Source of the DNA: Candidatus Jettenia ecosi
GTDB lineage: Bacteria > Planctomycetota > Brocadiia > Brocadiales > Brocadiaceae
Length of the DNA: 64,000 nt
Direction of reading: 5' to 3'
NCBI GenBank assembly: GCA_005524015.1
Contig: SULG01000008.1
Location: 1-64,000, forward strand
The position numbers and the translations under genes are program-made. Of the stretch, positions 1-64,000 are shown piece after piece (within the stretch, counting starts at the first letter, position 1; every line of letters starts with the position of its first letter). The notes beneath the pieces are model-generated. The model had not been told where the DNA came from. It made no database searches and saw only the letters and a list, made by a program, of their open reading frames with translations.

Positions 1-485
1 AGGGGTTTTTTCCCCGAAACAATCTCTTCTGAAACTTGTAAAGGATTGCTTCGGACAAGACCCTCGCAATGACCGATGGGGTAGTCTTTCCTCAGTTGAA
101 GATATGTTCGGTTTCATCATTGAAGTACTATAGCCTTGAGGATAATGTTTGGTATTAAACAATTATATTCACTGTTGTGAATAATTCTTCTGGCATCAAA
201 ACTTGATTTTCACAGAATTTCGCATTATACTGCTATAGTGAAAGCAAAAAAAGAGTAGGCTTGCACGAGTGTTTGCGCAAAGCAATCCCGGAATTCCTCC
301 TTTTTTAAACTAACGATTTTTTCATAAAGCAGAGAAGCATCCTTAAGACATTTTATCTATAACATGCACGATAGTATCCTGGCGCCCATCGGGATATGGG
401 CATTGTGATACAGACCGTCACTATTCTGTTCCAGGTTTCTTTAACTTCAAATAATCTTCATTCGTAAAATACAAAGGAGGTTCCT
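1..485. other. Gene-free leader region with repeat relics
   Basis: No convincing gene is seen here. Positions 43-73 carry a 'ggattgcttcgg ... cctcgcaatgac' type sequence, a common intergenic repeat style. Positions 105-133 match one arm of the inverted-repeat element at 12870-13037. A 6-bp hairpin (gcccat/atgggc) lies near 386-403. The last bases (474-480) hold the strong ribosome binding site of the next gene. Confidence 0.5.
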
Positions 486-1115
486 ATGCATACAAAACAT
501 TTCATTCTTGTAGTAGCAATTATTTCTGTACTTTGGGTTGATAGCGCCATTGCCGATAAGAAGTGGAGTATGCAAGGTGTCTTTGTTGAAGGATGTAGTT
601 GCAAACCTCCATGTCCCTGTGAGCTGATTGGCTTAAATGAGGGGTGTAACGCTGTTGGTGTGGTATCTTTGAGTGAAGGGAATTATATGGGCGCTGACCT
701 GGCGGGAGCGAAAATCGCCTATGCAGTTGCCCCGGGTGAATGGGTTCGTATCTATGTAGATGGAAAGAACGACGAGCAGAGAGAAGCAGCCATTGAGTTA
801 GCGAAAGGTATGTTTAGCACTTTTGGAAAGATTGAATCAACAAGTTCAGCGAATATTGACATATCAGGTATGGATGGCAGTTATACTGTAAGGGTAAATA
901 ATGGAAAGCTGATGCAACTTACCACTGAGCCTGTGCTTGGCGGAGATAATAAAACTCCAATTACCCACACAAATATCAAAAATAGATTCATTTTAGTATT
1001 CATGCAAGGCAGAACCATTTTTGGCAGTTTTCATGATGGAGAAAGGAAATTCGAATTGAAGGGCGGCAATTCGTATTTTAACAATCGTATAGAAAGTGAA
1101 GGTACATTTAAATAA
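486..1115 (+). CDS. DUF1326 domain secreted protein
   Basis: This is a 209-residue protein of the DUF1326 family, whose function is unknown. Residues 1-23 form a signal peptide (hydrophobic core, cut after AIA), so the mature protein is exported. The mature N-terminus carries a Cys cluster with Cys37, Cys39, Cys43 and Cys45 (CSCKPPCPC), typical of the family and suggestive of metal or redox chemistry, which is inference. The start is fixed by an AAAGGAGG ribosome binding site a few bases upstream of the ATG. It is followed in the same direction by a TPP-dependent decarboxylase, with a repeat between them. Confidence 0.8.
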   Translation: MHTKHFILVVAIISVLWVDSAIADKKWSMQGVFVEGCSCKPPCPCELIGLNEGCNAVGVVSLSEGNYMGADLAGAKIAYAVAPGEWVRIYVDGKNDEQREAAIELAKGMFSTFGKIESTSSANIDISGMDGSYTVRVNNGKLMQLTTEPVLGGDNKTPITHTNIKNRFILVFMQGRTIFGSFHDGERKFELKGGNSYFNNRIESEGTFK

Positions 1116-1170
1116 TCATACATTTCTGTTTTTACCAGAGATTATCCCAAAACCTTACTTTAGTATCTGG

Positions 1171-1276
1171 AATTATTTGAGACATGGTATGTATAAAGAG
1201 AAAATTTTTCATACCCTGCAAGCCGGTTCCTGGGGTGGCGCTGACAAACTTTGTTTGTCAGTGTTTTGTAATCCAT
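1171..1276. repeat. Interspersed repeat, copy A
   Basis: This roughly 100-bp sequence recurs at 19724-19823 and, in degenerate form, at 20198-20241. The shared core includes GGGGTGGCGCTGACAAAC, then TTTGTTTGTCAGTGTTTTG, ending in TAATCCAT. It contains a perfect 9-bp stem, CTGACAAAC / GTTTGTCAG, with a 3-base loop. Here it lies between the DUF1326 gene and the true start of the decarboxylase gene, so the open frame running through it is not coding. Confidence 0.8.
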
Positions 1277-1332
1277 TATTACAGAAGAGTAAACAGAGGA
1301 AAATTTTACTACACCGGTCAGAGGATAAAGCA

Positions 1333-2967
1333 ATGGAAATGAAAAACACTCTTGGCAACTACCTCATTGAGCAACTCTATAATTGCGGAGCCCGTCATGT
1401 CTTCGGTGTTGCAGGCGATTATGTGCTTCGCTTTTTCGATGACCTTGTTCGTAGCAAACTTAACGTAATTTGCACCTGTGATGAGCAGGGGGCAGGATAT
1501 GCGGCAGATGCTTATGCCCGCTTGAATGGACTAGGGGTTGTGTGTATTACCTACTGCGTTGGCGGGTTAAAGGTAGTTAATCCGGTAGCTCAGGCGTATG
1601 CTGAAAAATCCCCTGTCGTTGTTATAAGCGGAGCGCCCGGCATCAAAGAACGCAGAAAAAATCCGATGCTTCATCATAAAGTGCGCGACTTCGATACACA
1701 AAAGAAGATATTTGATGAAGTCACGGTTGCTTCTACCGTATTAAGTGATCCAACAACCGCTCCCCGCGAGATTAATCGTGTTCTGAGCGCAGCTCAACGC
1801 TATAAACGGCCAGTCTATATCGAACTGCCCCGGGATATGACCTCTGAGCAAGTTACCCATCAGTATGAATTCCGCGAGATGCAAGAAAGAAGTGACCCTG
1901 TTGCTCTTCAGGAAGCAGTTACAGAAGCTATAACCATGATACATGCAGCGAAAAAACCGGTTATCATCGCTGGTGTTGAATTGCAGAGGTTCGGGTTACA
2001 AAGTGAACTCGTAAAATTCATAGAAAAAACAAATATACCCGTTACATCGCTGCTTCTCAGTAAATCGGTGATCAGCGAGCGGCATCCTCTGTATCTGGGA
2101 TTATATGAAGGCGCTATTGGGCATGATTTTGTCCGCGAATACGTTGAATCCTCAGATTGTCTGGTATTGCTGGGAGCTCTTTTGACAGATATTAATCTTG
2201 GCGCCTTTACGGCACATCTTGATCAGGGGAGAATGATTTATGTCACGAGTGAAAAAACCGCTATTCGTTACCACAATTATGAGAATATCTATCTGCAAGA
2301 TTTCATGTATGAGTTGATGAGAGCCGATATCAAACGTCAGGAACTGAAAGGCATTCAGCGCCAGGAGGTTCAGCCGTTTTCACCGGTAAAAGGGCAAAAG
2401 GTTACCGTTCAGCGATTATTCCAGTGCTTGAACGCATTCCTGACCGATGATACGGTTGTTATAGCAGACGTTGGCGATGCCTTAGTTGGCGGTTCTGATC
2501 TTGTTGTTCACCGCCGTACCGAATTCATATCTCCGGCATACTATCTTTCGCTTGGTTTTGCAGTGCCTGCAAGTATAGGAGCCCAATTAGCCAGTCCATC
2601 TCTGCGGCCATTGGTATTGGTCGGTGATGGTGCATTTCAAATGACGGGTATGGAGCTTTCAACCACAGTGAGGTACCATCTTAATCCAATTGTTGTTGTC
2701 TTTAATAATTATGGATACGGGATAGAACGTCCTATGATGGACGGCCCGTTTAATGATTTGCAATTGTGGCAATATAGTCGTATCCCTGAAATAATTGGTG
2801 GTGGTAGAGGCTTCGTTGTTAAGACTGAAGAACAACTGAGTGAGGCGCTCGAAGCTGCCGAAAAATATAAGGATGGTTTCAGTATCCTGGATGTCCATCT
2901 GGATAAGTATGATATGTCGTCTGCTTTACAGCGACTAACAAGCCTGTCTGCGAAGAGAGCACGATAG
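1333..2967 (+). CDS. Thiamine-pyrophosphate 2-oxo-acid decarboxylase (pyruvate/indolepyruvate decarboxylase family)
   Basis: This is a three-domain TPP enzyme of about 544 residues that decarboxylates a 2-oxo acid to an aldehyde; the substrate cannot be told from sequence. Visible hallmarks are the activating Glu in CDEQGAGYAADAYARL, the His-His pair in MLHHKVRDFD, the TPP/Mg motif starting GDGAF with its NN pair in FNNYGYG, and the decarboxylase Glu in GYGIERP. The open frame extends upstream to 1096, but that part runs through a repeat and lacks homology-like sequence. I chose the ATG at 1333, which has AGAGG upstream and gives the normal family N-terminus (LGNYLIEQL). Confidence 0.88.
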   Translation: MEMKNTLGNYLIEQLYNCGARHVFGVAGDYVLRFFDDLVRSKLNVICTCDEQGAGYAADAYARLNGLGVVCITYCVGGLKVVNPVAQAYAEKSPVVVISGAPGIKERRKNPMLHHKVRDFDTQKKIFDEVTVASTVLSDPTTAPREINRVLSAAQRYKRPVYIELPRDMTSEQVTHQYEFREMQERSDPVALQEAVTEAITMIHAAKKPVIIAGVELQRFGLQSELVKFIEKTNIPVTSLLLSKSVISERHPLYLGLYEGAIGHDFVREYVESSDCLVLLGALLTDINLGAFTAHLDQGRMIYVTSEKTAIRYHNYENIYLQDFMYELMRADIKRQELKGIQRQEVQPFSPVKGQKVTVQRLFQCLNAFLTDDTVVIADVGDALVGGSDLVVHRRTEFISPAYYLSLGFAVPASIGAQLASPSLRPLVLVGDGAFQMTGMELSTTVRYHLNPIVVVFNNYGYGIERPMMDGPFNDLQLWQYSRIPEIIGGGRGFVVKTEEQLSEALEAAEKYKDGFSILDVHLDKYDMSSALQRLTSLSAKRAR

Positions 2968-3056
2968 ACCCTGCGTACTTACGTGAAGGTAAAACCGGAG
3001 AATTGAGTTTAAGGGATTGATTGAAAAAGTTGTTAGTAAGAAAAAGAAATTGTTTC

Positions 3057-5804
3057 TCAACTTTGATATTCATACTTCATGACAAGAGTTCCAAAACCCA
3101 TATTCATCATTACAGCATTATGAGGTATCAAAATGTATTTCCAGGGTTTTCCTTCATATTTGGTAGTGTATTCAGTTGCATACTTACAATATTGAAAGGC
3201 AGCTTGCGCTTTTTCTTTAATGTCCGTTAATTCGATGTCTCCTTCTTTTTTTGTTTCTACCATATAGATTGTATCAACAGCTTCTGCAACAAAATCGGGG
3301 ATATATTGTTTTGAATTGTGCTTCCAATATATCATGAATTGATTCGGAGCCGGCCTCATCCATTTAAGGACAGACTTATCTTGCTCTAAGATGGTAGCAA
3401 AGTCCTTCTCGGTTTTAGAATCAAACTTATACAGACCATGACAAGCCTTTCTAAAACCACTAAATACTTTATGAGGGATGGCGCTTGTTGGAGTAATTGT
3501 TTCTGTAAAATGATGAATGCTATCTTTTGTGTACTTTGAAAAGTTATGTTCTTCAATCCTTGTAAATGGCTTTATAACAGGTTTTTCATAGCCTGGCGCT
3601 TCATAATAAAAGTGTTGCATTAACTGTGAATGAATGTACTTTCCAATTTCATTTTTATGATATTGTATAACGTTCATATACGCATTATCACCAAGATACG
3701 TTTTGAATTTTTCAGCAGCTTGTTGTGCTAATTTCAATAACAAATCCGATTGTGTATCATAATCTATTTCTGGATAATTCATCAGCTCATTAACTATAAG
3801 ATTCTCAGGTTTATCAATAATAATTCTCCCTTTATCGATACCATGTAAAATATCAAGGCCGTTCTCCTGTTCGCGAAGTTTCTTTATTAATATTTCCTCT
3901 GATACTGGCTGATAGTTAAGGCTCTTTATATCCAGGTCAAAATCCCTGAAGCCAGACTTTATTTCATTACTTGGTTGAATGGTAATCCGTGGAATTTCTA
4001 TAATATTTCTGACAAATTCATGTACTACTGTTTCATATGCAGCTTCAACTTCCTTTATCATCTCTGCGGCAAATAAGTTTTTTTGAGGAGAACTATACAT
4101 CTTCTGTTTTATCTTCTCTAATGCGATTTGTTTAATTTCAGACTTCGTTAATTCATGAACATTTTTAACTACATTACTCATTTCTGGAAGGGTTGAAAGG
4201 ATTGTCTTTTGAAGCTCCAGGTTAATCAGTGCTTTTTGTTTGCTTTCCGGTTCGGTAAGATTATGTATCCTTTTTTGTTCCTCTTCAAACTTCTGTTCAA
4301 TGCTTGAAACAGAGGTAATAACTTCTTTTTGCTCATTCAATTCTTGCGCATCAATTACAATAATATTTTGTTGCTTAATGATAGAATTGGGTCTATTTGC
4401 TTCATCTATTATTTCCTGAAATTTATCATGAGCTACGATCGTCAATTTATCTACCTTGTCGTTTCCCGTCCTTTTCCCGTAAGGCAATCGTAGTCCTCTA
4501 CCAATAGTTTGTTCTCGTAAGGTCAATGATGTCGCTGTCCGCAGGGGGATGATTGTGTAAAGATTCGTTACATCCCAGCCTTCTTTTAACATATTAACGT
4601 GGACTACAATTTCTATTTTGTTTTCAGGGTTTTCCAGAGAAATTAACTTCTCGATATTCTCATCTTTTTCTTCCCCGGACTGATTCGAATGAATCTCCAT
4701 TACCTTATCTGCATAATCGCCATGAAAGAATGAGTTTGAGGTTATTAACTTTTTCAGGTCACTTGCATGTTCTGTATGCTGAGCAACAACTAATACGAAT
4801 GGCTTGACCCGTTTTTCCTTATTATTCCTTGCGTAAATATCCAACGCTACTTTCGTGTCTTCATGGATTCGTATGCCATCTTCCAGTTTTATCCTATCCA
4901 ATTCTTCATTGGAGTACTGTGCAGGATTGAAATCCTTTCTGGTAGCCACTGCGGGTTCCTTTACAAATCCATCCTGAATAGCTTTGGCTAATGAGTATTC
5001 ATAAACGACATTTTTAAATTTGATAGTGCTCCCGCTTCGTTCTACCTGTGGAGTAGCTGTAACCTCTAGTCCTAAAACCGGGTTTAATTCATTAATAACC
5101 TGCATTCCTCTGTCTGCACGGTAGTGATGCGATTCATCCATCAACAAAACCAGATCATCAAGATTGGCAAGATAGTTGAAATAAGAATCTCCCAGGTATT
5201 CTGAAAGTCTTTTGATACGTGGAAGTTTATCCCCCTTTGTCTCAGCATTTATCTTGGAAATATTAAATACGTTAATGTGTACATCTGATTCAAGAAAGGA
5301 AGTTTGCGGGAGGGTGTTGTAATTATCTCCTGTAATAATACGTGGTTGTTTGTGAACAAACTCACCGATACCCTGAAATACATATTTTGGGCTGATGGGA
5401 TTGGAGAAATCTTCGATCAATTTGTTATGAATGGTGATATTGGGAGCCAAAACAAAAAAGTTTCTAATGCCTTTTGACAAATACAGGTAGGCTACAAATG
5501 CCCCCATAAGCCGGGTCTTGCCAACCCCGGTAGCTAATGAAAAACAGATTGATGGGAAGTTTCTCTCAAAGTCAGTACAAGTAGGATAACTGGTTTTGAC
5601 TTTTTCAAGTTCTTGTTGAAGGAAAGAACCCACCGATGAATCCCCTCCCGGGAGGGGACTTTTATACTCCCCTCTTGAGATGGGGTTGGGGGTGTGTTTT
5701 TTAAGGATCAATTTATCAGTCAACTCCGCCAATATATTCAGGCTGTCTGCCTGAGGCGGGCGAAGGCTTAGGCGGTTTTTAATTGCCATGGCTATGCGGT
5801 TCAT
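3057..5804 (-). CDS. Type III restriction enzyme, Res subunit
   Basis: This 915-residue superfamily 2 helicase-nuclease is the cleaving subunit of a type III restriction system. It has Walker A ATGVGKT (91-97), a DESH box (223-226), later helicase motifs around TLREQTIGRGLRLPYG, and a C-terminal PD-(D/E)xK nuclease centre (Asp837, Glu850, Lys852). Residues 37-59 (THTPNP-like to SVG) are not family sequence. They translate the palindromic repeat found throughout this island and sit just before the helicase core. The start overlaps the stop of the YhcG-like gene by 4 bases, so the genes are translationally coupled. All catalytic motifs look intact. Confidence 0.9.
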   Translation of the reverse strand: MNRIAMAIKNRLSLRPPQADSLNILAELTDKLILKKHTPNPISRGEYKSPLPGGDSSVGSFLQQELEKVKTSYPTCTDFERNFPSICFSLATGVGKTRLMGAFVAYLYLSKGIRNFFVLAPNITIHNKLIEDFSNPISPKYVFQGIGEFVHKQPRIITGDNYNTLPQTSFLESDVHINVFNISKINAETKGDKLPRIKRLSEYLGDSYFNYLANLDDLVLLMDESHHYRADRGMQVINELNPVLGLEVTATPQVERSGSTIKFKNVVYEYSLAKAIQDGFVKEPAVATRKDFNPAQYSNEELDRIKLEDGIRIHEDTKVALDIYARNNKEKRVKPFVLVVAQHTEHASDLKKLITSNSFFHGDYADKVMEIHSNQSGEEKDENIEKLISLENPENKIEIVVHVNMLKEGWDVTNLYTIIPLRTATSLTLREQTIGRGLRLPYGKRTGNDKVDKLTIVAHDKFQEIIDEANRPNSIIKQQNIIVIDAQELNEQKEVITSVSSIEQKFEEEQKRIHNLTEPESKQKALINLELQKTILSTLPEMSNVVKNVHELTKSEIKQIALEKIKQKMYSSPQKNLFAAEMIKEVEAAYETVVHEFVRNIIEIPRITIQPSNEIKSGFRDFDLDIKSLNYQPVSEEILIKKLREQENGLDILHGIDKGRIIIDKPENLIVNELMNYPEIDYDTQSDLLLKLAQQAAEKFKTYLGDNAYMNVIQYHKNEIGKYIHSQLMQHFYYEAPGYEKPVIKPFTRIEEHNFSKYTKDSIHHFTETITPTSAIPHKVFSGFRKACHGLYKFDSKTEKDFATILEQDKSVLKWMRPAPNQFMIYWKHNSKQYIPDFVAEAVDTIYMVETKKEGDIELTDIKEKAQAAFQYCKYATEYTTKYEGKPWKYILIPHNAVMMNMGFGTLVMKYEYQS
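5641..5697. repeat. In-frame palindromic repeat, copy a (inside res)
   Basis: Two opposed arms (cccctcccgggagggg and cccctcttgagatgggg) followed by gggggtgtgt. It adds about 23 codons to the N-terminal part of the Res subunit without breaking the frame. It belongs to the same family as the copies at 6297, 6775, 7315 and 8431. Confidence 0.85.
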
Positions 5805-6205
5805 TTTTTGTCCTTGATCAGTTTTATTTCCAATTTAATCAACTCTTTTTCACGCTTTTCTATTTTTAACAACAACCTGTAATGTGTCCATGTCAATTCT
5901 CCACGCAGTGCGTGGAGATTCTGGAAGGTAAGATAAAACTGTTTCATGTACCAGAGATTGGTTTTGTTAAATCCCTGACCGTATTCAACCGTCAGTCTTT
6001 TAGCAAGCTCTTCGATAAGAGATGCGCCATATTGAGCCCGCTGTTTACCTTGCTGTTCGCCCTCTATAATAATTTTACCAGCATGCCAGTAAGCCCGTAC
6101 CATCGCAGTATTAACAGCTTTGAAAGATTTAGACCGCGCTTTTTCGAGGATGATCTTTATGCTTTTATACGTCTGTTCAATTGTAGGCACAGGACTATTC
6201 TTCAT
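5801..6205 (-). CDS. YhcG-type (DUF1016) N-terminal domain protein, stand-alone
   Basis: This 134-residue protein matches the N-terminal half of YhcG/DUF1016 proteins: helical segments with YWHAGKIIIEGEQQG, the YGASLIEELA block and LTWTHYRLLL. Full-length relatives continue into a PD-(D/E)xK nuclease domain for roughly 340 residues. Here the frame ends in a short lysine- and glutamate-rich tail, so the nuclease half is missing. It may be a decayed remnant or a domain kept as a partner protein. It lies within the Mod-to-Res operon and overlaps res by 4 bases, which argues that its translation is still useful for coupling. Confidence 0.75.
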   Translation of the reverse strand: MKNSPVPTIEQTYKSIKIILEKARSKSFKAVNTAMVRAYWHAGKIIIEGEQQGKQRAQYGASLIEELAKRLTVEYGQGFNKTNLWYMKQFYLTFQNLHALRGELTWTHYRLLLKIEKREKELIKLEIKLIKDKK

Positions 6206-6261
6206 TTGCCTCTTTTTCTTGAAAAAGGCTTTTTTGCCCTCTCATTTTCTTTATGCGTCCA

Positions 6262-6699
6262 TTACTTCCCCTTAGCAATGGAAGAATGCCTCTTAAAATT
6301 CCCCTCTTGGGAGGGGTTAGGGGTGGGTAATGTTGCATGTTTTTTAATCCAATTTTCAATAACCCACAAAACACCTTGAATATTCTTCTTTATGTTTGAA
6401 TCATAAAATCTTAGAAACCTTACTCCAAGAGATTCCAATTTTGATTGTCTTATTCTATCTTCTTCACTCGTATTTTCATGACTGACACCATCAATCTCAA
6501 TTGCTAACATCAATTCATTACAGAAGAAATCTACAATATAATTATCAATAGGTTTTTGGCGATCAAAATCATATCCCAGCAATTGCTTCCCTTTTAAATA
6601 TCTCCACAAAAGTACCTCTGATAAAGTACCGCTTTTTCTCAAACGTCGTGCAACTTCTTTTAACTTTGGATTATATGGTAAAATAACTTTTCGTTTCAT
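6262..6699 (-). CDS. DUF559 (Vsr-like) endonuclease
   Basis: This is a 145-residue DUF559 protein, a compact fold related to very-short-patch-repair nucleases. Visible motifs are LRKSGTLSEVLLWRYLKGKQLLGYDFDRQKP, then YIVDFFCNELMLAIEIDG with the catalytic-type Asp and Glu, and GVRFLRFYD. The C-terminus (residues about 122-145) is encoded by half of the palindromic repeat and replaces the normal end. Its ATG overlaps the stop of the methylase gene by 4 bases. Such small nucleases are often carried beside restriction genes; the exact role here is not evident. Confidence 0.82.
   Translation of the reverse strand: MKRKVILPYNPKLKEVARRLRKSGTLSEVLLWRYLKGKQLLGYDFDRQKPIDNYIVDFFCNELMLAIEIDGVSHENTSEEDRIRQSKLESLGVRFLRFYDSNIKKNIQGVLWVIENWIKKHATLPTPNPSQEGNFKRHSSIAKGK
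6297..6329. repeat. In-frame palindromic repeat, copy b (end of DUF559 gene)
   Basis: Single-arm copy: cccctcttgggagggg followed by ttaggggtgggt. It encodes the PTPNPSQEGN segment near the C-terminus of the DUF559 protein. Confidence 0.85.
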
Positions 6700-8609
6700 T
6701 CGAATAGTTTTCTCTGTTTATTATAGCTTTTGGAGTTATTATCTTTTTCAGACTTTTTCCTTTTGTCTGATTTACCCACCCCTAAATCCCCTCCCAAGAG
6801 GGGACTTTTATGTTTTCCATCCGAGAGGGGACTTTCTGCATTCCCCGCCTGGGATGAGTTCTTCAAATTCCCCTCTTGGGAGGGGCTAGGGGTGGGTTCA
6901 GGTAAATTGACTATATTCAGACTATAATCCTCTTTCCCAAATTCACATCTGCCAAGCAACATCTTGGGAATTTTTCTTACGGTAATATTGGCGTAACGAT
7001 TTTCGCAAGCTTCTTGAAAAGATTTACAACAGATCAGAAGGCTTTCATCCGGTTTCATTTCTTCGTGAATCTTATCTAAAAACTGTACCGTAACAAACTG
7101 GGTAGTGGTAAATATGTAATCCTTTTCAGTTGAACGGCCATGTTTCCAGTAAATATGCTCGTCCGGGCAGTATCTAAAACCTTCATGCTTTGCCATAGCC
7201 GCGGCAAGCATATCGGCATTGTAACGTTCATCAATAATCCAGTTATCGTGCTTATCCTTTTTCAGTAAACTTGGGGCTAAGTAGTAATACTTGAAACCGC
7301 CGCCACCTTGCCAACCCACCCCTAAATCCCCTCCCAAGAGAGGACTTTTTTTATTCCCCTCTTGGGAGGGGTTAGGGGTGGGTTCATTCCCCTCTCGAGA
7401 GGGGCTAGGGGTGTGTACAATTCTTGATATTCCGCCCTGATCCGTACCGTCAACGACCTTTCTCAATCGAGGAAGACAGTGGGTATGACAATGCGCGCCC
7501 AGTTCTATCCCTATCCACCTGCGGTTCATCTTATGGGCAACAGCGGCAGTTGTTCCGGAACCAAGAAAAGAATCGAGAACCCAATCACCTTCGTTCGTGG
7601 CTAATGTGAGAATGCGCTGGATTAAGCGTTCAGGCTTAGGAGTAGTAAAAACATCTTCACTATTAAAGGCTTTGATTTCTTTCTTTGCTTCCTGATTATC
7701 GCCAACCTCAGTTCTAAACCAAAGGGTTTTAGATACAGTGCCTTCTTGAACTTCAGATAAGAATCTTTTTAACCTTGGCATATTATTTCCTGATTCTCCG
7801 AACCAAATTCGATTGTCTTCAACCAGTTCTCGAAATTTTTCTTTTGATACAGCCCAACATCTTGACTCGGTTGGGTTTACTACTCTTCCAGAAGGAAGGG
7901 TTATAGGATAATCAGTATTGGGGGTGTACGTCTTAACAGACAAATCTGATGATGTCCACAATCCTCTTGGATCATTATCGGGATTCTTGTATCGGGAATC
8001 CATTTCTGTCGTTCTTGGCAATAAATTAGGTCTCCAGATGTCTTTATTCTTGGCATAGACTAAAATATGATCGTGGCTGTCAGAAAGCCATTTCGCATCA
8101 TTTTGCGGTGAAAATTTCTTTTCCCAGATAACATTATTTACAAAATTCTTTCTTCCAAAAACCTCATCACACAATACTTTTAAATAATGGCATTCATCAT
8201 CGTCAATAGAAATCCAGAGCGTTCCGTCTGATCGTAAAAGTCGATGCAATATTTCTATTCTGGGTTTCATTAAACTCAACCAGATAGAATGCTCTACCCC
8301 ATCATCATAATGTTCAAAGGCATTACCTGTGTTATATGGTGGATCAATATAGATACATTTGATTTTCCCGGCAAAGTTCTGCTCAAGGGCTTTCAAGGCA
8401 AGGAGATTGTCACCACAGATAAGCATATTACCCACCCCTAAATCCCCTCCCAAGAGGGGACTTTCCTTATTCCCCTCTTGAGAGGGGTGAGGGGTGTGTC
8501 CGTAAGACTTTTCAGGGTCTTCAATCAATATGCGTGGCTCTAACCTCCGCTGGTACTCCTTGCCTATCCATATGAGTTCAAGTTTCAACTTAAGTTTTCT
8601 ATCGGTCAT
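6696..8609 (-). CDS. Type III DNA-methyltransferase (Mod), adenine-N6
   Basis: This 637-residue beta-class methylase adds a methyl group to adenine and supplies target recognition for the Res subunit. DPPYNTG (catalytic motif IV, 89-95) precedes FLGSGTT (AdoMet motif I, 348-354), as expected for the beta class. The target-recognition region lies between them. Three stretches (38-60, 399-432 and 571-612) are translations of the palindromic repeat and sit in apparent linkers before the GDNLL block, before the WQGGGGF block and at the C-terminal tail. The gene starts 2 bases after the PHP/AAA gene and overlaps the DUF559 gene. Motifs are intact, so activity is plausible despite the insertions. 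Confidence 0.9.
   Translation of the reverse strand: MTDRKLKLKLELIWIGKEYQRRLEPRILIEDPEKSYGHTPHPSQEGNKESPLLGGDLGVGNMLICGDNLLALKALEQNFAGKIKCIYIDPPYNTGNAFEHYDDGVEHSIWLSLMKPRIEILHRLLRSDGTLWISIDDDECHYLKVLCDEVFGRKNFVNNVIWEKKFSPQNDAKWLSDSHDHILVYAKNKDIWRPNLLPRTTEMDSRYKNPDNDPRGLWTSSDLSVKTYTPNTDYPITLPSGRVVNPTESRCWAVSKEKFRELVEDNRIWFGESGNNMPRLKRFLSEVQEGTVSKTLWFRTEVGDNQEAKKEIKAFNSEDVFTTPKPERLIQRILTLATNEGDWVLDSFLGSGTTAAVAHKMNRRWIGIELGAHCHTHCLPRLRKVVDGTDQGGISRIVHTPSPSREGNEPTPNPSQEGNKKSPLLGGDLGVGWQGGGGFKYYYLAPSLLKKDKHDNWIIDERYNADMLAAAMAKHEGFRYCPDEHIYWKHGRSTEKDYIFTTTQFVTVQFLDKIHEEMKPDESLLICCKSFQEACENRYANITVRKIPKMLLGRCEFGKEDYSLNIVNLPEPTPSPSQEGNLKNSSQAGNAESPLSDGKHKSPLLGGDLGVGKSDKRKKSEKDNNSKSYNKQRKLFE
6775..6898. 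repeat. In-frame palindromic repeat, copy c (C-terminus of mod)
   Basis: A compound copy with several arms: cccacccctaaatcccctcc, caagagggga, a decayed middle, and cccctcttgggagggg followed by ctaggggtgggt. It encodes the last repeat-derived segment of the methylase. Confidence 0.85.
7315..7416. repeat. In-frame palindromic repeat, copy d (middle of mod)
   Basis: Three arms in a row: cccacccctaaatcccctcc then caagagagga, cccctcttgggagggg, and cccctctcgagagggg followed by ctaggggtgtgt. It adds about 34 codons between ISRIV and WQGGGG of the methylase, in frame. Confidence 0.85.
8431..8499. repeat. In-frame palindromic repeat, copy e (N-terminus of mod)
   Basis: Two arms: cccacccctaaatcccctcc / caagagggga and cccctcttgagagggg followed by tgaggggtgtgt. 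It encodes residues 38-60 of the methylase, immediately before the NMLICGDNLL block. Confidence 0.85.
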
Positions 8610-8611
8610 AT

Positions 8612-11434
8612 CTATTCCCCAACATCATACTTTTTGCCTCTTACATCAAATGCCCATCGCGTGCCTTCTAACACATCGGTTACATACTTGCTCATAGCTG
8701 GGTTTTCTAATGATCCAGTTTTATATGTAATTATATTTCCCTTATCTTTCTCTATGCTTGCGTGAACAATCTGATCAGCATCGCAAACAACCGCAAGGTT
8801 CGGATTGTGCGTCACAATAAATACCTGTCTCTTCCTGCGGGCCTCCCTAATACAATCAACCAAGATTTTGGCTACAGTATGGTTATCTAGGTTGCCTTCT
8901 GGTTGATCAATAACCAATGGCATGTCACCTAAATCAATAAGCAAGTAAAAAACCAACAATAACGTCCCACGCTCGCCGGGAGAGAGCACTGCGATGTCTT
9001 TTCCCTCCCACCGAAGTATGTATCGTGGTCTCACGTATTCTAGTCCATACAATAAATCAAATACTTCCTCAGGTTTCCTTCCCTTCAGAATTTGATCCTT
9101 AAGTTGTGTTACAACGGACGGGGTTTCACGTTGATCTATGTGGAGCGCAGTGTCAACATTATCGATGAACATCCGCACAGACTCAACATCCTCCCAATTA
9201 GTCGATTGTATGAATTTTTCCACTCTCGCACGGCCTTCATCAATGCCCATAAAACTACCGCGCCTGTTAAGTGCTAATAGTCCAAGTAACCGGTTTGCAA
9301 AGTCCTCGTTGATTAACTCTGCGCGGAACTCCAATTTCAATTTATCCTTCGCAAGTTCATGAGTATCGATGAAATGCTGAACTGGACCATACAGGTCACG
9401 ATATATTACAGTTTGAGATAACTTTTCAGCATGAATCTAAAGTGCAAGTTTAATTTGCACCTCTTTTAGCTCATCGATTTTTGATGGCAAATCATCAACT
9501 GCCGCCAATGCAGCTTGAAGGCCTCTCAGTGATTCAGGATCATCTTTGCTTCCTTCAATCTTTTCGCGCTTTTCTTGCCATGATTTCAAGTCTTTGAGGT
9601 AGGTTTTATAGTCTCGGTTGGGTGCATCGAGCTTTAATTGAAGTTTAGCAATCCTCTTTTCGACATCAATTACTTGTTGCCGTAAGCCCGGGGGATCAAC
9701 ATCATCAAGTTGTTTATTCACAGAGATGATGGTAGTCGATTCTTCATCTCTTATTTTCTCTGGAGCAGAACGTTTGATGGATAAAGCCACAAGGTCATCC
9801 ACAGAGAGGCTAAGCTCCACAGCGTTTTCAGTTAACGAATCTTTAAAGGCATTAAAGTCTTTCTCGAAATTATCGAGTTTCTCTATTAGCAGTTTTGCTA
9901 TGGCATGACGCCTCTCCGCAGTTCGAAGGGTATCAGTTGCATTATTGATTTGTGTGCTAAGTACCGTTTTCAATTTCTCTGTGCCTTCGAGTTCCTGGAG
10001 AAGGTCTGTATTGGAAGATGCTCTGCCTGCAATTGCATTAGGGTTTGGCTTTTCTATTGGTTTTGTTTTGTCATGTGCTTCAAGTTCTAACTCGCGCCGC
10101 TTTATTCTCTCTAAAAGTTCTCGCCTATTAGCTGGGTCTGCTTGAGCTTCAAGAATTGCTCTTGATCTGCTAATCTCTCGTAGCTGCATAAAGAGAGAAT
10201 CAATTCGCTTCTGTTTCTCACCGGTTTGAAATCGAACCAATTCGTCGAGAGAGGAATGACCTATTCGTTTCACCTCTGGAACATGTGAAAAAATGACTGA
10301 TTTAAGTTCTTTTTCAAAACCTTCTTCGCCAACTCCAGCAATTTCATTACACACTTTCTCGTCTGACTCCCACTCAATCGTTGCCTCAAAGTGTTTCGCA
10401 TGGCCAGTAATAGAATGAAGAAATCGATCTTTATTCAAGAAAGAGAAGGAGCCTGAATTTTTCGTAGCACCCAACAGTCCAAGCGTGTCAGCAAGTGCAC
10501 TTTTACCGCTCCCCTTGTTCCCGACTATAGTAACAAGACCTGTGTTGAAAATAATACTCCCGTTAAACCATTTCTCGGAAACTGTAGATCCCACTTTTCG
10601 CTGAAACGAAACAGAACGAATGTACTTGGTCGGATTCTGCTCGACACGGATTATTTCTTCTGGACGAACTCCAATGTATACACGATCACAGGGTTCTCGT
10701 AGCACCATGAGAAGTCCCCGAAAAGTGGGATCAGTCCTAAACCAAAGTGGCATTTTTACCGAGTACTCTGTTATTTTGTGATTATCTGAGCAAATAATCA
10801 ATGGCTTTTGGAGTCCTGTTTTGGGAAAAATGATATTTTGATGAATATCAATATCCTTAAATTGACCGATCTCCATCAAGTCGATCCACATTTTTGTTAT
10901 ATCGTATTTGATCCGTTGTTGAAACTCCTCTTTGTTTTTAATACCCTCTATTGAGTTACTTTTTACCTCTGCATGAATCGAGACTACGCCTCCTAAATCT
11001 CGTGTTTGTTTAGCGCCCTCCTCAATGGGAACATAGATTTTTTCGTCACCTCCTTTGTCTCGAATTGCTGTCGTTGTTAATCCTAAACTGCCCTGAAGTG
11101 TTGTCCACACATGATCGAGATTACAGTCGTCTGGGAAAATACAAATGTAATGTATAGGGTCACCACCGTGATCATCTCTAAGTTCGATTCCAGGAAGCAC
11201 AGTTAAGCGATCATTACCGATTCGCTGCAATTCTCGTAAACGCGAAACATCCATCACATGATGATCGGTTATAGCAACAACACGGATCTGATTCTCAATT
11301 AAACATTCAACAATCTGATTGTTGGTTATGTTATTATCATCATAGTCAAATGAACTGGGTGTATGAAAATGCAAATCCCAACGATGCCAAAGAGAACCGC
11401 GAACATCATGCTGTATAATGGGATGTGTGATCAT
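8612..11434 (-). pseudogene. TrlF-type PHP-domain/AAA ATPase interrupted by one amber codon
   Basis: One gene of 940 codons is split by a single in-frame TAG at 9437-9439 (codon 666). The upstream part has a PHP phosphoesterase domain (DLHFHTP, AITDHH, the HAEVK His) and Walker A VGNKGSGKS, then a long coiled coil. The downstream part, in the same frame, has the ABC signature LSPGERG, Walker B LVIDQPEGNLDN and the His switch VTHNPNLA. The sequence across the stop reads IKLAL-stop-IHAEKL with no gap, so only one codon is lost. The start is the ATG at 11434, preceded by GGAGAG, not the earlier one at 11455. Without read-through the ATPase lacks its signature and Walker B motifs. It heads the methylase operon and is probably part of the defence island. 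Confidence 0.8.
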
Positions 11435-11492
11435 AATCTCTCCATTTGAATGCAACTATACAAAAAAGTTCTGTTTATGATAATATTTTGCT

Positions 11493-12767
11493 TCAATCTA
11501 CGCTCTCACCTGGAGATTCCAATGCTTGTAAGCCCAACCCTTCAATCTCCTGTAACGTTTTCCCCGCAATGCCCTGCAAGTCGCCATACATACCGACAGT
11601 TGCCTGCATTACCCGATCAATCTGTTCCTCACGTTTGGCCCATTGCTTTGTTATTACCTTCTTCTCCTTGTCGAGGTCTTCCTGCATTGATGAGAACGCC
11701 TCAACAATAGCCTGAACTCGTTGGCGGAATCTTGGACCGGTAAGGTACTGGTAGACCATCTCCATCTTGGTCTGCTGACCATCAGTAGCCTGGCGAGCTG
11801 AAGCAACTTCAATCAATGTATGGCGGAGCGTAACGGCGACGGGGAGCGCCGCTCTCGGATGTGTCACCCAAACACCGTCTATCAATTCGAATGTTTCTAC
11901 ACCCTTTGGAAGGGTCTGACTGACAATTACAGCAATTTCTGCCTTGGCTGCACGTTGATCCTCTCTGAGTTTTGACAGCCAGCCATCGCTCCAGTTCTTT
12001 GTTCGTTTTGACTCCCATAAGATCGTTCCACAGCATTGACCCAGCATACTTGTAACGCGATGCAATACGTCGCCTCCATGTTCTCCCTTCGGGACAGGTT
12101 CAATTATGTCATGGGAAAATTTCGTGCTCAAAAGCGCTTCAATTTCAAGCTCCTGAACTTCTCCCTGGAGTTGTTGTGATCCTTGTTCAGCCTTGCGCTT
12201 AAGTTCCTCTATTTGCTTCTGCATTGCGGCGATAGTATGCTCCTTCTCCAGCACTTTGAGTTTCAGTTGCTCTCCTGCTTCTTTATGCGCTTGTTCACGG
12301 ACGGTGGCAAGCCCTTCCTGAATCCGCTTCTCAACCGTCAAGTCAAATTCGCGCTTTTCATCATCAAGTTCGCGCTGTTTTTTCATAACTTCAGCTTGAG
12401 TTTTTTGAGCTTCGGCAAGCTTTTCATCCCTCTGCTTGAGAATTTCCTGAAGGCCGGTGATCTCCCTGGTCTTTTGCTCAAGGTCAGTTATCAGGGCAAG
12501 TTTAGCCTTCCTGGATTCTTCGGCGACGATCTTGGCACGCTCCTGCCGCAGTTTCTCTGCTACCTGATTATCTATGGCTTCTTTTGCCTTAGAAAGCTCC
12601 TCTTCTTGCTTCCGAAGCAATAATTCACGCCTGGCGATATCTGTGTCTTTCTGGACCAATCGCCGTTCATATTCGCGCCGTGTTGATTCGATCATCGGTG
12701 CCGCAAGCGATTCAGTCAGTTTAATCTCAGTAGCGCATTTAGGACAAGTAATCATCGGTTCTGTCAT
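11493..12767 (-). CDS. DUF2130 domain protein
   Basis: This 424-residue protein has an N-terminal CPKC zinc-knuckle half, a long charged coiled coil (about residues 25-195) and a globular C-terminal DUF2130 domain from HDIIEPVPKGEHGGD onward, with WESKRTKNWSDGWLSKLR. The motif order in that domain (Asp, then Glu-x-Lys in WESKRTK) resembles a PD-(D/E)xK nuclease, which is my inference. The start has AAGGAG six bases upstream. DUF2130 genes are often seen in restriction neighbourhoods, as here, but the function is not established. Confidence 0.82.
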   Translation of the reverse strand: MTEPMITCPKCATEIKLTESLAAPMIESTRREYERRLVQKDTDIARRELLLRKQEEELSKAKEAIDNQVAEKLRQERAKIVAEESRKAKLALITDLEQKTREITGLQEILKQRDEKLAEAQKTQAEVMKKQRELDDEKREFDLTVEKRIQEGLATVREQAHKEAGEQLKLKVLEKEHTIAAMQKQIEELKRKAEQGSQQLQGEVQELEIEALLSTKFSHDIIEPVPKGEHGGDVLHRVTSMLGQCCGTILWESKRTKNWSDGWLSKLREDQRAAKAEIAVIVSQTLPKGVETFELIDGVWVTHPRAALPVAVTLRHTLIEVASARQATDGQQTKMEMVYQYLTGPRFRQRVQAIVEAFSSMQEDLDKEKKVITKQWAKREEQIDRVMQATVGMYGDLQGIAGKTLQEIEGLGLQALESPGESVD

Positions 12768-12869
12768 AGGTCTCTCCTTGAAGATATCAACAAATCGGTT
12801 TTTGTAGCAGCAATACTATCTATAGCCGGTTCTCTTTCTCTACTTATGCGAGTTCATGTTGTTACGGTT

Positions 12870-13037
12870 TATAGTATCCAACAGATTAAACCGAACAGCA
12901 CATAATGAAACCAGACAAAATGAGCCAGGATTTCATTACACCATCACGGACAAGCGTAGAGACGCATTATTATGCGTCTGTACAGTCCGTGCCACCCTAT
13001 TTAAAATACTGTTCGGCTTCATCTATTAAGTACTATA
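12870..13037. repeat. Inverted-repeat (MITE-like) element beside the AlbA_2 gene
   Basis: The two 29-base ends, 12870-12898 and 13009-13037, are inverted copies with 23 of 29 positions matching (TATAGTA ... CCGAACAG). Inside, 12957-12982 forms a near-perfect 12-bp hairpin (AGACGCAT core). A third copy of the arm lies at 105-133. The element is about 168 bp and codes for nothing recognisable. Its right arm supplies the last four codons and stop of the AlbA_2 gene. Confidence 0.75.
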
Positions 13038-14420
13038 GGTATCAATAATCTCCCAATGCCCGCCTTTGTCTGGACCGATACGGCGCAGACATCCCTGCTG
13101 TTTAAGTGTTCGGATAGATTTTTCAACACCGGCAAGGCTCATCCCAAGTATTTCTGCAATCTCCTGTATCGTAATTGCCGGATTTTCGATCATAAGGCGG
13201 AGAATTTTCTCCTTACTTTTCTCCTTACTTTTCTCCTTACTTTTCTCCTTACTTTCTCCGCCCTTTTCTCCCACCTTTTCTCCCACCTTTTTTTGTTCTT
13301 TGATTTCTGCTTTTTCACCAGGCCTTTTGAATATAATGGTATAAAATCCGGTCTGTCTAATGACGGGTGCAGGAAGTTCAGCTCCTGCCATAGCTTCTTT
13401 CATCCGCTTGATTCCTGTGCCAGCCCTTTCTGCTTTGTCCATCCGGAAAAAGAGGTCTGCAATCCGCTCATTTCTCCTTACAGAAATCTTGCCGAAGTCG
13501 CTCCTTTTTACGCCGGGGAATACACCGGGATTGACTATTTCAACCCGATCATCATAAACCTCCACCATCAGACTTGTGCCCCTCATGCTGTAATCACGGT
13601 GGATTATCGCATTTGCAACAGCCTCGCGCAATGCCTCAAATGGTATCTCATAGATGTCTTTACGGTTCACGCCTTTTATCTCGCTGCGGCGGTTTAAATG
13701 TTTCATAAGGAAAAGCACCGATGTCTTGAACTGGGTAAGAAGGTCATCCTGCACGTCCTGCCTGTCATAGATGTGCACACGGTCTCTTCCCTTAAAGGCA
13801 ATCAGCGTCATTTGCGACTGAAGGATAAACTTGCGGGGATTTTTAGCAAAGAAAAGTATACCCGCATTGGTAATCTTGCCATCCTGCGCTATGCTTAAAC
13901 TTGTCAGAATGTCACGTGGAACTATTTTCCTGATGCTGACATCCGCTTCTTTCAGAAAATTCTGTATCTTTTCCTTTGATATGTCATTCCATGTAATATC
14001 TTTATTGATCTTTTCTTCATATGAAGTTGTTTCGTGTTCCTGAAACATTATCCGCAGTTCATGATTGGTCATCTTCTGTGTTGTGCCGTCAAGCCTCCTG
14101 AAATACCCAGAACTGCAATTGTAAGGCTTCTCATCGCCCTGTGGCACATCTATAGCTATAATGTTTTGCAATTGCTTTATCTTTACCTGAACCGGGGGAT
14201 TACAGTTTCTTGCAACAGAATTGATTCGGGCTTTCATATCATTTGTCAGCTTTTCGCCGCTTACCGTCCTGTCATCTCTAACGCCCAGAAGAATAACCCC
14301 GCCCTTGGTGTTTGCAAATGCGACAATATCTTCATCAATCCGGGGGGTAAAATGCTCTTTGAATTCAACGGTGAGACCTTCGCCTTCCTGAACAAGTATT
14401 TGTACTTTATTGACATCCAT
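13026..14420 (-). CDS. AlbA_2 (Schlafen-like) ATP-binding protein with HTH tail
   Basis: This 464-residue protein starts with an AlbA_2 domain (EFKEHFTPRIDEDIVAFANT, GGVILLGVRDDR), followed by a GHKL-type ATP-binding region (ALREAVANAIIHRDYSM, ERAGTGIKRM). A low-complexity lysine/glutamate linker (four KEKS units near residues 389-404) leads to a C-terminal winged-helix segment (ITIQEIAEILGMS). Such proteins are usually called putative DNA-binding transcriptional regulators and are common next to restriction and toxin genes. The last residues TYST and the stop come from the inverted-repeat element, so the original C-terminus may have been altered. It is the most upstream member of the minus-strand island. 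Confidence 0.82.
   Translation of the reverse strand: MDVNKVQILVQEGEGLTVEFKEHFTPRIDEDIVAFANTKGGVILLGVRDDRTVSGEKLTNDMKARINSVARNCNPPVQVKIKQLQNIIAIDVPQGDEKPYNCSSGYFRRLDGTTQKMTNHELRIMFQEHETTSYEEKINKDITWNDISKEKIQNFLKEADVSIRKIVPRDILTSLSIAQDGKITNAGILFFAKNPRKFILQSQMTLIAFKGRDRVHIYDRQDVQDDLLTQFKTSVLFLMKHLNRRSEIKGVNRKDIYEIPFEALREAVANAIIHRDYSMRGTSLMVEVYDDRVEIVNPGVFPGVKRSDFGKISVRRNERIADLFFRMDKAERAGTGIKRMKEAMAGAELPAPVIRQTGFYTIIFKRPGEKAEIKEQKKVGEKVGEKGGESKEKSKEKSKEKSKEKILRLMIENPAITIQEIAEILGMSLAGVEKSIRTLKQQGCLRRIGPDKGGHWEIIDTYST
13209..13256. repeat. 12-bp tandem repeat, four units, coding KEKS
   Basis: Four head-to-tail copies of CTCCTTACTTTT, the last with one change at its final base. On the minus strand they encode the repeated KEKS linker of the AlbA_2 protein. 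Being a multiple of three, copy-number changes would keep the frame. Confidence 0.9.
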
Positions 14421-14676
14421 TATTTAAGCAGTATTCCATCGAATGGTGAAAAGTTCTGTTTGTTTAATTTTCTGTTTCAGCCGTGTCTCAATTTCTTCAA
14501 TTCATTGCTCTGTTTTATTGTCTATGTCATCCTGCTATGTATTGTTACCTTTTCTTCAGGATCCGGCATATTTTTTGCCTCAGTTTTTCGGTATTTTATC
14601 TCTTTATTTAATTCTTTCAATTCAATTTTGTTTTTATTCGTTGTAGTTAGATTAAAGTGTATATAAAATAATACGT

Positions 14677-15159
14677 ATGCAGATGAATGCTTTTCATGAA
14701 AAATGTATGAGGCTTGCTATACATAAGGCAAGGGAGGGGATTGAGAAAGGGCAAACACCTTTTGGGGCGTGTATCGTGAAGGATGGAGAGGTTATCAGTT
14801 GTACTCATAATATCGTCTGGCAAACTATGGATATAACCGCCCATGCTGAAGTGAATGCGATCAGAGAAGCATGTAAGAAATTGAATACGGTTGACTTGTC
14901 GGGCTGTGTAATTTATTCTACCTGTGAGCCGTGCCCTATGTGTTTTAGCGCTTGCCATTGGGCGAAGATTGCAAAGATCATGTATGGCACACGGGTTGAT
15001 GACGCAAAAAAGATAGGATTTAATGAGCTTACTATTTTAAATAAGAAGATGAAACGGTTTGGCAATAGTCCGGTTGAGATTGCTGGCGATCTCCTTCGAG
15101 AGGAAAATTTGGAACTTTTTAAAATCTGGTATAATCGAACGGATAAGAGGGTATACTGA
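14677..15159 (+). CDS. Nucleoside/guanine deaminase family protein
   Basis: This 160-residue zinc-dependent deaminase belongs to the cytidine-deaminase fold family. The zinc and proton-shuttle motif HAE (56-58) and PCPMC (Cys86, Cys89) are intact. Its length, the THN block and [12 protein letters not shown] resemble guanine or nucleoside deaminases more than TadA, but the substrate is not certain. The sequence upstream shows no clear ribosome binding site; a second ATG lies 6 bases on. Only 5 bases separate it from the SugE exporter gene, so the two are very likely co-transcribed. Confidence 0.82.
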
Positions 15160-15164
15160 TAGTT

Positions 15165-15476
15165 ATGGCATGGATTTATCTTTTGACCGCTGGTTTTTTT
15201 GAAATTGGATGGGCAATTGGCCTGAAATACACGGAAGGTTTTACCCGGTTTTGGCCAAGTGTTTGGACTGTGTTTGCCATGATAGTGAGCTTCTTTTTCC
15301 TGTCAAAGTCCGTTACTATCATTCCAATAGGGGTGGCGTATTCAGTTTGGACGGGTATCGGTGCGGTCGGCACTGTAATTCTCGGTATAGTGTTATTCGG
15401 TGAACCTTCTGACCCATTCCGATTTGTTTTTATCGGTCTGATTATAGCAGGGATTATTGGACTTAAGTTTTCTTAA
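15165..15476 (+). CDS. sugE: SMR-family exporter, SugE/Gdx type
   Basis: This 103-residue small multidrug-resistance protein has four membrane helices and the conserved Glu13 in the first helix ([16 protein letters not shown]). The GWAIGLKYT pattern is characteristic of the SugE/Gdx branch, whose studied members exchange guanidinium for protons. Export of guanidinium here is therefore an inference from the subfamily. No ykkC guanidine riboswitch was recognised upstream of the deaminase-sugE pair. Confidence 0.88.
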
Positions 15477-15552
15477 GATTCTGTGTCAAATGTGCTGAAT
15501 ATTTCTGTGCTTTAGTGATTTGAGAGGTGATATTTCCGGGTGTTTTATTATT

Positions 15553-16809
15553 ATGTATAGATTTTTTCTCATCATTCCATTATTCATAATAGCGCCTTTT
15601 TGCTACGGACATGACGCGGATTCTCAAGGCCGGTTATTAATCCGCAAATACCTCGAGAGTACTCATGCGGATGAAATGGAGAATATCCTGCATGAACTGG
15701 ATGGATTAAATATCAGTTTAAATACGGGTAAGGAATGGATTAAAACTTCAGCAAACTATGCATCTCAACCGTTGGGTTTACAAAGGAAATTGGTACCTGT
15801 TGGGGAAAAACATGGCGAGTACTTTGTATATACCCCATCTCATTATGTGCCTGATAAATCATGGCCGATGATTCTGATACTCCATGGGGTTGGCAGCAGA
15901 GGTTACGAGCTGGCGATGGCATGGTTAAGGTCATCGGCACATAACGATGAATTTATCCTTGTAGCCCCTACATACAGTCATGGGTTATGGTGGAAGGATG
16001 AGGCGGAGAGGCTTATACTTTCGGTATTTGATAGGGTGAAACAGGAATACAATATCGATACCGACAGGGTTTACCTTACCGGATTTTCAAGTGGCGGTCA
16101 TGGCGCATGGTATATGGCGCTTCGTTATCCCCATCTCTTTGCGGCTATAAGTCCTATTGCGGGTGAGTGCCCCATACCTTCTTTTCTGGTAAATCTGATG
16201 CATGTGCCGGTCTATATCGTACATGGCGCTCAAGATACTGTCATTCCAGCAGAAGCGGCAAGAGATGCTCTTTCAAGACTGGAGAAGCTTAACTATCGTG
16301 TTGCCTATAAGGAACTGCCTGAAATGAAACATCGGTTTCCTCTTGACGAGACCGGAGAAATTCTTGATTGGTTCCGTGCGAATGGAAGATCGCTCCATCC
16401 GAAGAGGCTGCGATTCTCCACAGAATCTATAAGATATTCTGTATCTTATTGGGTCGAAATTTTAGAATTTTCCGAGATAGTAGGCCAGGTTTCCGGAGTT
16501 CAAAAGGACATTTCCGGGCATTTAATGAGGTCTGAAGCATTGCCGGTAACGGCATCCGTTGAGGCTAACATAAAGGATGAAAATAATGAAATCTTCCTGG
16601 TAACTCAGGGTATTAAGGCTATACGCCTGTATCTCGAAAATGGACTTATAGATATGGAAAGGCCCTTGAAGGTATATATTAACGGTAAGATGGTATATTC
16701 TGAAAAAGTAAATGAGAATATGCGGGTGATTCTTGATACCGTGAAAAAGAGGAACGACCGGAAAGCATTATTTTCTGCATATCTCGATTTGAAAGTTCCT
16801 TTTGAATAA
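15553..16809 (+). CDS. Secreted alpha/beta-hydrolase (esterase/peptidase, LpqC-like)
   Basis: This is a 418-residue exported hydrolase. The first 19 residues are a signal peptide ending at FCYG. The fold is shown by the oxyanion segment LILHGVGSRG, the nucleophile elbow GFSSGG, the acid-bearing HGAQDTVIP and the terminal His of MKHRFP. A further domain of about 140 residues after the catalytic core has no recognised family. I chose the ATG at 15553 because it begins the signal peptide; the open frame starts earlier at a TTG without a ribosome binding site. Its substrate is unknown. Confidence 0.8.
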   Translation: MYRFFLIIPLFIIAPFCYGHDADSQGRLLIRKYLESTHADEMENILHELDGLNISLNTGKEWIKTSANYASQPLGLQRKLVPVGEKHGEYFVYTPSHYVPDKSWPMILILHGVGSRGYELAMAWLRSSAHNDEFILVAPTYSHGLWWKDEAERLILSVFDRVKQEYNIDTDRVYLTGFSSGGHGAWYMALRYPHLFAAISPIAGECPIPSFLVNLMHVPVYIVHGAQDTVIPAEAARDALSRLEKLNYRVAYKELPEMKHRFPLDETGEILDWFRANGRSLHPKRLRFSTESIRYSVSYWVEILEFSEIVGQVSGVQKDISGHLMRSEALPVTASVEANIKDENNEIFLVTQGIKAIRLYLENGLIDMERPLKVYINGKMVYSEKVNENMRVILDTVKKRNDRKALFSAYLDLKVPFE

Positions 16810-16934
16810 TTCCTGAACATCCTTTTATTTTCACTCATGATAATTAGATTTGACAAAATATCTCTAAACCATTACGATACATTTGCTTATTATTTGAATA
16901 ATTATAAAAATCCAAGAGGCTAGTGACTTGTTGA

Positions 16935-17333
16935 ATGGAGAAAATACTGGTAAAAACACAGGGAAGAACAGAGTTTATTGATATAACGGTTGATGTAAGC
17001 AGAATTGTTCAAAAATCAGGAGTTCAAGAAGGGGTATGTTATGTTTATGTGCCTCATACAACAGCCGCCGTTACTATTAATGAGAATGCCGACCCTTCTG
17101 TCCAAAGGGATATAATAAGTGAACTTAATAAGATAGTACCCTGGGATGGCCGTTATAGTCATACGGAGGGGAACTCCGCTGCTCATATCAAATCTACCCT
17201 TGTAGGCTCATCTGTTTCTATTCCTATCTCAGATGGGAAATTAGCTCTGGGTACATGGCAGGGTATTTATTTCTGTGAATTTGATGGACCTAGAAATAGA
17301 GAAGTATTTATCCAGTCCATGGGAAATGTATAA
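16935..17333 (+). CDS. YjbQ/UPF0047 family protein
   Basis: This 132-residue protein matches the YjbQ family along its whole length, including YVPHTTAAVTINENADP, the HTEGNSAAHIKSTLVGSS block with its His residues, and LGTWQGIYFCEFDGPR. Some members have weak thiamine-phosphate synthase activity, but the true role is unsettled. It stands alone between the esterase and a membrane protease. The start codon lacks a strong ribosome binding site but fits the family N-terminus. Confidence 0.88.
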   Translation: MEKILVKTQGRTEFIDITVDVSRIVQKSGVQEGVCYVYVPHTTAAVTINENADPSVQRDIISELNKIVPWDGRYSHTEGNSAAHIKSTLVGSSVSIPISDGKLALGTWQGIYFCEFDGPRNREVFIQSMGNV

Positions 17334-17439
17334 CAAAGCATAAAGGCAAAGAAAACCCGGAGAATCTCTTCTTTCTCTATGGTAAAATCATTGTATATAC
17401 CAGTATGAACTTATTATTGCAGATATCGAAACAATCAAA

Positions 17440-18216
17440 GTGAACCATGTACAGAGAAGGCAAAAAATTATGCCTGATAGTCGTTGGAATATAAAGGATG
17501 CTATAAAGGTTTTCCTTGCATATCTTATGCTCATGTTTATTGGTATGCCTGTAATTGTGCAGATTATCCAGATAATTTTTGGTTATGATGCTCTGGACAA
17601 CGTTGGAAATCGTATCGTAGTTCTCTTCTTTTCCTTTTTTATTAATGTATCAGTTTGTCTCTATATATTTTATATTGTAGGTGTGGAACATCATCAACCG
17701 ATTACAGCTCTGGGTTTATCTTCGGCACATTTATCGGATAATATAAAACAAGGCATTAAATATTATCTGATTGCGCTTCCTTTTATTATGTTTGCAGGTT
17801 TTATCGTCAACCTGATTTCCAGTTATTACAATACGGCTCCGGATGTGCAAGATGTTGTTAAATGGGTGTTAGAAGAAAAATCACTCTTCGTTATAATCTG
17901 TCTTGTATTCTTTGGAGTTATTGTTGCCCCCATCCTTGAAGAAATCTTATTTCGCGGATTTCTTCAATCGGCATTGAAAAATACCTTTGGAAGCCGGTAT
18001 GCCCTGGTGATAAGCGCATCTCTTTTTGCTGCTGTACATATGGATGTATTTGCTTTTTTACAGATATTCATCCTGGGTATGCTGCTGGGTTATTTATACG
18101 AGAAGACTCAAACTCTTGCGGCTTCCATCTTCGTACATATCTTACACAATTCGTTAACTCTTATTTTCTTATTATATTTTAAATATTTCTTAAAAGGAAA
18201 GGTTCCGGTATTTTAG
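17440..18216 (+). CDS. CPBP-family intramembrane glutamic protease
   Basis: This roughly 250-residue membrane protein of the CAAX-protease/bacteriocin-processing (CPBP, ABI) family has about seven hydrophobic helices. The family motifs are clear: EEILFRGFLQSAL (Glu-Glu and Arg), AAVHMDVFAF (His) and HILHNSLT (His, Asn). Members cleave within membranes; some act on peptides. The frame opens at a GTG (17440); an ATG at 17470, with AGAAGG upstream, is an equally good start. The downstream neighbour is tyrS, with no obvious functional link. Confidence 0.83.
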   Translation: MNHVQRRQKIMPDSRWNIKDAIKVFLAYLMLMFIGMPVIVQIIQIIFGYDALDNVGNRIVVLFFSFFINVSVCLYIFYIVGVEHHQPITALGLSSAHLSDNIKQGIKYYLIALPFIMFAGFIVNLISSYYNTAPDVQDVVKWVLEEKSLFVIICLVFFGVIVAPILEEILFRGFLQSALKNTFGSRYALVISASLFAAVHMDVFAFLQIFILGMLLGYLYEKTQTLAASIFVHILHNSLTLIFLLYFKYFLKGKVPVF

Positions 18217-18303
18217 CAGATGTCGCGTTGTATTCGTAATAGAGCGCCCTGGGTAGGATATATTTGAATGCAACTTGTAACAGAATTGGACCTTGGAGGT
18301 AGT

Positions 18304-19521
18304 ATGTTTAAGGATGCGGATGAACAATTAGAGACTATATTGCGTGGAACTGTAGATGTTGTTACAAAAGAGGAATTCATAAAAAAACTGGCAAGGTCCG
18401 TAAAAGAGAATAAGCCACTTCGCATAAAATTAGGACTGGATCCAACCGCTCCTGATATTCATATCGGAAATGCCATCCCTATACATAAACTGCGTGCATT
18501 CCAGTCGCTGGGCCATACTGCTATTCTCATTATCGGGGATTATACTGCAACAGTAGGTGATCCTTCGGGGGTTAATAAAACACGTCCCATGATTACCTAT
18601 GAAAAAGTTTTAGAAAATGCAAAAACATATCTTACACAGGCCAGTAAGATACTTGATTTGAATAAGACAGAAGTGGTGTATAACAGTCAATGGTTCAAGA
18701 AAATGACCTTTCATGATGTTATTCAGCTTACGTCAAAAATGACTGTAGCCCGAATGATGGAACGGGATGATTTTACAAAACGTTATCATGCGGGTATTCC
18801 CATTAGTGTGCATGAGTTCATCTATCCTCTTATGCAGGGGTATGATTCCGTAATGGTAAAAAGCGATGTAGAACTGGGAGGAACGGATCAGTTATTTAGC
18901 TTGCTTGTGGGAAGGGATCTGCAAAAGGATGCAGGCATGGAACCGCAGATTGCATTGACTACAGCCCTCCTGGAAGGAATCGATGGAAATAAGAAAATGA
19001 GCAAGAGCCTGGGGAATTATATCGGTATAACCGAATCGCCTCAAGAGATATTTGGTAAGGCGATGTCTATTCAGGACGACTTGATGGGTAAGTATTTTGA
19101 ACTTGCGACAGACTTGAGTACGGATGAAATTAAACAATTGCTTGATCCCATTCGCACTCACCCGCGTACTGCAAAGGTGACTTTAGCCAGGGCTATTGTT
19201 CGGCGTTACCATGGTGATAAGGAAGCAGAAGCATCCGCTGCAGAGTTTGACCGTATTTTTAAGGAACATGCGCTTCCGGATAAAATTCCCGATATCATGC
19301 TATCCCCTGAAGAGTTAAAGGACAGCAAGATATGGATTGCTCAGCTTATTGTCCTCTGTGGTTTTGCAACTACGAACAGCGAGGCACGCCGATTGATACA
19401 ACAAGGTGGTGTAAGTGTTGATAGTGAGATTATTGATTGTCCCACCCTGAATGTTGAGATAAAATCTGGTATGATCCTTAAGGTAGGAAAGCGCAGATTT
19501 GCACGTATAGTATTACTGTAA
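18304..19521 (+). CDS. tyrS: Tyrosyl-tRNA synthetase
   Basis: This 405-residue class I aminoacyl-tRNA synthetase charges tRNA-Tyr. The HIGH-type motif is HIGN (in TAPDIHIGNAIP) and the KMSKS loop is [12 protein letters not shown]-terminal S4 RNA-binding domain follows (IVLCGFATTNSEARRLIQQGGV). This is the shorter TyrRS-2 class with PDIHIGN. The start is the ATG at 18304, which has TTGGAGG at good distance; the earlier start at 18268 has none. Confidence 0.95.
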   Translation: MFKDADEQLETILRGTVDVVTKEEFIKKLARSVKENKPLRIKLGLDPTAPDIHIGNAIPIHKLRAFQSLGHTAILIIGDYTATVGDPSGVNKTRPMITYEKVLENAKTYLTQASKILDLNKTEVVYNSQWFKKMTFHDVIQLTSKMTVARMMERDDFTKRYHAGIPISVHEFIYPLMQGYDSVMVKSDVELGGTDQLFSLLVGRDLQKDAGMEPQIALTTALLEGIDGNKKMSKSLGNYIGITESPQEIFGKAMSIQDDLMGKYFELATDLSTDEIKQLLDPIRTHPRTAKVTLARAIVRRYHGDKEAEASAAEFDRIFKEHALPDKIPDIMLSPEELKDSKIWIAQLIVLCGFATTNSEARRLIQQGGVSVDSEIIDCPTLNVEIKSGMILKVGKRRFARIVLL

Positions 19522-19551
19522 ATACTCACCATTGCTTATCCCTGTTTTATT

Positions 19552-19671
19552 TGTCATTCCCGAATGCTTCCCCGTTCCCCATTTCCATGAGGACAAGTTT
19601 ATCGGGAATCCAGTATCTTTCCTGTTTTCTACCCTATGCTGGATTCCCGATACAGACATTCGGGAATGACA
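19552..19671. repeat. Inverted-repeat element with TGTCATTCCCGAATG ends
   Basis: The outer ends TGTCATTCCCGAATG (19552-19566) and CATTCGGGAATGACA (19657-19671) are perfect inverted copies. Inner arms TATCGGGAATCCAG (19600-19613) and CTGGATTCCCGATA (19639-19652) are also perfect. The left arm carries an extra segment of about 33 bases between outer and inner parts. This looks like a non-coding mobile or folding repeat. Confidence 0.85.
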
Positions 19672-19723
19672 GGAAGAACCACCGTTGTCAGATACTATTG
19701 AAATAATAGCAAGGTTTTATCAG

Positions 19724-19823
19724 TTGAGACATAGTATGTATAAGGAGAGAATTTTTCATGCTCTGTAAGCTGGTTACTGGGGTGGCGCTGACAAACTTTG
19801 TTTGTCAGTGTTTTGTAATCCAT
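19724..19823. repeat. Interspersed repeat, copy B
   Basis: Second copy of the sequence at 1171-1276. The end GGTGGCGCTGACAAACTTTG ... TAATCCAT is identical and the start (GAGACATAGTATGTATAA) is slightly diverged. It contains the same 9-bp stem with 3-base loop. Confidence 0.8.
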
Positions 19824-19954
19824 CTGATATTCAAGAGGTTTTCTTGAGGAGAGGTAAAATTTGATTGATTTTTGAGGAGGATACAGTAATCTACCTGGTA
19901 AAAACCTTCAGAAAAGACAGAAGAAAGGCTGGTCAAGAGAAAGTGAACAATCAC

Positions 19955-19988
19955 TATTGTAGTGGCAAGGCGTGCCTTGCCACTACAA
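19955..19988. repeat. Perfect 16-bp palindrome with 2-base loop
   Basis: TTGTAGTGGCAAGGC (19956-19970) is followed after GT by its exact complement GCCTTGCCACTACAA (19973-19987), with one more pair outside. It has no following T-run, so it is a palindromic repeat rather than a typical terminator. Confidence 0.85.
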
Positions 19989-20014
19989 TTCCGATACATA
20001 TAAAATTTGCTATA

Positions 20015-20140
20015 CCTGACATTTGAGAGGTTTTTGTACGTTTTGTAATTTCAAGGACTTAAGAAACGGATGTTTTTATTGCTCAGTTAATGAAATCCTG
20101 AAATAACAATAGCTGAGCAATTGGACCTCTTGAATGTCAG
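20015..20140. repeat. Nested inverted-repeat element
   Basis: The outer arms CTGACATTTGAGAGGT (20015-20030) and ACCTCTTGAATGTCAG (20125-20140) match as inverted copies at 14 of 16 positions. The inner arms ATTGCTCAG (20078-20086) and CTGAGCAAT (20113-20121) are perfect. A direct relative of the outer arm, CTGATATTCAAGAGGT, lies at 19824-19839. This fits a small non-autonomous element. Confidence 0.7.
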
Positions 20141-20280
20141 ATCCATATCCATGTTTGTCCGTGCCACCCGGTCTGGAGTTATCTAAAAACCTCACTGTTA
20201 GTATTTAGAATCATTTGAAGATAGAGAGAGGTTTTCATACAGGAATAGGCTTTGGGATAGCTTTTAGGAAAATGGCTGGC

Positions 20281-21318
20281 CTATAACAATCCCGTCTTTT
20301 CATCAAATCCGCACATTATGTTCATATTTTGCACTGCCTGACCGGAAGCGCCTTTGATGAGGTTATCAATAGTAGAAAGGATAATAATGCGGTTCTCAGT
20401 AACCTTTGTGGCAATATCGCAAAAATTTGTGTAGATTACGTCTTTTGTCTTAGGTATTTCACTGCCCTCTTTTAGACGGATAAAGGGCTCGTTGTTGTAA
20501 AATTCTTTGTAGAGTTTACGGACCTCTTCGTCACTAAGGATTATATTGGTCTCTCTTAGCTTATGTTTTGGCTTGGCATAGATCGTACACAAGATTCCAC
20601 GGTTCATGGGAATGAGGTGTGGAACAAATTGGATAGATATTTTTTGACCTGTTTTAAGAGAGAGAATATGTTCAATTTCCGGACCATGGCGGTGGCCTCC
20701 TATGCTGTAAGCCTCAATATTCTCATTGCACTCACAGTAATGGGTATCCTCTCTTGGCTCACGTCCGCGCCCTGATACGCCCGATTTTGCATCCACGATA
20801 ATATCGCCTGAACAGATAAGTCCTTTTGCAAGTAAGGGGGCTAATGCTAATATCGTTGAGGTAGTGTAACAGCCCGGGTTTCCTACGAGATTCGTCTTTT
20901 TAATTTCATCCCTGAAAAGTTCCGGAAGTCCATATACGGCTGTCTCTATGCCTTTATCATCGGTATGCTGCGCCTTGTACCATGTTTCGTAAAGTGATTT
21001 ATCGCGGAAACGGTAATCGGCGCTAAGATCTATAACCTTGATTCCTTGTTTCGTAAAGAGCGGGACGTACTGCATAGAAATGGTTGGTGGCAAGGTGATA
21101 AAAGCCAGGTCAAGAGTATCAGGGACTTCTTTCTGCTCAATAGTCTCGCACGGTAAATCAAGCATTGACTTCAATGATGGGAAGATATCTGATATCTTAG
21201 GCCGGTCCGTTCTGCGTACACCGAGATAGGTAATCTTTACTTCCGGATGGCGCAGGAGAATTTTTATGAGTTCAAGGCTGGTATAAGCTGTGGCGCCGAT
21301 TATCCCTATGTTTATCAT
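20281..21318 (-). CDS. argC: N-acetyl-gamma-glutamyl-phosphate reductase
   Basis: This 345-residue NADPH enzyme performs the third step of arginine biosynthesis, reducing N-acetylglutamyl phosphate to the semialdehyde. The N-terminal nucleotide-binding motif GIIGATAYTSLEL and the catalytic Cys in VGNPGCYTT are clear, as are the conserved KSGVSGRGR and HRHGPEIEH blocks. It starts 25 bases after the stop of lon and is probably read from the same transcript. No other arg genes are in the window. Confidence 0.95.
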   Translation of the reverse strand: MINIGIIGATAYTSLELIKILLRHPEVKITYLGVRRTDRPKISDIFPSLKSMLDLPCETIEQKEVPDTLDLAFITLPPTISMQYVPLFTKQGIKVIDLSADYRFRDKSLYETWYKAQHTDDKGIETAVYGLPELFRDEIKKTNLVGNPGCYTTSTILALAPLLAKGLICSGDIIVDAKSGVSGRGREPREDTHYCECNENIEAYSIGGHRHGPEIEHILSLKTGQKISIQFVPHLIPMNRGILCTIYAKPKHKLRETNIILSDEEVRKLYKEFYNNEPFIRLKEGSEIPKTKDVIYTNFCDIATKVTENRIIILSTIDNLIKGASGQAVQNMNIMCGFDEKTGLL

Positions 21319-21343
21319 GTATTAAGCGTAATCCCGGATATGG

Positions 21344-23758
21344 TTAAATTTTTGCAGGTTCCCTTGTTCCAAAGACGATAGGCAACATCTCGTCAACCTT
21401 TTCTACAAATATGAAATTTATTTCTTTCCTGGCCTGTTCAGGCACGTCTACGAGATCTTTTTCATTCAGTTTTGGTAAGATAACGGTGGTAATTCCCGCC
21501 CGTTTTGCTGCCAGGACCTTTTCTTTAATGCCGCCAACCGGCAGTATGTTTCCACGAAGGGTAATCTCGCCTGTCATAGCCACGTAAGGGACAATGGGTG
21601 TTTCTTTCAATAATGAGATAAGCGCCATGGCTATTGTCACGCCGGCAGAAGGACCGTCCTTAGGGATTGCTCCGGCGGGGACATGAACATGAAAATCATA
21701 TTTGGTAAAATCACTAAGGGTGATTCCTAATTTGTTTGCTCTTGCCCTGATATAGCTCATTGCAGCTTGAGCTGATTCCTTCATAATATTGCCAAGATGG
21801 CCTGTTAAGGTAAGTTTTCCGGCGCCTGGCATGTTTGTCGCCTCAATAAAAAGAATATCACCGCCACTCTGTGTCCAGGCAAGGCCTGTAGCTACACCTG
21901 CTTCGGTAGTCCGTTCGGCAACCTCTGAAAAGAATTTGATAGGTCCCAAAAAATTGTATAACTGATCCGCCGATACATGAACGGATTTTTTTTCATCGGA
22001 GGCAATAGCTTTTGCAGCTTTTCTACAAAGGGTTGCAATCTCGCGTTCCAGATTACGAATTCCTGCCTCGCGTGTGTAATCGGTGATAACGGATCTGATC
22101 GCATCATCATCGATGGTTATCTGGTCTTTTGTAAGACCGTGCGCCTTGAGCTGCTTAGGGATACTAAATTGCTTAACAATAAATATTTTTTCCTCCGCAG
22201 TGTATCCGGGAAGTTCCAGCACCTCCATGCGGTCTTTCAATGCAGGAGGTACGGGATCCAAAATATTTGCTGTTGTAATAAACATTACCTTTGAGAGATC
22301 GAATGGTATGTCCAGATAATGATCAGAGAACGAATGATTTTGTTCCGGATCCAGAACTTCCAGCAGCGCTGCTGAAGGGTCGCCCCTGAAATCGGCGCCT
22401 AGTTTATCAATTTCATCAAGCATAAATAGAGGATTATTCGTTCCTGCTTTTCGCAATCCCTGGATAATACGTCCTGGTAATGCGCCGATGTAGGTGCGTC
22501 TGTGGCCTCTGATCTCAGCCTCATCTCGTACTCCTCCCAATGACATGCGGACAAATTTTCTGCCCAGAGCGCGCGCAATTGACATCCCCAATGAGGTTTT
22601 TCCTGTACCTGGCGGTCCGACAAAACATAAAATAGGCCCTTTCATATCTTGTTTTAATTTTCTTACTGCCAGATATTCCAAAATTCTCTCTTTAACCTTA
22701 TCGAGGTCGTAATGATCTTCGTTGAGTATTTTATGTGCTCCTTGAATATCAAGGTTATCGATTGTGCTTACAGACCAGGGAAGGTCGACCAGCAGGTCGA
22801 GATACGTTCTGGCGACGGTATATTCTGCAGAGGCAGAAGGTATTTTCGAAAGCCGGTTCAACTCCTGTTCAACCTCTTTTTTTGCTTCAGGGGGCATTTT
22901 AGCCTCTTCGATCTTCTTTTTTAACTCCTTAATCTCAACGGTGCGCTCATCTCCCTCGCCTAATTCTTCCTGAATTGCCTTCAATTGCTGTCTCAGGTAA
23001 TATTCTCTTTGTCCCTTCTCCATTTCGTTTTTTACCTGTGATTGTATCTTTGTTGCCATTTCCATAACTTCCATCTCTTTGGTAAGAAAGGCAGTTATCT
23101 TCTGTAACCGGTCCTTAACATTCGTTGTCTCGAGCACCTGTTGTTTTTCGGCTATACTGAGATTCAAATGGGATGCAATCATGTCAGCCAAACGACCCGG
23201 ACTATCAATATTGACGATTGCTATTTTGAGCTCTTCCGGTAAAGTCGGTACCATATTTACCATACGGATGAATTGATCGCTGGCGTTTCTAAATAAGGCA
23301 TCCATCTCCTTGTCAGACTCAACAGTATCTTCCAGAATAGTTACCGTAGCCTTAAAATAAGGTTCTATTTGCGTATATTTATCAATCTTAACCCTTTTAA
23401 TGCCTTGTACCAGCATTTTTGCGGAATTATCCGGCATACGGAGCATTTGGAGTACTACTGCTGCTGTAGCATATTCGTATAGGTCTGACTGTTTTACAAC
23501 CTTAATATCTTTTTCCTTTTGAGCTACAAGCGCCAGAAACCGGTGACCGGCCAGGACATGATTCAGAAGTGTGAGATCTCTTTCGGTAAAGATATTAATG
23601 GCAGCTACCATGCCAGGGAAAAGTACGGTATCTTTGATGGGCAGAATATGGAGTTCATCCGGTATTTTTAATCTATCTGTTCTGTCATTTACTATGTCAG
23701 ATTCTGGGATTGGTGGGTTCATAACCTCCGGGGGACCTTTATCTTCTTTATTTGACAT
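21344..23758 (-). CDS. lon: ATP-dependent protease Lon
   Basis: This 804-residue cytoplasmic AAA+ protease degrades damaged and regulatory proteins. It has the N-terminal LON substrate domain (LPIKDTVLFPGM), Walker A GPPGTGKTSLG, the Walker B region LFMLDEIDKLG, and the C-terminal serine-lysine peptidase domain with catalytic Ser in PKDGPSAGVT and Lys in GGIKEKVLAAKRAG. Length is normal. It is flanked by hsp20 (23-base gap) and argC (25-base gap), giving an hsp20-lon-argC unit next to groEL, a proteostasis cluster. Confidence 0.97.
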   Translation of the reverse strand: MSNKEDKGPPEVMNPPIPESDIVNDRTDRLKIPDELHILPIKDTVLFPGMVAAINIFTERDLTLLNHVLAGHRFLALVAQKEKDIKVVKQSDLYEYATAAVVLQMLRMPDNSAKMLVQGIKRVKIDKYTQIEPYFKATVTILEDTVESDKEMDALFRNASDQFIRMVNMVPTLPEELKIAIVNIDSPGRLADMIASHLNLSIAEKQQVLETTNVKDRLQKITAFLTKEMEVMEMATKIQSQVKNEMEKGQREYYLRQQLKAIQEELGEGDERTVEIKELKKKIEEAKMPPEAKKEVEQELNRLSKIPSASAEYTVARTYLDLLVDLPWSVSTIDNLDIQGAHKILNEDHYDLDKVKERILEYLAVRKLKQDMKGPILCFVGPPGTGKTSLGMSIARALGRKFVRMSLGGVRDEAEIRGHRRTYIGALPGRIIQGLRKAGTNNPLFMLDEIDKLGADFRGDPSAALLEVLDPEQNHSFSDHYLDIPFDLSKVMFITTANILDPVPPALKDRMEVLELPGYTAEEKIFIVKQFSIPKQLKAHGLTKDQITIDDDAIRSVITDYTREAGIRNLEREIATLCRKAAKAIASDEKKSVHVSADQLYNFLGPIKFFSEVAERTTEAGVATGLAWTQSGGDILFIEATNMPGAGKLTLTGHLGNIMKESAQAAMSYIRARANKLGITLSDFTKYDFHVHVPAGAIPKDGPSAGVTIAMALISLLKETPIVPYVAMTGEITLRGNILPVGGIKEKVLAAKRAGITTVILPKLNEKDLVDVPEQARKEINFIFVEKVDEMLPIVFGTREPAKI

Positions 23759-23781
23759 ACAATCTCACACAGTCTTATAAG

Positions 23782-24237
23782 TTATTTTTGAAAATTAATT
23801 TTTATTAAAAGTGTTTTAGATAATTGTTGTTGCGCCTTGGGTAAAACCACCTCCAGGAACCCATCCTTATACACGGCTTGAATAGTATCGGTATTGACGG
23901 GTTTCGGAATAAATATACTTCTTTCAAAGTATCCGTAACGAATTTCTACCTGATAAAAGCAGGTCTTTTGGTGTGGAGAACTATCAGTTCTAAATCCACT
24001 GATAGTGAGAATTTCATTAGAAAAGGCAAGTTGAATATCCTCTGGTTTCGTCCCTGATAGAGACATCTTTACTATTATTTCATCCGGAGTCTCATATACA
24101 TCGGTAGGAGGTTGCCATGGAGCTGAGGAACCACCCTGAAAATCTTTACTAAAGGCAAAAAGGTTTTTAAAAAGATGTTCTAATTTATTCTGTTTTGCAT
24201 CGGTTTGATATTTAATAATATGATAATCTATTGACAT
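23782..24237 (-). CDS. Hsp20/alpha-crystallin small heat-shock protein
   Basis: This 151-residue ATP-independent holdase binds unfolding proteins. The alpha-crystallin domain runs from about residue 43 (DVYETPDEIIVKMSLSGTKPEDIQL) to the end, with the conserved G-x-L type strand DGFLEVVLPK. The C-terminal I-x-I motif appears as LLIKINF. GGAGG lies rather far (15 bases) before the ATG. A short inverted pair (ATTGCTA/TAGCAAT) lies upstream near 24268-24296, but no CIRCE operator is seen. Confidence 0.88.
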   Translation of the reverse strand: MSIDYHIIKYQTDAKQNKLEHLFKNLFAFSKDFQGGSSAPWQPPTDVYETPDEIIVKMSLSGTKPEDIQLAFSNEILTISGFRTDSSPHQKTCFYQVEIRYGYFERSIFIPKPVNTDTIQAVYKDGFLEVVLPKAQQQLSKTLLIKINFQK

Positions 24238-24365
24238 GTTCAGTTTTTATCAACCTCCCTACATGAAATTGCTAAAACTAAATTTTACTATAGCAATTTA
24301 TTCTTTCGAGTGCAAGGTGTTTAACGAATAGATTCTTAAAATTACGGGGTATGTTGGGGGATTAT

Positions 24366-24407
24366 AACCAAAAGACCCCGCATATACGAGGGGTCTTTTG
24401 GTTTTTT
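24366..24407. terminator. Strong hairpin between groEL1 and hsp20
   Basis: A perfect 14-bp stem, AACCAAAAGACCCC / GGGGTCTTTTGGTT, with a 10-base loop. A four-T extension follows on the plus strand. On the minus strand, where groEL1 ends 27 bases earlier, the stem is followed by ATAAT. Placement suggests it ends groEL1 transcripts, possibly incompletely. Confidence 0.7.
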
Positions 24408-24433
24408 GTGAGAAAGTACGGTATCCGGACTTA

Positions 24434-26071
24434 TTAATACATATCTCCATATCCACCATATCCACCGCCCGGGGGCATGGGAGGCATCTTTTTCTTTTCT
24501 GGTATTTTTCCTACGATAGCGTCTGTGGTAAGGAGTAAGGTTGATATGCTAGCAGCGTTTTGCAGCGCTGTTCTGACTACCTTTGTTGGATCAATAATAC
24601 CCTCAGCAACCATATCACAATACCGGTCTGCGCTTGCATCGAAACCCTCATTTCCTTTTGCTGTTTCTACTTTTTGGACAACGATTGCGGCGTTTACGCC
24701 TGCATTTGCAGCAATTTGCCTTAAGGGCGCCCGTAACGCTCTTTGGGTAATATCAACACCTACAGCCTCATCACCGGTGAGTTTGAGTGAATTTAAGGCA
24801 GGAATGGCCCTGAGAAGAGATACACCTCCTCCTGGAAGAATTCCCTCTTCGACTGCAGCACGGGTAGCATGAAGGGCATCTTCTACACGAGCTTTTTTTT
24901 CCTTCATTTCGCTTTCCGTTGTAGCGCCCACATTGATCTGAACAACCCCGCCAGCCAATTTCGCTAACCTTTCCTGAAGTTTCTCCCGATCATAGTCTGA
25001 TGTCGTTATTGAAATCTCCTTTTTGATTTGCTCAATACGGGCTTTTATCTTTTTGCCATCGCCCAAACCCTCGATAATAGTCGTATTTTCCTTATCAATC
25101 TCAATTTTCCTTGCACGACCAAGATCTTTAAGCTGGATAGATTCCAGATTAATACCAAGGTCTTCAAAAACTGTCTGGCCACCCGTAAGGACAGCAATAT
25201 CATCCAGCATAGCCTTGCGCTTATCTCCAAATCCAGGGGCCTTTACGGCTGCACATTTTAAAGCGCCCCGGAGTTTATTTACCACCAGAAGCGCCAACGC
25301 CTCTCCTTCTATTTCTTCTGCAATGATTAAAAGAGGTTTTCCTGCCTGTGAGATCTTTTCCAATATTGGAACCAGTGCCTTGGCGGTAGCAATCTTTTTC
25401 TCATGGATTAAGATAAAGGGATCTTCCAGCACACATCGCATAGTGTTTGGATCTGTGATGAAATAAGGTGACAGATACCCTTTATCAAATTGCATACCCT
25501 CAATCCAGTTTGCCTCAGTTTGCAAACTCTTGCCTTCTTCTACCGTTATGACTCCATCTTTTCCAACCTTTTCCATGGCATCTGCAATGATCTTCCCAAT
25601 TTCAGCATCATAATTAGAGGCAACGGTAGCCACTTGTTCAATTTCTTTCCGGCCTTTAACAGGAATACTCATTTCCTTTAATTTTTGTACTACGAGTTCG
25701 ACAGCCTTGTCAATACCGCGTTTCAGCGCCATTGCATTTGCGCCGGCTGTTACGTTCTTCAACCCTTCAACGAATATAGCTTCTGCAAGTACTGTAGCCG
25801 TAGTTGTACCGTCACCCGCAACATCACTCGTTTTCGATGCAACCGATTTTACCATTTGTGCGCCAATATTCTGCATATGGTCTTCAAGCTCGATTTCTTT
25901 TGCAACGGTGACCCCGTCTTTTGTAATGGTTGGCGAGCCAAAGCTCTTCTGAATAACTACATTACGCCCCCGTGGTCCAAGGGTAACCTTTACTGCATCT
26001 GCCAGTTGCTTTACACCAGACTTAACGGTTTCCAGTGCATCGTGGTCAAATATAATCTTTTTTGCCGACAT
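24434..26071 (-). CDS. groEL: Chaperonin GroEL, copy 1
   Basis: This 545-residue chaperonin subunit folds proteins in an ATP-driven double ring. [25 protein letters not shown] (ATP site) and [11 protein letters not shown] are canonical. The C-terminal tail is Gly/Met/Pro/Tyr-rich ([16 protein letters not shown]), a form of the usual GGM tail. No groES accompanies it; a second GroEL with groES lies 2.8 kb away. The start is taken as the ATG at 26071 (MSAKKIIFD) with GGAGG 11 bases upstream; a TTG six codons earlier overlaps that site. No CIRCE operator is visible upstream. Confidence 0.95.
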
Positions 26072-26089
26072 ATCTTTAGTATCCTCCAA

Positions 26090-26497
26090 AATTTTTCAAT
26101 ACCTCTAACGAGAACCTATTATTGTATAAATATGTTAAATTAGCAAACTAAATGCCGATAGAGTAATGTTGTAATTTGTGTTTTGTATTATCTTTACTAT
26201 GTACAGAGCTAAGTTGTTATGTATCAAAATGCAATTAAATGTGCCTATACGGTAATGAAAAAATATTGAAAGATTCCTTAATCGTTATAAACGTGTCATT
26301 TTGGCAGGGTTTTTGTTTAAATAATTATAGACAATGTGTCAATATGGCAGATACCGTTACACCTTAAGTTATTGAGATAGTGTAGTTGATAATAAGGTTA
26401 ATTCTGATAAAATATCAACAGTATGGCCGGCAAGAAGTTTGGAAAAAGATTGTAAAATTATGAACATTACGAGGAATGATGAGGAGGTGTGCAGGTT
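26090..26497. other. Divergent spacer between groEL1 and the DUF2905 gene
   Basis: About 400 AT-rich bases with no gene. It must hold the groEL1 promoter on the minus strand, which I cannot pin down, and the forward promoter listed at 26386-26413. No TTAGCACTC-type CIRCE repeat was found. Confidence 0.5.
26386..26413 (+). promoter_or_regulatory. Probable sigma-70 promoter for the DUF2905 gene
   Basis: TTGATA, a 16-base spacer and TAAAAT, about 85 bases upstream of the ATG at 26498. Confidence 0.4.
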
Positions 26498-26722
26498 ATG
26501 GGAGAATTAAGCGCATTTGGCAAAATTTTAATATTTTTTGGAATTATTATGATCATTGTGGGTGGACTCTTTCTGTTTGGCCACAAGATTCCTTTTATTG
26601 GAAGGCTTCCCGGGGATATTGCTATTCAAAAGAAAAATGTTAGTTTTTACTTTCCTGTTACAACCAGTATTATTATTAGTATAATCCTCTCTTTCATCAT
26701 GTGGTTATTAAGCAGAAGGTAA
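26498..26722 (+). CDS. DUF2905 small membrane protein
   Basis: This 74-residue protein has two membrane helices (about residues 7-24 and 50-70) separated by the diagnostic GRLPGDI-x-I-x-(R/K)KN loop (here GRLPGDIAIQKKNVSFYFP). This pattern defines DUF2905, a widespread family without known function. The ATG at 26498 has GGAGG 10 bases upstream and is preferred over the overlapping GTG at 26489. Confidence 0.85.
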   Translation: MGELSAFGKILIFFGIIMIIVGGLFLFGHKIPFIGRLPGDIAIQKKNVSFYFPVTTSIIISIILSFIMWLLSRR

Positions 26723-26777
26723 ACTGATACACTAACCCAATAGTTTTTTACTCCAGGAAAGAATTTACCGCTAAAAC

Positions 26778-27647
26778 TTATCCGGTAAATAAGTCTATTA
26801 GGGTTATACCCATTATGCCTATACTGATAATACCATTGACGGTGAAAAAGGCAGTATTAATCTTAGAGAGATTTTTTGGCTGCACAAGTGAATGTTCATA
26901 TAGGAGTAAAGCAGCTACACTGTATATGCCAATGGTATACATAATTCCCAAATCTGTATAACAGGGTAGTATGAGCAGAACGATCACCATGAAAAGATGT
27001 AATGCGCCGGAGAGTATTAATGCCCTTTTGAGTCCAAGTTTTTTGGGAATGGAATACAGGTTTAATTTTATATCATGTTCCAGATCCTGACATGCATAAA
27101 TAATATCAAATCCTGCTGTCCATAAGACTACGGCAAGCGCCAACAAAAAGGGCGTGATGGCCAATGTCCCCTGCACCCCAATCCATGCGCCGATAGGTGA
27201 AAGCGCCAATGCAAAACCGAGTACGAAGTGAGATAAATGAGTAAACCGCTTTGTATATGAGTATCCAAAGATTACCATGATAGCTAACGGAGACATATAA
27301 AAAGCTAAAGAATTGAGTAACCATGCAAAAGTAATAAAAAGTGCCATGCAGAGAATGGTAAAGATCCATACATTTTTTCGGCCGATTTTGTTTTGTAGTG
27401 TGACGCGATAAGCTGTACGTGGATTATGGACATCATACCTGGTATCGATTAACCGGTTGAAAGACATAGCGGCGCTCCGCGCTGTTATTAGCGCTGCTAA
27501 GATTAGCAAGAGTTGCTTACTATCGGGCATACCTCCTGCGGCAAGAAATGCGCTCATTACCGCAAAAGGTAATGAGAATATAGTATGCGAGAATTTAATT
27601 AAGTCGAATAGAGAACGCGTCTTTTTTACTACCTGTGAAATACCCAT
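26778..27647 (-). CDS. UbiA-family prenyltransferase, probably for menaquinone (MqnP-like)
   Basis: This 289-residue integral membrane enzyme transfers a polyprenyl chain onto an aromatic ring. The two Asp motifs are seen as NRLIDTRYDVHNPRT and DIIYACQDLEHDI. About eight hydrophobic helices follow the N-terminal FDLIKFSHTIFSLPFA, a pattern common to UbiA and to MqnP of the futalosine menaquinone route. Menaquinone synthesis is inferred from the absence of other ubi genes and the presumed lineage. The ATG at 27647 is preferred over a TTG nine codons upstream. Confidence 0.8.
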   Translation of the reverse strand: MGISQVVKKTRSLFDLIKFSHTIFSLPFAVMSAFLAAGGMPDSKQLLLILAALITARSAAMSFNRLIDTRYDVHNPRTAYRVTLQNKIGRKNVWIFTILCMALFITFAWLLNSLAFYMSPLAIMVIFGYSYTKRFTHLSHFVLGFALALSPIGAWIGVQGTLAITPFLLALAVVLWTAGFDIIYACQDLEHDIKLNLYSIPKKLGLKRALILSGALHLFMVIVLLILPCYTDLGIMYTIGIYSVAALLLYEHSLVQPKNLSKINTAFFTVNGIISIGIMGITLIDLFTG

Positions 27648-28072
27648 GTTTAGTATTGTATGCCTTATTTGCAAAAATCGAACACAATCTTAATTGTCTG
27701 AAATTTTTAGAAATTATAGTACGATAAGGTTTATTAATCAAGGATGTACTTATAAAGGATATAATGATATGAGTTCCTGCCATAGTGACAGCGATAAACA
27801 GATATAATGGCGGGAAGTGCCAAAATGGCAATAATAAAAATATTGATAAACAAAATAAAAACTTATAAAATAATTTCGGATTAAGGTTTTTATTATGATT
27901 ATAAATGATTGCTTTATAAAGTACTGTGATAGTTTTCATGATAATAATTTCTATTGGTAATTATGATAATAATTCATTAATACCTGTTGCAAAAATGATA
28001 ATATTTTATGGGTATGTAATTTGCGTAACTTTTCCTAATATATTTTTTAAAAGTTAGTATAAGGATTCAAAT
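27648..28072. other. AT-rich divergent spacer
   Basis: No gene or recognised RNA is seen. It separates the minus-strand prenyltransferase gene from the plus-strand receiver gene and should contain promoters for both. The 114-codon minus-strand frame overlapping it is AT-driven and lacks a recognisable product or ribosome binding site. Confidence 0.4.
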
Positions 28073-28477
28073 ATGATGGCAGTATTAGACCCACGTGCGG
28101 GACAATATTCACTTCTTATAACAGATGATGATGAATCATGCCGTGATAGTTTAAAAGACATATTCGAGCCTAAGGGTTATATTACCTATCTTGCTAGCTG
28201 TGGACGTGAAGCGGTAAAGATAGCCAGGACCGTAGATGTCGATTTATTAATTTTGGATGTACATCTTCCTGATTATAGTGGTCTTGAGACATTTAAAATT
28301 ATAAAAAAAGAAATTAGATTTGGTATTCCTTGTATCTTTATATCAGGGGAAATAACAAAAGAGCTTCAAATAGACCTTATTAGCGCAAACGCCTATACCC
28401 TGATATCAAAACCGATTAATGTTAATATTTTGAAAGATTCTGTAGAGCAAGTTATTGCCAAATATTATTGGAAATAG
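28073..28477 (+). CDS. Single-domain response regulator (receiver)
   Basis: This 134-residue protein is a lone CheY-like receiver domain. The acidic pocket (TDDDES), the phospho-acceptor Asp in LLILDVHLPDYSG, the Ser switch in CIFISGE and the Lys in LISKPIN are all present. There is no output domain, so it must act by binding a partner. No histidine kinase gene is nearby. It precedes groES by 100 bases, with no evidence of functional coupling. Confidence 0.88.
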   Translation: MMAVLDPRAGQYSLLITDDDESCRDSLKDIFEPKGYITYLASCGREAVKIARTVDVDLLILDVHLPDYSGLETFKIIKKEIRFGIPCIFISGEITKELQIDLISANAYTLISKPINVNILKDSVEQVIAKYYWK

Positions 28478-28576
28478 CCCATCTGTTGTGTATTACTGCG
28501 AGAATAAAATAATTGTAAGGTTAGAGCATCGATAAGGTTTTTAAGGTATTAGCTAAAGAAAGGAGTATTTTTATTT

Positions 28577-28864
28577 ATGAATGTAAAACCATTAGGTGAA
28601 AAATTACTCATAAAGAGAGACGAGGCTGAAGGGAAGACTGCGGGTGGCATCGTGTTGCCTGATACGGCTAAGGAGAAACCCAGAGAAGGTAAAGTTATTG
28701 CGTTAGGAGATGGAAAATTGCTGAAGAATGGTGAGCGGGTAAAATTTCAGGTTAAAGCAGGCGATAGGGTACTGTTTAGCTCTTACGGTGGCACTGAAGT
28801 GAAGATCGATGGTGAAGAATATCTGTTAATGTCCGAGGATGATATTCTCGCTATAATTAGTTAA
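28577..28864 (+). CDS. groES: Co-chaperonin GroES
   Basis: This 95-residue protein caps the GroEL ring. The start [18 protein letters not shown], the mobile-loop region [13 protein letters not shown] and the end EDDILAIIS are typical. It has AAAGGAG before the ATG. Only 17 bases separate it from groEL2, so the two form a classical groESL operon. Confidence 0.96.
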
Positions 28865-28881
28865 TATTTTAGGAGGTAGCG

Positions 28882-30501
28882 ATGGCTGCGAAAAAGATTA
28901 TCTATGGGTATGATGCCAGCGAGGCCGTAAAGAAGGGTATTCAGAAGTTGGCTCGCGCTGTTAAGGTCACGTTGGGGCCGAAAGGCCGGAACGTTGTCAT
29001 TGAAAAGAGTTTCGGGTCGCCAGTGGTGATTAACGATGGTGTTACTGTTGCAAAAGAGATTGAGCTTGAAGATCCCTATGAAGATATGGGCGCAAAGATG
29101 GTTAGAGAGGCTGCTTCAAAAACGAATGATATGGTAGGTGATGGAACTTCTACGGCAACACTTTTGGCTGAGGCTATATTTGAGGAAGGTATTAAGAACA
29201 TTACAGCCGGAGCAAATCCTGTTGATATTAAACACGGTATTGAGAAAGCTGTTGGCGCATTGACAAAAGAACTTACCAGGATAAGTATTAAAATATCGGG
29301 GAAAAAGGAAATTGCCCAAATTGCTACCATTGCTGCGAATAACGATGAGGAGATTGGCAATGAAATAGCAGATGCAATGGAAAAAGTTGGCAAAGACGGC
29401 GTTATTACTGTAGAGGAAGGAAAAAGTTTTAAGACTACCGTTGAACTTGTTGAGGGTATGCAGTTCGACAGGGGCTATTTATCCCCTTACTTCGTGACCT
29501 CTCCCGATACTATGGAAGCCATATTCGAGAATCCTTATATTTTGATCCATGAAAAGAAGTTATCTGCTATAAAGGATTTAGTTCCTTTATTAGAGAAGAT
29601 CGCTAAGTCAGGTAGAGCATTAGTTATTCTTGCAGAAGATGTAGAAGGTGAGGCGCTTAGTACGCTTGTTATCAATAAACTTCGGGGCACCTTGCAGTGT
29701 GTTGCTGTTAAGGCGCCCGGTTTTGGCGATAGACGGAAAGCAATGTTAGATGATATTGCTATTCTTACGAATGGTAAAGCCTTGTTTGAGGATTTGGGAA
29801 TACAGCTTTCCAGCATACAACTTACTGATTTGGGTAGGGCAAAGAAGGTTGTTATCGATAAAGATAAGACTACTATTATTAGTGGCGCTGGTGATTCAAA
29901 AGAAATTCAGGGAAGAATCTCACAGATCAAAGCAGAGATAACGATAACCACTTCTGATTATGACCGGGAGAAATTGCAGGAACGGCTTGCGAAGCTTGCA
30001 GGTGGAATCGCACAAATTAATGTCGGCGCTGCTACAGAAGTAGAAATGAAGGAGAAAAAGGCGCGTATTGAGGATGCGGTAAACGCTACAAGGGCTGCTG
30101 TAGAAGAAGGTATTCTGCCTGGAGGCGGAGTTGCTCTCATAAGGGCCTCAAAGGTTTTGGATACCGTGCCTGTTAAAGGAGATGAAAAGATTGGAATAAA
30201 TATTGTAAGGGTAGCTATTGAAAGACCTATCCAACAGATTGCTGAAAATGCTGGTCTTGAAGGTGCTGTTATATTACAAAAGGTAAAAGAGGGCACAGGC
30301 AATTTTGGTTATGATGCTTTTCGTGAACAATTTACGGACATGGTCGAGTCGGGTATTGTTGATGCTGCAAAGGTTGTAAAAGTAGCATTACAAAATGGCG
30401 CTAGCATTGCTGCATTGCTTCTTACGACCAACGCCGTTATTGGAGAAGTTCCTGAAGAGAAAGGAACAGAAGGCGCTACTCCGCATATGCACAAACATTA
30501 A
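28882..30501 (+). CDS. groEL: Chaperonin GroEL, copy 2
   Basis: This 539-residue chaperonin is paired with groES. The sequence is canonical ([32 protein letters not shown] replaced by [11 protein letters not shown]). Its C-terminal tail is [12 protein letters not shown], without Gly-Met repeats, unlike copy 1. It also differs from copy 1 at many internal positions, so the two are old paralogues, not a recent duplication. AGGAGG precedes the ATG at good distance. A strong terminator follows. Confidence 0.96.
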
Positions 30502-30530
30502 TAAAAATTATCTATAGTATTGCATCTTTC

Positions 30531-30567
30531 AAAAAAGGCGTTGACTTTTAAATCAACGCCTTTTTTT
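30531..30567 (+). terminator. Rho-independent terminator after groESL
   Basis: Stem AAGGCGTTGA / TCAACGCCTT with an 8-base loop, followed by a T-run on the plus strand. A-run and T-run are symmetric, so it could work in both directions. It lies 30 bases after the groEL2 stop. Confidence 0.85.
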
Positions 30568-30684
30568 ATTAAAGATTGATTTTTATGCTTTTATTATTAA
30601 AATACCTAGCAACTATTACTCTGTAGAAACTATATTTTTTCATTTTTTCGAAATCTCCTTTATTTTGAATGTATTTGATGAATT

Positions 30685-32139
30685 ATGCCATTAACCAATC
30701 GTCGAAATCAGTATCAGTCTCCCTTCTCTGAACGATATGCGAGTACAGAGATGTGCTATATTTTCTCTGACCAATATAAATTTAGTACCTGGAGAAAACT
30801 TTGGATTGCCCTTGCAGAGGCGCAACAAGAACTTGGGTTACCATCTGTTACTTCTGATCAGATTGATGAAATGCGGCGCTTTCAGGATACGATTAATTTT
30901 GATGTTGCAAAAGAGTATGAGAAGAAGCTCAGGCATGATGTTATGTCGCATATTTATGCCTATGGTGAGCAATGTCCAAAGGCAAGAGCAATTATTCATC
31001 TTGGCGCAACGAGTGCTTATGTACAAGATAATACTGATCTCATCCAAATGAAAGCGGGACTGTATATTATCCTTGCAAAGCTGATAAATACGATAAAAAT
31101 TCTTTCCCATCAAGCAATGAAATATAAAACTCTTGCAACCTTAAGCTTTACTCATTTCCAGCCAGCCCAGCCGACAACATTAGGAAAACGTATTTGCTTG
31201 TGGATACAGGACTATGTTTTAGATGTTGAGGAGCTTGAAATGAGGATCAGTCATTTACGGTTCCACGGCGTAAAGGGTACAACGGGCACACAAGCCAGCT
31301 TTATGTCACTCTTCCATAATGATACGGAAAAGGTCAAAAGACTCGATGAGCTTGTTACAAGAAAAATGGGATTTGAGAGTTCTTATCCGGTAACCGGGCA
31401 AACCTATCCGCGTAAGGTTGATAGCCAAATTATATTTTGTCTTGCCGGTATAGCAGAATCTGCCCACAAATTTTCTAATGATATGAGATTGCTTCAGCAT
31501 CTGAAAGAGGTGGAAGAGCCGTTTGAGGAAGAACAGATTGGTTCATCAGCCATGGCCTATAAAAGAAACCCTATGCGTTGTGAGCGCATAGCTGCTCTTG
31601 CGCGTTACGTATTGTGTAATTGTCTGAATCCGGCATTTACCGCAGCATCACAATGGTTTGAAAGGACATTGGATGATTCTGCCAATAAGAGAATTTCAGT
31701 TCCGGAGGCGTTTCTTGCTATCGATGGCATATTAAATATTGTACTCAATGTTGCTTCCGGATTTAACGTTTATTCCTCTGTTATTCATCGGCATCTTGTT
31801 GAAGAGATACCCTTTATGATAACAGAGAATATCCTTATGGAGGCAGTAAATGCAGGAGGTGACCGTCAGGCGGTTCATGAAAGTATCCGCAAACATGCAA
31901 TGGAGGCCGCTTCAAAGATGAAGGAAGAGGGAAACACAAATGATCTTTTGGAACGAATTTCACAAGATCCGCTATTTTCACGAATTAGACCAAAGATAAA
32001 GGAGATTTCTGATCCAATTAAATTGGTTGGCAGGGCGCCGCAGCAGACAGAAGAATTTATAACTCAGGTTATAGAACCTCTCTTACACCGGTATAATCAT
32101 CTTATTGATAAAGAATTAATACCAGCATTGCATGTGTAA
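30685..32139 (+). CDS. purB: Adenylosuccinate lyase
   Basis: This 484-residue fumarase-superfamily enzyme acts twice in purine synthesis, releasing fumarate from SAICAR and from adenylosuccinate. The family signature GSSAMAYKRNPMRCE is intact, as are the His-bearing HLGATSAYVQDN and FTHFQPAQPTT blocks. The start resembles other PurB enzymes of the eukaryote-like subgroup (YRSPLSERYAS type). No strong ribosome binding site precedes the ATG. thiE follows 41 bases later. Confidence 0.93.
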   Translation: MPLTNRRNQYQSPFSERYASTEMCYIFSDQYKFSTWRKLWIALAEAQQELGLPSVTSDQIDEMRRFQDTINFDVAKEYEKKLRHDVMSHIYAYGEQCPKARAIIHLGATSAYVQDNTDLIQMKAGLYIILAKLINTIKILSHQAMKYKTLATLSFTHFQPAQPTTLGKRICLWIQDYVLDVEELEMRISHLRFHGVKGTTGTQASFMSLFHNDTEKVKRLDELVTRKMGFESSYPVTGQTYPRKVDSQIIFCLAGIAESAHKFSNDMRLLQHLKEVEEPFEEEQIGSSAMAYKRNPMRCERIAALARYVLCNCLNPAFTAASQWFERTLDDSANKRISVPEAFLAIDGILNIVLNVASGFNVYSSVIHRHLVEEIPFMITENILMEAVNAGGDRQAVHESIRKHAMEAASKMKEEGNTNDLLERISQDPLFSRIRPKIKEISDPIKLVGRAPQQTEEFITQVIEPLLHRYNHLIDKELIPALHV

Positions 32140-32180
32140 TGTGCGGATGCGGATAATGTAACTTTGTTATTCTTTATTTT

Positions 32181-32825
32181 ATGGTAAGGAAAGAATCATC
32201 AAGTAAGCTCTCCTTTATATTGATTACCGATAGGAATCTTTGTAAGCAATCGTTTTTTACTACGATAAAACTGGCGCTTAAAGGCGGTATTAAAACTATA
32301 CAATTGAGAGAAAAGAGGCTTACGACATATGAACTTTATTCTTTAGCATCTGAATTACGAACGATAACCTCGGATTTTAAAGCAAATTTAATTATTAATG
32401 ACAGGGTCGATATTGCCCTTGCAGTGGAAGCCGATGGTGTACATTTAGGATGGCAATCCTTGCCCTATAATATAGTAAGGAAATTGTTTGGTTTTGAAAA
32501 ATTGATAGGTGTATCGACCCATACTATTCAAGAGGCACTGCAGGCTCAAGAGAATAAGGCGGATTATATTACCTTTGGGCCTGTCTTTACCACACCTTCA
32601 AAGGCAGGACTTTTAAATCCTGTCGGACCCGATGAAATTCAAAAACTGAAAAACAAGGTACATATACCTGTTGTTGCTCTGGGCGGAATTCATGAAGGAA
32701 ATGTAGAAGCTGTTTTGGATAAAGGGGCAGATGGGATCGCTGTTATTTCAAGTATTATGTATGCCGATAATCCAGAAAATGCAGCCAGATCTTTATCTCA
32801 TAAAATCGGCGTATATAAGAAATAA
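32181..32825 (+). CDS. thiE: Thiamine-phosphate synthase
   Basis: This 214-residue TIM-barrel enzyme joins the pyrimidine and thiazole halves of thiamine. Recognisable are LREK near residue 42, ANLIINDRVDIALAVEADGVHLGW, IGVSTHTIQEA, YITFGPVFTTPSK and VVALGGIHEGN. All substrate-contacting blocks are in place. No TPP riboswitch was recognised upstream. It may be co-transcribed with purB, 41 bases before it. Confidence 0.9.
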   Translation: MVRKESSSKLSFILITDRNLCKQSFFTTIKLALKGGIKTIQLREKRLTTYELYSLASELRTITSDFKANLIINDRVDIALAVEADGVHLGWQSLPYNIVRKLFGFEKLIGVSTHTIQEALQAQENKADYITFGPVFTTPSKAGLLNPVGPDEIQKLKNKVHIPVVALGGIHEGNVEAVLDKGADGIAVISSIMYADNPENAARSLSHKIGVYKK

Positions 32826-32884
32826 TTTTGTTTTTCTTAAAGCGACAGGGTTTTTAAACAAAAATGATTAAACAGGAGATGCCT

Positions 32885-33268
32885 ATGCAATTATTAGAAA
32901 AATTACATTTTAATGAGAAGGGACTTATTCCATCGGTGATTGTAGATATCGTGGATGGAAAGGCGCTCACGTTATGCTACATGAATAAAGAAGCGGTTAC
33001 AAAAACGATTGAAACAAGTAAGGTGCATGTGTTTCGCCGTTCTCAAAACCGGCTCATGATTAAAGGAGAAAGTTCGGGTCATATTCAGGTTGTAAAAAGG
33101 GTGTTTTTTGATTGCGAAGGGAACTCGCTTGTTTTTATGGTAGAACAACAAGTAGCTGCATGTCATGCTGGTTATAAAACGTGTTTTTATCGGGAATATT
33201 TTCCCAAAACAGATAGTATCCAGATTGTAGAAAATAAGATATTTGATCCTGATAAAGTCTATAAATAG
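32885..33268 (+). CDS. hisI: Phosphoribosyl-AMP cyclohydrolase
   Basis: This roughly 127-residue enzyme opens the adenine ring of PR-AMP in histidine biosynthesis. The zinc and magnesium ligands appear in DCEGNSLVFMVEQQVAACHAG and TCFYREYF. It is a stand-alone HisI without the HisE pyrophosphatase half. AGGAG sits six bases before the ATG at 32885, so I prefer that start over ATGs at 32864 and 32879. No other his genes are nearby. Confidence 0.9.
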   Translation: MQLLEKLHFNEKGLIPSVIVDIVDGKALTLCYMNKEAVTKTIETSKVHVFRRSQNRLMIKGESSGHIQVVKRVFFDCEGNSLVFMVEQQVAACHAGYKTCFYREYFPKTDSIQIVENKIFDPDKVYK

Positions 33269-33316
33269 CAGACTAATAAAACGATGATAACAAAATAAAA
33301 TTCATTGAAAAAACGC

Positions 33317-33345
33317 TTGAAAACGATTATGTCAGATGTTATAGT
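33317..33345 (+). promoter_or_regulatory. Probable sigma-70 promoter for the OmpA lipoprotein gene
   Basis: TTGAAA, 17 bases, then TATAGT, about 77 bases upstream of the ATG at 33422. Confidence 0.5.
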
Positions 33346-33421
33346 TTAACTTTATTAAAATTTTGACTGTTTCAATTAGAGTATCGATACTTTATTTTGC
33401 CTCACCTGCGGAGGAAAAGAT

Positions 33422-34171
33422 ATGTTTAAGCGTGGTAAATATGTAAAGTTTTTACTTTTAATAGCCTTTATAGGAATGACGGGTTGCGCTGAATTGAATG
33501 AATTGAGAGATTTAAACAGAAGACAGGCAATTACCATAAGAGATCAATCTGAAGAGATCGATAACCTTGAGAAACAGCTTTCTTCTGTTTCTGATAGGCT
33601 TAAATCAAGTGAAGCAGAAATGAGCAAACTCAGGCAGCTTGCAAAGTCAATCGGAGGAGGTGTATCTGTGCGGGATACCGTAGAGGGGCCAGTAATACTT
33701 TTTCCGGAAAAGATACTTTTTGATTCAGGTATGGCCACAATAAAATCCAATGGAGAAAAGGCGCTGGGAAAGATGGCAGGGTTCCTAGATGAAAATCCTT
33801 CCATTTCCATAAGGATAGATGGTCATACAGATACTGATCCGATTATAAAAACAAAACATCTCTGGGATTCTAATCATCATTTATCAGCGGCGCGAGCGCT
33901 TAGTGTATTTCATTTTTTAACGAAAACAGAGAATATCGCAGAAAAAAGGATTCATGTTGCCGGGTTTGGTCCTAATCGTCCGATAGCACCCAATACTAAT
34001 TCTACCGGGAAAAAAGGAAACAGACGGGTAGAATTTTTGATATTAACGAGCGTTGCTTCCCTGCCTCCTAAAGACACTTCGCTGTCTGAGGTAGAAGCAG
34101 AGAATCCTTATGAGATTGAAGAAGAGTCAGAAGAAGCAGCTCCTGCTGTAACCGAAGAAAGTGAAGAATAG
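33422..34171 (+). CDS. OmpA-domain outer-membrane lipoprotein
   Basis: This 249-residue Pal-like protein probably tethers the outer membrane to the cell wall. Residues 1-22 are a lipoprotein signal ending in the lipobox MTGC (Cys22). A coiled coil (about 25-75) leads to an OmpA domain with SIRIDGHTDTDP, SAARALSVFHFL and NRRVEFLI. The last 30 residues are an acidic Glu-rich tail, not part of the usual domain. AGGAGG-like sequence (GGAGGAAAAGAT) precedes the ATG. It stands alone with its own promoter. Confidence 0.9.
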   Translation: MFKRGKYVKFLLLIAFIGMTGCAELNELRDLNRRQAITIRDQSEEIDNLEKQLSSVSDRLKSSEAEMSKLRQLAKSIGGGVSVRDTVEGPVILFPEKILFDSGMATIKSNGEKALGKMAGFLDENPSISIRIDGHTDTDPIIKTKHLWDSNHHLSAARALSVFHFLTKTENIAEKRIHVAGFGPNRPIAPNTNSTGKKGNRRVEFLILTSVASLPPKDTSLSEVEAENPYEIEEESEEAAPAVTEESEE

Positions 34172-34429
34172 TAGTTTGTGGAGTATTTCTTTTGATAGTC
34201 TTTACCATTGCATTATCACAAGAAACGTTGGTTTAGAAATTGTATTAATATAAAAATTTATATACGCCTAACCTGTTTCACCACAATTCCCAAACCAAGT
34301 TGTAAAACAACCCAAACGCTGTCCAAAAGACTTCATCACTTTGAGGACACGAGAATTGAGATATAATTTATAAATATTGTTTATAGTATTTTATTAACTA
34401 TTTATGGATCTATTATAGGTTTTGTTAAT

Positions 34430-36295
34430 GTGAAGAGTGTAAAAAATCAACCTGGGATACAAGAAAAAGAAATAAGCGGTAATATTGTGCAGATGAGTAG
34501 AAGTCGGGTTATCCAAAACAAAAAAGATGATTCCAGTAAAATCTGGGAATTTTTTTGTTCTGTCAAGCTTGCTGTAGTGATTATTTTGGTTATGGTTGTG
34601 GCTTGTATCTTAGGAACGGTAATTTTACAAGAGAGAACATTGGATGAGTATACCGCAAGATACGGATATGGATTGGCGACTTTCTTTAGAGTAACTCAAT
34701 TAAATAATGTGTTTTACTCCTATTGGTTTTCGTTTCTTTTGATATTGCTGTGTGCTAATCTCATTTGTTGCACGATCAAACGATGGAGAAATACATTTTT
34801 ACAAACGGGTTTTATTCTCACCCATCTAAGCCTTGTCTTAATATTGATAGGTGGTGTTGTAAAATTTCAACTAGGTGTAAAAGGCGGTGTGAATGTCTAT
34901 GAGGGAAAAACAGTAAATTATTTTCTTACACAAATGATTAATCGGCAAGGAAAAATGGATTATATTAAAAAGGATTTACCATTTTCTATTGCCCTGGACG
35001 ACTTTATCTTAGAGAAAAATGAGCCGAAATACCAGCTTGTATCGTATGTGAAGGATAAAGATCGCCAGAAAGTGTTAGAGGTAAAACCCGGGAAAAGGCA
35101 GCGGGTTCCCGGATCAGGCTATAAAGTAACTATTAAGGATTATATTCCGGATGCAGAATTAAAACAAGAACCGATAAACACATCTGACAAACCAGAAAAC
35201 CCTGCTGTTTTTGTAAGGTTATTTGGTTCCGAGGATCTTGCTGCTGAGGGGTGGTTGTTGGCAAATGCCCGTAACTCTTATGATGATAAGAAGCAAAATT
35301 TACGTGTAGAATATATCTGGATGCCATCTCAGGAGGAACTGGATAAGGCTGTTAGTTCTGTTGGATCTTCTCAGGCGAAGTTGTCTGTCACCATATCAGA
35401 CCACACTCAGGATTATCCTTTAGAGTTAAATAAAGTTTTTAAGATTGAAGGAACCAATTATTCCGCAAAGATGTTACAGTATGTATTTAACTATGGGGAT
35501 AGACGCCCTGTAGGTGAACAGCCAATGGACAATCCTGCTGTTCAGGTAGAAATCAATGGTCCCGAAGGGACTGAAACCCGCTGGGTGTTTGAAAAATTTC
35601 CCGATTGGGATAAAATGCATCCTTCGAAATATAAGAATTTAAAATTAACCTGCAGTGGGATTGAAAGTACCCATATGGCAAAAAACACGGTAAGGTTTTT
35701 GCATTCGCCAGAAGGAAAGCAGGTAATGCTTTATATAAAGGATAAACGCATTGTTGAAACCATACCTTGGGAACTGGGAAAAAAGTATACGATTTCTGGT
35801 GTAGGTAGCCAAATCATGGTATCTGATTATTTTCCAGCATTTGACTTCAAACAAGAAGTTGTAAAAAAATCAGATGAGATAGGGGTACCGGCTATTTTTG
35901 TTGAGGTGGAAGGGCCAAGTGGAAAAGCTGATGATTGGTTGTTCTCCAATAATCAGTATGCCACATGGTATACTGATAATAATCTTGCTCTCGTTTACGA
36001 ATCAACCGGTGATTCGATCAAGCATTTTACCAGTAAGTTGCGAATTGTGGATAATGGTCAAACGGTTGCGGAGAAGACTATCAGGGTAAATGATCCTTTG
36101 AAATATAAAGGGTATGTTATTTATCAGTCAAGTTACGATCCGGAAGCTGGGAATTTTTCTGGTTTACAAATTGTTAAAGATCCCGGTATTCCTGTGGTGT
36201 ACTCGGGTTTTGGGGCGCTGTGCTTTGGCGTTATATTTATATTTTACGTAAAGCCATTTCTACGGAAAAAAACAAAGAAAGAGATGGAGGAATAA
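34430..36295 (+). CDS. resB: ResB/Ccs1 cytochrome c biogenesis protein
   Basis: This roughly 621-residue membrane protein is one half of the system II cytochrome c maturation complex, which delivers heme to apocytochromes outside the membrane. Helices lie near residues 45-70, 95-115 and 120-140, with a fourth before the C-terminus (VVYSGFGALCFGVIFIFYV). The large domain between them faces the periplasm. The frame opens at a GTG with no strong ribosome binding site; an ATG at 34493 is an alternative. ccsA follows after one base. In an anammox-type cell this pair would serve the many multiheme cytochromes, which is inference. Confidence 0.88.
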   Translation: MKSVKNQPGIQEKEISGNIVQMSRSRVIQNKKDDSSKIWEFFCSVKLAVVIILVMVVACILGTVILQERTLDEYTARYGYGLATFFRVTQLNNVFYSYWFSFLLILLCANLICCTIKRWRNTFLQTGFILTHLSLVLILIGGVVKFQLGVKGGVNVYEGKTVNYFLTQMINRQGKMDYIKKDLPFSIALDDFILEKNEPKYQLVSYVKDKDRQKVLEVKPGKRQRVPGSGYKVTIKDYIPDAELKQEPINTSDKPENPAVFVRLFGSEDLAAEGWLLANARNSYDDKKQNLRVEYIWMPSQEELDKAVSSVGSSQAKLSVTISDHTQDYPLELNKVFKIEGTNYSAKMLQYVFNYGDRRPVGEQPMDNPAVQVEINGPEGTETRWVFEKFPDWDKMHPSKYKNLKLTCSGIESTHMAKNTVRFLHSPEGKQVMLYIKDKRIVETIPWELGKKYTISGVGSQIMVSDYFPAFDFKQEVVKKSDEIGVPAIFVEVEGPSGKADDWLFSNNQYATWYTDNNLALVYESTGDSIKHFTSKLRIVDNGQTVAEKTIRVNDPLKYKGYVIYQSSYDPEAGNFSGLQIVKDPGIPVVYSGFGALCFGVIFIFYVKPFLRKKTKKEMEE

Positions 36296-36296
36296 G

Positions 36297-37145
36297 ATGA
36301 GCTTAATTAATATTACTTTGATTGTATATGTAGTAGCGTCTATTGCTTATATAGCAAGAGAAATCTGGCCGTCTGCTGGTATAAGATGGGCGTCCCTTGG
36401 ATTATTTATTTTAGCATTTTGTTTGAATCTGGCAATGGTAACAAAACGTTCAATAGAAGCTGGTCATCCGCCTTTTTCTAATCTGTATGAGTCGTTAATC
36501 TTTTATGCATGTTGCACAACCTTCGTATATATTATATTTGAATTTGTCTATAACTTTAGAATCGTGGGAGCATTAGCATCTGTTTTGTCAATGTTGATAT
36601 TGCTCTATGCAACGCTTCAAGATGATACTATAAGACCCATTATGCCGGCATTGAAAAGCAATTGGATGTTAGTGCATGTTGTTACCTATATGCTTGGGTA
36701 TGCTGCCTTTGGTATTTCCTTTGTGACAAGTATTATATTTTTAGTAGCCAAGCCTTTTGTCAAAAAAACACACGGGAGTTCTCGTGAGGAAGAAAAGGAA
36801 ATATTACCTCGAAATTTTGATAAGTTAAGTTATAAAATCGTTGCCTTTGGATTTCCTTTCCTTACTTTGGGTCTGGTTACTGGCGCTGTTTGGGCAAAAA
36901 AGGCATGGGGTGATTATTGGTCGTGGGATCCAAAAGAGACCTGGTCTTTAATTACGTGGCTTGCATATTTAGTATATTTACATACTCCCCTCGTTTTACC
37001 AAAGATGAATATTAATAAATCAAAGGCAGCTGTTATGCTAGCGATTTGGTTGCTTATTTCTTTTGGAATAGTAAACTTTACCTTTGTTGGTATGAACTAT
37101 TTACCTTCTGCAGAAGACAGTGCTCACGTTTACGGGTCTAAATAG
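36297..37145 (+). CDS. ccsA: CcsA-type cytochrome c biogenesis protein
   Basis: This 282-residue protein has about eight membrane helices and the heme-binding tryptophan-rich WWD motif (WGDYWSWDPKETW). Conserved external His residues (HPPFSNLYESL, VHVVTYM, LHTPLV) flank it. It pairs with ResB to carry and attach heme in system II maturation. The ATG lies one base after the resB stop, with GGAGG overlapping the end of resB, so the two are tightly coupled. Confidence 0.93.
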   Translation: MSLINITLIVYVVASIAYIAREIWPSAGIRWASLGLFILAFCLNLAMVTKRSIEAGHPPFSNLYESLIFYACCTTFVYIIFEFVYNFRIVGALASVLSMLILLYATLQDDTIRPIMPALKSNWMLVHVVTYMLGYAAFGISFVTSIIFLVAKPFVKKTHGSSREEEKEILPRNFDKLSYKIVAFGFPFLTLGLVTGAVWAKKAWGDYWSWDPKETWSLITWLAYLVYLHTPLVLPKMNINKSKAAVMLAIWLLISFGIVNFTFVGMNYLPSAEDSAHVYGSK

Positions 37146-37249
37146 TCTCTTGAGATAAATACAGGTTCCAGAAATTATACCAGTTGTTTGCATTTAATTT
37201 ATCTGTATGCATAATAATATCCCAAGAGTATTATTGAGAGGGGATAAAC

Positions 37250-37537
37250 ATGCCGATGACAAGAGAACATGTTTCTATTCATGGTAAGGTTCAAGGTGTG
37301 TTTTTTCGGGCTTCTGCAAAAGATATGGCTCGTCTTTTCGGTGTTAAGGGATGGATAAAGAATTGCATTGATGGCAGTGTTGAGGCCGTTTTTGAAGGTG
37401 AAAAAGAAGCAGTCGATAGTGTTGTGAATTGGTGTAAAAAAGGACCTCCTGGCGCTTTAGTTACCAGTATAGATGTGGAAAAAGAAAAATATTTGGGTGA
37501 ATTTAACGATTTCTCAATAGTTTACTCGCATGCTTGA
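37250..37537 (+). CDS. acyP: Acylphosphatase
   Basis: This 95-residue enzyme hydrolyses acyl phosphates. The signature is complete: GKVQGVFFRASAKDMA (catalytic Arg) and VKGWIKNCIDGSVEAVFEG (catalytic Asn). GAGAGG precedes the ATG. The stop overlaps the start of the next gene by 8 bases, so acyP, yggU and ileS form one unit. Confidence 0.93.
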   Translation: MPMTREHVSIHGKVQGVFFRASAKDMARLFGVKGWIKNCIDGSVEAVFEGEKEAVDSVVNWCKKGPPGALVTSIDVEKEKYLGEFNDFSIVYSHA

Positions 37538-37823
37538 TATCACTCCAACAAATTCTGGTGTTATCCTGTCTATTCGTACTCAACCCAGATCAAGTAAAAA
37601 TCGTATTATTGGTGAATACGGAGGACGTTTAAAGTTAGCTGTCACCGCTATAGCTGAAAAGGGTAAAGCAAATAAAGCTGTAATTGAATTGTTAGCAGAT
37701 ACATTCCATATTCATGAATCTTCCATACATATTATTTCAGGAGAATCCTCCCGAGACAAGAGATTAATGATTGAGGGATTAACCCCTGAAGATTTAGAAT
37801 CCTTGTTAAATCATCAATCTTAA
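37530..37823 (+). CDS. DUF167/YggU family protein
   Basis: This 97-residue protein matches the YggU/UPF0235 family, with [39 protein letters not shown] and [14 protein letters not shown]. The function is unknown. It starts inside the end of acyP and is followed by ileS after 17 bases. Confidence 0.9.
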
Positions 37824-37840
37824 GGAAATCACCCATCTCA

Positions 37841-40647
37841 ATGGATTATAAAAAAACACTGAATCTGCCTGTCACAAAATTCCCCATGAAGGCAAATCTC
37901 CTCGAAAAAGAGCCTGAAATTCAAAAGAAATGGGAAAAAGAGCAACTCTATAAAGAGGTACGCAAGATACGCGAAGGCAAGGAGAAATATATACTGCACG
38001 ACGGGCCTCCTTATCCTACGGGTGAATTACACATCGGTACCGGTTTAAATAAGATATTAAAGGATTTTATTGTCCGCTTTTATACCATGAGAGGTTATGA
38101 TGCACCGTATGTTCCTGGTTGGGATTGCCATGGGCTGCCTATTGAACATCGTGTAATGCAAGAGGTTGGGGCAGAAATTAAAAACTTAACGAAACCAGAA
38201 ATAAGGAAAAAATGTAAAAAATATGCGGAGAAATTTGTAAAACTCCAAAAGGAACAGTTTAAGGCCCTAGGAGTAATGGGAGACTGGGAACATCCCTATT
38301 TAACATTCAATCCTCAATATGAGGCTGGCGTTATTGAAGTTTTTAAAAAACTGGTAGAAAGAGGGTGTATCTACAGAAGCCAAAAGCCTATCCACTGGTG
38401 TACCCGATGTCAAACAGCTCTTGCAGAAGCAGAACTTGAATATCGTAATGAGACGAGCCCCTCGATCTATGTAAACTTTAGAATTATTGATAATGGTGTG
38501 AATAATCTATTGAAAGGCATTGATAGCGATGCTTTGTACGTTATGATATGGACAACAACACCGTGGACACTTCCTGCGAACCTTGCTGTTGCGGTTCATT
38601 CAGAATACGAATATGCTGCTATTCGCTATATGAATCCAAGAACACAAAAGAAGGAAGTTTCTATCCTCGCTGATAAGAGGGTAGAATTTGTTATGTCTCT
38701 CTTAGGTATTCAGGGTTACGAATATCTTGGTAAGGTACAGGGGGGGTATTGGAGGGTATAAAATACCAACATCCTTTTCTGAAAAGAGTGGGTTCAATTG
38801 TGTTAGCAAGTTATGTAACCTTATCAGATGGCACAGGGTGTGTTCATATAGCGCCCGGGCATGGTCAAGAGGATTATCTTACGGGTATTAAATATCAGCT
38901 CCCTCCACTAAGTCCCGTTAATGCGGTCGGTATATTTACCGATGAAGCAGGCGAATTTGCCGGACAAAATATTAAAGAGGGAAATAGCTCTATAATAAAA
39001 AAACTAGATGATACAGGGGTATTGTTTTACAAAACAGATTTTGCTCATTCTTATCCTCACTGCTGGCGCTGTAAAGATCCAGTTATTTTTAGAGCAACAG
39101 AGCAATGGTTTGTAAATCTCGATCATAATAACTTGCGTCAGAGGATATTAGAAGAGATAAAGCAGTCTCAATGGATACCTTCCTGGGGTGAGAGCAGAAT
39201 GGCAAAGATGATATCAGAGCGTCCAGATTGGTGTATCTCCCGACAGAGGTCGTGGGGTGTGCCAATTCCTGCCTTCTACTGTATTGATTGTGGTCAGGAG
39301 TTGATAAATACCGATACAATACATTCTGTGAAAGATAAATTTGAAGCTGAAGGGGCTGATATATGGTTTTATAAAGATGTATCCTATTTTTTGCCGCCAG
39401 ATACTAAATGCTCTCAATGTGCAGGGATTCGGTTTGAGAAGGAAATGGATATCTTTGATGTCTGGTTTGAATCAGGCTCAAGTCACTGCTCTGTTTTACA
39501 GAAACGTAGTGACTTAGCATATCCAGCCGATCTATACCTTGAAGGGACAGATCAATATCGGGGATGGTTTCAACTCTCATTACTTCTATCTGTTGGGGCA
39601 TGGGATAAAGCTCCCTTCAAATCTGTATTAACCCATGGGTTTGTTGTAGATGAAAAAGGCGAAAAGATGTCTAAATCTCTCGGAAACTTCATATCAGTTG
39701 AAGATACTTTAAAGGAATTTGGTGCAGATATTCTTAGATTGTGGACTTCCTCTATGGATTACCAGAATGATATGAATGTTTCCCATAATTTAATTGTTAG
39801 ATGCTCAGATGCTTATAGACGCATTCGCAATACATTCAGATATTTACTGAGTAATCTCTACGATTTTGATCCTAAGGTAAATACCATATCCTACGAAGAA
39901 TTATTAGAGATAGACCGCTGGGCGCTTCATAAAACACAAGAGTTAATTAAGGACGTCACATCAGCTTACGAGTCCTTCCAATTTCACCGGGTTTTTCATA
40001 ATATCTACAATTTTTGTACTGTGGAAATGAGCGCTTTGTATTTGGATATCTTGAAAGATCGGTTATATACCTTCGCGCAAAATTCAAAAGAGCGGCGTGC
40101 TGCACAGACGGTAATATACTATATTCTTCCGAATTTAGTAAAATTGTCTGCACCGATTATTGTCCATACGGCTGAGGAGGCATGGTCTGCTATCATCCAT
40201 AAAGACGAAGACGTATGGAGTATTCATTTAGCAACATTTCCTAACTATATTCCTGAATGGATAGATAACTCTTTACATGAGAAATGGGAAAAGCTGATCA
40301 ATATAAGAAGTGATGTGGCAAAGGAGCTTGAAAAGATGCGTTCCGCCAAGTTGATAGGCAACTCACTGGAAGCATCTGTCAATCTTTATCCGGAGAATGA
40401 AGATCTTTGGCAATTTCTCAAAAACTACGAGGATGAACTTCCTATAGTATTTATTGTATCTGAGGTAAAATTAGATAGGAATATTTCATCAAAAGCAGTG
40501 AAAGGAGAATTAACGAATGGTCTTTGGATAGAATGTAATGTATCACAATATAAGAAGTGTGAAAGGTGTTGGAACTTTAGAGAAACTGTGGGATTAAGCA
40601 AGGAGCATCCTACACTCTGTGGAAGGTGTATTACAGCACTTCAATAG
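37841..40647 (+). CDS. ileS: Isoleucyl-tRNA synthetase, with a one-base frame break
   Basis: The whole gene codes for about 935 residues and charges tRNA-Ile, but it is read in two frames. Frame one (37841-38761) has HIGT (64-67) and ends early in GGYWRV. Frame two, from about 38746 to 40647, resumes as [14 protein letters not shown], then the second half of the editing domain, KMSKS ([11 protein letters not shown]) and a C-terminal zinc ribbon (CERCW ... CGRC). The switch lies in a run of seven G at 38740-38746 and needs a -1 shift. As this enzyme is essential and both halves are well conserved, I annotate one gene. A missing G in the sequence is likeliest; -1 ribosomal slippage is possible. 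Confidence 0.92.
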
Positions 40648-40675
40648 TTAGTAAAAGAATATTTATCGGGGTTTG

Positions 40676-41710
40676 TTATACGCTCATTCTGTTGCCGAAT
40701 TGGATCTGAAGTATTTTTGTTATCATATTTTCAACTAATAAAGCAATGTTGGCATTGTAATCAAGATATTCAAGCGATGCCTTAATTACCTTAACAATGC
40801 TGAATAATGCATCTTCCGATAAGAATCTGCTTTTGCATAGTAACTCATCTCTCCTATCGATATAGTAAACAGGTAATTCGGAATTATCTAACTTACAAAT
40901 AAGTAAATCACGATAGTAGAGAAGAAATAAGAGAATAAGCTCTTTTATGTACGATCGCTTCTCTTCTAATGTATCTAAATCCTGAATATGCCATTCGTTG
41001 AATAGTTCTTTTGAAAAGGCTAGATTATCATCAATTTCTAATCTCAAAACCTTGTCAATAAACCAATTCCTCTTCTCAATGGCATTCGTACGAGAGAGTA
41101 ACATGGCTCTCTCTATGCTACCATTGGATAAGTAAGCTAATCGTTCTGCCTGCCTGTTATCTAATTGAAAACTATTTATAAGGATTTCTTTTACAGCAAT
41201 TACCGATAAAGGAGAGAATCTCATTATTTGGCATCTTGAACGAATTGTTTCTTTAACAGATTCTAAAGATGTTACGATTAACATGATAATAGCATATGCT
41301 GGAGGTTCCTCTAAGGTTTTTAATAAACAATTGGATGCCTCTTCATTCATCTTATCGGCTGATTGGATAATTACTATTTTATATTTCGATTCTAAAGGTT
41401 TAACGTTCAAGATATCCTGAAGATGTTTTAACTGTTCTATTTTAATTACCCTACTGTTTTTTTCAGGAAGTATCAGAAATAAATCTGAAAAATTATCCTT
41501 AGAGATTCTTTGGCAGTAACTGCAGGTATCACATGCATCTCCACGCGAATTTTGGCAAAAAATCGCCTTCGCCAATTCTTTAGAAAATAGTGTTTTACCA
41601 ATACCTTCCTGACCTACAAAAATATAAGCGTGTGCAAGGCGGTTCTTTATGATAGCATTTTGAAATAACTCTACAATGCGGTTTTGACAAGATATGGTTT
41701 TAAAGGACAT
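40676..41710 (-). CDS. holB: DNA polymerase III delta-prime subunit
   Basis: This 344-residue AAA+ clamp-loader subunit has Walker A VGQEGIGKTLFSKELA, a zinc module (CQNSRGDACDTCSYC), LLKTLEEPP and the SRC motif (RSRCQIMRF). Its length fits delta-prime rather than the longer tau/gamma subunit. It is convergent with ileS, 28 bases from its stop. The ATG at 41710 is preferred over a TTG two codons earlier. Confidence 0.85.
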   Translation of the reverse strand: MSFKTISCQNRIVELFQNAIIKNRLAHAYIFVGQEGIGKTLFSKELAKAIFCQNSRGDACDTCSYCQRISKDNFSDLFLILPEKNSRVIKIEQLKHLQDILNVKPLESKYKIVIIQSADKMNEEASNCLLKTLEEPPAYAIIMLIVTSLESVKETIRSRCQIMRFSPLSVIAVKEILINSFQLDNRQAERLAYLSNGSIERAMLLSRTNAIEKRNWFIDKVLRLEIDDNLAFSKELFNEWHIQDLDTLEEKRSYIKELILLFLLYYRDLLICKLDNSELPVYYIDRRDELLCKSRFLSEDALFSIVKVIKASLEYLDYNANIALLVENMITKILQIQFGNRMSV

Positions 41711-41789
41711 GAGCAAATTTGTTTGAAGGCAAAAGTCTTATAAATTGATAAGTGAAATAAGAGATGGTATATTGCTATTTAGTAGAAAA

Positions 41790-42122
41790 CTAATCTTCTT
41801 CCTCTTCATAATCACAATCTTCATCATCTTCATCATCATCTTCCTCCTCCTCCTCCTCCTCCTCCTCCTCCTCCTCTTCTTCCTCTGTTTCAAGTATAGC
41901 CATAATATCACCTACTTTTACGACATCCCCTTCCTGGGAAAGTACTTCAACCAGTCTTCCAGATACTGGGGCTGTAACATTGAAAGTTGTTTTTTCTGTA
42001 ATCATTTCAACGAGGTCTTCTCCCTCTTCAACTTCCTCGTCCTCTTCTACATACCAAAAAGAAACAGTTGCTTCATCTCCGTTATCCCCTTCCACTTCGG
42101 GTAATTCTACTTCAACTCTCAT
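41790..42122 (-). CDS. Lipoyl/biotin-attachment domain protein with acidic tail
   Basis: This 110-residue protein is a single lipoyl-type beta-sandwich domain (residues 1-78). The lysine to be lipoylated or biotinylated is Lys44 in MITEKTTFNV, and the second hairpin VSQEGDVVKVGDIMAILE-type sequence closes the domain. From residue 79 it is almost pure Glu/Asp (over 30 residues), encoded by a trinucleotide repeat. No E1, E2 or E3 dehydrogenase genes are nearby, so its partner is unknown. GGAGAA precedes the ATG. Confidence 0.85.
   Translation of the reverse strand: MRVEVELPEVEGDNGDEATVSFWYVEEDEEVEEGEDLVEMITEKTTFNVTAPVSGRLVEVLSQEGDVVKVGDIMAILETEEEEEEEEEEEEEEEDDDEDDEDCDYEEEED
41842..41877. repeat. 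Trinucleotide (TCC/GGA) repeat in the lipoyl protein tail
   Basis: About twelve uninterrupted TCC units on the plus strand, read as GAG (Glu) codons on the minus strand. Flanking TCATCA-type units encode Asp. A slippage-prone tract that would change the tail length without shifting frame. Confidence 0.9.
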
Positions 42123-43064
42123 AATCAGTTCTCCTTAATTATCAAAGCAATATTTCTGTAAAACATACCTAAATTTTCTTAAAGGATTTTTTATAGATTA
42201 TAGGTTAAGAAAATGAATTATACTTAACGATAATTTGGTTGTCAAGCATCAACGCAATAAATAAAATAACAAAAAAGAGACTGTTATTTACAAATTTTAA
42301 TTTCTTAACTCTTTTAATAATACGGATATAAAATCGCTTGACTTGATTAAAAATATAGTTTAAAATTTGATCCTTAATGAATGTTGCATAATTATATCTT
42401 ATACTTTTGGAAGTAAATTATAGTAAGATATTTTTAAATAGATTGAATCTTGAGGTTAACATTATTATAGTTTTGTTAATATTTACGATTTATTATACGC
42501 ATTTAGTGTTAAATTAAGTAAAAAATAAGAAATTTGACCTAAGAAAATGTTACTCAGATATTAAATATTAGTTAAAAAGTTGTAGAAATGAATAAAAAAA
42601 TGGCGTATCAACGATTAGTATATCACCTTAGTTAGGAAACGTTATTTTTTAGTTTTTAAATGTGCTGTTTTAGTTTGGTGATGGTTATATAAGACGGCCC
42701 TTATGGATCTGAAAGAAAAAATGCTTAATATATGCGATTTGGGTAATCCAATTAATCCAAGAAATAAAGTGAACAGTTGGTATAGCTATAAATACATTAT
42801 CTTGTTTCACTTATATTGCTATATCATTTATAATTGTGATATTGTGTTCCAATATAACACTCACTTTTTAAAAAGCATTTGCTGAAGATCCTGTTATTCG
42901 TTTCTATTCCTTTCAAATCAATCATTTCGCTTAGGTTACATTTCTTCCAAAAGTTTCATCTAATTTCATTTTCTCATTCTTTGTTTTTCATTATTGTATG
43001 TCACTACGAGTATTTTTCTACTATTATTTCTGGAGGATGAGTCTGTAATCGGCTCATAAATAAG
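42123..43064. other. Long AT-rich intergenic region before rny
   Basis: About 940 bases without a supportable gene. A good promoter (42338-42366) points rightwards but lies 700 bases before rny. A 60-codon frame at 42703-42885 has no ribosome binding site and codon use driven by AT content, so I do not call it. A small RNA or a long rny leader is possible. Confidence 0.5.
42338..42366 (+). promoter_or_regulatory. Orphan sigma-70-like promoter
   Basis: TTGACT, exactly 17 bases, then TAAAAT. No gene starts within the next 600 bases. Confidence 0.45.
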
Positions 43065-44621
43065 ATGCAAATATTCCAATTACTGGTGTACCTCCTTCTT
43101 CCCATATGTATTATTGTTGGATATTTTATCTGTATTATTGTATCCAAAAAGAAGCAATCAGCCAGTGAAAAGAGAATAAAAGAGCTTATTCTTGAATCAC
43201 AGCGGGAAGCTGAAAAGATCAGGAAGGAAGCCGAATTGGCAGTAAAAGCCGAGCTATATCAACGCAGGGAGGCTTTTGAAAAAGAAACACAAGAGACCAA
43301 GATGGAGTTAAGGCAACAAGAAAAAAGGCTAAGTAAAAGAGAAGATAATCTGGAACGCAAAATGGAATTATTAACAAAAAAAGAGAGGTATATTGACACG
43401 CTTTCTGCCAATTTTGCTCTGAAAGAAAAAAAGTTAGATGAAAAAAGGTTAGAACTTGAAAATGCTATAGAAGAAGAGAATAAAGCGCTTCTTAAAATCT
43501 CTAATTTATCCAAAGAAGATGCTGAAAAACTCCTCCTAAGCCGGTTAGAAAAAGAGCTCGATATCAAATGTTCTGAATTAATTTCAAAGAAAATATCAGA
43601 AACAAAAGAAAATGCTGAACAAACCGCCATATCACTAATTAGTACTGCAATTCAACGTTGCGCTGCAACCCATACGGCTGAAAATATTGTAAGTGCGATT
43701 GAACTTCCGAATAATGAGATGAAAGGACGTATTATTGGACGAGAGGGAAGGAATATCCGTGCCTTTGAGAAGGCGACAGGGATTGATGTTATTGTAGATG
43801 ATACTCCAGGCGTTATTGTGCTTTCCGGGTTCGATAGTGTTCGCCGGGAAATAGCAAGACAATCGATGGAAAAATTGATTCTGGATGGAAGAATCCATCC
43901 AGCACATATTGAAGAAGTTGTTAAGGAAACAGAAAAAGAAATCGAACAAATTATTCAGGAAACTGGAAAACAAACTTGCTTTGAGTTAGGTATTCATAAT
44001 GTTAATCCGGAATTGATAAAACTCCTTGGCAGGCTTAAGTACAGAACTAGCTATGGGCAAAATCAGTTACAGCATTCAATTGAGGTTAGTAACCTTATGG
44101 GCATTATTGCAGGCGAATTAAAATTAGATGTCTCACTAGCAAAAAGATGTGGTCTTTTCCATGATATTGGTAAGGCCATCGGGCCTGAAATGGAAGGTAC
44201 CCATGCGGTTGCAGGTGCAGACCTGGCGAAACGCTATGATGAGAGGCCTGAAGTTGTTAATGCAATTGCCGGACATCACGAGGAGGCACAAATTGAGTCT
44301 GTGTATACGGTATTGGTGAGCGCAGCAGATGCTATTTCAGCGGGAAGGCCAGGCGCAAGGAGAGAAACCCTTGAAAAATACATTAAACGGCTCGAAAAAC
44401 TTGAGAATATTGCTACTTCTTTTGGTGGTGTCGAGGGCGCTTATGCCATTCAAGCAGGAAGAGAAATACGGGTAATGGTGTGCCCTGAAAAGGTAAATGA
44501 TAAAGTTGCTGCTAAGATATGTTACGATATTGCCAAAGAAATTGAAGAACAATTGGAATATCCGGGAGAAGTTATCGTTACCGTTATTCGAGAGACACGA
44601 TTTATTGAGCATGCGAAGTAG
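43065..44621 (+). CDS. rny: Ribonuclease Y
   Basis: This 518-residue membrane-anchored endoribonuclease starts mRNA decay. It has one N-terminal helix (residues 4-26), a long charged coiled coil (about 35-190), a KH RNA-binding domain ([19 protein letters not shown]) and an HD catalytic domain ([16 protein letters not shown]). Length and order are standard. mnmG starts 9 bases after its stop, so they share a transcript. Confidence 0.95.
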
Positions 44622-44630
44622 TTCTACTCT

Positions 44631-46445
44631 ATGCACACAGATTTTGATGTAATTGTTGTTGGCGCAGGACATGCAGGCTGTGAAGCTGCCCTCGCATCTG
44701 CGCGCATGGGTATGAGTACCGCATTGTTTACGATAAATCTCGATACGATTGCACAAATGTCGTGTAACCCTGCTATCGGTGGACTTGCAAAAGGCCAGTT
44801 GGTCAGGGAGGTCGATGCCCTTGGCGGAGAGATGGCTAAGATTATTGATGAGACAGGTATCCAATTTCGTATGCTCAATACTAAGAAAGGTCCTGCCGTT
44901 CATTCTCCACGTGCCCAAGCCGATAAGAGAGACTACCAATTATTCATGAAAAAAAGATTGGAGAACCAAAACAATCTTTTTTTGAGACAAGAGATTATTG
45001 ATGATCTTATTGTTGATAATAAAAAAATAAAAGGACTCATTGGTCAAAGTGGCATAAAGTATAGCGCAAAAGCAGTTATCCTTACCACCGGTACGTTTTT
45101 AAAAGGTCTTATCCATATCGGTGAGTTTTCTACCTCTGGCGGAAGGAATGGAGAATTATCGTCTGAAAAATTATCGGACTCCTTACGAGAAGTGGGCTTC
45201 GAAGTCGGGCGCCTCAAGACGGGTACCTCTCCGCGTCTCAATGGTCGTACTATCGATTATAAGACACTTGTACCACAGGATGGAGATGAAAATCCTCAAC
45301 CTTTTTCATTCTCAACGGAAAAGCTTGTTCGCCCTCAAGTCCCTTGTTATCTTACCTATACAAATTCTCACACACATGAAATTGTTCTATCGAATCTGGA
45401 TCGTGCACCACTCTATACAGGGCAGATTCAATCTATGGGACCGAGATACTGTCCGTCCTTAGAAGATAAAGTCGTTCGTTTCTCAGGAAAAGAGCAGCAT
45501 CAGGTATTTCTGGAGCCAGAAGGACTGAATACATTTGAGGTTTATTGTAATGGGATATCTACCAGCATGCCTCACGATGTTCAGGAAGCAATCGTTCACT
45601 CTATTGCTGGTTTGGAATCTGCTGAGATTGTACGGTATGGCTATGCCATTGAATACGATTTTGTACCGCCTGTCCAACTCCGGCCGTCTTTAGAGACCAA
45701 GCTTATAGAAAACCTTTTCCATGCAGGCCAAATTAATGGAACTTCTGGTTATGAGGAGGCTGCTGCCCAGGGAATTATGGCAGGTATCAATGCCGTACTC
45801 AGGATACAGGAGGAAGAGCCTTTTATCTTGAGCCGTTCTGAAGCATATATTGGTGTACTAATCGACGATCTTGTTACAAAAGGCACCCAGGAACCTTATC
45901 GAATGTTCACCTCTCGTGCCGAATATCGGCTTCTTCTGCGACAGGACAATGCTGATAGAAGGCTAATGAAATACGGGCATCAATACGGGCTTATTTCTGA
46001 GAAACAGTGGCATACATTACAGGAAAAAGAACGAGCCATTACAGAGATGCTAACGTATATGGATAAAAAAATGGTAGGACCTGATACTTTAGCAAAGATA
46101 TTGAGTCGTCCAGACCGGGCTTTTGAAGATATACTTACACTAGATACATCGTTGAATGAAACACAGATTTCAAAGGAAGTAAAAGAACAAATAGAAATTG
46201 AGGTAAAGTACAAAGGGTATATAGAACGTCAGCAAACCCAAATAGAAAAGTTCAAGAGAATGGAAGACTATAAGATTCCATCTTGTCTTGATTATCACAA
46301 CATTTCTGAACTAAGAAAAGAAGCACGTCAAAAACTATCCCAAATTAGACCTATTTCACTAGGGCAAGCCTTTCGTATTTCGGGTGTCTCCCCTGCGGAT
46401 ATTTCCATTCTCATGATTTATCTTACAGGAAAAATAAAAAAATAA
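44631..46445 (+). CDS. mnmG: tRNA U34 carboxymethylaminomethyl-modifying FAD enzyme
   Basis: This 604-residue FAD protein (GidA) works with MnmE to modify the wobble uridine of several tRNAs. The FAD motif is VVGAGHAGCEAALASARMG. MSCNPAIGG(L)AKG, the SPRAQADK block and the C-terminal helical domain (GVSPADISILMIYL) are typical. mnmE is not in the window. A nearby consensus promoter at 46487 belongs to the next gene, not this one. Confidence 0.95.
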   Translation: MHTDFDVIVVGAGHAGCEAALASARMGMSTALFTINLDTIAQMSCNPAIGGLAKGQLVREVDALGGEMAKIIDETGIQFRMLNTKKGPAVHSPRAQADKRDYQLFMKKRLENQNNLFLRQEIIDDLIVDNKKIKGLIGQSGIKYSAKAVILTTGTFLKGLIHIGEFSTSGGRNGELSSEKLSDSLREVGFEVGRLKTGTSPRLNGRTIDYKTLVPQDGDENPQPFSFSTEKLVRPQVPCYLTYTNSHTHEIVLSNLDRAPLYTGQIQSMGPRYCPSLEDKVVRFSGKEQHQVFLEPEGLNTFEVYCNGISTSMPHDVQEAIVHSIAGLESAEIVRYGYAIEYDFVPPVQLRPSLETKLIENLFHAGQINGTSGYEEAAAQGIMAGINAVLRIQEEEPFILSRSEAYIGVLIDDLVTKGTQEPYRMFTSRAEYRLLLRQDNADRRLMKYGHQYGLISEKQWHTLQEKERAITEMLTYMDKKMVGPDTLAKILSRPDRAFEDILTLDTSLNETQISKEVKEQIEIEVKYKGYIERQQTQIEKFKRMEDYKIPSCLDYHNISELRKEARQKLSQIRPISLGQAFRISGVSPADISILMIYLTGKIKK

Positions 46446-46486
46446 TTCTGTAAGGTTCTTAGGGTATCCCTGTATAGAGATATTAA

Positions 46487-46515
46487 TTGACATAGATAAA
46501 TAAGGGTGTTATTAT
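46487..46515 (+). promoter_or_regulatory. Near-consensus sigma-70 promoter for the GGDEF-EAL gene
   Basis: TTGACA, 17 bases, then TATTAT. It predicts a leader of roughly 110 bases before the ATG at 46630. Confidence 0.65.
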
Positions 46516-46629
46516 GCTTTCCATTTATCAGAGAAAATAACATCATTTTAGCCATATAGCTATTTTCTGGCCTTTCTGAACATTTACAAAGAGAGCGATG
46601 ATAAGGAGACGTATTTTTCTACGGATTAC

Positions 46630-48684
46630 ATGAAATTTGATACAAAACACACCATAGATTATCCCAAAGATACCGGTAATTATGTATACGCTATAGTGGA
46701 GATGGTACGTGGACCCTTTGTAATCCTTGATGGAAAACTGCAAGTGACGATGGCAAATCAATCTTTCTACCGAATGTTCAATACCACAAAAGAGGAAACT
46801 GAGAACAAGCATATATATGAGCTTGGAAATGGTCAGTGGAATATACCGCGTTTGCGGATGTTGCTTGAAGAACTACTCCTTAAGGATACGCAGTTTCGGG
46901 ACTTCATGATAGAGCATAATTTCCCAAATATTGGATATAAAATGATGTTGTTCAATGCTTGCAAAATTTATAAAAAGGATAAACAAGTGGAAATGGTTTT
47001 GCTAGCTATTGAGGATATTACCAGGATAAAGCGTGCAGAAGAACAACTTTGCAAGTTATCTCAAGTCGTAGAACTAAGTCCAAATTCGATTGCAATCACT
47101 GATACAAGAGGTACGATCGAATATATTAATCCCAAATTCACCCAAATAACAGGCTATACATCTGAAGAAATCGTCGGTCAAAATCTCTGTATCTTAAAAT
47201 CAGGTGGGGTAACACACGAAGAATACAAATGTTTATGGGATACGGTGACTTCTGGTTGTGTATGGCAGGGAGAATTTCACAACATGAAAAAGGATGGTGA
47301 CCCTTATTGGACAGATGTATGCATTTCACCTATCAGGAATTCTGAAAAGGATATTATCAATTTTCTTGTAATTATGGAAGAAATTACAGTACGTAAACAT
47401 TGTGAGACACACCTTATGTATCTCGTTGATAAAGATCCACTTACCAATTTATTTAATCGTCGCCGCTTCCATAAGGAATTAGAGCGTTGGGTTGCACATG
47501 CCCAGAGGTATGGTACTCATGGGGCATTGTTCTTTCTCGACTTGGATAACTTCAAGCACATCAATGATACCTTCGGTCATCAAGTAGGGGATGAATTGCT
47601 GATAAAGTTTGCCAATTTACTGAGAGAACAGATGCGTGAGACCGATATACTTGCCAGACTGGGCGGTGATGAGTTCGCTATTATCATACCGTATGCAGAT
47701 GAAGGTAAAGCAAGGTCAGTCTCAAGAAAGATTATGGGATTGATGAGAGACAATATTCTTACAAATGAGATACAACCCCTTGGCATTTCTGTTAGTATTG
47801 GTATCGTTCTGTTTCCTGAACATGGGAACGAAGTGGAAACATTACTTACCTATGCTGATTTAGCTATGTACAGTGCAAAGGAGGAAGGACGTAACCGTGC
47901 TTGTATTTTTTCGCCTGCACATAAAATACAATTCGAGACGCGCCTCATTTGGGAAAGACGTATTCGAGATGCCATAAAGAATAATCAATTTGTATTACAT
48001 CTACAGCCCATACTGAGTATAAGGCATAGCATGATCAGTGGCTATGAGGCATTGCTTCGTATGGTGGATGAAAAAGGGGAACTTATTACTCCTATTAATT
48101 TTCTTACTATTGCAGAGCGCTTTGGTCTAATCCGTGAAATTGACCGATGGGTAATACGCAACGGCATCCATCTCATTACAGAATATCAATTTGCTAAGAG
48201 AGGGTTACTTATTCATTTCAATCTCTCCAGCAAGTCATTTAGTGACTCAGAATTACTGTTCCTGATCAAGCAGGAGCTAGCGAAAACAAATATTAATCCA
48301 AGATGCCTTGTGTTTGAAATTACAGAAACTGCTATTATTGAAAATATGGTAAAGGCACAGTATTTTATTAAATCACTGAAAGCCATAGGTTGCCGGTTTG
48401 CCCTTGATGATTTTGGTACAGGATTTTCTTCATTCAGTCACCTCAAACATTTTCCTATCGACTATTTGAAAATTGATAGTAGTTTTATCTTTGACTTACC
48501 ATACAATTCAGCGAGCCAACACCTGGTTAAAGCAATGGTAGAGGTAGCGTGTGGGCTGGGAATACAGACTGTAGCCGAGGGTGTAGACTGTAGGAATACG
48601 ATGCAGATGTTGCGAGAATTTGGTGTTAATTACGCCCAAGTATACTATATTGGTCGACCTGGTAAAATATCTGAGATATTCTAG
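46630..48684 (+). CDS. PAS-PAS-GGDEF-EAL cyclic-di-GMP protein
   Basis: This 684-residue soluble protein has two PAS sensor domains (about 20-135 and 140-255), a diguanylate cyclase domain with an intact LGGDEFAI site, and a phosphodiesterase domain with EALLRM, the LDDFGTGFSSF loop and the AEGV motif. Both catalytic sites look complete, so it could make or break c-di-GMP depending on its signal. There are no membrane helices. In many bacteria c-di-GMP controls exopolysaccharide; a Wza/Wzc locus lies 12 kb away. Start: the ATG at 46630 has AAGGAG further upstream but no close site. Confidence 0.88.
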   Translation: MKFDTKHTIDYPKDTGNYVYAIVEMVRGPFVILDGKLQVTMANQSFYRMFNTTKEETENKHIYELGNGQWNIPRLRMLLEELLLKDTQFRDFMIEHNFPNIGYKMMLFNACKIYKKDKQVEMVLLAIEDITRIKRAEEQLCKLSQVVELSPNSIAITDTRGTIEYINPKFTQITGYTSEEIVGQNLCILKSGGVTHEEYKCLWDTVTSGCVWQGEFHNMKKDGDPYWTDVCISPIRNSEKDIINFLVIMEEITVRKHCETHLMYLVDKDPLTNLFNRRRFHKELERWVAHAQRYGTHGALFFLDLDNFKHINDTFGHQVGDELLIKFANLLREQMRETDILARLGGDEFAIIIPYADEGKARSVSRKIMGLMRDNILTNEIQPLGISVSIGIVLFPEHGNEVETLLTYADLAMYSAKEEGRNRACIFSPAHKIQFETRLIWERRIRDAIKNNQFVLHLQPILSIRHSMISGYEALLRMVDEKGELITPINFLTIAERFGLIREIDRWVIRNGIHLITEYQFAKRGLLIHFNLSSKSFSDSELLFLIKQELAKTNINPRCLVFEITETAIIENMVKAQYFIKSLKAIGCRFALDDFGTGFSSFSHLKHFPIDYLKIDSSFIFDLPYNSASQHLVKAMVEVACGLGIQTVAEGVDCRNTMQMLREFGVNYAQVYYIGRPGKISEIF

Positions 48685-49208
48685 TTTGATATATGAAAAT
48701 CGAATAAGAAATAAAAAATTCCTCCAACAGCTTTTAGCAAACTTCCGAAGAAACAGCTTGGGTTTTCATATCTCTCTTACAGATATGTGCTCAAAATAAG
48801 GTATCATTACTTTATTTGAGAATGATAGGTGGTAGTGAGAAATATCGTTACAATCCGTAAACATTTACTTTATCAGTTAAGTATTAACTATCTTCCGTGA
48901 TCTTAGTTATATTATAGATAGCTTTATGAGAATTATAGTATATCCTAAGTTTACTGTTGAGGAATTTCAATTCCGTTCCGTAGAGCAACCCTTTAGGGTT
49001 GCCTGGCATGGCTAAAGCCTTGCATTACATCGACTCTGTTTTTCCATAATGACCATGAGTATTTCTACGTAAGTTATCTATATCTTTGGAGTAGTACAAG
49101 GTGATACCTAATCTGATATCGTAACTACAAAAGAACTCCTTAACCTGTTCCACCATTAACATGATCCTGCATACAATCAGAAATATGAATGGAATAGTAC
49201 AGAGATAA
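48685..49208. other. Gene-free spacer between convergent genes
   Basis: The GGDEF-EAL gene and rho converge here. The only structure seen is the perfect hairpin GCAACCC-TTTA-GGGTTGC at 48985-49002, followed by GGCATGGCTAAAGCC. It resembles a palindromic repeat more than a terminator, since no T-run follows. Confidence 0.5.
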
Positions 49209-50543
49209 TTATGTAATATTCATGGTTATCAGAAATTCAGCGTTGGTTTTTGTCTTTGCCAATCTATTCTTGAGTAGTTCCATTGCTTCTGTAGGATTCA
49301 TCTCATTCAATACTTTTCGGAGTACCCACATGCGTTTTAGCTCTTCGGTATTTACAACCAATTCTTCTTTTCGAGTTCCAGACCGTGTTATATCAATAGC
49401 AGGGAATAATCTGCGATCCGCTAACTTCCTGTCCAAATGCAGTTCCATGTTGCCTGTGCCTTTAAACTCTTCAAAAATAACTTCATCCATTCTGCTTCCC
49501 GTATCGACCAATGCTGTTGCAACGATGGTGAGACTGCCACCTTCTTCAATGTTTCTTGCCGCACCAAAAAACCTCTTAGGTTTTTGGAGTGCACTGGCAT
49601 CCACACCACCAGAAAGAATTTTTCCACTATGGGGAACCTCAGTGTTGTATGCCCTTGCCAGACGAGTAATGGAATCGAGTAAAACGACAACGTCTTTGCC
49701 ATATTCCACCATTCGTTTTGCCTTTTCAATTACCATTTCAGCTACCTGGATATGCCGGCTTGCAGGTTCATCAAAGGTAGAACCAATGACTTCCGCATCA
49801 ACAGACCGATCCATATCTGTTACTTCTTCTGGTCTTTCATCAATTAAAAGAATAATTAAATAAACCTCTGGATGGTTCTTCCTAACACTATTGGCAATTT
49901 TCTGTAACAATACTGTTTTACCAGTGCGAGGTGGCGCAACAATGAGACCTCTTTGTCCTTTTCCAATAGGGGTAACCAGATCCATAATCCTTGTTTCAAG
50001 CTCTGAAGACTCTTTTTCAAGAAAAAGTCTTTCTGTTGGGTGTAAAGGAGTCAGATCGTCAAAAATAATCTTTTCTCCCATAATCTCCGGGTTTTCAAAA
50101 TTGATGGCTTCTACCCGAAGTAGGGCAAAATACCGTTCTGTGTCCTTCGGGGGCCTGATCTGGCCAGATACTATAGCGCCTGTTCGTATACCAAATCTGC
50201 GGATCTGCGATGGGGAGATATAGATATCATCCGGGCAGGGCAGATAGTTGTAATCAGGTGATCTCAAAAATCCAAATCCTTCCGGAAGCACCTCCACAAC
50301 GCCTTCACCATACATGAGTCCATTCTGATTAACCCTTTCTTTGAGAATCTTAAAGATCAGGTCTTGTTTCTTCATCCCTGTATACTCTTTAATGCCTTCT
50401 TTCCTTGCTGTTTCTTGTAATTCCTTAATAGTCATCTTTTGTAGTTCTGTAATATGCATTTCACCACGTTTAATTTCTTCATATTTTTCATTGGTTTCTT
50501 GATCTACAATGACAGATTCTTTTTTACCGTTTGCTACTGCCAT
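49209..50543 (-). CDS. rho: Transcription termination factor Rho
   Basis: This 444-residue hexameric RNA helicase ends transcription. It has an N-terminal SAP-like Rho domain ([15 protein letters not shown]), a cold-shock RNA-binding domain ([22 protein letters not shown]), Walker A APPRTGKT and Walker [17 protein letters not shown]. The frame opens at 50597, inside coaE, but the ATG at 50543 has a perfect AAGGAGGG and gives the natural start MAVANGKK. It ends the polA-coaE-rho unit. Confidence 0.95.
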
Positions 50544-50569
50544 ACAACTTTCCCTCCTTAACTTTTCAA

Positions 50570-51181
50570 TTAAATTTCTTCTATATAACGTTGCCAAAAT
50601 TCTTTCACTTGCCTAAAAGTGTTATCAATGGTTGAATTATTATCAATGATGTAGTCTGCCTTTTTTTTCTTATCCTCCAAATCCATTTGGAATCGTTCCC
50701 TTTTTTCTAATTCTTCCCGAGGCCAACGCCGGCTGGTTTGACTTCGTTCCAATCTATGGTTTTTGCCAGTATTTATAAAGATAACGAAATCACATACCAG
50801 GGAAAGATCCGATTCTTCTAATAATGCCGCATCGATTATGATAGCCTTTCGCCTTCCCCGCTTTTCTATTTCATCAATTCTCAATTTTATCTGATCAATA
50901 ACAGCCGGATGTAAGATGCCGCAGAGAGCATCTAAGCATGTCTTATCTTGAAATACCACTTCTGCAAGGCGTGCGCGATCAATCTTCCCGTAGGTATCCT
51001 GAATGCTATTCCCAAATCTTTCTGTAATCTTATTTTTGAATTCTTTGATAAGGATTAGTCTATGGCATATCTCATCAGCGTCTATGTATTCAGCTCCTAA
51101 TGAGGCAAGCATACGGCCTATTGTGCTCTTCCCACTTGATATGCCACCGGTTATGCCAATGATCTTAGGCCTGAGGTTCAT
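50570..51181 (-). CDS. coaE: Dephospho-CoA kinase
   Basis: This 203-residue P-loop kinase performs the last step of coenzyme A synthesis. [13 protein letters not shown] (Walker A), YIDADEICH, and the lid region with RSQTSRRWP are present. Its ATG overlaps the polA stop by 4 bases, and rho begins 26 bases after it ends. Confidence 0.93.
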
Positions 51182-53843
51182 TCTGCTTCCATCCAGTTTT
51201 TTCCGGTTTTTATGTTTACCTTGATCGGAACGTTCAACGTAACCGCATTACTCATTTCCTCCTGGATCATGGAACGTGTTAATGTTAAGGCATTCTCTTT
51301 TACCTCGAAGAGTAGTTCATCATGTATTTGAAGTAGCATCTTTGCTTCATATCCACCGCGTATTAATTTGGTGTGAATTTTATTCATAGCAACTTTTATG
51401 AGATCGGCTGCAGAGCCCTGGATGATCGTATTAACAGCAATGCGCTCTGCAAGGTTCCTTCGTTTTTTATTTTCAGAATTGAGGTCAGGTATAGATCGTT
51501 TTCTGTTAAAGAGTGTTTTTACGTATCCGCAACTCCTTGCTTTTTCTAAGACCGTATCTTTAAACCGCTTGACACCGTGATACAGACTAAAATAGGCGTT
51601 AATAAAATCATGAGCATCTTTTAAGGATAACCCTGTATCTCTGGAAAGCCCATACTCATTGAGTCCATAAATAATTCCAAAATTAATTGCCTTCGCATTT
51701 CTTCTCATTTCCGATGTTACTTGTTCTATCGGGATACCACAAATGGCTGATGCAACAGATACATGGATATCCTTATCCTGCTGGAATGCTGTCACCAACG
51801 CTGTATCATCAGAAAAGTGTGCGAGTATACGTAATTCAATTTGTGAATAATCAGCGGATAAAAATACACTGTCCTTTTCGCAAGGGATAAAAGCACTTCG
51901 AATCTGCCTTCCAATATCTGCCCGAATTGGAATATTTTGAAGATTCGGTTCACTACTACTCAGTCGTCCGGTAGCTGTTACCGTTTGATTAAATGTTGTA
52001 TGTACTCGACCGGTAGTTTCATGTATCATATTTGGCAAGGCGTCAACATAGGTATTCTTTAGCTTTATAAGTTGCCTGTATTCCAGCACTAATTTAGGTA
52101 ATGGATGATGCCAGGCAAGCGTGGTAAGTACATTTGCGTCAGTTGATAAACCAGTCTTTGTACGCCTTAATTGTGGTAATTCAAGCTTCTCAAAGAGAAT
52201 TTCACTCAATTGTTTGGGAGATCCAATATTGAACTCCTGATTGGCAGAAGTATAAATTTCTTTTTCGAATTGCTGTAACCTCGTAGTTAAACTATCAGAC
52301 ATCTTGTGTAAGATAGCAGCATCTACACATATCCCGTTCCATTCCATATTGGCTAAAGCGTAAATTAAAGGAATTTCTACCATTTGGAATAAATGCCATA
52401 ACCCTTGTTTTTTGAGAAGAGGTTCCATGAGGTTAGCCAGCCGGAATGTAACATCAGCATCCTGACAGGCATATTGGCAGACCTTATTAATATCTACCTG
52501 GTCCATAGTAATTTGTTCTTTCCCAAGACCAATTAATTCCGAGATGCTTATTGTCTTATAAGATAAATATTCCAATGCGATATCATCCAGATTGTGATTT
52601 CTTTTAATAGGATTAAGAAGGTATGAGGCAATCATGGAGTCGAATACTATTCCCTGCAATAGAATAGTATTATTTTTGAGTACCAGGAGATCATATTTAA
52701 TATTTTGTCCGACTTTCTTAATGTTTTCATCTTCTAAAATGGTTCGGATTTTGGGAAGTACAGTACCAGGATTCAAACATTCAATTCCTTCTGGCCCCAT
52801 GAAAGGTATATAATATGCCTCTTTTGGCTGCCAGGAGAATGAAATACCTACGATGTGCGCTTTAAGAGGATTGATATTGGTTGTCTCCAAATCTACAGCA
52901 AATATCCTTTGTTTTATCAATTGATCAAAAAATTCATCAAACCTTTCAGGGGTATTTATGAGTTTGTAGTGTGTTTCCTCGGTTTTTGCCGTTGCAACCA
53001 TATCCGTCAGAAGTGAATTAAATCCAAACTTCATAAACAATTTTTTTAGTTTTGTATTTTCAATGTTATGAAACTTACAAGTATCCATATTGATTTGAAG
53101 AGGGATATTACTATGAAGTCTGATAAGATTTTGAGAAAGCCTGGCTTGGTCTGTAAATAATCTTAAATTCTCTTGCCTCTTCTTTCCGGATATATGGTCG
53201 ACATTGGCAAGGATAGATTCTAAGGATCCCCATTTTTGGATAAGTTCTAATGCTGTTTTGTTGCCAATACCGGGCACTCCAGGTACATTATCTACTACAT
53301 CTCCTGAAAGAGCCAGAACATCCACTACCTGATCTGGACGTATACCTTTTTCTTTAAGGAGAACCTCCTGGTCAATCATTATGTTTTTTTTATATTAAAT
53401 ATTCTTACCTGTGGGCTTAATAATTGTTCCATGTCTTTATCTGAAGTTACTATAACAATTTCGACAGGTTTATCGGACAGCTTTTGTACAAGAGAGCTAA
53501 TTATATCATCCGCCTCATATCCTTTAGCAGCGTAAATAGGTATATGATATGCTCTGATTATCTGATAAATTAAAGGAATTTGTATCTGTAATTCATCGGG
53601 TGTCGGTTTACGGTTTGCTTTATACTCACGATAACTCATGTGTCTGTGAGTAATCCACTTTGTATCAAAGACCGCAACTATATATTCAGGGCGATGCTCC
53701 CTAAGTAACTTTTGTAGTATCCTGGTGAATCCATATACTGCATTTACCGGTTTTCTATCAGGAGTTGTAAGCTTTGCCGTAATAGCATAATAAGCTTGAT
53801 AGCAATGTGAATGTCCATCTATGATAAAGAATCGCTCTGGCAT
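51178..53843 (-). CDS. polA: DNA polymerase I, with a one-base frame break
   Basis: The intact gene codes for about 888 residues with a 5' nuclease, a 3'-5' exonuclease (FAVDLETTNINP with intact Asp-Glu) and a polymerase domain (RNAKAINFGIIYGLN, LLQIHDELLFEV). The first 154 codons (53843-53379) hold the nuclease start, including KGYEADDIIS and VTSDKDMEQLL, and stop after IKKT. The rest resumes in another frame as IMIDQEVLLKEKGI. The switch lies in a run of eight A (T at 53384-53391 on the plus strand) and needs a -1 shift; one more A would give a seamless RIFNIKKNIMIDQ. I annotate one gene and treat a homopolymer error as likeliest. Confidence 0.92.
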
Positions 53844-54364
53844 CTGGATTAAGATAACGGCTTTTAATTTGTTCTGGAATCATTCCGAATAAGACATGCA
53901 ATTGCTGGCAAGACTAATAGAGGTGATGCACCTTAAAAATTTATTTATAATTTATTTCTTTAAAATGTGGAAAACTAAGCACAATTGAGATTCTGAATTG
54001 TTAATTCACGATCTTGAAAAATACCAGAATAAACATATGCAAAGGAAAGGTTAGCTTTAACTTATACTAACTTTAGGCTGGACATTCATCATCAACCACA
54101 TTAAAGAAACGCTATGTCAGAATGGTACCATCTTATAAAATTATTGTCAAGCCAAAATTAATGAAATTATCTTAAAAAGCATCCTTTTAAATTTTGAGCT
54201 TAGTAAGGTAAATTACGAAAATGTTTGTTTATGAGAAATACAGGAATATTTCTTGAAAATTTTTGCCAGAGGTGTTATTCTTTATTCGTTAACTAAGGCT
54301 ACAAAGTTAAAGTTATTGTAAGTATCTTCCGAAAATCATCATTTCTGAGGCAAGTAGGACTAGT
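53844..54364. other. Spacer between polA and tRNA-Met
   Basis: About 520 AT-rich bases between divergent units. No gene or repeat is recognised. Promoters for polA (minus) and the tRNA (plus) must lie here but are not distinct enough to name. Confidence 0.4.
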
Positions 54365-54440
54365 GGCGGTGTAGCTCAGATGGTAGAGCAGCGGACTCAT
54401 AAGCCGCGCGTCGGGGGTTCGATTCCCTCCACCGCTACCA
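54365..54440 (+). tRNA. tRNA-Met (anticodon CAU)
   Basis: A 76-base cloverleaf with encoded CCA. The acceptor stem GGCGGTG pairs with CACCGCT (G-U at the end), the D arm is GCTC/GAGC, the anticodon CAT is at 54398-54400 in loop CTCATAA, and the T arm has TTCGATT. The last anticodon-stem pair is A-G instead of a Watson-Crick pair. It has no three-pair G-C initiator pattern and its acceptor end is paired, so it is an elongator Met or, if modified to lysidine, Ile2. Confidence 0.93.
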
Positions 54441-54541
54441 AATCTAATAAAATAATTCCTCTCATAGTACTTCCTTTTCTGTAGCGAGTTGAATAATAAA
54501 TTTTATAGTATTTTACTAAAAAACAGGAGAATATCTGCAAT

Positions 54542-55630
54542 ATGGGTTTAAACTGCGGTATCGTTGGATTGCCAAATGTTGGGAAATCTACGATTTTTAA
54601 TGCGTTAACATCAGCCAAAGCTACCTCGGCAAATTATCCCTTTTGTACCATTGATCCCAACGTGGGTATAGTTGCCGTGCCGGATCAACGTCTGGAGAAA
54701 ATAGCTAAGATAATTCCTACGGAAAAAATTGTTCCTACGACTGTTGAATTTGTGGATATAGCTGGTTTAGTAAAAGGGGCGAGTCAGGGAGAGGGATTGG
54801 GAAATCAATTTTTGGGCCATATTAAAAGCGTTAATGCTATTCTCCATGTGGTACGTTGTTTTGACAAAAGTGATATTATTCATATTGAAGGAGGGGTTCA
54901 TCCGATCAGGGATATTGAAATTATCAACACGGAACTGATTCTGGCCGATATGGAGACAGTAGAAAAGCGATTGGTTAAAAATGAAAAGCTGGTGAAAACA
55001 GGAGATAAAAACATTATTGCTTCTCTTGACGTACTAAAAAAGGTCAGAGAAGGTTTGAATAATAACAAACTTGTCAGATTGTTAGTTTTAACAGATGAGG
55101 AAAAAAAGCATATTGAAGATTTGCATTTAATGACAGCAAAACCGGTGTTATATGTCATTAATATCTTTGATCTTGAAAAGGATAAACAATATATCGATAG
55201 AGTTACTGATTTTGCAAGACAAGAGAATTCTAAGTGTGTTGTCATTTCAGGGGATATTGAATCGGAGATTGCCCAGATGGAGCCTTCCGAAAGAAAGACC
55301 TATTATGAAGAGATGGGAATAGGAGAGTCGGGATTGGAAAAATTGATTCGGGAAACTTATAGTCTGTTAGGTCTGATTACCTACTTTACGGCTGGCCCAA
55401 AAGAGGTAAAGGCTTGGACAATTAAACAAGGTATTAAAGCGCCACAGGCTGCTGGAGTGATACATTCTGATTTTGAACGTGGTTTTATCTGTGCAGAGAC
55501 ATACAATTATAATGATCTTGTTGTTTTGGGTTCAGAGCAAAAGGTAAAAGAAAAAGGCCTTTTAAGACTTGAGGGAAAGGAATATATTGTGAAAGATGGA
55601 GATATTATGCATTTTAGATTTAATGTATAA
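54542..55630 (+). CDS. ychF: Ribosome-binding ATPase YchF
   Basis: This 362-residue OBG-family P-loop protein binds ATP and ribosomes. G1 is GLPNVGKST, G3 is DIAGLVKGAS, and the C-terminal TGS domain (TIKQGIKAPQAAGVIHSDFERGF) is complete. AGGAG lies 11 bases before the ATG. It follows the tRNA by 100 bases. Confidence 0.95.
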   Translation: MGLNCGIVGLPNVGKSTIFNALTSAKATSANYPFCTIDPNVGIVAVPDQRLEKIAKIIPTEKIVPTTVEFVDIAGLVKGASQGEGLGNQFLGHIKSVNAILHVVRCFDKSDIIHIEGGVHPIRDIEIINTELILADMETVEKRLVKNEKLVKTGDKNIIASLDVLKKVREGLNNNKLVRLLVLTDEEKKHIEDLHLMTAKPVLYVINIFDLEKDKQYIDRVTDFARQENSKCVVISGDIESEIAQMEPSERKTYYEEMGIGESGLEKLIRETYSLLGLITYFTAGPKEVKAWTIKQGIKAPQAAGVIHSDFERGFICAETYNYNDLVVLGSEQKVKEKGLLRLEGKEYIVKDGDIMHFRFNV

Positions 55631-55768
55631 AAGATTACGTAAGGCATTGTTAACTCTCTGTTATAGATAATGCTGGATATATACACACATGAGTTGTATA
55701 TTAGCCATCTAAAATAATTGCGTTATTACTATTGACAGTAATAATTTAGAAAGTATAATTTGCAGCTT

Positions 55769-56467
55769 ATGAAGGATGAGAAGAAACGTCCTACGATTAA
55801 ACAGCTTCCTGCCCACGAGCGTCCCAGAGAAAGACTTATCCAAAATGGTGATGAACATTTAACAGATGCCGAACTCTTAGGAATTATTATTCGCGATGGC
55901 ACCTCTCATTATAGCGCCGTTGATTTAGCCCAAAAGCTCCTTTCTGAGTATGGTGACTTTCGAAAATTAAGCTTAATCTCTATTGGTGAATTGTGCGAGG
56001 TGAAGGGAATAGGCCCGGCCAGGGCCGCACAGATCAAGGCATCGCTTGCTATTGCTAAACGTTTTTCTACTATTTCTATAAAACCTTCCCAACAATTTAA
56101 GTGTAGTAAAGATATTTTTTGTCATTTTCATGAACAATTACGAGGAAGAAAGCAAGAAATATTCTTAGTTATTTTACTTGATAATAAAAATCGTATCATC
56201 AAAGAATTAACTATCTCTTCTGGTTGTTTAACATCCAGTATTGTCCATCCGAGGGAGGTGTTTAACCCAGCAATCAGAGAGTCAGCATTCTCCGTAATAT
56301 TTGTACATAATCACCCTTCCGGTGATCCAGAACCTAGTAAAGAGGATATCCAAATAACCCATCGATTGTTAGAAGCAGGGAATATAATTGGTATAAAAAT
56401 TTTAGACCATATTATTATAGGTAATGAGTGTTTTGTAAGTTTTAAAGATAGAGGTATCATAGCTTAA
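55769..56467 (+). CDS. radC: RadC-family JAB/MPN protein
   Basis: This 232-residue protein has an N-terminal helix-hairpin-helix segment (ELCEVKGIGPARAAQIKASL) and a C-terminal JAMM metalloprotease-type domain with VHNHPSGDPEPSKEDI. The His-x-His and Asp ligands are intact. It was named for DNA repair, but its true role is unsettled. The ATG at 55769 is preferred over a TTG three codons earlier. Confidence 0.9.
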   Translation: MKDEKKRPTIKQLPAHERPRERLIQNGDEHLTDAELLGIIIRDGTSHYSAVDLAQKLLSEYGDFRKLSLISIGELCEVKGIGPARAAQIKASLAIAKRFSTISIKPSQQFKCSKDIFCHFHEQLRGRKQEIFLVILLDNKNRIIKELTISSGCLTSSIVHPREVFNPAIRESAFSVIFVHNHPSGDPEPSKEDIQITHRLLEAGNIIGIKILDHIIIGNECFVSFKDRGIIA

Positions 56468-56776
56468 GAATAGTTTTTAGTAATTGCAGCTTAGATATGA
56501 AAACAACAATACAATAAAATCCTACAATTGGATATAACAGATAAGTGTATTAATGAAGGTGGCCTATATACTATAAAATTATGTATTGCTGTATAAGTAA
56601 AATTTATTTTTCCTTGACATTCAATAGTGTTTGCTATAAGAATATTAATGTTTCGGTAAGATGACTTTCTGCTAAAGTATTATAGGGCAAGACCTGAATG
56701 ATCAAGGTAAAGCAAAGTATTGATTTAAATTTAGAGAAAATTCTAATCTTCTTAAGCGATCTATCGATTAAAGCCT
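56468..56776. other. AT-rich spacer before the peptide-modification cassette
   Basis: About 310 bases without a gene. It holds the promoter at 56614-56640 and a leader of roughly 130 bases to the first cassette gene. Confidence 0.5.
56614..56640 (+). promoter_or_regulatory. Probable promoter of the peptide-modification cassette
   Basis: A perfect TTGACA box, 15 bases, then TATAAG. The spacer is a little short. It is the only clear promoter upstream of the HPr-kinase-like gene. Confidence 0.4.
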
Positions 56777-57589
56777 ATGGACAATAATTTGAATTTAGTA
56801 TTTGGGAAAAAATGCTTTTCTATTTCCTTTTTAGATAGGGAAATGGAGGAGGCAATGAAGGGATGTATTTATCTCTCAAAGACCACACGAAAGCATGATT
56901 ATTTGTTTAAAATAGGATATCAAGATAATGGAGATATGATTAAAGATTGCAAATTTCTTTATTTTAAAGGAGAAAAATGGTGTAACTATATTTCTAAAGA
57001 TGGTGAGATTCAGATACTTTTTCCAAAGAATGATACTTTTTCAAATCCCATACGTATCCTTGCATTTTTATATAGTGCATTTTATAAATTGGGGCAAATT
57101 GATGGAAGAAAAGATAATAGCTTTTTGATTCATGCGGCAGGTTTACTAAGGCAGGGAAAGGGCTTTATCTTTACTGGAGAATCCGGAGCAGGCAAGACTA
57201 CTGTTTCAAAGTTATCTTCTCCTGAGGCAGAAATTCTTTCTGATGAATCAATTGTAGTATCTGAAGATCATAGGAATTATTGGATATCACAAGGGCCGAT
57301 AAGGACTGAAATAACAACGTTAAATGATACAATGGTAAATCTTTGTGCTATTTTTATCTTAGTACAAGACAAGGTAAACTCATTAAGAAGGTTAAACGGG
57401 GCAGAGATGGGCCATAAACTCATGGATAATATTATTTATGTAAATCTTTCTGCAGGTATTAGGCGGGTAGATTTCCTTGCAGAAAAATTGAGATTTGTTA
57501 ATGCTATCAGTAATTGTGTACCTGTATATGAATTAAGATTTACTAAAGATAAAACTTTTTGGAAAGAAATTGAACGTATAGGCCTTTAA
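56777..57589 (+). CDS. HPr-kinase-like ATPase of a peptide-modification cassette
   Basis: This 270-residue protein has a Walker A motif FTGESGAGKTT (around 133-142) and the acidic ILSDESIVV segment (Asp156, Glu157), arranged as in the C-terminal domain of HPr kinase. It lacks the HPrK N-terminal domain and is not next to HPr or PTS genes. Relatives occur with PqqD-type proteins, and in some lasso-peptide clusters (paeninodin type) such a kinase phosphorylates the C-terminal Ser of the precursor. The candidate precursor in this cluster ends in Ser, which makes that role attractive but unproven. The first 110 residues match nothing I recognise. Confidence 0.8.
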   Translation: MDNNLNLVFGKKCFSISFLDREMEEAMKGCIYLSKTTRKHDYLFKIGYQDNGDMIKDCKFLYFKGEKWCNYISKDGEIQILFPKNDTFSNPIRILAFLYSAFYKLGQIDGRKDNSFLIHAAGLLRQGKGFIFTGESGAGKTTVSKLSSPEAEILSDESIVVSEDHRNYWISQGPIRTEITTLNDTMVNLCAIFILVQDKVNSLRRLNGAEMGHKLMDNIIYVNLSAGIRRVDFLAEKLRFVNAISNCVPVYELRFTKDKTFWKEIERIGL

Positions 57590-57656
57590 GAAGGATAGCA
57601 TTTTAATGGTTTAAGTAATCGGAAATAAATCTCTCTTTAATTCTAAGGAATATTCT

Positions 57657-57935
57657 ATGATTGTGAAAAGTAAATTTCCCTGTCGTGATGAGCAATGTAT
57701 GTGGCGGGTTGTAGAGAACGAAGCTATTATCTTCTCTGAAGAAGGGCAATGGCTTCATCAATTAAATGATATGGGAACTGAAATTTGGAGTATGTGTGAT
57801 GGGACATTAAATTTTGCTGAAATCACTGAGAAAATATGTGATAAGTTCGATGTTGAAAGAGAAGTAGCCGAGAAGGATCTCCAATCCTTTATTGATGAAC
57901 TTTCTAAAAAAGCACTAATTACGTTAAAAGAATAA
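57657..57935 (+). CDS. PqqD-family peptide chaperone (RiPP recognition element)
   Basis: This 92-residue protein is a winged-helix PqqD domain: a beta-hairpin (VVENEAIIFSEEGQWLHQLN), then NDMGTEIWSMCDGTLNFAEITEKI and a second helix pair. PqqD domains bind the leader of a peptide and present it to a modifying enzyme, usually a radical SAM protein. One is encoded just downstream. AAGGA precedes the ATG. It lies 67 bases after the kinase-like gene. Confidence 0.85.
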   Translation: MIVKSKFPCRDEQCMWRVVENEAIIFSEEGQWLHQLNDMGTEIWSMCDGTLNFAEITEKICDKFDVEREVAEKDLQSFIDELSKKALITLKE

Positions 57936-58049
57936 GGAATTATTTATAATGAAGTGTATGAAAAAGATACTAAGAAGTTTGGTTTTCGGTAAATATTTTT
58001 AATTTGGTGTACTTTAATGGCTAAATAATTACAAAGAGTAGGATACAAT

Positions 58050-59112
58050 ATGCAAGAAAACATGATAGATCAAATTCAGCAAAAATATTTTGATCGTAAT
58101 CTTCCCTGGATAGTTCATTGGGAGCTAGTCTACGGATGTAATTTAAAATGCCAGCATTGTTATACCTTTCATGAGGAAAGAAAGAACTATCTCTCTCTAC
58201 CCCAAATGGCAAAAATAATCCAGCAGTTAAAGGAGATGGGAACAGTGTTTTTGACATTGTCCGGAGGAGAACCTTTTGTTAGAGATGATATTATGGATAT
58301 CATCGAGATGGTGCGTAGGGAATTTTTTTGTGATCATCCTTTCAAATGCTACATTAATTGATTCTTTCAAGGCGAAAAGATTGAAAGAGCTTAATGTAAC
58401 TCAAGTAGAAGTAAGCCTTTATGCTATGGATGAGAAGATCCATGATTCGATAACAGGCATAAAAGGGTCGCATGTGCAAACAATGGAGGGAATACATCGT
58501 TTAAAGGAAGAAGGGGTGAGCGTAAGGATAAAATGCACTATAATGGAACAGAACTACGCAGAATATACTAAAATAGGAGAGTTTGCAAAAAAGTTAGGAA
58601 TTCGTTTTTCTTCAAGTCCTGTTGTAAGCCCTCGGTTAGATGGGTCTCAGGATACCTATGAATATTGTACCGACCCGGAAAATCTTCGATCTTATTTTTT
58701 ACAATGGGGAAAAGAGAATAAAGAAAAATATAAAGATTTTAAAGAATCGCCTTCTGTTCCTTTAGATAAATCATTTATTTGTAGCGCTGGCCGTACGTCT
58801 TGTGCCATAACACCTGATGGATACCTTAAACCTTGTACAATGCTTCCAGTAAAATTGGGAAACTTACTTGAGAAGAGCTTTAAAGAATTATGGCAAGTTA
58901 AACCAAAAAGACTTGTAAAAGATATCAGAGATGCTAAGATGAGCGACTTTTCTAGTTGTAAGGAATGCAAATGGAATCATTTATGTTCACCGTGTCCAGG
59001 CGTAAATTACCTTGAGACTGGTAATATGTTTACTGTGGCTGAAGGATATTGCAATAAGGTGAAATCTATCATGAATGAATTAGATATAGAAAGTAACGTA
59101 GGGAAACATTGA
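58050..59112 (+). CDS. Radical SAM/SPASM peptide-modifying enzyme, with a one-base frame break
   Basis: The intact protein would have about 353 residues. CNLKCQHC (Cys30, Cys34, Cys37) binds the [4Fe-4S] cluster that cleaves SAM, followed by LTLSGGEPFV. The C-terminal SPASM region has the Cys pattern CSAGRTSC, then KPCTM, CKECKWNHLCSPC and a last YC, for further clusters. Such enzymes build thioether or carbon bonds in ribosomal peptides. The frame breaks in a T7 run at 58323-58329; deleting one T joins RREFF to VIILSNATLID without a gap. The first frame stops at 58361 and the second runs to 59112. It sits between the PqqD gene and the candidate precursor. Confidence 0.87.
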
Positions 59113-59161
59113 TCATAACCAGACCGGAAGAATCTTATCGAAATTTAATGATAGATCATTT

Positions 59162-59184
59162 TTAACGGAAAAATGATCACACGC
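59162..59184. repeat. Left arm of the inverted repeat flanking the precursor gene
   Basis: TTAACGGAAAAATGATCACACGC is inverted relative to 59464-59486, matching at 21 of 23 positions (differences are one base at the end and one in the T-run). The left arm also folds on itself with bases just upstream (GATCATTTTT / AAAAATGATC). Confidence 0.8.
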
Positions 59185-59251
59185 AATAAGTAATTGAAAT
59201 ACTTATTAAGCCTGATAGTGGTTATAAAAGCGCCTAGAAAGGAGCGAAAAT

Positions 59252-59416
59252 ATGGAGAATTTAAAAGTATCAACAAAGCAAAGTTACAAGAAACCTTCGA
59301 TTAAGTCTGAGCAATTAGAGATGAATGTATTGGCAAATCATGGTGCTACATGTTGTTGTTCTGGAAAATCACAGAGTAGCTTTATTCAAAACGCTGTAAG
59401 CAACTGGGTAAGCTAA
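59252..59416 (+). CDS. Candidate RiPP precursor peptide (54 residues)
   Basis: This small gene was not called before because of its size. AAGGAG lies seven bases before the ATG, the best ribosome binding site of the cluster. The product starts MENLKVSTKQSYKKPSIK, is charged and leader-like, and has YxxPxI, as in leaders bound by PqqD-type domains. The second half reads VLANHGATCCCSGK, then QSSFIQNAVSNWVS. Three consecutive Cys suit thioether formation by the adjacent radical SAM enzyme, and the C-terminal Ser suits a kinase. No homologue is known to me, so the role rests on context. Its place inside an inverted repeat is unusual. Confidence 0.7.
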   Translation: MENLKVSTKQSYKKPSIKSEQLEMNVLANHGATCCCSGKSQSSFIQNAVSNWVS

Positions 59417-59463
59417 CTTTTAGCCATTATTCGGGCGATAAGTGTTTTGGTTAGTTTTTATTG

Positions 59464-59486
59464 ACGTGTGATCATTTTTTCGTTAA
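59464..59486. repeat. Right arm of the inverted repeat flanking the precursor gene
   Basis: ACGTGTGATCATTTTTTCGTTAA, inverted partner of 59162-59184. It starts 47 bases after the stop of the candidate precursor and could also act as its terminator or as an operator. Confidence 0.8.
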
Positions 59487-59635
59487 GTGAGAAATTCCGT
59501 TAAAGTAGTAAATTTAGAGATAATCGTAGTAGTATTATATATCTGTAAGATAGCATTCCTAAGATAATCTTTCGTGCAAGTTTGTGTTGATAATCTAGCA
59601 TATATCCAAATACCCTACTTAGCAATTTTCACATC

Positions 59636-60223
59636 ATGGACTTACAAGAAAAATTATTGTATGAATTAGGTGAAGAGTACATAAAAGAAAAAGGAAAGAT
59701 GTGGATGAAAGTGGTTTCTCCTAGCATGATGCCTTTAATCCATATTGGTGATAAAGTATTGGTTAAATCGATCGAATGTGAGGCAGTAAATACAGGAGAT
59801 ATTATCATTTTTAAAGGGAAAGATATTCCGTTTATTACTCACAGGATAATAAGAAAGCGAAAGATAAATGGTGAGTTGCATTTTTTTGAAAAAGGTGATA
59901 GAAACGTATCCGGTACATGGATACATAAAAAATCTATTATAGCAAGGGTGATTGCTATAAAAAAAAGAGATAATAGTATTATCATGTTAAACGAAACGAA
60001 AAGGATGAGAATTATTAATAAGCTTTTTACTGTATATCAATTAAATGCTTATATATTCGAAAGGATAATAAAGGTTTTTAAGGATTGGGTTAAAGGCTAT
60101 AAAGTCTTAAATTTCCTTAGAAAACCGTATCGATATTCCTACAAGATTACTACAAGAGGGCAAAATCTTTGTAAAAAGTTATTGGTTCTCATACTTATTA
60201 AAGGAATGAGATTGTATGGGTAA
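59636..60223 (+). CDS. Sec11-type (Ser/His) signal peptidase, S26B family
   Basis: This 195-residue protein carries the S26 signature around Ser30 (VVSPSMMPLIHIGDKVLV). The second catalytic position is a His, in FITHRIIRKR (His69), as in archaeal and ER signal peptidases and SipW, rather than the Lys of usual bacterial enzymes. An Asp follows in FEKGDRN. There is no clear N-terminal membrane helix; the C-terminal 70 residues are basic, with a hydrophobic end (LVLILIKGMRLYG). The next gene, a Wza-type exporter, overlaps its end by 8 bases. It is a candidate for removing the precursor leader, or for processing exported proteins of the exopolysaccharide locus. Confidence 0.82.
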   Translation: MDLQEKLLYELGEEYIKEKGKMWMKVVSPSMMPLIHIGDKVLVKSIECEAVNTGDIIIFKGKDIPFITHRIIRKRKINGELHFFEKGDRNVSGTWIHKKSIIARVIAIKKRDNSIIMLNETKRMRIINKLFTVYQLNAYIFERIIKVFKDWVKGYKVLNFLRKPYRYSYKITTRGQNLCKKLLVLILIKGMRLYG

Positions 60224-61067
60224 TATATTTTCTATAAGAATCTTACGTGTAATTTTCAATTTTATAGGTTTGTTTTATCTGCTATCTTTAAGTCTGTATG
60301 CTGAAAATCTTCCCGATAAGGAATATATTATAGGTCCTGAGGATATCCTTGAAATTAAGGTTTGGGATAATGAAGATTTAAATAGTATTGTTGAAGTCTC
60401 ACAGGAAGGGACTTTTACCTTCCTTCTTATTGGAAGAGTCCAGGCAAATGGCCGGTCGGTCTTTGAGCTTGAAGACATTATTGAGAAGAAACTGGCTGAT
60501 GGTTACCTCGTTTCACCTCAGGTAACTATTACGTTAAAAGAATATAACAGCCGAAAGGTATTCGTCCTCGGTGAAGTAAATAAACCAGGAAGTTATCCTT
60601 TAAAAGGGAATACCCATATATTAGGGCTGATATCACAAGCTGGAGGTGTTACAGCCAGCGCAGGGCAAACAGTTACTATCGTGCGCCCCAGGTCGCTCCA
60701 CCAAAGTGGAAAGATTGGTTCCAGGGAAGGTAAAGAAAACGAGATTATTACACTTGATTTAGGCGATTTTGATACTAACAGTAAGTATGATACCTTTGTT
60801 GTTGCTAATGGCGACTCCATTTACATTAACCGAGCACCACGAGTTTTTGTAATAGGAGAAGTCCAAAGTCCAGGTGAGTTGAAATGGGAAAGAGGATTGA
60901 CAATCCGCCAAGCCATATCTCTTGCAGGAGGGTCTACTGAAAAGGCATCGCCTAAACGCGTAATAGTCATTCGTATGAAAAGTGGTGTGGAAAAAGAGCT
61001 TAAACCAAAAATGGATGAATTTGTATTGCCGGGTGACATTATTAAGGTTCCTGGACGTTATTTCTAA
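60216..61067 (+). CDS. Wza-type polysaccharide export protein
   Basis: This 283-residue exported protein has an N-terminal hydrophobic segment (about residues 8-29) and a polysaccharide export domain (YIIGPEDILEIKVWDNEDL, the ITLKEYNSRKVFVLGEV block), followed by SLBB domains (GEVQSPGELKWERGLTIRQAI). Such proteins form the outer-membrane channel for exopolysaccharide. There is no lipobox Cys; processing at SLYA is more likely. It overlaps the peptidase gene and is followed by the Wzc-type kinase, forming an export operon. Confidence 0.88.
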   Translation: MGNIFSIRILRVIFNFIGLFYLLSLSLYAENLPDKEYIIGPEDILEIKVWDNEDLNSIVEVSQEGTFTFLLIGRVQANGRSVFELEDIIEKKLADGYLVSPQVTITLKEYNSRKVFVLGEVNKPGSYPLKGNTHILGLISQAGGVTASAGQTVTIVRPRSLHQSGKIGSREGKENEIITLDLGDFDTNSKYDTFVVANGDSIYINRAPRVFVIGEVQSPGELKWERGLTIRQAISLAGGSTEKASPKRVIVIRMKSGVEKELKPKMDEFVLPGDIIKVPGRYF

Positions 61068-61092
61068 TTTCTTAAAATAGTAAGGATACTTT

Positions 61093-63669
61093 GTGGATAA
61101 AAAAATGAGCCTTGGATTTGTGCCAGACCATATATCATTTTCACGGCAAGTACATCTAATAGACTATCTTAATATCATCAGAAAACGTAAATGGGTAGTC
61201 ATTGTTTTCTTTTTGGTTGTGGTTTCTATTGTTAGTTACATATCATTTTCTACCACACCTGTCTATAAAGCCACTGCACAGATCATTATTGAACAGAGGT
61301 CTCCTTTTGTTGATAAGATAACGGGAGTTATGAATGTAGATCCTAATAATAGGGACGATTACCAAACGCAATATAATTTATTAATGAGTAGAAGCCTTGC
61401 AAAAAATGTTATCGAAGATTTAAAATTATGGAAGGAATTTGGTATCGATGAAATTCAAAATCCAAATTCTTCAACTTTACCTGTCGGTGTATCTCGCGAT
61501 TCTTTGATTTCATCAAGCATTGATACTTCTGCCTTAAATATTCCGGTATCAGGGGCATCAGCTACACCCTATCCAACCTGGATTGTAGATTGGTATTTAT
61601 CAAAGCTTGAGATTGTGCCTCTTCGAGAAACACATCTGGTCTATATTAGCTTCTTAAACGAATCACCTGAAAAGGCTGCACGTATAGCCAATGCGCATGT
61701 CCAGGCATTTATCGTAAGAACCGTTCAGGAACAGCGTTCATTCTCACAGCAAGCGATAGATTGGCTTAAGGCACAGATTCGAGGGCAAAAAATTAAAGTA
61801 GGAACATCCCAGCGTGCAGTTTATGAATACAAATATGAGCAACTTGAGTCATTTTCTATCGACGACAAAAATATTTTTTCATTACCGGAAATTATGCAAA
61901 GTCCTGTTATTCAAGATCTTCGTGCTAAATTAGCAGAGCTTAAGGCCAGGAAATTAGAGATGATTACCAAGTACGGTCCTAAGCATCCAAAGATGATTGA
62001 GATTAATTCCAGTATTGAGAAATTAGAGCAGGGAATTATTGACGAGGTGCAAACGGTAAGGAAGACAATCAAAGCAGAATTAGACCGGATTGTAGCTCTT
62101 GAAAAGATCGTTCAGCAAAAAGGGGCTGTAGCTTATAACGAAAAGGCTATTAACTATGATATGTTGTCTCTGGATGCTGAAAGTGATCAAGAGATGTATG
62201 ATATTCTGCTCAAGCAGGCAAAGGAGATTAGTCTTACCGGCAATATGGAGAAGAACGACATCCGGGTTGTGGATGAGGCTGAGGTGCCACTTTTTCCTGT
62301 TAAGCCGAAGATATTTTTAAATATCTTCGTATCTGCAGTGCTGGGTTTGACATTTGGTGTAGGGCTTGCTTTCTTCCTCGAGTATATGGATAAAACGGTG
62401 AGAACCCCTGAAGATATCGCACAACGGCTTGGTTTACCAATGCTTGGGATGATACCTTATGATAAATCCTTAAAAAAAGGCAAAGTTCTCGCTTTGCAAG
62501 GTAGTGAATCTCATCGCAATCAAAATAAACTTAAAGGCGTTTATACCCAATATGATGTTTCGGGAAGTTTTGTTACGAGATTACCACTGATGCAAGCAGG
62601 AATGTCTGGTCAGGTGCTTTTGATAGAAAGTACAACTAGTGGTGAAGGTAAAACTACTGTTTTGGCAAAATCAGCAATAAGTCTGGCAAGGGGTGGACTA
62701 CGTGTGCTTATGGTAGATGCTGATGTGCAAAGACCATCATTGCATCATTTATTTGGTTTAAAGAATGATGAAGAAAATGGATTGATTAATGCGATGACCC
62801 GAGTTCTGTTACAGGAAATACGGCAGGGCTCTTTAAATAAGTATAGTGTGAGTGATCTTTTTTCTCTTCTTGCCCTTAAAAAACAAAGTGGGCAACTTGT
62901 CATTACTAATGATTCTCAAACTATGACTGCTATCTTTGAGAACGGTTGCCTCATTCACATCCAGAGTCAGGATATCCCTTTTGCTAATCGTTTAGGAACC
63001 ATGCTGCTACGGGGTGGTTTTATTACAGAAAGCCAGTTAAAAGATGCTATAGAGAGAAATCATCGTACTGGACAACCATTAGGATATATCCTTATTAATG
63101 CCGGATATATTAATCAAGCTCAATTACAAGGACCTTTAAAGTTGCAAATGGAGGAACACCTCCAGAAACTTTTTAGTTGGAAACAAGGTACTTTTGTTTT
63201 TGAACCAGGCAGTGTAGAGAGATACGAAGATAAAAGAATTTATTTTGCAGAGGATTATACATCAATTATCAATCGTTTAAGCCGTATATCAGGAAGTCGC
63301 TTACTGGAAAGTGAGGTCCTCTCTCATGTGAAACCTGTTAACGAACCAAATTTATCACTCTTGCCTGCGGGCATAGGGGATACAAGACCTGATGGTCCGC
63401 TCTATTTTACCCTTCTCTCAAAATTCTTAACTCTCCTGAAACAAAGGTACGATGTAGTCCTTGTGGATGCCCCGCCTTTATTAGATTTTATGAACGGCGT
63501 AACGCCTTTACTCTCATTAGTTGACGGTGTAATTTTTATCGTTAAATCAGGACATGTATCTATCGATTATATCAATAAGGCCACTAGCTGCATAAAAGAT
63601 GCAAAAACTAATATCATTGGTGCTATCCTGAATCAAGCAAAAATAAAACAAGGGTATTATTATAAATGA
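61093..63669 (+). CDS. Wzc-type chain-length/tyrosine kinase with DUF4388 insertion
   Basis: This 858-residue inner-membrane protein controls exopolysaccharide chain length. It has a Wzz domain with helices near 33-52 and 410-430 and a C-terminal P-loop kinase: SGEGKTT (516-522), VDADVQRPSLHHLFG, and VVLVDAPPLLD near 788-798. Residues about 565-740 do not fit the kinase: they are a DUF4388-like sensor domain (LFSLLALKKQSGQLVITN, GCLIHIQS) followed by an MshEN/GspE-N-like segment (LGYILINAGYINQAQL). This block sits between Walker A' and Walker B. The tail KQGYYYK is the Tyr cluster for autophosphorylation. Start GTG 61093 or ATG 61105. Confidence 0.88.
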   Translation: MDKKMSLGFVPDHISFSRQVHLIDYLNIIRKRKWVVIVFFLVVVSIVSYISFSTTPVYKATAQIIIEQRSPFVDKITGVMNVDPNNRDDYQTQYNLLMSRSLAKNVIEDLKLWKEFGIDEIQNPNSSTLPVGVSRDSLISSSIDTSALNIPVSGASATPYPTWIVDWYLSKLEIVPLRETHLVYISFLNESPEKAARIANAHVQAFIVRTVQEQRSFSQQAIDWLKAQIRGQKIKVGTSQRAVYEYKYEQLESFSIDDKNIFSLPEIMQSPVIQDLRAKLAELKARKLEMITKYGPKHPKMIEINSSIEKLEQGIIDEVQTVRKTIKAELDRIVALEKIVQQKGAVAYNEKAINYDMLSLDAESDQEMYDILLKQAKEISLTGNMEKNDIRVVDEAEVPLFPVKPKIFLNIFVSAVLGLTFGVGLAFFLEYMDKTVRTPEDIAQRLGLPMLGMIPYDKSLKKGKVLALQGSESHRNQNKLKGVYTQYDVSGSFVTRLPLMQAGMSGQVLLIESTTSGEGKTTVLAKSAISLARGGLRVLMVDADVQRPSLHHLFGLKNDEENGLINAMTRVLLQEIRQGSLNKYSVSDLFSLLALKKQSGQLVITNDSQTMTAIFENGCLIHIQSQDIPFANRLGTMLLRGGFITESQLKDAIERNHRTGQPLGYILINAGYINQAQLQGPLKLQMEEHLQKLFSWKQGTFVFEPGSVERYEDKRIYFAEDYTSIINRLSRISGSRLLESEVLSHVKPVNEPNLSLLPAGIGDTRPDGPLYFTLLSKFLTLLKQRYDVVLVDAPPLLDFMNGVTPLLSLVDGVIFIVKSGHVSIDYINKATSCIKDAKTNIIGAILNQAKIKQGYYYK

Positions 63670-63773
63670 AATGAATAAAGAAATACTGCTTGAGAAAAGA
63701 TGTTTGATCATGAGAGTTTTTTGCTAAAGTTGTTAAGTCTTAAAGTGGCCAGCACCGTTTATAGGAATCTAAA

Positions 63774-64000
63774 TTGCCTTACTGTATAGAGACATATAAT
63801 CTTACAAAAAGATATCCAGTACTAAAAGGATATGGCGATATACTCTTGCATCCTTTTAGAAAGAAGGATATTACAGCGCTTAATAATGTAAACATTCAGA
63901 TAAAAAAGAATGAATTGTTTGGTCTTCTGGGTCCAAATGGCGCGGGAAAAACTACCCTGATAAAGATCCTTTGCACACTGGTTCTTCCTACATCAGGAAG
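63774..64000 (+). CDS. ABC transporter ATP-binding protein, 5' part
   Basis: Only the first 75 codons are in the window. They encode [12 protein letters not shown], a spacer, then [29 protein letters not shown] with an intact Walker A motif. An in-frame TAG at 63762-63764 limits the start; the TTG at 63774 is the first usable codon, as no ATG or GTG follows soon. The YGDILLHP segment before the ABC core is typical of exporters of the ABC-2 type. In this position it could export the exopolysaccharide or the candidate peptide. Confidence 0.85.

Follow-up and report, generated by a model that had tools for sequence, protein, structure and literature searches.

A candidate phosphopeptide RiPP cassette with a radical-SAM/SPASM enzyme next to polysaccharide export genes of Candidatus Jettenia ecosi

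Linear polyphosphorylated peptides (LPPs), described in 2026 as restricted to Bacillota, carry the full leader motif YxxPxVLxHQxIxFETxxS (PMC13381572). The leader is removed by an archaeal-type signal peptidase (LppS) in a manner dependent on a RiPP recognition element (RRE); residues N33 and D70 of LppB touch the Pro and Tyr of the YxxP leader, and the kinase LppK phosphorylates the peptide at an internal residue, Ser3, not at the C terminus (PMC13381572). In paeninodin the C-terminal Ser is phosphorylated by PadeK (PMC9266682).

The window analysed here is the whole stretch of 64,000 nucleotides from Candidatus Jettenia ecosi (contig SULG01000008.1, positions 1 to 64,000, forward strand); its relevant features are collected in Table 1. 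A preliminary description had placed a kinase, a PqqD domain, a radical-SAM (rSAM)/SPASM enzyme, a 54-codon peptide and a signal peptidase on one strand before wza-wzc, and the coordinates and strand of these genes were as claimed (all lie on the plus strand). The break in the rSAM gene of this sequence had been overlooked, as had the resemblance to LPP and a PF14907 nucleotidyltransferase, which in congeners lies further down the locus. A scan for promoters and terminators returned sites no commoner than in shuffled sequence. The ATPase domain of the Wzc-type protein contains DUF4388 and a motif for c-di-GMP binding that is related to MshE (NF053729, 50 bits versus 38).

Table 1. Features of the cassette and its immediate context (positions in the window).
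Feature	Position	Strand	Remarks
HprK/PEPCK-fold kinase, 270 aa	56777..57589	+	P-loop GESGAGKT at residue 134; His119, Asp156
PqqD-type RRE, 92 aa	57657..57935	+	Pfam PqqD 1.4e-17
rSAM/SPASM enzyme, 5' part with CxxxCxxC	58050..58361	+	frame lost near 58325
rSAM/SPASM enzyme, 3' part, other frame, with SPASM cysteines	58276..59112	+	
Precursor peptide gene, 54 aa, ending ...NWVS	59252..59416	+	AGGAG ribosome binding site upstream
Putative leader part, residues 1-28, with YKKPSIKSEQLEMNVLA	59252..59335	+	end placed by aligning homologues that have ...ALA|C
Putative core part, residues 29-54, NHGATCCCSGKSQSSFIQNAVSNWVS, C-terminal Ser	59336..59413	+	
Archaeal-type signal peptidase (S26), proposed leader peptidase	59636..60223	+	TIGR02228; Ser30, His69, Asp88
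Wza-type polysaccharide export protein (context)	60216..61067	+	
Wzc-type chain-length determinant/kinase with DUF4388/MshE-like insert (context)	61093..63669	+	
ABC transporter ATPase, start only (context)	63774..64000	+	permease next in congeners

The cassette shares with LPP a discrete RRE and a YxxP leader (a PqqD protein with N37/D74 and a YKKPSI leader, their binding being predicted), an HprK-like kinase (assigned by Foldseek fold and invariant P-loop, with curated HprK-related models below cut-off), an archaeal-type signal peptidase, a nucleotidyltransferase at the locus and a polysaccharide setting. The NTP transferase of the LPP clusters is presumably PF14907. The systems differ in that the window adds an rSAM/SPASM enzyme and a Cys-bearing core, the conserved Ser stands at core position 3 in LPP but at the C terminus here, and an ABC-2 type transporter neighbours the cassette in place of the MsbA-like one. 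Of the full LPP leader motif, YKKPSIKSEQLEMNVLA has only the YxxPx[VI] part in common, and the cassette lies outside Bacillota, the limit set for LPP.

Paeninodin-type lasso peptides (PadeK/ThcoK) have in common with the cassette an HprK-like kinase, a discrete RRE and a conserved C-terminal Ser target (PMC9266682), but the window holds an rSAM enzyme and no lasso cyclase was found in the locus. Assignment as a lasso peptide was rejected: the B2 protein (PF13471) was looked for and not found in the two congeners (G001 and G002) or in the related genus G016, and no macrolactam cyclase was present among the Pfam-scanned locus genes. The window's own genome (G000) has one PF13471 gene, in a second kinase-rSAM-PqqD cassette on contig C30 (L223, 5873-8999), where a Transglut_core3 (lasso B2-like) protein replaces the signal peptidase.

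SynChlorMet (ScmC/D/E/F, NCBIfam) likewise combines a kinase-like protein with PqqD and rSAM/SPASM proteins, but with two rSAMs as against one here. Among named kinase models ScmC comes closest (1.7e-10); all four Scm models nevertheless scored far below cut-off (score/cut-off: ScmC 40.8/125, ScmD 27.4/100, ScmE 68.5/400, ScmF 51.1/400), as did those of GeoRSP (PqqD 50.6/100, rSAM 64.7/400), the window rSAM being scored against curated models in two pieces. The "HPr-rel-A type" label of the preliminary description was not upheld, the model for HprK-related kinase A (TIGR04352) giving 21 bits against a cut-off of 200. Sactipeptide and ranthipeptide systems share the SPASM maturase, the RRE and a Cys-containing core; to our knowledge the classic ones have no kinase. 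Plasmid-borne rSAM hits (∼31 %) were set aside; the example on an E. coli plasmid shows no annotated kinase, PqqD or peptide in its vicinity. A literature search, with most subscription journals and preprints outside its range, found no report joining C-terminal serine, radical SAM, kinase and RiPP (an earlier description is possible) and none naming "SynChlorMet".

Comparison with congeners indicates that the 54-aa peptide is a genuine gene. Its protein is identical in both, in the same cassette, and its DNA (99.4-100 % identical) is far more conserved than the flanking intergenic DNA (83-91 %; neighbouring genes 95-98 %), so it is not a chance reading frame. The earlier proposal that this peptide is the RiPP substrate is supported by the congener identity and by the related genus G016, where two cassettes encode paralogous peptides that share VY[KR]KPxIxS[EK]Q and have different Cys cores. 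Absence of the small gene from the cassettes of relatives had been named as grounds for dropping the proposal; the peptide was found to be kept there. It is likely the cassette's substrate, and a small, modified peptide is very probably the product of the gene set. NCBIfam precursor models gave no match to the window peptide, and a precursor search of plasmids found none.

A precursor profile matched 14 of 392 sampled Planctomycetota genomes. One further genome (G419) holds seven precursors, namely a tandem array of six next to a single rSAM (L060, 10497-11922) and a seventh on another contig (L061, 263-439), with FEQAAL[AS]C leaders and C-terminal Ser. Kinase homologues occur in 50 of the 392 genomes. 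The 14 precursor genomes all have one, though eight of these are circular as evidence of co-occurrence, having been reached through a kinase search or belonging to the window's own genus. The six genomes found by precursor alone all contain the kinase (p∼1e-6), in five of them away from the precursor locus. A profile of the rSAM run against named genomes yielded 80 loci, of which many also encode kinase and PqqD, often together with S26; they come from Elusimicrobia, Omnitrophota, Aminicenantes, Lentisphaerae, Acidobacteria, Nitrospirota, Deltaproteobacteria, Clostridia and others; records from the first seven (Elusimicrobia as Endomicrobia) include cassettes with a YxxP peptide, and at some loci (e.g., L083 and L094) no such peptide was recognised.

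Two kinds of kinase fusion were seen. Proteins of 679 aa joining rSAM and kinase occur in G014 and G015, two further genera of this family (L035, 164-2203; L205, 1465-3504), and the G015 locus also encodes a WxxP peptide with terminal Ser, PqqD, S26 and a PF14907 gene. At five loci (L030-L034, from G017, G030, G011, G009 and G016) the HprK-like kinase makes up the C-terminal end of a long protein, with a CapD-type dehydratase in all four scanned by Pfam; several adjoin wza-wzc.

Small ORFs beside cassette genes were selected by the pattern [KR]..[YF]..P...C, blind to their ends. Ser is the last residue in 26 of these 36 peptides, as against 25 of 288 other small ORFs of the same places (Fisher 2e-16, a value that is overstated since related sequences are not independent events and three or four of the 36 peptides seem spurious). 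Distribution across phyla carries more weight than the p-value. Some precursors end otherwise (those of G016, in GT and NG, and those at L084, L101, L106 and L142). Phosphorylation of the C-terminal Ser, as put forward in the preliminary description, thus gains comparative support and has a precedent in paeninodin (PMC9266682), though not for every precursor; the terminal Ser suggests that the accompanying kinase phosphorylates it.

Residues H119, G134, G139, K140, T142 and D156 of the kinase are invariant in 20 homologues. By its modelled fold the protein is HprK-like (AF2 pLDDT 79.5; Foldseek: PEPCK 6e-8, HPr kinase 4e-6); with TM-scores of ∼0.5 to PEPCK, assignment to the PEPCK/HprK superfamily is fairly secure but assignment to an exact family is not. 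Curated HprK-related models all scored far below cut-off, and sequence comparison with the PDB gave chiefly P-loop matches, so the fold search was used in its place. N37 and D74 of the PqqD protein appear to correspond to N33 and D70 of LppB, with equal 37-residue spacing, when aligned to PDB 9x8z_B, a member of the PqqD family that is presumed to be LppB. The S26 protein scored 67 bits against TIGR02228 (cut-off 51.85) and has the three catalytic residues of Table 1. In G001 and G002 the PF14907 nucleotidyltransferase is encoded ∼9 kb past the peptide, on the same strand; the copy in the window's genome is on contig C10, in synteny with that stretch, and three other cassettes have PF14907 fused to their S26 protein.

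What the sequences show is which genes belong to the cassette, a conserved leader, an enrichment of terminal Ser, the co-occurrence of kinase and precursor, the contact residues of the RRE and the catalytic residues of the peptidase; together these support an RRE-dependent phosphopeptide RiPP pathway. The cassette probably encodes such a pathway of LPP/paeninodin-like type, with an added rSAM maturase and extending beyond Bacillota. We infer the following reactions and their order. The PqqD protein would bind the YKKPSI section of the leader and present the peptide both to the rSAM/SPASM enzyme, which would modify the Cys-bearing core (the thioether of the preliminary description being one conceivable product), and to the HprK-like kinase, which would phosphorylate the C-terminal Ser. 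The archaeal-type signal peptidase would then cut off the leader, with cleavage probably near Ala28, and export would follow, possibly after the PF14907 enzyme had added a nucleotidyl or glycosyl group to the phosphate.

It is unlikely that the kinase mainly serves exopolysaccharide synthesis, for example by sugar or protein phosphorylation tied to a CapD-type dehydratase, with the peptide and rSAM as a secondary addition. Fusion of the kinase to a Polysacc_synt_2 (CapD-like) dehydratase in G016, G011, G009 and G017 (in G030 judged by length and architecture) fits such a role, as does the arrangement in G017 and G030, where wza-wzc adjoin the kinase and PqqD, rSAM and peptide were not found nearby. 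However, the kinase is present in every precursor genome, rSAM-kinase fusions exist, and cassettes of other phyla pair the kinase with PqqD, rSAM and a peptide that mostly ends in Ser. In another reading, which we regard as doubtful, the C-terminal phospho-Ser would be a coupling handle by which the kinase and PF14907 join the rSAM-modified peptide to a sugar, and wza-wzc would export a peptide-tagged or peptide-primed exopolysaccharide; if so, it would be mirrored in sister genera by the fusions of kinase and CapD that adjoin wza-wzc.

The rSAM region (58050-59112) consists of two overlapping frames with the break at a T-run, and the frameshift within the reading frame could mark the cassette as a decaying, non-functional copy. 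In both congeners (L005 and L006) the rSAM is a single open frame, with SPASM-region Cys at 244, 262, 303, 306, 312, 315 and 334 in the intact congener protein examined, and the broken gene is still 96.4-96.5 % identical in DNA to these intact copies. The polA gene of the window is also split, at 53379 (frames of 154 and 733 aa), and forms one 888-aa frame in both congeners. An indel error in this assembly is likelier than decay of the rSAM, since the rSAM is intact in congeners and polA, which is essential and lies 5 kb away, is broken too, a defect hardly tolerable for the organism; sequence error would thus be the simplest reading. The kinase, PqqD and peptide are intact, with dN/dS of ∼0.2 for both kinase and PqqD in the congener comparison, and decay is accordingly very unlikely. 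The rSAM is an optional module, since G009 and G011 lack it though kinase, PqqD and leader-bearing peptide are kept.

That the peptide is a non-secreted cofactor or redox-carrier precursor in the style of PQQ or mycofactocin is most improbable: PqqD and SPASM rSAM proteins also mark those systems and a single peptide is strictly conserved within the genus, but the cores vary highly between cassettes and are multiplied (seven in G419), a leader peptidase and an export/polysaccharide neighbourhood are present, and the PQQ and mycofactocin models scored below cut-off.

An LPP/paeninodin-like pathway in this cassette would widen to many phyla a phosphopeptide RiPP logic reported as confined to Bacillota, and would add a radical-SAM step to it. 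It offers a simple rule for testing: next to an HprK-like kinase, look for a YxxP-leader precursor that ends in Ser. Kinase/PqqD/rSAM cassettes would thereby gain concrete precursors, and the recurring link between RiPP and polysaccharide loci would become testable.
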